Virus record (IMG/VR): IMGVR_UViG_3300044621_001014
Coordinates: 1 to 21,522 of that record
Length of the DNA: 21,522 bases
From: a virus
Direction: 5' to 3' (one strand)
Shown here: in pieces, positions 1 through 21,522 of the stretch
Layout: each line of letters starts with the position of its first letter
Numbering within the stretch: position 1 is the first letter of the stretch
Translations under genes and position numbers: made by a program
The notes under the pieces: model-generated
Seen by the model: only the letters and a program-made list of their open reading frames with translations
Told to the model about the DNA's origin: nothing
Database searches by the model: none

Positions 1-2
1 TT

Positions 3-1970
3 ATGAAAATTCTCTGGATTGACTTCGAGACACGCAGCCGCTGCGACCTGTCCTCGCGTGGAGTCTATAACTATGCACAAGACGGCACCACGGATGTGCT
101 ATGCATGTCCTACGCGTTTGATGACGATCCCGTTGTCACCTGGACTCCCGACATGCCGTTTCCCAATGCGGTACGCCAGCACACCGGGCAAATCCGGGCG
201 CACAATGCTGCCTTCGAGCGGCTCATATTCTGGTACGTCCTACAGTGTGACTTTCAACTCGAGCAGTTCTACTGCACCGCTACTCAAGCGCGTGCTAACT
301 GCCTACCGGGCAGCCTTGAAGACGTCGGACGCGCCATCAGCAGCAACATGCGCAAAGACCACCGAGGTAGCCAACTTATCCGCGCGCTTTCCATTCCACG
401 TGCCGATGGTACTTTCAATGATTCGCCCGAATTAATGGCCGAGATGATTCGCTATTGCGAGCAGGATGTCCGCTCCATGCGCGAGATCAGCAAGGCCATG
501 CGCCAGCTCACCGATGAAGAGCTGCTCGACTACCACGTCAACGAGCGCATTAACGACCGCGGCGTCTTGCTCGACCTGCCGCTCGCCCAGGCTGCGATCA
601 AGTACGCCGCGACCGAGATGGAAGAGATCGAGAACCTGGTGCAAGATATAACTAAGGGTGATATCTCTTCAGTCCGTAGTCCGCGCATGAAGGCGTGGGT
701 GATGGAGCGCGTCGGCGAGCAGGCGTTAAAGCTGATGGAGGTCTACAAAGACGGCGAAAAGAAGTACAGTATTGATAAGACGGTACGCGCCAACTTGCTC
801 ATCTTAGCCAAGGAGAATGCTGATGAAATTCCGGCCCATGTTGCGGACGTCATTCAATGCGCGGATGACCTCTGGGCGTCGTCGGTTGCGAAGTTCAGCC
901 GCCTTGGCGAGCTGGCTGACGAAGTTGATCACCGAGTACGAGGTGCATTTGTCTTCGCCGGAGGATCTGCCACCGGGCGTGCGTCAAGCTATGGGGCGCA
1001 GGTTCACAACTTCACCCGAAAGTGCGCAGCAGAACCCGATGACGTTAGGCACGCTATGGTCCGTGGCCACAGCGTCGTCCCAAGATTTGGAATTCGCGTT
1101 ACGGATGTTCTCAAGGGAATGCTCCGGCCCGCACTGATTCCTGCGCCTGGTAAACAGTTCGTTGTCGCCGACTGGTCGGCGGTCGAGGCCCGTGTCACTG
1201 CGTGGGCGTCCGCCGATTCGCAGGCCGAAGAGGTGCTAGATACCTTCCGCGCAGGCAAAGATATTTACATCCGCGAGGCCGCCGGTATTTACCGGGTGCC
1301 GTACGAAGAGATCGCCGAAGAGTACGAGCAGACCGGCGAGTCCGATCGGCGCCAGATCGGCAAGGTCGCCATTCTTTCACTCGGTTTCGGCGGCTCGATC
1401 GGCGCCTTTTCTGCGATGGGGCGCGTCTACAAGGTCTATATGCCCGAGTCGGACGCGCGGCGGATTGTGGATGCGTGGCGCCGTGCGAACGCGTGGGCGG
1501 TGCGTTACTGGGCGAAGCTCGAAGACGCTTACACACGCGCGCTACGTAACCCAGGGCGCGAGTTCTCAGCCGGGCGTGTGACGTACCTCTACGACGGTCA
1601 GCATCTCTGGTACGCGCTGCCCTCGGGGCGAATCCTGTGTTACCCATTCGCTAAGTTCGAGGGCGACGAGATCACCTATATCAAGGCGGCATGGAAACCG
1701 GCGGCCGACGCCAAAGAATGGCCGAGAGCGCGCTTGTGGAAGGGGTTGGCCTGTGAGAATATTACTCAGGCAATCGCACACGACTTGCTACGGCATTCTT
1801 TACGCCAATTAGATGACGTCGTGCTGCATGTGCATGATGAGATCGTTCTGGAGACGGCAGACCCTGAAGCACCCAATACCCTAAAGCAAGTGATGTGTAC
1901 GCCGCCTGACTGGGCGGCAGGACTACCTTTAAACGCTGGTGTCAAAACAATGACCCGGTACGGCAAATAA
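3..1970 (+). CDS. Family A DNA polymerase with 3'-5' proofreading exonuclease
   Basis: Replicative phage DNA polymerase of the bacterial Pol I (family A) type, 655 residues. The N-terminal proofreading domain shows ExoI DFETRS (D7, E9), ExoII AHNAAFE (N68, with E72 where many relatives have Asp) and ExoIII YCEQD (Y151, D155). The polymerase domain shows motif A DWSAVEAR (D390, E395), motif B from R450 through K454 to GFGG (461-464), and motif C HVHDE (D612, E613). There is no 5'-3' exonuclease domain, as is usual in phage forms. Aligned to E. coli Pol I, the Phe762 position is Leu458 and Tyr766 is Phe462. The ATG is two bases from the window edge, so its ribosome binding site cannot be seen, but the exonuclease motif begins right after it, supporting this start. 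It is followed by the primase-helicase, the other half of the replication module. The family assignment is very secure. Confidence 0.96.
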   Translation: MKILWIDFETRSRCDLSSRGVYNYAQDGTTDVLCMSYAFDDDPVVTWTPDMPFPNAVRQHTGQIRAHNAAFERLIFWYVLQCDFQLEQFYCTATQARANCLPGSLEDVGRAISSNMRKDHRGSQLIRALSIPRADGTFNDSPELMAEMIRYCEQDVRSMREISKAMRQLTDEELLDYHVNERINDRGVLLDLPLAQAAIKYAATEMEEIENLVQDITKGDISSVRSPRMKAWVMERVGEQALKLMEVYKDGEKKYSIDKTVRANLLILAKENADEIPAHVADVIQCADDLWASSVAKFSRLGELADEVDHRVRGAFVFAGGSATGRASSYGAQVHNFTRKCAAEPDDVRHAMVRGHSVVPRFGIRVTDVLKGMLRPALIPAPGKQFVVADWSAVEARVTAWASADSQAEEVLDTFRAGKDIYIREAAGIYRVPYEEIAEEYEQTGESDRRQIGKVAILSLGFGGSIGAFSAMGRVYKVYMPESDARRIVDAWRRANAWAVRYWAKLEDAYTRALRNPGREFSAGRVTYLYDGQHLWYALPSGRILCYPFAKFEGDEITYIKAAWKPAADAKEWPRARLWKGLACENITQAIAHDLLRHSLRQLDDVVLHVHDEIVLETADPEAPNTLKQVMCTPPDWAAGLPLNAGVKTMTRYGK

Positions 1971-1972
1971 AA

Positions 1973-1996
1973 AAAGCCGCCTGGCAGGGCGGCTTT
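1973..1996. terminator. Hairpin between polymerase and primase genes
   Basis: A perfect 9-bp stem (AAAGCCGCC with GGCGGCTTT) and 6-base loop sit three bases after the polymerase stop codon. On the + strand only three T follow the GC stem, so it would be a weak terminator or an mRNA-end stabiliser. On the - strand the stem is followed by a longer T tract, so it would work better against leftward transcription. Confidence 0.5.
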
Positions 1997-2016
1997 AACT
2001 ACTACGGGAGAAGCAT

Positions 2017-4320
2017 TTGGAGTTCTTAGAGTATCTCACAAAACTCGCGCCTGAAGGCGAAACCCTATTAATCGTTCGGCAAAAGCCGAAACTCAAAGAC
2101 GGACAGGTTGAACTGCACGCCGACGGGGCGGTTAAAGCCGTCTGGCCGGCGTTCTATCCTGATCACCGCCGCCGTGATGGCGAGGCGTGGTACGGCAACA
2201 CCGCGTCGTTTATCGTCGATCGGTTCACCGACGGCAAACCTAGCGCCAGCGCCGCGAATTGCGAGTACGTCTTGGTAATGGTGTTAGATGACGTCGGCGA
2301 CCCGGCCAAGGCACCTGAGACGCCGCCGTTAGCGCCCACCTGGATCATGGAGACGTCGCCGGGATCGTTTCAGTGGGGCTACGCGTTCTCGGAGCAGCCG
2401 ACCAAAGCCGACTATGCAGCGGCCATTAAAGCGATCGCAGCGGCTGGCTACAGCGACCCCGGCGCTTGCAACCCGGTGCGCAACTTTCGCCTGCCGGGCT
2501 CAGTTAACCTGAAACCCGGCCGCAATAGCTTTGCCGCGCAGTTGACCGAGTTTCACCCCGAGCGCGAATACACGTTAGACGAAATCTGCACGGCGTTGAA
2601 CGTCACGCCGGTGCCGGTCGAGTCGATCGGCGTTAATCCGATCAAACTGGCGGATGACGGTGGCGACGACGTCTTCGGGTGGCTGGGTGAGCATGGTCTG
2701 GTGCTCACCAAACCCAACCGCGAGGGATGGGCAGGCGTCGTCTGCCCGAATAAGGATCAGCACACGGACGGCAACCCGGAAGGGCGCTATAACCCGTCCT
2801 CGAGGGCGTATTGCTGCCTGCATTCGCACTGCATTGACTTGGGTTCTACGGACTTTTTGGCATGGGTGGCTGCCAATGGCGGCCCTGAACGCTCGCCTGG
2901 GCTACGCGAGGAACTGATCGTCGGCACAATGAACATGGCATTGGCCAAACTCGAACCGACGGACGAGTTCCCGGACGTGGCGGCCGAGGTGGTCGAGGCC
3001 GTCGAGCGCCGGCAATTGGCGCGTGTTGAGCGCGAGGGTTGGTATGAGCGCTTTGCGTACATTGTTGAGGATGAAGCGTACTTCGACCTGGTCGACCGCC
3101 GCGAGGTGACGCGCAGCGCCTTCAATGCCCTTTTCCGCCACATTAGCTGCCTGTCGATCCATAACGGCCGCCGAATCGAGGCGTCCGTCTGTTTCGACGA
3201 GAACCGGGACGCGAAAGGCGCGATGGCTTTGACCGGCATCACCTACGCGGCCGGCGATGGCGTGGTAGTGCGCCGTGATGGCGTCGAGTACGGCAACCGT
3301 TGGCGCGACGCGCGGCCGGTACCGGTGCCCGGCGACGCGTCCCCGTGGCTCGAGCATGTCGAGCGCATGGTGCCGAACTCGGACGAGCGCGAGCATTTGT
3401 TGAACGTCCTCGCTTACAAAACCCAAAACCCGAGCGTGAAAATCAATCACGCCGTCCTAGTCGGCGGTTTACCCGGAAGCGGCAAGGACACCATGATGGC
3501 GCCGTTTTTCTGGGCGATTGGCGGCGACACTAAACAAAACTGCAGCTTGGTGCGCAACGAGGAACTCACGTCGCAATGGGGCTATGCGCTCGAGTGCGAA
3601 GTGATGGAAATCGCCGAGCTGCGCCAGAGTGAAGCGCGTGACCGACGCGCGCTTGAGAATAGCCTGAAACCGATCATTGCAGCGCCGCCGGACTTTTTAC
3701 AGATCAACCGTAAGGGTTTGCACCCTTACATGGCGCCTAACCGCGTCCTAGTGGTGGCATTCTCAAACGAAAGGGCGGCGATTTCGATCCCAACTAACGA
3801 TCGGCGATGGTTCTGCCTATGGTCGGACGCCGGCCGGTTACCCGAAACTGACGCGCGGCGCTTGTGGACTTGGTATAAACACAAGGGTGGCTTTGCGGCC
3901 GTCGCGTCTTATTTACACAATCGCGACGTGTCAATGTTTAACCCAGGCGCCGCGCCGCCGATGACAGAAGCAAAAGCGATTATGATCGACCATGGTAGGT
4001 CGACGGCCGAATCGTACTTGGTCGAACTCATTACCGGCCGTGTGGGTGAATTCGCGGCCGGCGTTGTTGCGTCTCCGTTTTTCTCGCTTTGTGACCGCTT
4101 GGCCGGATCCGCACCGGCCGGTGTGAAAATCCCACCTATGGCGCTTTTGCACGCGTTAACTGAAGCGGGATGGGTGGACCTTGGCCGCGTACATTCGCGG
4201 GACTTCAATACGAAAAAACAACTATTCTGCGCGCCAGACATGGCCGACATGTCGCGTACTGAGCTCAGGCGCTTGGCCGAGCAACCGCCGACACCGGCGG
4301 CCGTGCGCTTGGTGAAATAA
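2017..4320 (+). CDS. Primase-helicase: AEP-like primase fused to SF3/DUF5906-like helicase
   Basis: 767-residue replication protein with two enzymatic halves. The N-terminal half looks like an archaeo-eukaryotic (RepB/phage type) primase: an acidic pair in VLDDVGD (D91, D92), a segment around W109-W120 (ETSPGSFQW), and NPVRNFRLPGSVN (152-164), all typical of phage primase-polymerases. A Cys/His cluster follows (C243, H249, C266/C267, H269, H271, C272), likely a zinc knuckle. The C-terminal half is a P-loop helicase: Walker A GLPGSGKD (K490), an acidic VMEIAEL segment (529-535) as likely Walker B, and NDRRWF (594-599), as in the DUF5906/superfamily 3 group. The start is TTG, chosen because GGGAG lies six bases upstream. 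It would prime and unwind DNA for the polymerase upstream. The helicase class is inferred from motifs only. Confidence 0.9.
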   Translation: MEFLEYLTKLAPEGETLLIVRQKPKLKDGQVELHADGAVKAVWPAFYPDHRRRDGEAWYGNTASFIVDRFTDGKPSASAANCEYVLVMVLDDVGDPAKAPETPPLAPTWIMETSPGSFQWGYAFSEQPTKADYAAAIKAIAAAGYSDPGACNPVRNFRLPGSVNLKPGRNSFAAQLTEFHPEREYTLDEICTALNVTPVPVESIGVNPIKLADDGGDDVFGWLGEHGLVLTKPNREGWAGVVCPNKDQHTDGNPEGRYNPSSRAYCCLHSHCIDLGSTDFLAWVAANGGPERSPGLREELIVGTMNMALAKLEPTDEFPDVAAEVVEAVERRQLARVEREGWYERFAYIVEDEAYFDLVDRREVTRSAFNALFRHISCLSIHNGRRIEASVCFDENRDAKGAMALTGITYAAGDGVVVRRDGVEYGNRWRDARPVPVPGDASPWLEHVERMVPNSDEREHLLNVLAYKTQNPSVKINHAVLVGGLPGSGKDTMMAPFFWAIGGDTKQNCSLVRNEELTSQWGYALECEVMEIAELRQSEARDRRALENSLKPIIAAPPDFLQINRKGLHPYMAPNRVLVVAFSNERAAISIPTNDRRWFCLWSDAGRLPETDARRLWTWYKHKGGFAAVASYLHNRDVSMFNPGAAPPMTEAKAIMIDHGRSTAESYLVELITGRVGEFAAGVVASPFFSLCDRLAGSAPAGVKIPPMALLHALTEAGWVDLGRVHSRDFNTKKQLFCAPDMADMSRTELRRLAEQPPTPAAVRLVK

Positions 4321-4324
4321 AAAA

Positions 4325-4356
4325 CCCCGATACTGCACCTGAAAACAGTATCGGGG
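4325..4356 (-). terminator. Strong terminator for the leftward operon
   Basis: An 11-bp perfect stem (CCCCGATACTG with CAGTATCGGGG) and a 10-base loop. Read on the - strand it is followed at once by six T, the classic Rho-independent form, so it ends the leftward small-gene operon. The T tract is formed by the A run over the stop codon of the primase gene on the other strand. A second imperfect hairpin (4362-4383, loop ACAT) lies just before it in the leftward transcript. On the + strand the stem lacks a T tract. Confidence 0.85.
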
Positions 4357-4440
4357 CAAAAGGCCGCGCCACATGGCGCCGCCAAGGGGAGATGACGCGC
4401 CTACAGTCTACGCAAAATTATCATCACGGCGGCAAAAAGT

Positions 4441-4722
4441 TTAATCAAAAGCATGGCGTCCGCCTCCCGATAGATAATCGGCCGCTTCCGTTTCTAGTCG
4501 GTTGACGGTTGATTCCTTCAAATAGCACGCGATATCGGCCGGACTGTCGCCTACGTGGGCGTGTACTAGCCATGCGGTAGCGTTGACGCCTACAGAGGCG
4601 TCCGCCGGTTCGTAATCAACCCATACGCGGAACATAACGTCATCTAGCAGTATCTCGACGCGCTCCAAATAATGCGGATAGGAGCGCCGAGCGCCTACTA
4701 CAGCGGCGGTATCAGTCATCAT
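4441..4722 (-). CDS. Hypothetical small phage protein (last gene of leftward operon)
   Basis: 93-residue acidic protein beginning MMTDTAAVV; I do not recognise a family. An ATG fifteen bases further upstream is open, but the internal ATG is preferred. GAGG sits seven bases before it, and its A is shared with the TAA stop of the upstream gene (TAATG), a standard translational coupling arrangement. The middle (ERVEILLDDVMFRVWVDY) predicts alternating beta strands and the C-terminal half looks helical (TVNRLETEAADYL). There are no cysteines in a metal pattern, no signal peptide and no membrane segment apart from a short alanine-rich stretch. It is the last gene before the terminator at 4325-4356. 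Function unknown; its place among small early-type phage genes suggests a non-structural role. Confidence 0.75.
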   Translation of the reverse strand: MMTDTAAVVGARRSYPHYLERVEILLDDVMFRVWVDYEPADASVGVNATAWLVHAHVGDSPADIACYLKESTVNRLETEAADYLSGGGRHAFD

Positions 4723-4988
4723 TAAAAAACCTCGCATAGTGGGATTGTCGAATCGTACTGAGCGGTATTGCCGAAATTGAGGTTGTCATACTTGACGCGC
4801 GTCAAATTGTTCAATTCGTCGAATTGCCGGACATATTCGGCCGTGGTGAGGTCTGCGCGGTGCGGAAACTTGCGGATGTCCTTCGGTTTCTTTGGCTTGT
4901 ACGGTTTGCGCGCAAGCTTGGCTAATTCGATCGGATCCCGATCAAATTTCACTTTGTAGGTAGTGCCATCAATGTTTATCGTTTGCAT
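4722..4988 (-). CDS. Hypothetical basic small phage protein
   Basis: 88-residue protein starting MQTINIDGTTYKVKF. The reading frame is open further upstream, to 5147, but this ATG has GGAGG seven bases before it and gives a plausible N-terminal beta hairpin, so the longer version is rejected. Residues 28-41 are strongly basic (RKPYKPKKPKDIRK), followed by a helical stretch with polar residues (TTAEYVRQFDELNNL). A basic surface of this kind could contact nucleic acid, but that is only a guess. Its stop codon overlaps the next start by one base. Family unknown. Confidence 0.75.
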   Translation of the reverse strand: MQTINIDGTTYKVKFDRDPIELAKLARKPYKPKKPKDIRKFPHRADLTTAEYVRQFDELNNLTRVKYDNLNFGNTAQYDSTIPLCEVF

Positions 4989-5002
4989 AATTAAGCCTCC
5001 GT

Positions 5003-5467
5003 TTAGTAATCTTGCAACAGTTCGCGTATCTGGCGGACTGTTTCCGGTGAAAAATGCTTGCGCAGCGCAACGCCTATTTCTAAACAAGCTTTGTAGGTGT
5101 TTAGCGCCTTGATCGAATCGTCCGAGTAGCCAAAGGTTGCGCACCAATCATGAAAATTTTCATCTGCTGCGCTTGCGTCCATGGTTAGCGAGTGCAACAC
5201 GTCCGCAATTTTGGGTTTTCTAGCTATATCAGAGCCAAATTTCACCTTTTTGCGGTGACCTAAGCCGGTGAAATAGTCTGTAGACCAATAACCGGCTTTG
5301 CTAGAGATAGATACGCGCCACTGATCGCACGGCCAATCGTCGCGCCTAGTCTCGCAGACATAATCAATTTGTATAGGTAAAGTTTCCAGCGATTCAATAG
5401 TGTCAAAAGTAGTGTTAAGCATGGTCGGATCACTTTCAAGAAAAGGATTAAGCAACGCGCAGGACAT
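5003..5467 (-). CDS. Conserved-type phage hypothetical protein
   Basis: 154 residues. The C-terminal part (DENFHDWCATFGYSDDS, then KALNTYKACLEIGVALRKHF) follows a pattern I recognise from small proteins in many phage early regions (aromatic, acidic 'W-C-x-E/T-F-G-Y-D' then a helix with lysines), for which no function is established to my knowledge. A run LPIQIDYVCETRRDDW with later SSKAGYWSTDYFTGLG suggests a beta-sheet N-terminal half. The start is uncertain. ATG 5467 overlaps the upstream gene by 20 bases with a weak AGG six bases before it. ATG 5422 (MLNTTFDT) would leave a 25-base gap but has no clear Shine-Dalgarno. Non-structural role inferred from operon position. Confidence 0.8.
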   Translation of the reverse strand: MSCALLNPFLESDPTMLNTTFDTIESLETLPIQIDYVCETRRDDWPCDQWRVSISSKAGYWSTDYFTGLGHRKKVKFGSDIARKPKIADVLHSLTMDASAADENFHDWCATFGYSDDSIKALNTYKACLEIGVALRKHFSPETVRQIRELLQDY

Positions 5468-5663
5468 AGTGCGCCTGCGTAGGACCTGATATGTCGGTAG
5501 ATTCGCCGATCAACAGATCGGTGACATAGGCTATGTCGTCGGCCGAGTAGCCATTGTCGCTATTGAAAAAGTCCACGCCGTGGATTTCCGTGACGAATTC
5601 ATCGGTGGACACGTTCCACACGCAAACAAATTGTTCGTGGCCATACATTTGATTTTTTTCCAT
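5448..5663 (-). CDS. Hypothetical small phage protein
   Basis: 71-residue acidic protein starting MEKNQMYG. AAGGGG lies six bases before the ATG, a strong ribosome binding site shared in form with the other genes of this operon. The sequence alternates beta-like (EQFVCVWNVST, FVTEIHGVDFF) and helix-like (SADDIAYVTDLLIGE) segments and ends in a predicted strand (AHYVLRVA). The 'GYSADDIAYV..L..GE' pattern resembles small uncharacterised proteins of other phages, but I cannot name a family. The 3' end overlaps the preferred start of the next gene by 20 bases. Confidence 0.75.
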   Translation of the reverse strand: MEKNQMYGHEQFVCVWNVSTDEFVTEIHGVDFFNSDNGYSADDIAYVTDLLIGESTDISGPTQAHYVLRVA

Positions 5664-5675
5664 AATGTTCCCCTT

Positions 5676-5954
5676 TTAGAATGTTTCAACAAAGTCGACG
5701 ATATCTTGCCAATTGTCGGACGTTACATATGCCACTTGGTCACCGTCCTTGACGCGCTCGGCCGTAAATCGTGCGTGTCCGGAATACTCACGTTCGCTCG
5801 GATTCGCGAAATCTACCCATAGGCAAAGAAAATCACTCGCGCCGATGTCCTTGGTGAAATGCGGACATACGTCATTGTGATAAGAATTGCCTTCAAAGCC
5901 AGCCGGAATAGTCACGTCAAGAACAAAGTCGGGAAATTCAGTTTTGTAGGTCAT
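5676..5954 (-). CDS. Hypothetical small phage protein
   Basis: 92 residues starting MTYKTEFPDF. A longer frame is open to 6107, but the internal ATG at 5954 has AAAGGG six bases upstream, and the longer version would run through the separate 30-residue gene in another frame. Sequence features are a beta-rich N-terminus, a CPHF motif, then LWVDFANPSEREYSGHARFTAE. The pairing of an 'LWVDY/F' strand with an 'RE..G..RF' strand is seen in small phage early proteins of unknown function. It ends in a helix rich in acidic and aromatic residues (DNWQDIVDFVETF). No enzyme motif is visible. Confidence 0.8.
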   Translation of the reverse strand: MTYKTEFPDFVLDVTIPAGFEGNSYHNDVCPHFTKDIGASDFLCLWVDFANPSEREYSGHARFTAERVKDGDQVAYVTSDNWQDIVDFVETF

Positions 5955-5965
5955 GACTAACCCTT

Positions 5966-6058
5966 TCAGAATGACAGCAAAAAGTAAAAGAATGCCCACA
6001 TAATCAGCGCGCCGAGAGCGCCGCCGATCATCTCTAAGAGTGTTGGTTTCGTGTTCAT
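5966..6058 (-). CDS. 30-residue single-span membrane peptide (first gene of leftward operon)
   Basis: Short gene reading MNTKPTLLEMIGG and then a hydrophobic helix (about residues 11-30, ALGALIMWAFFYFLLSF) to the stop. AAGGGG lies seven bases before the ATG, matching the sites of its operon neighbours, which is the main reason to believe it is translated. It ends eleven bases before the next start. The peptide has a short charged/polar N-terminus and a membrane segment running to the last residue, which suggests insertion in the inner membrane. The role is unknown; small early phage membrane peptides can alter host membrane functions, but nothing here proves that. Confidence 0.65.
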   Translation of the reverse strand: MNTKPTLLEMIGGALGALIMWAFFYFLLSF

Positions 6059-6105
6059 TTGATAACCCCTTCGTTTTGTTTTGTAAAAGATTGTGCTGCA
6101 GAAGC

Positions 6106-6133
6106 AAAATAGCACACTTTTAGAGAATGTAAA
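6106..6133 (-). promoter_or_regulatory. Likely promoter of the leftward small-gene operon
   Basis: On the - strand TTTACA (6128-6133) and TATTTT (6106-6111) are separated by 16 bases, a reasonable sigma-70-like pair, 48 bases upstream of the first ATG of the operon. A 7-bp inverted repeat (TGTAAAA with TTTTACA, 5-base spacer, 6128-6146) covers the -35 element and could be an operator. The -10 is a moderate match. Confidence 0.45.
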
Positions 6134-6226
6134 AGAATTTTTTACATCCCAAGTGAATAACCCTTAAAAGTGTAAGGGCTTTAGCGGTTTTATGGGTCTA
6201 AAACGCGTTTTGTGGGTTGTGGGATG

Positions 6227-6263
6227 ACCCACGGAAAAGCGTTGATACGCTTAGGTTTTGGGG
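6227..6263. repeat. Direct repeat, copy 1 (37 bases)
   Basis: Matches 6294-6330 at an offset of 67 bases with three mismatches clustered at 6251-6253. The first 24 bases and the last 10 are identical between copies. It contains a small hairpin AGCGT-TGAT-ACGCT and starts with the ACCCAC motif that recurs through the region. Confidence 0.85.
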
Positions 6264-6277
6264 TTTTGTGGGTCTTT

Positions 6278-6287
6278 TGTGGGTCAT
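6278..6287 (+). repeat. Decamer TGTGGGTCAT, direct copy
   Basis: Exact copy of a decamer found also at 6344-6353, and inverted at 6444-6453 and 6462-6471. Shorter matches (TGTGGGT or ACCCAC) lie at 6211, 6228, 6267, 6294 and 6498. Confidence 0.8.
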
Positions 6288-6293
6288 GGCGCA

Positions 6294-6330
6294 ACCCACG
6301 GAAAAGCGTTGATACGCCACGGTTTTGGGG
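6294..6330. repeat. Direct repeat, copy 2 (37 bases)
   Basis: Second copy of the repeat at 6227-6263. The inner hairpin is GCGT-TGAT-ACGC, one pair shorter than in copy 1. The stretch between copies (6264-6293) carries two further TGTGGGTC motifs. Confidence 0.85.
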
Positions 6331-6343
6331 CATTTTATAGGGT

Positions 6344-6353
6344 TGTGGGTCAT
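6344..6353 (+). repeat. Decamer TGTGGGTCAT, direct copy
   Basis: Second exact direct copy, about 60 bases upstream of the TTGACA element at 6412. Confidence 0.8.
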
Positions 6354-6411
6354 TCTTTTTTCAAGTTGTCGGAAATTACACAGAATTGTGAAATAATGGC
6401 CGCGCCAAGAT

Positions 6412-6439
6412 TTGACAGTTGGAGAGGCAGCGATTAAAA
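6412..6439 (+). promoter_or_regulatory. Likely rightward promoter upstream of the 69-residue gene
   Basis: A perfect TTGACA (6412-6417) is followed after 16 bases by TTAAAA (6434-6439). Transcription would start around 6446, inside the inverted decamer pair, about 40 bases before the ATG at 6487. Direct decamer copies lie upstream, so the promoter is bracketed by repeats that could be repressor sites. Confidence 0.5.
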
Positions 6440-6443
6440 ACAC

Positions 6444-6453
6444 ATGACCCACA
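6444..6453 (-). repeat. Decamer, inverted copy (ATGACCCACA)
   Basis: Inverted copy lying where transcription from the 6412 promoter would begin. It is followed by a partial copy (TTGCCCACA) and a second full inverted copy at 6462. Confidence 0.8.
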
Positions 6454-6461
6454 TTGCCCAC

Positions 6462-6471
6462 ATGACCCACA
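6462..6471 (-). repeat. Decamer, inverted copy (ATGACCCACA)
   Basis: Second exact inverted copy, 18 bases after the first, so both lie on nearly the same helix face. This is the typical placing of operator sites over a start point. Confidence 0.8.
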
Positions 6472-6486
6472 TCGTTTTTTGACAAC

Positions 6487-6696
6487 ATGCCAAAACCACC
6501 CACATTGACGCCCAAAAGATTCGACAGAAGATTGACGTTAGAGCAACTAAATATTTTAGCGGCCGCCGGATCCGGAAACATCACAAAAGGTCTTGATGTC
6601 GTTTTGAGCTGCTACCAAGTACTGTATAACGCCGGCGTCAAAAGTGATGACAAGTTATTAATATTACTTTCAGATATACGGAAATCCGATAAGTGA
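6487..6696 (+). CDS. Small protein, possible ribbon-helix-helix DNA-binding regulator
   Basis: 69 residues starting MPKPPTLTPKRF. The stretch RFDRRLTLEQLNILAAAGSG then NITKGLDVVLSCYQVLYNAG has the layout of a ribbon-helix-helix protein: a short basic strand, a helix, a 'G-N-I-x-x-G' turn and a second helix. This is a pattern-level guess, not a firm match. It is the first rightward gene after the repeat-rich control region, and the gene's own first codons overlap an ACCCACA motif, which would suit an autoregulator. No Shine-Dalgarno is visible before the ATG, and the frame is closed by a stop at 6463-6465, so only this ATG or TTG 6505 can be the start. The gene could be weakly translated or not real. 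Confidence 0.5.
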   Translation: MPKPPTLTPKRFDRRLTLEQLNILAAAGSGNITKGLDVVLSCYQVLYNAGVKSDDKLLILLSDIRKSDK

Positions 6697-7039
6697 GGGT
6701 TTTTTATATATAGGCGCTTGACCGTACAGGTACCTGCGAAATGGTGCCCCACGCTTTCACCTATCACTAAAAACTATCAACCCTGGCCAGGTGATAGCCA
6801 GGTTCTATCCCCAATAGTCTGCGTCAATGGCCTGCGCATCATGTCCGCATAACGAGCATTATGTAAAACGCGCTCGGCTGTCGGCCGGTAGGCATTGGCT
6901 ATCGACCGCTTGCTTTTGTGACAACTTTGATGGGGGGGGAGGGGTCGGTCTGTCAGATTAAAATTTGCGGGTACCTCCAACCCACAAAAAAAAGCAAACC
7001 GGCTACAATGCTCGAAGCTTTCCAACTGGAGAAAAAGCG
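6697..7039. other. Noncoding stretch between control region and terminase genes
   Basis: 343 bases with no supportable gene on either strand. It holds a 7-bp inverted repeat CTATCAC/GTGATAG around a CCTGGCCAGG palindrome (about 6760-6797), a dif-like sequence (6842-6869), a purine tract of eight G, one A and four G (6932-6944), one more ACCCACA (6980-6986) running into an A8 tract, and a -10-like TACAAT (7004-7009) without a good -35. Lying just upstream of the terminase genes it may also include the packaging site and the late promoter; neither is proven. No tRNA fold was found. Confidence 0.55.
6842..6869 (+). other. dif-like XerC/XerD recombination site (candidate attP or resolution site)
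   Basis: The left arm TGTCCGCATAA matches the XerC half of E. coli dif (GGTGCGCATAA) at 9 of 11 positions. A 6-base centre CGAGCA follows. The right arm TTATGTAAAAC matches the XerD half (TTATGTTAAAT) at 9 of 11. The spacing is exactly that of dif, and the inner dyad GCATAA-N6-TTATG is intact. The centre differs from the chromosomal TGTATA. It lies in a noncoding gap, where an attachment or dimer-resolution site would be expected. The comparison was made by eye from the known dif sequence; binding and function are inference. Confidence 0.5.
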
Positions 7040-7372
7040 ATGGCAACGGAATACAAAGCACCGCGCAAACTGCCGATGACTGAGAGTCAGAAGATCAAGG
7101 AGTTGCGCCGGATGATGATCGAGGGGCGCGGCAAGGCGGTCGTGCAAAAGATCATCGACATTGCGTTAGAGGACGGCCACCCAGGCCAGATGGCGGCGCT
7201 AAAGATGTGCGTCGACCGCACGCTCCCGGTCAGTATGTTTGAGAAGACCAACGGCCAGCGCAGCGCAGTCACCATCAACATCACAGGCATGGACGGCACG
7301 CCACTTCAGATCGGCGCATCCAGCACCCCCGAACCGCTGACGCTGGAGATGGAGACACCGAACAATGGCTGA
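7040..7372 (+). CDS. Putative small terminase subunit
   Basis: 110-residue protein starting MATEYKAPRKLP. The frame is open upstream, but this ATG has GGAG eight bases before it. The gene directly precedes the large terminase and overlaps it by eight bases, the usual place of the DNA-recognition subunit. The sequence has a basic helical N-terminus (SQKIKELRRMMIEGRGKAVVQKIIDIALEDG), a stretch AALKMCVDRTLPVSMFEK, and a beta strand SAVTINITGM. This order is characteristic of short proteins found before podovirus terminases. It would bind the packaging site on concatemeric DNA and recruit the large subunit. No classical helix-turn-helix is obvious, so the role rests on position and general likeness. 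Confidence 0.7.
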   Translation: MATEYKAPRKLPMTESQKIKELRRMMIEGRGKAVVQKIIDIALEDGHPGQMAALKMCVDRTLPVSMFEKTNGQRSAVTINITGMDGTPLQIGASSTPEPLTLEMETPNNG

Positions 7373-8624
7373 CTTGAACTTTCAACTGCTGCCGTGGCAG
7401 CAGACGGTTTTCTCCGATCCGACGCGCTTCAAAGTCGTCGCGGCCGGACGCCGGTGCGGTAAATCGAGACTGGCGGCGACCACCTTGCTAATCGAGGGAC
7501 TGCGCTGCCCGCCCGGCTCTGCCGTGCTGTATGTCGCGCCCACCCAGGGCCAAGCGCGGCAGATTATCTGGAACGTGTTGCTCGATCTAGGGCGCGACGT
7601 GATCGCCAACAGTCACATCAACAACCAGGACATCACGCTGATCAACGGGGCGACGATCTATGTCAGAGGCGCCGACCGGCCCGACACCCTGCGCGGGGTG
7701 AGCTTGACCTACGCCGTGCTGGATGAAGTGGCCGACATTAAGCCCGAGGCGTGGGAGCAGGTCATTCGAGCGTCGTTGTCGGACAAGAAGGGGCGTGGGT
7801 TGTTCATCGGCACGCCCAAGGGCAGGAACTGGTTCCACGACTTGTACAAGTTGGGGCAGACGCAAGACGATGACGACTGGAAGAGCTGGCACTTCACCAC
7901 CAAGGACAACCCGCTAATCGACCCGACTGAGATCGAGTCGGCGAAGAAGACGCTGTCGACGTTTGCATTTAAGCAAGAATACATGGCGAGCTTCGACAAC
8001 GCCGGGGCGGACGTGTTCAAGGAAGACTGGATCAAGTACAGCGACGAGCCGCAGTACGGCAGTTACTACGTGGCGGTCGATCTGGCGGGGTTTGAAGAGG
8101 TGGCCAAGCAGGCGGCGAACTCCAAGAAGCGCTTAGACGAGTCGGCGATTGCGATTGTAAAGGTGACCGAGGACGGCACGTGGTGGGTGAAGGACATCTG
8201 GCACGGGCGGTGGGACATCCGGGAGACGGCGGCGAAGATCCTGATGGCCATGCGCGATTACCGGCCGATGTCGGTGGGGATCGAGCGGGGGGCACTAAAG
8301 AACGCGGTTTTGCCGTATTTGAGTGACTTAATGCGTAAGAATAATGTATATTCGCACATAGTTGACCTGACGCACGGCAACCGAAAAAAGGCCGACCGGA
8401 TAATCTGGGGACTCCAAGGTCGTTTCGAGCATGGACGCATCGTGCTAAACGAAGACGGCGATTGGGAAACATTCCTCGACCAACTGCTGTTGTTTCCTGC
8501 GCAGGGCGTGCATGATGACCTGCCCGATGCATTGTCCTACATAGACCAGTTGGCCGTAACCTCTTACTTTGCGGACGACGCGGATGATGATTGGGAACCA
8601 ATCGACGTGATCGCTGGAGTGTGA
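7365..8624 (+). CDS. terL: Terminase large subunit (packaging ATPase and nuclease)
   Basis: 419-residue motor that pumps DNA into the prohead and cuts the concatemer. The ATPase half shows Walker A GRRCGKS (28-34), Walker B AVLDE (D120, E121) and the coupling motif IGTPKG (148-153). The nuclease half has an RNase H-like set of acidic residues: D239 in YVAVDLAG, E307 in VGIERGA, and D384/D385/D388 in HDDLPDAL. The length is typical of compact podovirus large terminases. The start overlaps the small terminase stop, with GGAG ten bases upstream. One base separates its stop from the portal start, so packaging genes form one coupled unit. All catalytic residues look intact. Confidence 0.96.
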   Translation: MADLNFQLLPWQQTVFSDPTRFKVVAAGRRCGKSRLAATTLLIEGLRCPPGSAVLYVAPTQGQARQIIWNVLLDLGRDVIANSHINNQDITLINGATIYVRGADRPDTLRGVSLTYAVLDEVADIKPEAWEQVIRASLSDKKGRGLFIGTPKGRNWFHDLYKLGQTQDDDDWKSWHFTTKDNPLIDPTEIESAKKTLSTFAFKQEYMASFDNAGADVFKEDWIKYSDEPQYGSYYVAVDLAGFEEVAKQAANSKKRLDESAIAIVKVTEDGTWWVKDIWHGRWDIRETAAKILMAMRDYRPMSVGIERGALKNAVLPYLSDLMRKNNVYSHIVDLTHGNRKKADRIIWGLQGRFEHGRIVLNEDGDWETFLDQLLLFPAQGVHDDLPDALSYIDQLAVTSYFADDADDDWEPIDVIAGV

Positions 8625-8625
8625 G

Positions 8626-10674
8626 ATGGACCAAAACGACTTTGATCAGCCAGACGAGGCCGATAAAGAGTTAGTTTCTTTCGTGACTGATCATTGTGAT
8701 CGGTGGCGTACCTACCGAGACATCAATTTCCTGCCAAGCTGGGAAGAGTACGAACGTATCTTCCGTGGCGAGTGGGCAATCGAAGACAAGACCCGCGAAT
8801 CTGAACGCTCCCGCCTGGTCACGCCGATGACGCAGCAGGCGGTGGAGACGCGCCACGCCGAGATCATGGAGGCGATTTTTGGCTCGGGCGAGTACTTCGA
8901 CATCGAAGACGACTTGAAGGACATCGACGGCAGCCCACTGGACGTGGAGATGCTAAAGCGCCAGTTGATGGAGGACTTCAAGAAGGACAAGATCAGAAAA
9001 TCTATCGATCACATCGAGTTGTTAGCCGAAATCTATGGCACCGGTATTGGTGAGATCGTGGTCAGCATGGAGAAGGAGTACATGCCGGCTACGCAACCGA
9101 TCCCTGGCCAGATGGGGCAGGCGGCCATTGGCGTGATCGAGAAGCCGCGGGTGTCGGTCAAGTTGGTGCCGGTGAACCCGAAGAACTTCCTATTTGACCC
9201 GAACGGCACGTCGGTCGACGACTGCATGGGCGTGGCGATTGAGAAGTACGTATCGATCCACAAGGTGGTGCGCAACATCGAGCGCGGCATCTATCGCAAA
9301 GTCAACATCACCCCGACGTACGAAGACACTGATCTGGAGCCGACACAAGAGGTCAGCGCCTACGAAGATGAGAAGGTCAAGCTTCTGACCTACTACGGTC
9401 TGGTGCCTAAAGAGTACATCGCCAAGTTGAACGAAAGCGACGAGGAGATGGTCGATCTGTTCCCGGAAGATTCAGCGGCCGAGGACTACAGCGACATGGT
9501 CGAGGCGATCGTTGTGATCGCCAACGACGGGATGCTCTTGAAGGCCGAAGAGAATCCGTACATGATGAAGGATCGTCCGGTGCTGTCGTACCAGGACGAC
9601 ACGGTGCCCAACCGCTTGCTAGGGCGGGGGACGGTGGAGAAGGCGTACAACATGCAGAAAGCGATCGACGCAGAAGTGCGCTCGCATTTGGATGGACTGG
9701 CGCTGACATCGGCGCCGATGATGGCAATGGACGCGACGCGTCTGCCACGTGGGGCGAAGTTTGAAGTGCGTCCGGGCAAGGCGATTCTAACCAACGGCAA
9801 CCCGAACGAGATTCTGTTTCCGTTCAAGTTTGGTCAGACGTCGAACGACAACTTGGCCACCGCCCAGCGGTTTGAGACGATGCTGTTGCAGGCAACCGGC
9901 ACGTTGGACAGTCAAGGGATGGTCAGCCAAGTCTCGCGTGACGGTGGCAACGCCGGCATGTCGATGGCAGTCGCCTCGATCATTAAGAAGTACAAGCGCA
10001 CGCTGGTGAACTTCCAAGAAGACTTTTTGATGCCATTCATCAAGAAGTCGGCGTTTAGGTACATGCAGTTCGACCCCGAGCGGTATCCGTCGGTGGATAT
10101 GAACTTCATCCCAACTGCGACACTGGGCATCATCGCTCGCGAGTACGAGCAGGCGCAGTTCATTGCGCTGTTGCAGACCTTGGGGCCAGACACACCGGTG
10201 CTGCCGTTGATTCTGAAGGGCATTGTGGCCAACAGCTCGCTGTCTAACCGCATGGAGCTGATGGAGTCGCTGACACAGATGGCGCAGCCGAACCCAGAAC
10301 AGCAGCAAATGGCGCAGATGCAGCAGCAGTTGGCTATGCAAGCAGCGCAGGCGCAGATCGCGGTCAATCAGACGCAGGCCGAGCAGAACCGTGCAGAGGC
10401 CACGAAGACGCTGATCGAGGCGCGGTTGAAGCCGGTCGAGACGGAAGCGAAGATCATGGCGGCCAATACGCAGAATTTGCCGAACAATGATGAGCTGGCG
10501 TCCAAAGAGTTCGACAAGCGGGTCAAGATTGCTGAATTGATGTTGAAAGAAGCCGACATCAAGAACAAATCAAAGATTGTTGAGATGCAGATGGCGGATA
10601 AACAGAACAAGATCAGCGGCATGGAAGAAGACTTCCTTGAAGAACTGACCAAGGAGCTGTCGAATGGACGTTGA
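8626..10674 (+). CDS. Portal protein (podovirus type)
   Basis: 682-residue protein that forms the dodecameric ring through which DNA enters and leaves the capsid. The assignment rests on position directly after the large terminase, size, and sequence style: an N-terminal helical part (WEEYERIFRGEW, then QQAVETRHAEIMEAIFGSGEYFDI), a long mixed core with PVNPKNFLFDPNG and DRPVLSYQDDTVPNRLLGRG, and a wing or barrel region rich in Gln and Ala (about 555-620, with QMAQMQQQLAMQAAQAQ) that would be a long helix. This layout is usual for portals of T7-like and related uncultured podoviruses. GGAG lies six bases before the ATG. Its last eleven bases overlap the fibre gene. Confidence 0.88.
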   Translation: MDQNDFDQPDEADKELVSFVTDHCDRWRTYRDINFLPSWEEYERIFRGEWAIEDKTRESERSRLVTPMTQQAVETRHAEIMEAIFGSGEYFDIEDDLKDIDGSPLDVEMLKRQLMEDFKKDKIRKSIDHIELLAEIYGTGIGEIVVSMEKEYMPATQPIPGQMGQAAIGVIEKPRVSVKLVPVNPKNFLFDPNGTSVDDCMGVAIEKYVSIHKVVRNIERGIYRKVNITPTYEDTDLEPTQEVSAYEDEKVKLLTYYGLVPKEYIAKLNESDEEMVDLFPEDSAAEDYSDMVEAIVVIANDGMLLKAEENPYMMKDRPVLSYQDDTVPNRLLGRGTVEKAYNMQKAIDAEVRSHLDGLALTSAPMMAMDATRLPRGAKFEVRPGKAILTNGNPNEILFPFKFGQTSNDNLATAQRFETMLLQATGTLDSQGMVSQVSRDGGNAGMSMAVASIIKKYKRTLVNFQEDFLMPFIKKSAFRYMQFDPERYPSVDMNFIPTATLGIIAREYEQAQFIALLQTLGPDTPVLPLILKGIVANSSLSNRMELMESLTQMAQPNPEQQQMAQMQQQLAMQAAQAQIAVNQTQAEQNRAEATKTLIEARLKPVETEAKIMAANTQNLPNNDELASKEFDKRVKIAELMLKEADIKNKSKIVEMQMADKQNKISGMEEDFLEELTKELSNGR

Positions 10675-13477
10675 AAGCCTCGCTAAACAGTTAATTCTGC
10701 AAAACATGACGCCAGAGCAGCAAAATGCTGTTCTGGAGTCGGTTCGTGCGTCACTTTTAGAGGCTAGAAGCAACCAAAAACGTCGTGTCAGTGAAAACGT
10801 CGGCATGGTGGTCGACGCCTTGAAGAAGATCGAGGAGGACATTCGTGCCAAATACGACGATCTAGGTCAGAAAATCACGGATCGGGTCAACTCGGTACGT
10901 GATGGTGTCGATGGTATCGACGGCCGCGACGGTAAAGACGGTAAAGATGGCCGCCCAGGCCGGGACGGCGCTACGGGACCGATGGGTCCAGCCGGTAAAG
11001 ACGGCGTTAATGGTGTCGATGGTGAAGATGGTGTGTCGGTTACGGACGCCAAGATTGATTTTGACGGCTCACTCGTCATTACGCTGTCGAATGGCCGTGA
11101 GATTAACGTCGGTGAAGTCGTTGCACCTGATCTAGCCGAGCGGATCAAGGTCATCACTAACGGTGGCGGCACGTCGCAGACGGTGTTGGATGCATTGGCC
11201 AGTCTGCAAGCGCAGATTGATGCATTGGTAGTGCTTGACTATCAAGGTACATGGAACGCTTCTACCAATACACCAACCCTAGCGTCTGGTGTCGGCACTT
11301 CGGGTTACTACTACATTGTGTCAGTCGCTGGATCAACTACTCTTGACGGCATTAGCGATTGGCAGCCGGGCGATTGGTTGATTTTTAATGGTACTGTCTG
11401 GCAAAAGATTGATCAGAGCTGGGCGACAGCAGGCGCGAACAACAACATCACCTCAATGACGGGGATCACCGGCGGTATTTCGTCGCCGGATTTCATTCAG
11501 TTTGACACTGGTGCAACAGTCACAAACGCAGCCGGTCGGCTGTACTGGGATGCTACTCAGCAGACTATGACAGTCGGCTTAAACGCCAATATCGCTGCCG
11601 ATATAGGTCAGACCTTGTACGCCTACGCGACGAACGCGGAATCGGTGACGATTACTAAGGGTCAGCCGGTCTATATGTTCGCCGCGCAAGGCGATCGGGT
11701 GTCGGTCAAGCTTGCGTACAACACAGGCGACGCGACATCGGCAAAGACTTTGGGCGTTTGCGCTGAAGATATTGGTGCCAATCAGGCCGGCATGATTCTG
11801 TGCCAAGGTGTGCAGGATGGTTTGAATCTTGGTGCATACACCGCAGGCGATACGTTGTATCTAGGCGCGACTGCTGGCACACTGACTAGTACAAAGCCAT
11901 ACGCACCAAATCATTTGGTCTATATCGGTGTGGTCGAGCGCGCGAATGCCGGCAACGGTCGTCTGTACGTGCGCGTACAGAACGGTTATGAACTGGACGA
12001 GCTGCATAACGTCTCAGCGCAGAACCCATCAAACGGTCAGGTGTTGATCTATAACGCGTCGACCAGTCTGTGGGAGAAAAACACACTGACTGACGGCACG
12101 GGCATTACGATCACTGAGGGCGCTGGATCAATTACGGTTACTAATGCGGGCGTATTAAGCGCCATAGCTGGCACCGGTATTTCTGTGTCTGGTGCAACGG
12201 GTAATGTGACGATTACCAATAGCGCGCCAGACCAGACAGTGTCGTTGAGTGCAGGCACTGGCATAAGTACTAGCGGTACTTACCCTAACTTTACGATTAC
12301 TAATAGCGCCCCGGATCAAACGGTATCGTTGACTGGTGCGGGTACGACTAGCATTTCAGGCACCTACCCAAGTTTTACGATTACCTCAAACGATCAGTAC
12401 GTTGGTACTGTCACTAGCGTTGGCGGCACAGGCACAGTTAATGGCATTACATTGACCGGCGCAGTAACGTCCAGCGGCAGCCTTACTCTCGGCGGTACAT
12501 TATCTGGCGTTAGTCTAAGCACGCAGGTAACAGGCACATTACCGATCGCTAACGGCGGTACAGGCGAGACATCTAGACAAGCGGCGATGGACGCTTTGGC
12601 CGGCGCTGTCACGTCTGGACAGTATTTGCGCGGTGACGGAACTGACGTAGTGATGTCCGCTATACAAGCTGGGGACGTTCCCACATTAAATCAAAATACT
12701 ACAGGTAGCGCAGCAACATTAACTACCGCCAGAACTATACAAACAGACCTTGCCAGCACTTCATCGGCGTCGTTTAATGGTTCCTCAAACATTACGCCGG
12801 GAGTAACCGGTACATTAAGCGTAGCTAATGGTGGTACCGGGCAAACATCTTACACAGACGGTCAACTTTTAATCGGAAACTCAACAGGCAATACGCTTGT
12901 TAAGAGTACGTTGACTGCTGGATCAGGCATCAGCATAACGAACGGCGCGGGTTCGATTACGATCGCGGCGTCTGGTGGTGGCGGATCGGGCACTGTGACA
13001 AGTGTATCCGCTGGTGCTGGTATGAGCTTTACTACCATCACAACTAGCGGTTCTGTTGCGATGGGTACGCCTAGCACTATCACTAACACATCGACAAATA
13101 CCGCGTCAGGAACATCTCATAACCATGCCTTAACGGGTGAGCTTGTAGAGACAACTTCTGGAAGCCCACTTTACTACGGCGCAAGAGCTTGGGTGAATTT
13201 TAACGGTACTGGAACGGTTTCAATTCGTGATAGCGTGAACGTATCGAGTATTTCAGATAATGGCACTGGAACTTATACGGTTAATTTTTCTACTGCTATG
13301 CCTGATGCGAATTATTCAATGGTTGCCACAACAAATCGGACTAGCGCGGTAAACGGCACAGTCTTTAATCAGGATTCTGGTACAGCACCAACAACCTCGG
13401 CTGTTCGTATTATTACTTTTAGAGTAGGTACAGGAGCTGTTGATACTGAGAATAACTATGTTGCTGTCTTTCGCTGA
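10664..13477 (+). CDS. Collagen-like fibre protein (tail or head fibre)
   Basis: 937-residue fibrous virion protein. Residues 1-80 look coiled-coil (EDIRAKYDDLGQKITDRV). Residues 81-125 are about fifteen Gly-X-Y triplets (GRDGKDGKDGRPG type), a collagen-like triple helix. About 192-252 is a compact module (DYQGTWNASTNTPTL through DWQPGDWLIFNGTVWQKID) common in phage fibres. Beta-rich Thr/Gly/Ser repeats follow, including a 28-residue tandem repeat (ITNSAPDQTVSL) and two NGGTG-x-TS motifs (around 630 and 721). The C-terminal part contains AMPDANYSMVATT, a phrase typical of fibre tips. AAGGAG lies seven bases before the ATG. It sits between portal and scaffold instead of with the tail genes, so whether it is on the tail or the head is open. 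It probably mediates host binding. Confidence 0.85.
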   Translation: MDVESLAKQLILQNMTPEQQNAVLESVRASLLEARSNQKRRVSENVGMVVDALKKIEEDIRAKYDDLGQKITDRVNSVRDGVDGIDGRDGKDGKDGRPGRDGATGPMGPAGKDGVNGVDGEDGVSVTDAKIDFDGSLVITLSNGREINVGEVVAPDLAERIKVITNGGGTSQTVLDALASLQAQIDALVVLDYQGTWNASTNTPTLASGVGTSGYYYIVSVAGSTTLDGISDWQPGDWLIFNGTVWQKIDQSWATAGANNNITSMTGITGGISSPDFIQFDTGATVTNAAGRLYWDATQQTMTVGLNANIAADIGQTLYAYATNAESVTITKGQPVYMFAAQGDRVSVKLAYNTGDATSAKTLGVCAEDIGANQAGMILCQGVQDGLNLGAYTAGDTLYLGATAGTLTSTKPYAPNHLVYIGVVERANAGNGRLYVRVQNGYELDELHNVSAQNPSNGQVLIYNASTSLWEKNTLTDGTGITITEGAGSITVTNAGVLSAIAGTGISVSGATGNVTITNSAPDQTVSLSAGTGISTSGTYPNFTITNSAPDQTVSLTGAGTTSISGTYPSFTITSNDQYVGTVTSVGGTGTVNGITLTGAVTSSGSLTLGGTLSGVSLSTQVTGTLPIANGGTGETSRQAAMDALAGAVTSGQYLRGDGTDVVMSAIQAGDVPTLNQNTTGSAATLTTARTIQTDLASTSSASFNGSSNITPGVTGTLSVANGGTGQTSYTDGQLLIGNSTGNTLVKSTLTAGSGISITNGAGSITIAASGGGGSGTVTSVSAGAGMSFTTITTSGSVAMGTPSTITNTSTNTASGTSHNHALTGELVETTSGSPLYYGARAWVNFNGTGTVSIRDSVNVSSISDNGTGTYTVNFSTAMPDANYSMVATTNRTSAVNGTVFNQDSGTAPTTSAVRIITFRVGTGAVDTENNYVAVFR

Positions 13478-13490
13478 AATGGTGTAGATA

Positions 13491-13745
13491 ATGAACCAAA
13501 GAATAATTTACGCAAACGACGAAGGTGGTGTGGTGGTCATAGCACCTGCGCCAGAGTGCTTAAAAGAACATACGATAGAAGAAATAGCCGCTAAGGATGT
13601 TCCTGCTGGAAAGCCATTTAAGATTGTTGCAATGGATGATATTCCAACCGATAGAACTTTTCGTAATGCGTGGGAAGCGGTCATTGATGAGCCGGATGGA
13701 GTGGGTGCTGAAAGCAACGAGTTTCCTGCGAGGGAGGAAGTATGA
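13491..13745 (+). CDS. Small fibre-associated hypothetical protein
   Basis: 84 residues starting MNQRIIYANDEGGVVVIAPAPECL. Short proteins opening with 'RIIYxNDEGGVxVxxP' occur next to fibre genes in many phages, but their function is not established. GGTG lies six bases before the ATG and the gene begins thirteen bases after the fibre stop. Its stop overlaps the next ATG (ATGA), so the two are translationally coupled. Residues 45-68 (IVAMDDIPTDRTFRNAWEAVID) look like a compact alpha/beta end. A role as fibre assembly helper is a position-based guess. Confidence 0.75.
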   Translation: MNQRIIYANDEGGVVVIAPAPECLKEHTIEEIAAKDVPAGKPFKIVAMDDIPTDRTFRNAWEAVIDEPDGVGAESNEFPAREEV

Positions 13746-13975
13746 TTGTCGTAAATATCGATAAGGCTAAAACAATAGCCCATGATATACGTCGTGCTGC
13801 CCGTGCGGAAGAATTTAAACCGTATGATGAAGTCATCATGAAGCAGATTCCTGGGGTAGATGCTCAGGCCGCAGAAACAGCACGACAAACTATCCGAGAA
13901 AAATATGCGGCCATACAAGCCGATATTGACGCCGCCGCTACACCGGGCGAAATTAAACAAGCATTAGGTATCTGA
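13742..13975 (+). CDS. Small helical protein coupled to fibre gene cluster, possible chaperone
   Basis: 77 residues, mostly helical and rich in Ala, Ile, Lys and Glu (KAKTIAHDIRRAARAEEF; AAETARQTIREKYAAIQADIDAAATPGEIKQAL). The ending 'I-x-A-A-x-T-x-x-E-I/L' resembles the C-terminal helices of tail-fibre assembly chaperones and of small phage proteins paired with them. It starts in an ATGA overlap with the gene before, with GGAGG just upstream, and its stop overlaps the next start (TGATG). I infer it works with the upstream 84-residue protein, possibly to fold or attach the fibre; no direct proof is in the sequence. Confidence 0.75.
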   Translation: MIVVNIDKAKTIAHDIRRAARAEEFKPYDEVIMKQIPGVDAQAAETARQTIREKYAAIQADIDAAATPGEIKQALGI

Positions 13976-14214
13976 TGACGCCAGAGCTGCAAAAATACTA
14001 TGAAGACAGGTTTTCCATGATGGCCACACCAGGCTGGGCGGATCTGTTGGAAGATATTGACAAGATAATATTGACGTTGCAGGATATTTCTACCATTGAT
14101 GGCGAGAAAGACTTACAATTTAAGAAAGGCGAATTGTCTATCCTGACTTGGCTGAGAAACCTTAAATCGGTCAGCGAACAAGCTTATGAGGACTTAAATG
14201 CGCAGGATGTATGA
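13975..14214 (+). CDS. Hypothetical small phage protein
   Basis: 79 residues starting MTPELQKYYEDRFSMMATPGWADLLEDIDKI. The phrase 'M-x-A-x-x-G-W-x-D-L-x-E-D' is one I associate with short conserved proteins in the structural region of podoviruses, function unknown. The remainder is helical and acidic (DLQFKKGELSILTWLRNLKSVSEQAYEDL). The start shares one base with the previous stop. The end overlaps the following gene by 17 bases. It could be a minor virion or assembly protein. Confidence 0.75.
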   Translation: MTPELQKYYEDRFSMMATPGWADLLEDIDKIILTLQDISTIDGEKDLQFKKGELSILTWLRNLKSVSEQAYEDLNAQDV

Positions 14215-14425
14215 ATTTCTCTGCGAAAGCGGCGAATTAATTGAAAGATTGGCAACTTTTGAGCAACAAGTAGTGAGTTGCAAGTGTGGCAAGTCAGCCC
14301 GCCGCACGATTTCTGCTCCGCACTTTAACCTTGAAGGGTGGTCTGGTCATTTTCCGACGGCGTATCATCAATTTGACCGGAAACATCGTGAAAAGTTAGA
14401 ATCGGAGCGCAAAGCGAACGGATAA
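14198..14425 (+). CDS. FmdB-like zinc-ribbon phage protein
   Basis: 75 residues. The order 'YEFLCESG...(17 residues)...CKCGKSARRTISAPHF' resembles the FmdB-type zinc ribbon often found in phages beside head genes, followed by a phage-typical tail (LEGWSGHFPTAYHQF, then a basic helix HREKLESERK). Only three cysteines are seen (C9, C28, C30), so a fourth ligand would have to be a histidine, or metal binding is degenerate. ATG 14198 is preferred over ATG 14207 because GAGG sits six bases before it. It may bind nucleic acid or protein during head assembly; this is inference. Confidence 0.75.
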   Translation: MRRMYEFLCESGELIERLATFEQQVVSCKCGKSARRTISAPHFNLEGWSGHFPTAYHQFDRKHREKLESERKANG

Positions 14426-14489
14426 GCATTTTTGCCCCGTTCATGTTTAATCCTGGGAACCAAAAGATGGCAGGAAAAGGAACCACGAC

Positions 14490-15248
14490 ATGTTGATTGA
14501 CAATGAACCCGAGATGCCTAGCGAGTTAGAGGCAGAGGAAGCGAAACTACCCGACGCAATAGCGGAGTCTAAGCCGGAATTACCGGATCGGTACCGAAAT
14601 AAGTCGCTTGAGGACATCGTAAAGATGCACCAAGAGGCCGAAAAGGTGATCGGAAGACAGGCGCAAGAAGTCGGGGAAGTGCGGAAACTGGCCGACGAGC
14701 TGATCAAGCAAAACCTTGGGGCACGGCAAACGACTGTTGAAAAAGAAGAGCCGGAAGTAGACTTCTTTGAAGACCCTAAAACGGCAATTCACAAAACGAT
14801 CGAGACGCACCCGGATGTTCTGGCCGCTCGCGAAGCAAGCGCCCAGTTCAAACTGTTGCAAACGAAGCAAAAGCTGACGCAAGCGCATCCTGACTATGAG
14901 CAGTTGATCAATAGTGAGGACTTTGTGAACTGGGTGAAATCTTCCCCAGTGCGCATCGAGCTGTTTGCCAAAGCCGACGCCAAGGCAGATTTCGATTCGG
15001 CGAATGAATTGTTTAGTACCTACAAAGAACTGCGCAATATTCGTGGTGAGCAGGTTAAGCAGCAGGCAACTGCCGCGCGCCAGCAGACCATGAAGGCAGC
15101 GCAAGTGGATAGTGGGGGTACAGGGGAGAGTTCAAAGCGGGTTTACCGACGTGCTGACCTTATTCGGCTGAAAATGACCGACCCAGCCCGGTATGACGCA
15201 CTGTCTGAGGAAATCATGGCGGCGTATCAAGAGGGGCGGGTCAAATAA
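14490..15248 (+). CDS. Capsid scaffolding protein
   Basis: 252 residues, strongly charged and predicted almost wholly helical. The N-terminus is acidic (EPEMPSELEAEEAKLPD) and the middle is rich in Glu, Lys, Gln and Ala with no hydrophobic core. The C-terminal part has a basic helix-turn-helix end (RVYRRADLIRLKMTDPARYDALSEEIMAAYQEGRVK), which is where scaffolds of this type touch the coat protein. It lies immediately upstream of the major capsid gene with a 25-base gap, the standard order. AAGGAA sits seven bases before the ATG. It should direct prohead assembly and leave before or during packaging. Confidence 0.88.
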   Translation: MLIDNEPEMPSELEAEEAKLPDAIAESKPELPDRYRNKSLEDIVKMHQEAEKVIGRQAQEVGEVRKLADELIKQNLGARQTTVEKEEPEVDFFEDPKTAIHKTIETHPDVLAAREASAQFKLLQTKQKLTQAHPDYEQLINSEDFVNWVKSSPVRIELFAKADAKADFDSANELFSTYKELRNIRGEQVKQQATAARQQTMKAAQVDSGGTGESSKRVYRRADLIRLKMTDPARYDALSEEIMAAYQEGRVK

Positions 15249-15273
15249 ACTTTTGACTTTTTAGGAGCTAGAC

Positions 15274-16248
15274 ATGGCTAATACAGCTTTTTCCCCAGCA
15301 AATAGCGTTACCCCAACAACAGCAGCAACATTCATCCCAGAAATTTGGAGTGATGAAATTGTTGCCGCCTATAAGAAGAACCTCGTTCTGGCCAACCTGG
15401 TCATGAAGATGAACTTCCGCGGCAAAAAGGGTGACATCGTCCACATCCCAGCACCAACCCGTGGCTCTGCATCGGCCAAAGTATCGACCGACGCGGTGAC
15501 CCTGATCGCTGCAACCGAGTCCGAAGTCCAGGTATCGATCAACAAGCACTACGAGTACAGCCGCTTGATCGAAGACATCGTCGAAGCCCAAGCCCTCAAC
15601 TCGCTGCGTCAGTTCTACACTGCCGACGCTGGTTACGCGCTGGCTCGCCAGGTCGACACCGATCTGGTTCGTCTCGGCCGTGCTTTCAACGGTGCAACCG
15701 TTGGTACTGACGACTACGCAACTAGCAACACCACGACCAAAGCCTTCATCGGCTCGGACGGCACCACCGCGTACAACAGCACCAGCACAAACGCTGCTGC
15801 CCTGACCGATGCTGCTATCCGTCGCACCATTCAGCGTTTGGATGACAACGATACCCCGATGGACGGTCGTTTCTTCATCATCCCACCATCGTCGCGTAAC
15901 ACCTTGATGGGTCTGGCTCGCTACACTGAACAGGCATTTGTCGGTGACGGCAATGCCATCCGCAACGGTGAGATCGGCAACCTGTACGGCATCCCAGTGT
16001 TCGTCACCTCCAACGCCGACTTCGGTGCTGGTAGCTCGGGCGCTGACCGTATCTGCCTGATGGGCCACCGCGACTCGATGGTGCTGGTTGAGCAAATGGC
16101 GATCCGTTCGCAGACTCAGTACAAGCAGGAATATCTCGGTACCCTGTTTACTGCTGATACCCTGTACGGCGTAAAAGCTATGCGTACTGCGGCTACTACT
16201 GGCGCTGCTCTCTCGTCCTCGGCATTCGCTCTGGCTGTTCCAGCCTAA
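15274..16248 (+). CDS. Major capsid protein (HK97 fold expected)
   Basis: 324-residue coat protein. The opening (FIPEIWSDEIVAAYKKNLVLANLVMKMNFRGKKGDIVHIPAPTRG) is typical of podovirus and uncultured-phage major capsid proteins, with an extended N-arm and an A-domain further on (GRFFIIPPSSRNTLMGLARY; EIGNLYGIPVFVTSN). It follows the scaffold and has a strong AGGAG six bases before its ATG. Codon use is more biased than in neighbours (frequent CGT, CTG, ATC, AAC, GGC/GGT), as expected for the most abundant protein. A strong hairpin terminator follows. That the fold is HK97-like is family knowledge, not visible directly. Confidence 0.93.
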   Translation: MANTAFSPANSVTPTTAATFIPEIWSDEIVAAYKKNLVLANLVMKMNFRGKKGDIVHIPAPTRGSASAKVSTDAVTLIAATESEVQVSINKHYEYSRLIEDIVEAQALNSLRQFYTADAGYALARQVDTDLVRLGRAFNGATVGTDDYATSNTTTKAFIGSDGTTAYNSTSTNAAALTDAAIRRTIQRLDDNDTPMDGRFFIIPPSSRNTLMGLARYTEQAFVGDGNAIRNGEIGNLYGIPVFVTSNADFGAGSSGADRICLMGHRDSMVLVEQMAIRSQTQYKQEYLGTLFTADTLYGVKAMRTAATTGAALSSSAFALAVPA

Positions 16249-16255
16249 TTGAACG

Positions 16256-16275
16256 CCCCCGGTGAAAGCCGGGGG
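16256..16275 (+). terminator. Terminator after the major capsid gene
   Basis: CCCCCGG and CCGGGGG form a 7-bp GC stem with a 6-base loop, followed by TCTTT. A good Rho-independent form, just after the capsid stop codon. It probably lets capsid mRNA build up while limiting downstream expression. Confidence 0.8.
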
Positions 16276-16300
16276 TCTTTAACCTAATTAGGAGAACATC

Positions 16301-16627
16301 ATGGCAAATGCTACTTCCGTGACCGTCCGTGCTGGCAATGACCAGTTTCGCGGTCTTTACACTAATACTTTTCTTGTCCGCGCTACGCTAGACGCCGATA
16401 CTTTGGCTGACGGCGCAGGCGACACCGATACCGTAGCTGTCCCAGGCGTTGCCTTGGGCGACATGGTGCTGTCGGCTTCGTTGGCTGTTGATGTGGCGGG
16501 TCTGATTGTGACCGCCTACGTCAGTGCGGCTAACGTGGTCAGTATCCGTTTTCAAAACGAAACAGGCGCTGAAGTCAATTTGGCCTCCGCTACACTTCGT
16601 TTGGTCGTCGTTCGTTCGTTGGCGTAA
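16301..16627 (+). CDS. Putative capsid decoration or minor structural protein
   Basis: 108 residues, beta-rich and low in charge: Val, Ala and Thr dominate (TFLVRATLDADTLADGAGDTDTVAVPGVALGDMVL; AGLIVTAYVSAANVVSIRFQNETG). Small beta-sandwich proteins with 'V-x-G-V-x-x-G-D-x-V' and 'A-x-V-S-A-A-x-x-V-x-I-x-F-x-N' occur next to the capsid gene in many podoviruses. They are taken to be decoration or fibre-related virion proteins. TAGGAG sits six bases before the ATG. It lies between two GC-rich hairpins, which suggests high or separately controlled expression. The exact role is inferred from place and composition. Confidence 0.7.
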   Translation: MANATSVTVRAGNDQFRGLYTNTFLVRATLDADTLADGAGDTDTVAVPGVALGDMVLSASLAVDVAGLIVTAYVSAANVVSIRFQNETGAEVNLASATLRLVVVRSLA

Positions 16628-16631
16628 TACC

Positions 16632-16649
16632 CGGGGGCTTCGGCCCCCG
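16632..16649. terminator. GC hairpin with TTCG tetraloop after the decoration gene
   Basis: CGGGGGC and GCCCCCG form a 7-bp stem closed by a TTCG loop, an exceptionally stable RNA hairpin. There is no T tract after it, so it may stabilise or process mRNA and need not end transcription. It lies four bases after the stop codon. Confidence 0.6.
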
Positions 16650-16669
16650 AACTCACCTCTGGAGGCAAC

Positions 16670-16876
16670 ATGGCCGCGACATTCCGCTGTTTGCAAAGCG
16701 GGCAAACTGTTACGTTTACGCTCCAGCACGATATAGACAGCATGAAAGGCCACGCTGGATACGTCCGCGTTGATGAGGACGCCCCCGTGGAGGATGAAAC
16801 CAGACAGCTTGCTATGACGCCGCCCGAATACGCGCGCCGTCCCGGCCGGCCAAGGAAAGATCATGTCAGAAATTGA
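16670..16876 (+). CDS. Hypothetical small phage protein
   Basis: 68 residues starting MAATFRCLQSGQTVTFTLQHDIDSMKGHAGYVRVDED. The order 'F-x-C-x-x-S-G-x-x-V-x-F-x-x-x-H-D-I-D-x-M-x-G-H-x-G-Y' is shared with short uncharacterised proteins lying beside capsid genes in other phages. The second half is proline- and arginine-rich (EYARRPGRPRKDH), probably unstructured. GGAGG lies just before the ATG. It overlaps the next gene by 14 bases. Function unknown. Confidence 0.75.
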   Translation: MAATFRCLQSGQTVTFTLQHDIDSMKGHAGYVRVDEDAPVEDETRQLAMTPPEYARRPGRPRKDHVRN

Positions 16877-17072
16877 CCCGAGAGAGTTCGGCAAGTTAGA
16901 GGCGCAGGTAGAGGCGTTGCAAACCGAAGTCCACGCCATGCGGAGCGACATTAAGCAGTTGCTGGAGATGGCCAACAAATCTAAAGGTGGATTTTGGGTC
17001 GGCATGTCGATCGCGTCCGCCTTGGGTGGTGTGGTTACCTTCGTTGCAGATCGTTTATTTTTTAAAGGGTGA
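16863..17072 (+). CDS. Small coiled-coil plus transmembrane protein (XhlA-like, possible holin)
   Basis: 69 residues. Residues 8-37 form an amphipathic helix suited to coiled-coil pairing (EFGKLEAQVEALQTEVHAM). Residues about 43-63 form one membrane span (GFWVGMSIASALGGVVTFVA), followed by a short basic tail (DRLFFKG). This build, a cytoplasmic coiled coil with a C-terminal anchor, is that of XhlA-type lysis-associated proteins and of some small phage holins. AAGGAA lies shortly before the ATG. It is placed in the structural block with no endolysin seen nearby, so a lysis role is only one possibility; membrane anchoring is the firm part. Confidence 0.7.
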   Translation: MSEIDPREFGKLEAQVEALQTEVHAMRSDIKQLLEMANKSKGGFWVGMSIASALGGVVTFVADRLFFKG

Positions 17073-17076
17073 CATC

Positions 17077-17241
17077 ATGCCAATGGTCGACGGAAAGAAG
17101 TACCCATACACGAAAAAAGGCAAGCAGGAAGCTGCTTCGGCCAAGATCAGCAAGTTGCGCAAGGAAGGCTACCCGCAGAAGCAAGCGGTTGCGATCGGTT
17201 TGAGCATGGCCGGCATGGCTAAGAAAAAGGCCAAGAAATGA
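17077..17241 (+). CDS. Short lysine-rich protein (DUF6496-like)
   Basis: 54 residues starting MPMVDGKKYPYTKKG. A longer frame is open upstream, but this ATG has AAAGGG seven bases before it and starts four bases after the previous stop. Lysine makes up over a fifth of the protein. The phrase PQKQAVAIGLSMAG followed by a lysine tail resembles the DUF6496 type of small phage proteins with a 'KQAxAIAL' motif. The charge suggests DNA contact inside the capsid or during packaging. Its stop overlaps the next start (ATGA). Confidence 0.8.
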   Translation: MPMVDGKKYPYTKKGKQEAASAKISKLRKEGYPQKQAVAIGLSMAGMAKKKAKK

Positions 17242-17390
17242 AACCCGGCCTGTACGCCAATATCAACGCCAAGCGTAAGCGCATCGCGGCGGGCTCCGGT
17301 GAGAAGATGAGAAAGCCAGGCGCCAAAGGCGCGCCGACTGCCGCTGCGTTTAAGGAGTCTGCTAAAACGGCTAAACCGAGGAAAAAATGA
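17238..17390 (+). CDS. Short basic phage protein (KPGLYANI... type)
   Basis: 50 residues, opening MKPGLYANINAKRKRIAAGS and continuing with EKMRKPGAKGAPTAAAF. Short genes of this wording recur widely in phage structural regions, function unknown. It is locked between two ATGA overlaps (17238 with the gene before, 17387 with the gene after), strong evidence that it is translated in spite of its size. Extremely basic, with about a quarter Lys and Arg and no hydrophobic core; probably disordered until bound to DNA or to a partner. A place inside the virion is inferred. Confidence 0.8.
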   Translation: MKPGLYANINAKRKRIAAGSGEKMRKPGAKGAPTAAAFKESAKTAKPRKK

Positions 17391-17689
17391 AGACACCCGC
17401 GTGGCAGAGAAAAGCCGGTCAAAACCCAAAGGGCGGCTTGAATGCCACGGGTCGGGCGTCTTATAATGCAGAAACAGGGGGATCCCTGAAAGCGCCGGTG
17501 AAAACTGGCGATAACCCGAGACGAGCTTCTTTTCTCGCCAGGATGGGCAACATGCCCGGCGCCGAGCGTAAAGATGGCAAGCCGACAAGGCTGTTGTTAT
17601 CTTTAAATGCATGGGGCGCATCATCCAAGGCGGACGCAAAGGCAAAAGCTAAAGCTATTTCCGCAAGGAATAAGGCGAAAAGCAAATGA
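17387..17689 (+). CDS. Basic phage protein (DUF6321-like)
   Basis: 100 residues. The sequence runs AWQRKAGQNPKGGLNATGRASYNAETGGSLKAP in short motifs, then RRASFLARMGNMPGAERKDGKPTR, an order I recognise as the DUF6321 type found in phage structural regions. It ends in an Ala-Lys repeat (KADAKAKAKAISARNKAKSK) that resembles histone H1-like tails. It is coupled by ATGA overlaps on both sides. It forms a cassette with the two basic proteins before it. DNA condensation or head completion is a reasonable guess, not shown. Confidence 0.8.
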   Translation: MKTPAWQRKAGQNPKGGLNATGRASYNAETGGSLKAPVKTGDNPRRASFLARMGNMPGAERKDGKPTRLLLSLNAWGASSKADAKAKAKAISARNKAKSK

Positions 17690-18336
17690 CCTACTTAGAA
17701 CTCGTCAACGATGTGCTAATCCGCCTGCGCGAGCAGACGGTATCAACTGTCGGTCTGACTACCTACTCATCACTAATTGGTAAGTTCGTCAACGACTCCA
17801 AGCGGCAGATCGAAGACGCTTACGATTGGAACGCGCTAGGGACGGAAATCACGGTCACCACTTCCGCAAGTGTTTACGAGTATTCGCTGACCGGCGCTGG
17901 CCAGAAGTTCCGCGTTAGCAGCGAACCATTGAACACGACCTCCAACGTCGTCATGAGTAATATCACGGTGGGCGACATGCGGCGCAAGCAGAACCTCCAA
18001 CCGTTTGTAAACGCCGTGCCTACTGAGTATTGCTTTGAGGGTGTCGACGGCAGCGGCAACGCTAAAGTGCAACTATGGGGTCGGCCTGACGGTGTGTACA
18101 CCATCAAGTTTTTTCTAACTGTGCCGCAAGCAGTATTGGCGTCGGACTCGACGATGGTGCTGGTGCCGGACGTGCTGGTGACGCAGAACGCTTACGCCAG
18201 AGCGTTGGTTGAGCGCGGTGAAGACGGTGGTCTAAATTCCTCAGAAGCATATGCGCTCTACAGAAGTATGCTTTCTGATTATATAGCTTTGGAGGCGACT
18301 CGCTTTCCTGAGATGCAGGAGTTTGTGCCGACATGA
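17686..18336 (+). CDS. Head-tail connector / tail tubular protein A-like
   Basis: 216-residue adaptor. The N-terminal helix MTYLELVNDVLIRLRE, the phrase FVNDSKRQIEDAYDW and the later beta part with QLWGRPDGVYTIKFFLTVPQ correspond to the portal-docking adaptors of podoviruses (T7 gp11 and P22 gp4-like group). The C-terminal helix AYARALVERGEDGG...YALYRSMLSDYIALEATRFPEM fits the same group. It starts in an ATGA overlap with the basic protein before it and ends in another with the tubular protein after it. It would bind the portal ring and start the short tail. Confidence 0.85.
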   Translation: MTYLELVNDVLIRLREQTVSTVGLTTYSSLIGKFVNDSKRQIEDAYDWNALGTEITVTTSASVYEYSLTGAGQKFRVSSEPLNTTSNVVMSNITVGDMRRKQNLQPFVNAVPTEYCFEGVDGSGNAKVQLWGRPDGVYTIKFFLTVPQAVLASDSTMVLVPDVLVTQNAYARALVERGEDGGLNSSEAYALYRSMLSDYIALEATRFPEMQEFVPT

Positions 18337-19892
18337 GCCAGGCGCTACAAGTCAATACGATTTCTGCACCAGGCTTTTTTGGCCTGAACACTCAAGATTC
18401 GCCGATGGATTTGGCGGCGGGTTTTGCGCTGCAAGCCACCAATTGCGTTATCGATCAGTACGGCCGCATCGGCGCTCGCAAAGGCTGGTCGAAAGTTAAT
18501 TCGTCGTCTGGCAACTTAGGGGCGAATAATGTCGGCGTGATCCACGAATTGGTCGGCGCGGATGGGGCGTATACGATTCTGTTTGCCGGCAACAATAAGT
18601 TATTCAAGCTCGATGGTAGCAACGCCGTCGTCGAGTTAACTTATGGTGGTGGCGGCACAGCACCGACGATCACGGCCAACAACTGGCAATGCGCGTCGCT
18701 AAACGGCATAACGTACTTTTTTCAGACCGGCCACGATCCGTTAATTTACGATCCTGCGGTAAGCACCACAACCTATCGCCGTGTTTCTGAAAAGACAGGT
18801 TACGCTGCTACGGTACCTTCTGCGGATTGCGTTATCTCAGCTTACGGTCGTCTTTGGGCGGCTAATACGGCAGGCAATAAACAGACGCTGTATTTTTCCG
18901 ACTTAATTGCAGGCCACGTCTGGTCAACCGGCACAGCGGGGTCGCTTAATGTCAATACCGTATGGCCAAATGGGCCAGATGAGATTGTTGCGTTAGCTGC
19001 GCATAACGGATTCTTGTTCATTTTTGGTAAGCGACAAATTCTGGTTTACCAGGGCGCAACAGCCCCATCAACAATGTCGCTCTATGACACGGTAGGGGGT
19101 ATCGGCTGCATTGCCCGCGACTCAGTACAGAATACCAACACGGACGTTGTGTTTTTGTCGAACAGCGGTGTACGGTCGGTGTTACGCACGATTCAAGAAA
19201 AGTCTGCGCCGTTTCGTGACTTAAGCAAAAATGTTCGTAATGATCTTGTGCAAATGGCAGCGGGCGAAACCCCAGCTAGCATTAAAGCGGTTTATTCAGA
19301 GATAAATGCGTTTTACTTGATTACGTTTCCTACAGCTAATTTTGTCTATGTTTTCGATACGCGCGGCGTTTTAGAAGATGGATCATCTAGGGTAACGACT
19401 TGGCGCGACATTGCACCTACAGCTTTATTGTCACGGCGCAACGGCGATTTGCTAATAGGCAAGAATGGGTACATAGGTAAATACAACGGATATTTAGATG
19501 ATACAGACACTTATCGTTTGTACTACTACACCAATCAAGCGGATTTGGGTGATCAAGCCGTCACATCTATATTAAAACGGATCGGCGTTGTAGTTGTTGG
19601 CGGAACTAACCAACCTCTCACTATAAAATGGTCATTTGATTTTAGTGAAAATTTTTACTCTCAAAACGTACAGATACCGACGCAAACTATATCCGAGTAC
19701 GGCATTGCTGAGTACGGCGCGAATGGTGTTCCGGTAGCACAGTACGCTGGCGGTATCGCCCTGCAAACACTTTACGCGCAAGGTTCTGGGTCAGGACGTA
19801 TTGTGCAGACAGGTTATGAAGCAGAAATTAACGCTTCCGAGTTGTCTATACAAAAGATTGAAATTCTCACTAAGAATGGGCGAGTAACATGA
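18333..19892 (+). CDS. Tail tubular protein B-like / tail hub protein
   Basis: 519 residues. The opening (ISAPGFFGLNTQDSPMDLAAGFALQATNCVIDQYGRIGARKGW) is a hallmark of podovirus tail-tube and stabilisation proteins: 'G-L-N-x-x-x-S-P' then 'N-x-x-x-x-x-x-G-x-I-x-x-R-x-G-W'. The rest is beta-propeller-like in style, with repeated short strands and phrases such as YFSDLIAGHVWSTGTAGSLN and KRQILVYQGA, typical of T7 gp12-like proteins. It follows the adaptor in an ATGA overlap and precedes the second fibre in another. It forms the short tail tube below the adaptor ring. Confidence 0.85.
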   Translation: MSQALQVNTISAPGFFGLNTQDSPMDLAAGFALQATNCVIDQYGRIGARKGWSKVNSSSGNLGANNVGVIHELVGADGAYTILFAGNNKLFKLDGSNAVVELTYGGGGTAPTITANNWQCASLNGITYFFQTGHDPLIYDPAVSTTTYRRVSEKTGYAATVPSADCVISAYGRLWAANTAGNKQTLYFSDLIAGHVWSTGTAGSLNVNTVWPNGPDEIVALAAHNGFLFIFGKRQILVYQGATAPSTMSLYDTVGGIGCIARDSVQNTNTDVVFLSNSGVRSVLRTIQEKSAPFRDLSKNVRNDLVQMAAGETPASIKAVYSEINAFYLITFPTANFVYVFDTRGVLEDGSSRVTTWRDIAPTALLSRRNGDLLIGKNGYIGKYNGYLDDTDTYRLYYYTNQADLGDQAVTSILKRIGVVVVGGTNQPLTIKWSFDFSENFYSQNVQIPTQTISEYGIAEYGANGVPVAQYAGGIALQTLYAQGSGSGRIVQTGYEAEINASELSIQKIEILTKNGRVT

Positions 19893-20821
19893 GTAACTAT
19901 GTAAAAAGTACAGACTTCGCGTCAAAAGATTCTTTGGCGTCTGGCAACGCTGCCAAGATTGTCAAAGGTACTGAGATTGATACGGAGTTCAATAATATTG
20001 CTACTGCGGTAGCTACTAAAGCCGACCTTGCATCGCCTACATTTACCGGCACCGTTACTGCTGGCACGGCAATCATAGCGACAGCAACAATTAGCGGCGG
20101 GTCTATTACCGGCATAACAGACTTAACAGTTGCAGATGGTGGCACCGGCGCGTCTACTGCGGCTAACGCCCGGGTCAACCTTGGTACTGTTGCCGATACA
20201 GCCTCTAACGGTATTGCCGTAAGAACAGCAGCCAACACGCTAACGCCTAGGGCTATTACTGCTGGGACTGGTATTACCGTAACTGATGGTGACGGCGTAT
20301 CTGGAAACCCAACGATTACTAATTCAGGTGTTACTAGTGTCAATGGTAATACTGGTGCTGTAACTACACCGGTACGCGGTACAGAAGTATTTGCTTCAGG
20401 AACAGAAGTAAACTTTACTAGCATTCCTTCGACAGTAAGCCGAATTACTATACTGTTTAGCGAGGTAAGCACAAGTGGAACCAGCCGTATTCAGGTTCAA
20501 CTTGGCGATAGTGGCGGTATTGAAACTACTGGATACTCTGGGGCAGTAGGTAATAGGGGTGGTGAAAACTTTAATTCTGCGGGTTTTCAGGTTACAAGAG
20601 GGCAACTATCTGGTTTAACTGGATCGGGGTTAATGACTATTTGCTTACTTGGAAGTAATACTTTTGTGTGTGGTGGCACATGGGCATCATCATCATCAGA
20701 TTCACCAAACTTTTTTTCCGGATCAAAAACCTTATCCGACACGCTTACCCAGCTAAGAATTACGACAGTTAACGGTACAGACCTGTTTGACGCTGGCACA
20801 ATCAACATACTTTATGACTAA
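19889..20821 (+). CDS. Tail fibre protein
   Basis: 310 residues. The N-terminal part (SNYVKSTDFASKDSL then GTEIDTEFNNIATAVATKADL) is the common anchor of podovirus fibres, followed by beta-rich repeats including TVADGGTGASTAANARVNLG, the same 'GGTG' theme as in the large fibre at 10664-13477. The C-terminal region is rich in Ser, Gly and Thr with an SNTFVCGGTWASSSSDS stretch, likely the receptor-binding end. It starts in an ATGA overlap with the tubular protein. The two fibres may act as a pair or compete for different receptors. Confidence 0.85.
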   Translation: MSNYVKSTDFASKDSLASGNAAKIVKGTEIDTEFNNIATAVATKADLASPTFTGTVTAGTAIIATATISGGSITGITDLTVADGGTGASTAANARVNLGTVADTASNGIAVRTAANTLTPRAITAGTGITVTDGDGVSGNPTITNSGVTSVNGNTGAVTTPVRGTEVFASGTEVNFTSIPSTVSRITILFSEVSTSGTSRIQVQLGDSGGIETTGYSGAVGNRGGENFNSAGFQVTRGQLSGLTGSGLMTICLLGSNTFVCGGTWASSSSDSPNFFSGSKTLSDTLTQLRITTVNGTDLFDAGTINILYD

Positions 20822-20895
20822 CCATGGAAAACCTACTTTCACAATTTGCCGTAAATATTGGTGGAAAGCATTTATCGTGGGTAAATAGTTAAGCT

Positions 20896-21216
20896 ATGTC
20901 AGTAGATATTTTACTCAACGGAATAACACACCATTTTTCCGATGGGTTGTACGCCAAAGAGATTCATGTTGGCGCAGGGCAGGCGATATTGAAGCATACG
21001 CATGATTTTAGCCACTTGTCGATTCTGGCTAAGGGTAAGGTGGCGGTACTGGTAGGCGACGATATTCAAATTGTGAGCGCGCCTGCCTGTCTTGAGATTA
21101 AAGCGGGCATCACGCACGGCGTGAAGGCGATTGAAGATTGTGTTTGGTTTTGTATCCACGCAACGGATGAAAAAGACCCGGCGAACGTGGATAACGTGTT
21201 GATTAAAGGAGAATGA
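20896..21216 (+). CDS. Single-domain cupin protein
   Basis: 106-residue cupin barrel. Motif 1 is seen as HTHDFSHLSILAKGKVAVL (metal ligands likely H34, H36 and H40) and motif 2 as IKAGITHGVKAIED with H74. Compared with the classical motif, Asp37 and His40 replace the usual spacing to Glu, so metal binding is likely but not certain. The length fits a minimal cupin. There is no good Shine-Dalgarno before the ATG; a 22-codon frame (20824-20892) ends three bases upstream and could feed it by coupling. It lies between a fibre and an ejection-type gene, so it may be a virion protein or a modifier of carbohydrate; the function is unknown. Confidence 0.85.
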   Translation: MSVDILLNGITHHFSDGLYAKEIHVGAGQAILKHTHDFSHLSILAKGKVAVLVGDDIQIVSAPACLEIKAGITHGVKAIEDCVWFCIHATDEKDPANVDNVLIKGE

Positions 21217-21217
21217 C

Positions 21218-21522
21218 ATGCCTGTTACCGCCGCGCTTATATCGGCAGGGGGTGGACTACTTGGTAGCGCCATGCAATCAAGATCCGCTCGGAAAGCCGC
21301 GCAGGCTTCTGCCGACGCGCAAATTCAAGCCGCGCGGATTGCTGCTGAAGAAGCGCGGTTTCGGCCGGTAGGCATCACAACGCGATTCGGCCAAAGCCAG
21401 TTCACCACTGGCCGCGACGGCCGTGTATCGGGCGCATCCTATACGCTGGCACCTGAACTCCGCGCTTATCAAAATGAACTGCTGGGTATGGCTGGCGGCA
21501 CCGGGCTTGATTATCTAGCTCA
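21218..21522 (+). CDS. Internal virion / DNA ejection-type protein, 5' part only
   Basis: Gene cut by the right window edge; 101 complete codons are visible. AAAGGAG lies six bases before the ATG, two bases after the cupin stop. The start (MPVTAALISAGGGLLGSAMQ) is a short hydrophobic Gly-rich helix, followed by an Ala-rich amphipathic helix (ARKAAQASADAQIQAARIAAEEAR) and then a beta region (GITTRFGQSQFTTGRDGRVSGASY). This layout is common to podovirus ejection or tail-associated proteins (T7 gp14-like and P22 gp7-like groups). They leave the capsid first and form a channel across the host envelope. The missing C-terminus limits certainty. Confidence 0.7.
   Translation, partial: MPVTAALISAGGGLLGSAMQSRSARKAAQASADAQIQAARIAAEEARFRPVGITTRFGQSQFTTGRDGRVSGASYTLAPELRAYQNELLGMAGGTGLDYLA

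Follow-up and report, generated by a model that had tools for sequence, protein, structure and literature searches.

The dif-like site and its gene setting

The window analyzed here is a linear virus contig from IMG/VR with a length of 21,522 bases, whereas near-complete relatives of this phage measure 34-38 kb. Its genes and the elements of a dif-like site located in the noncoding gap before the terminase genes are listed in Table 1. The large terminase gene is followed by genes for an SU10/P22-type portal, a capsid protein and an SU10-type adaptor. Among relatives, the large terminase gene lies at scattered distances from the contig ends, so the ends of contigs are uninformative on the termini of the virion genome. 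A search for plasmid relatives by large terminase returned only SSU5-type phage-plasmids, at approximately 46% over half of the protein.

Table 1. Features of the window, and dif-like sites in annotated records of virulent phages
Feature	Positions	Strand	Remarks
Family A DNA polymerase	3-1970		
Primase/helicase-like protein with DUF5906	2017-4320		
Small ORFs	4441-6107	-	
69-aa ORF	6487-6696		
Noncoding gap	6697-7039		holds the dif-like site; 69-aa ORF on one side, small terminase on the other
XerC-side arm, TGTCCGCATAA	6842-6852	+	9/11 to E. coli dif; family keeps only ATAA
Center CGAGCA, 6 bp	6853-6858	+	family consensus C-N-N-G-C-[A/G]; host centers TGTATA/TTTATA differ
XerD-side arm, TTATGTAAAAC	6859-6869	+	9/11 to E. 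coli dif
GC immediately 3' of XerD-side arm	6870-6871	+	family-conserved, 1.65 and 1.43 bits vs 0.4 in flanks
G-tract, GGGGGGGGAGGGG	6932-6944	+	3' of the dif-like site; recurs across relatives
Probable small terminase	7040-7372	+	assigned from its position; matches neither Pfam nor PHROG
Large terminase	7365-8624	+	PF03237; phrog_2
Fiber-like ORF of 937 aa	10664-13477		collagen-like Gly-X-Y stretch close to N-terminus
FV3 site (L448)	1497		
Hena1 site (L449/L466)	289 and 2113		
Gotham site (L455/L465)			
SYP site (L456/L464)			

The site reads TGTCCGCATAA-CGAGCA-TTATGTAAAAC and has the 11-6-11 arrangement of Xer sites, with an intact inner dyad (ATAA-N6-TTAT) and a spacing of six bases. The XerC-side arm matches NNTNCGCATAA in 9 of 11 positions, and the XerD-side arm follows the pattern TTATGTNAANT except for a different final base. 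A sequence-only reading of this DNA had reported the site with the same coordinates, nine matches in each arm, exact spacing and noncoding location, all of which proved correct, and its rough estimate that far less than one such site is expected by chance agrees with our calculation: at the base composition of the window, 0.0011 sites are expected to share 18 or more of the 22 arm positions with E. coli dif, as this site does, and the runner-up place shares 15. With up to three mismatches allowed to the searched arm pattern, the positions 6842-6869 are the sole match in the window, and no match occurred in 100 shuffles. We also derived a matrix from E. coli dif together with 27 dif sites of Burkholderiales chromosomes; it assigns 24.6 bits to the site and 2.0 bits to the next place in the window, while the scores in 300 shuffled windows did not exceed 21.4 bits.

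Based on the large terminase alone, we collected relatives comprising 797 kb of family DNA, which were thus not chosen by the presence of a dif-like site. Using a threshold of at least 15 bits on the dif matrix for a strong site, 28 of 31 strong sites were located within 1.3 kb upstream of the large terminase gene. The density of strong sites was 0.33 per kb in this zone compared to 0.0042 per kb elsewhere, a 79-fold enrichment, and at least one of the three sites outside the zone (in L007, at -1764) also lies upstream of the small terminase gene. Loss of the site from close relatives had been named beforehand as an observation that would speak against it; its position upstream of the large terminase gene is conserved. 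The arm statistics, matrix score, conservation and positional enrichment together lead us to reject a chance match, and we consider it very probable from the sequence that this is a genuine Xer-type site to which host XerC/XerD would bind. Strong sites are present in 25 and absent in 28 of the 53 relatives with enough upstream sequence, including three near-complete genomes without one (G014, G020, G023), hence the site must be dispensable or replaceable.

The conserved parts of the family site are ATAA, the center CNNGC[A/G] and the XerD arm. In 15 dereplicated relatives, information content was calculated at positions that had not been used to find the motif, and ATAA, center positions 4-6, XerD-arm positions 7 and 10-11 and the trailing GC average 1.3-1.8 bits compared to 0.4 bits in the flanks. 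Conservation does not extend to the outer seven bases of the XerC arm (0.44 bits vs 0.40 in the flanks). In one subclade (L057, L071, L040), the site runs in the opposite orientation and both of its arms are dif-like, as in ACTTCGCACAA-CGTCCA-TTATGTAAAGT of L057. In L142, L152, L168 and L189, there is an additional site in inverted orientation, CACGAAAATAA-AATGCG-TTATGTAAAAT, located approximately 115 bases upstream of the main site. The interval between the site and the small terminase gene contains lac-operator-like palindromes GTGAGCGCTCAC and AAGTAAGTACTCACTAAC repeats in many relatives (L016, L029, L035, L044, L006, L008) and neither of them in the window; the recurrent G-tract is a possible packaging or structure signal. 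Shuffling of modules at the site, as known for Acinetobacter pdif modules, was considered and rejected as too weak, with one similar and one different flank in 5 of 136 close pairs.

Comparison with chromosomal dif sites

Scanning 84,980 species genomes, we recovered one close relative, a phage contig of 4.7 kb belonging to a metagenome-assembled genome (MAG), and two more distant relatives. From a candidate-host MAG with a phage contig, we infer that the family infects Burkholderiales. The dif site of this MAG is TAACCGCATAA-TGTATA-TTATGTAAAGT, whereas its phage contig (L082) carries AATGCAGATAA-CCAGCA-TTATGTAAAAT, so the comparison with the dif of a candidate host, which had been proposed as a check, revealed two different centers.

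We surveyed 300 genomes from the order of this single candidate host, 195 of which match ATAA-N6-TTATGTNAANT. Among 150 matches listed, the center has the form T....A in 131 (TGTATA in 62) and starts with C in only five, one of which is the phage contig itself; the phage-type center is absent from chromosomal dif sites among these matches. The commonest XerD arms among the matches listed are TTATGTTAAAT (44), TTATGTAAAAT (26), TTATGTCAAAT (26) and TTATGTAAAGT (20), and the last three are identical to variants of the XerD arm found in the phage family. Thus the arms of the phage sites are variants of those of the host, and the center is unlike that of the host. Other dif-like hits in Burkholderiales genomes (CGAACA in G222, CGGGCG in G056, CGAGCC in G104) were dismissed, as their number is about the chance yield of the pattern.

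Other viruses with dif-like sites

A scan of IMG/VR with the pattern ATAACNNGCRTTATGTNAAAY returned 72 stretches, of which about two thirds belong to the family of the window and the rest to unrelated viruses; many of the latter have textbook XerC arms, although the pattern did not demand them. The pattern CGYATAAN6TTATGTNAAAY was found in at least 120 stretches, the reversed pattern in 42, and a version with a seven-base center in 82, mostly on short contigs. The host center TGTATA is present in one of 21 stretches listed from contigs of at least 20 kb. Among larger contigs with a dif-like site, a tyrosine integrase was detected in only two of 34, and ParA scored above the cut-off in three. 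These three unrelated 39 kb virus contigs (G334, G341 and G353, with loci L145, L199 and L242, respectively) combine a parA gene with a textbook dif-like site, have no integrase, and are likely phage-plasmids. On a 36.9 kb contig (G352; L453, positions 1-120), the site AGTTCGTATAA-TACCCA-TTATGTTAAAT is followed at once by a DnaA-box-like GTGGATAACCTGTGGATAACA, and this region is a possible phage origin. The sites with a seven-base center (L368-L444) occur mostly on contigs of 4-12 kb, some of which have copies at the two ends, a pattern expected for circular filamentous-type phages.

A blastn comparison of one dif-like site with annotated phage records identified noncoding gaps of Vequintavirinae. 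The sites of FV3 and Gotham (GGTGCGCATAA-TGGGTA-TTATGTTAAAT) and of Hena1 (GGTGCGCATAA-GGTGTA-TTATGTTAAAT) match E. coli dif in all 22 arm positions and have non-host centers. Close variants are present in 4MG, PVP-SE1, CR3 and phiTE, with CR3 sharing the center GGTGTA with Hena1. HeinrichReichert, a Vequintavirus from the BASEL collection, has the site at 93444. In Gotham and Hena1, the annotated direct terminal repeats, which we verified to be 459 and 519 bp long, respectively, contain the site, and in Pseudomonas phage SYP it falls within a direct terminal repeat of 351 bases, likewise verified; each genome end therefore carries one copy, a P1-lox-like arrangement, in these cases, which were noticed partly through the two copies listed in some records and are not an unbiased census. 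Records of about 60-145 kb labelled as Campylobacter phages (H101-H115, H123-H127) also match the Vequintavirus-type site, and are possibly mislabelled or mixed assemblies.

The near-identical sites at the genome ends of virulent phages suggest that host enzymes are borrowed to close or separate genomes, not to insert them. More tentatively, and at somewhat less than even odds, Xer sites with host arms and non-host centers may exist in several lineages of tailed phages that are unrelated to each other, some of them strictly virulent. Such sites would lie at the terminal redundancy or packaging genes, and through them host XerC/XerD would circularize the injected genome or trim multimers without RecA and without the risk of integration at dif. 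Our search of the openly accessible journal literature returned descriptions of the use of Xer by filamentous and non-tailed phages (PMC5357621, PMC9966536) and of Xer-like recombinases encoded by plasmid prophages (PMC8026635), but none of a host-Xer site in a virulent tailed phage or in the terminal repeats of such a phage.

Proposed role of the site and relation to known systems

We propose that host XerCD recombines copies of the phage genome with each other, resulting in monomerization or circularization, and assign a probability of about 0.5 to this reading, in which binding, strand exchange, timing and benefit are all predicted. The Xer sites of Acinetobacter plasmids provide a precedent: XerCD uses ATAA-N6-TTAT sites whose XerD arm is good and whose XerC arm is poor, some of these sites work without FtsK, the center GGTGTA is functional, and intramolecular recombination calls for identical centers (PMC11705084). 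From these properties, we expect the phage sites to pair with each other. The substrates would be two copies with the same center, located on a replicative form that is multimeric or circular, or else one at each end of a genome with terminal redundancy, and the action of host XerCD on them would produce monomer circles, much as Cre does at lox in P1. For sites placed in terminal repeats, this would circularize the injected genome, while in the family of the window it would circularize or monomerize. A phage-type center would leave the arms usable by host XerCD and yet pair poorly with chromosomal dif, which would keep the phage from being trapped in the chromosome.

In favor of recombination between phage copies, we count the arm statistics, the positional conservation, the host-like XerD arms, the inverted sites with two dif-like arms in one subclade, the negative searches for an integrase or resolvase, the like design of the sites in virulent phages, and the placement in terminal repeats of three other phages. 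Against it stand the poorly conserved XerC arm in the family and the relatives without a strong site. In addition, the FtsK-dependent activity of XerCD is tied to septation, a step that may be absent during lysis, and a phage that packages from concatemers should not profit from late resolution. No accessory sequences of the cer/psi type were identified for the phage site.

A search for an integrase, suggested earlier as a check, found no tyrosine integrase (PF00589) in 30 family contigs and no serine resolvase (PF00239) in 18, many of these contigs being fragments, while both domains were detected in most or all control genomes; this is consistent with an Xer-type site in a phage without its own integrase. 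Such a site could also resolve multimers of an extrachromosomal prophage, or phage-plasmid, in an FtsK-linked reaction at cell division, like plasmid Xer sites. Plasmid Xer sites typically have a variable center, ParA is encoded on the three unrelated contigs described above, and a relative (G003) has a weak Cro/CI-like HTH gene. However, no ParA (PF13614) was detected in the near-complete genomes G003, G008 and G010, in a search that covered neither ParM nor TubZ, the window has no clear repressor, and the phage's own DNA polymerase, primase, exonuclease and helicase dominate the gene set. We thus consider a phage-plasmid improbable, though the best of the alternatives; of the earlier suggestion of dimer resolution as a phage-plasmid, resolution among phage copies is compatible with the data, and the plasmid state is disfavored by the missing ParA.

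Less probable still is a regulatory role without recombination, as an operator or promoter in the terminase region, with an accidental likeness to dif. The gap is a control region with other dyads, the recurrent G-tract and further repeats close by. However, the site conforms to dif in both arms and in its 6-bp spacing, its variants track those of host dif, the orientation is inverted in one subclade, and textbook dif arms also occur in unrelated phages. A single promoter-like match coincides with the site; it is found on the opposite strand and does not surpass those in shuffled sequences.

The original proposal that the phage integrates at host dif is not borne out. As the attP of an IMEX-like tailed phage, the site would be used by host XerCD for integration into the chromosome, as for CTXphi, VGJphi and TLCphi. 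Its arms resemble host dif, no integrase was found, and filamentous and non-tailed phages do integrate in this way (PMC5357621, PMC9966536). The known types of Xer integration need homology of the center on at least one side (PMC5357621), whereas CGA/GCA shares one base of three with TGT/ATA on each side, in line with the earlier remark that the center departs from chromosomal TGTATA, and no Burkholderiales dif center among the matches listed fits. Prophages of this family flanked by dif, which were to be expected under integration, were absent from the 84,980 genomes, a weak test as the host is uncertain, and the one close relative recovered was the short phage contig. Integration at dif is therefore unlikely given the center mismatch and the lack of such prophages, and recombination between phage copies fits better because it requires only a center common to two phage copies. 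A single-strand hairpin resembling that of CTXphi attP was rejected, as the region folds no better than shuffled sequences (z 0.02).

Finally, a decoy or relic, i.e. XerCD-binding DNA kept to occupy or redirect XerCD/FtsK without recombination, would agree with an XerD arm that is strongly conserved and an XerC arm that is not, but is highly improbable, since a conserved center or exact spacing would be superfluous in a decoy and a relic would not persist at one place in a variable gap.

Altogether, a lake-type family of tailed phages with no detected DNA-integrating enzyme appears, from its sequences, to keep, just before its packaging genes, a copy of the 28-letter Xer site with which bacteria untangle their chromosomes. 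Circularization and processing of genomes in large virulent phages with terminal repeats are usually ascribed to general recombination. If recombination between phage copies by host Xer is confirmed, it would make virulent phages dependent in a new way on the machinery of chromosome segregation and would explain conserved noncoding gaps of well-known coliphages, and the Xer-exploiting elements would gain a class of phages that appears to avoid dif and not to target it.

Among known systems, chromosomal dif of Burkholderiales and E. coli has the same 11-6-11 layout, ATAA-N6-TTAT and the XerD arm TTATGTNAA, whereas the phage site has a CNNGC[A/G] center in place of T....A, a weak XerC arm and a location in a phage control region. 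The plasmid Xer sites (cer, psi and Acinetobacter pdif/xrs) share with it a variable center, a degenerate XerC arm, a conserved XerD arm and, presumably, the use of host XerCD; here, in contrast, the carrier is a tailed phage in which we detected no plasmid partition or replication module and identified no accessory sequences. The attP sites of CTXphi, VGJphi, TLCphi and the non-tailed vibriophage NO16 are likewise dif-like sites on phages without their own integrase, but the center in the window is homologous to host dif on neither side and no prophage at dif was found. In P1, loxP and Cre tie a recombination site to packaging and terminal redundancy, and injected DNA circularizes without RecA; P1 supplies its own recombinase, whereas the phage site described here would use that of the host.
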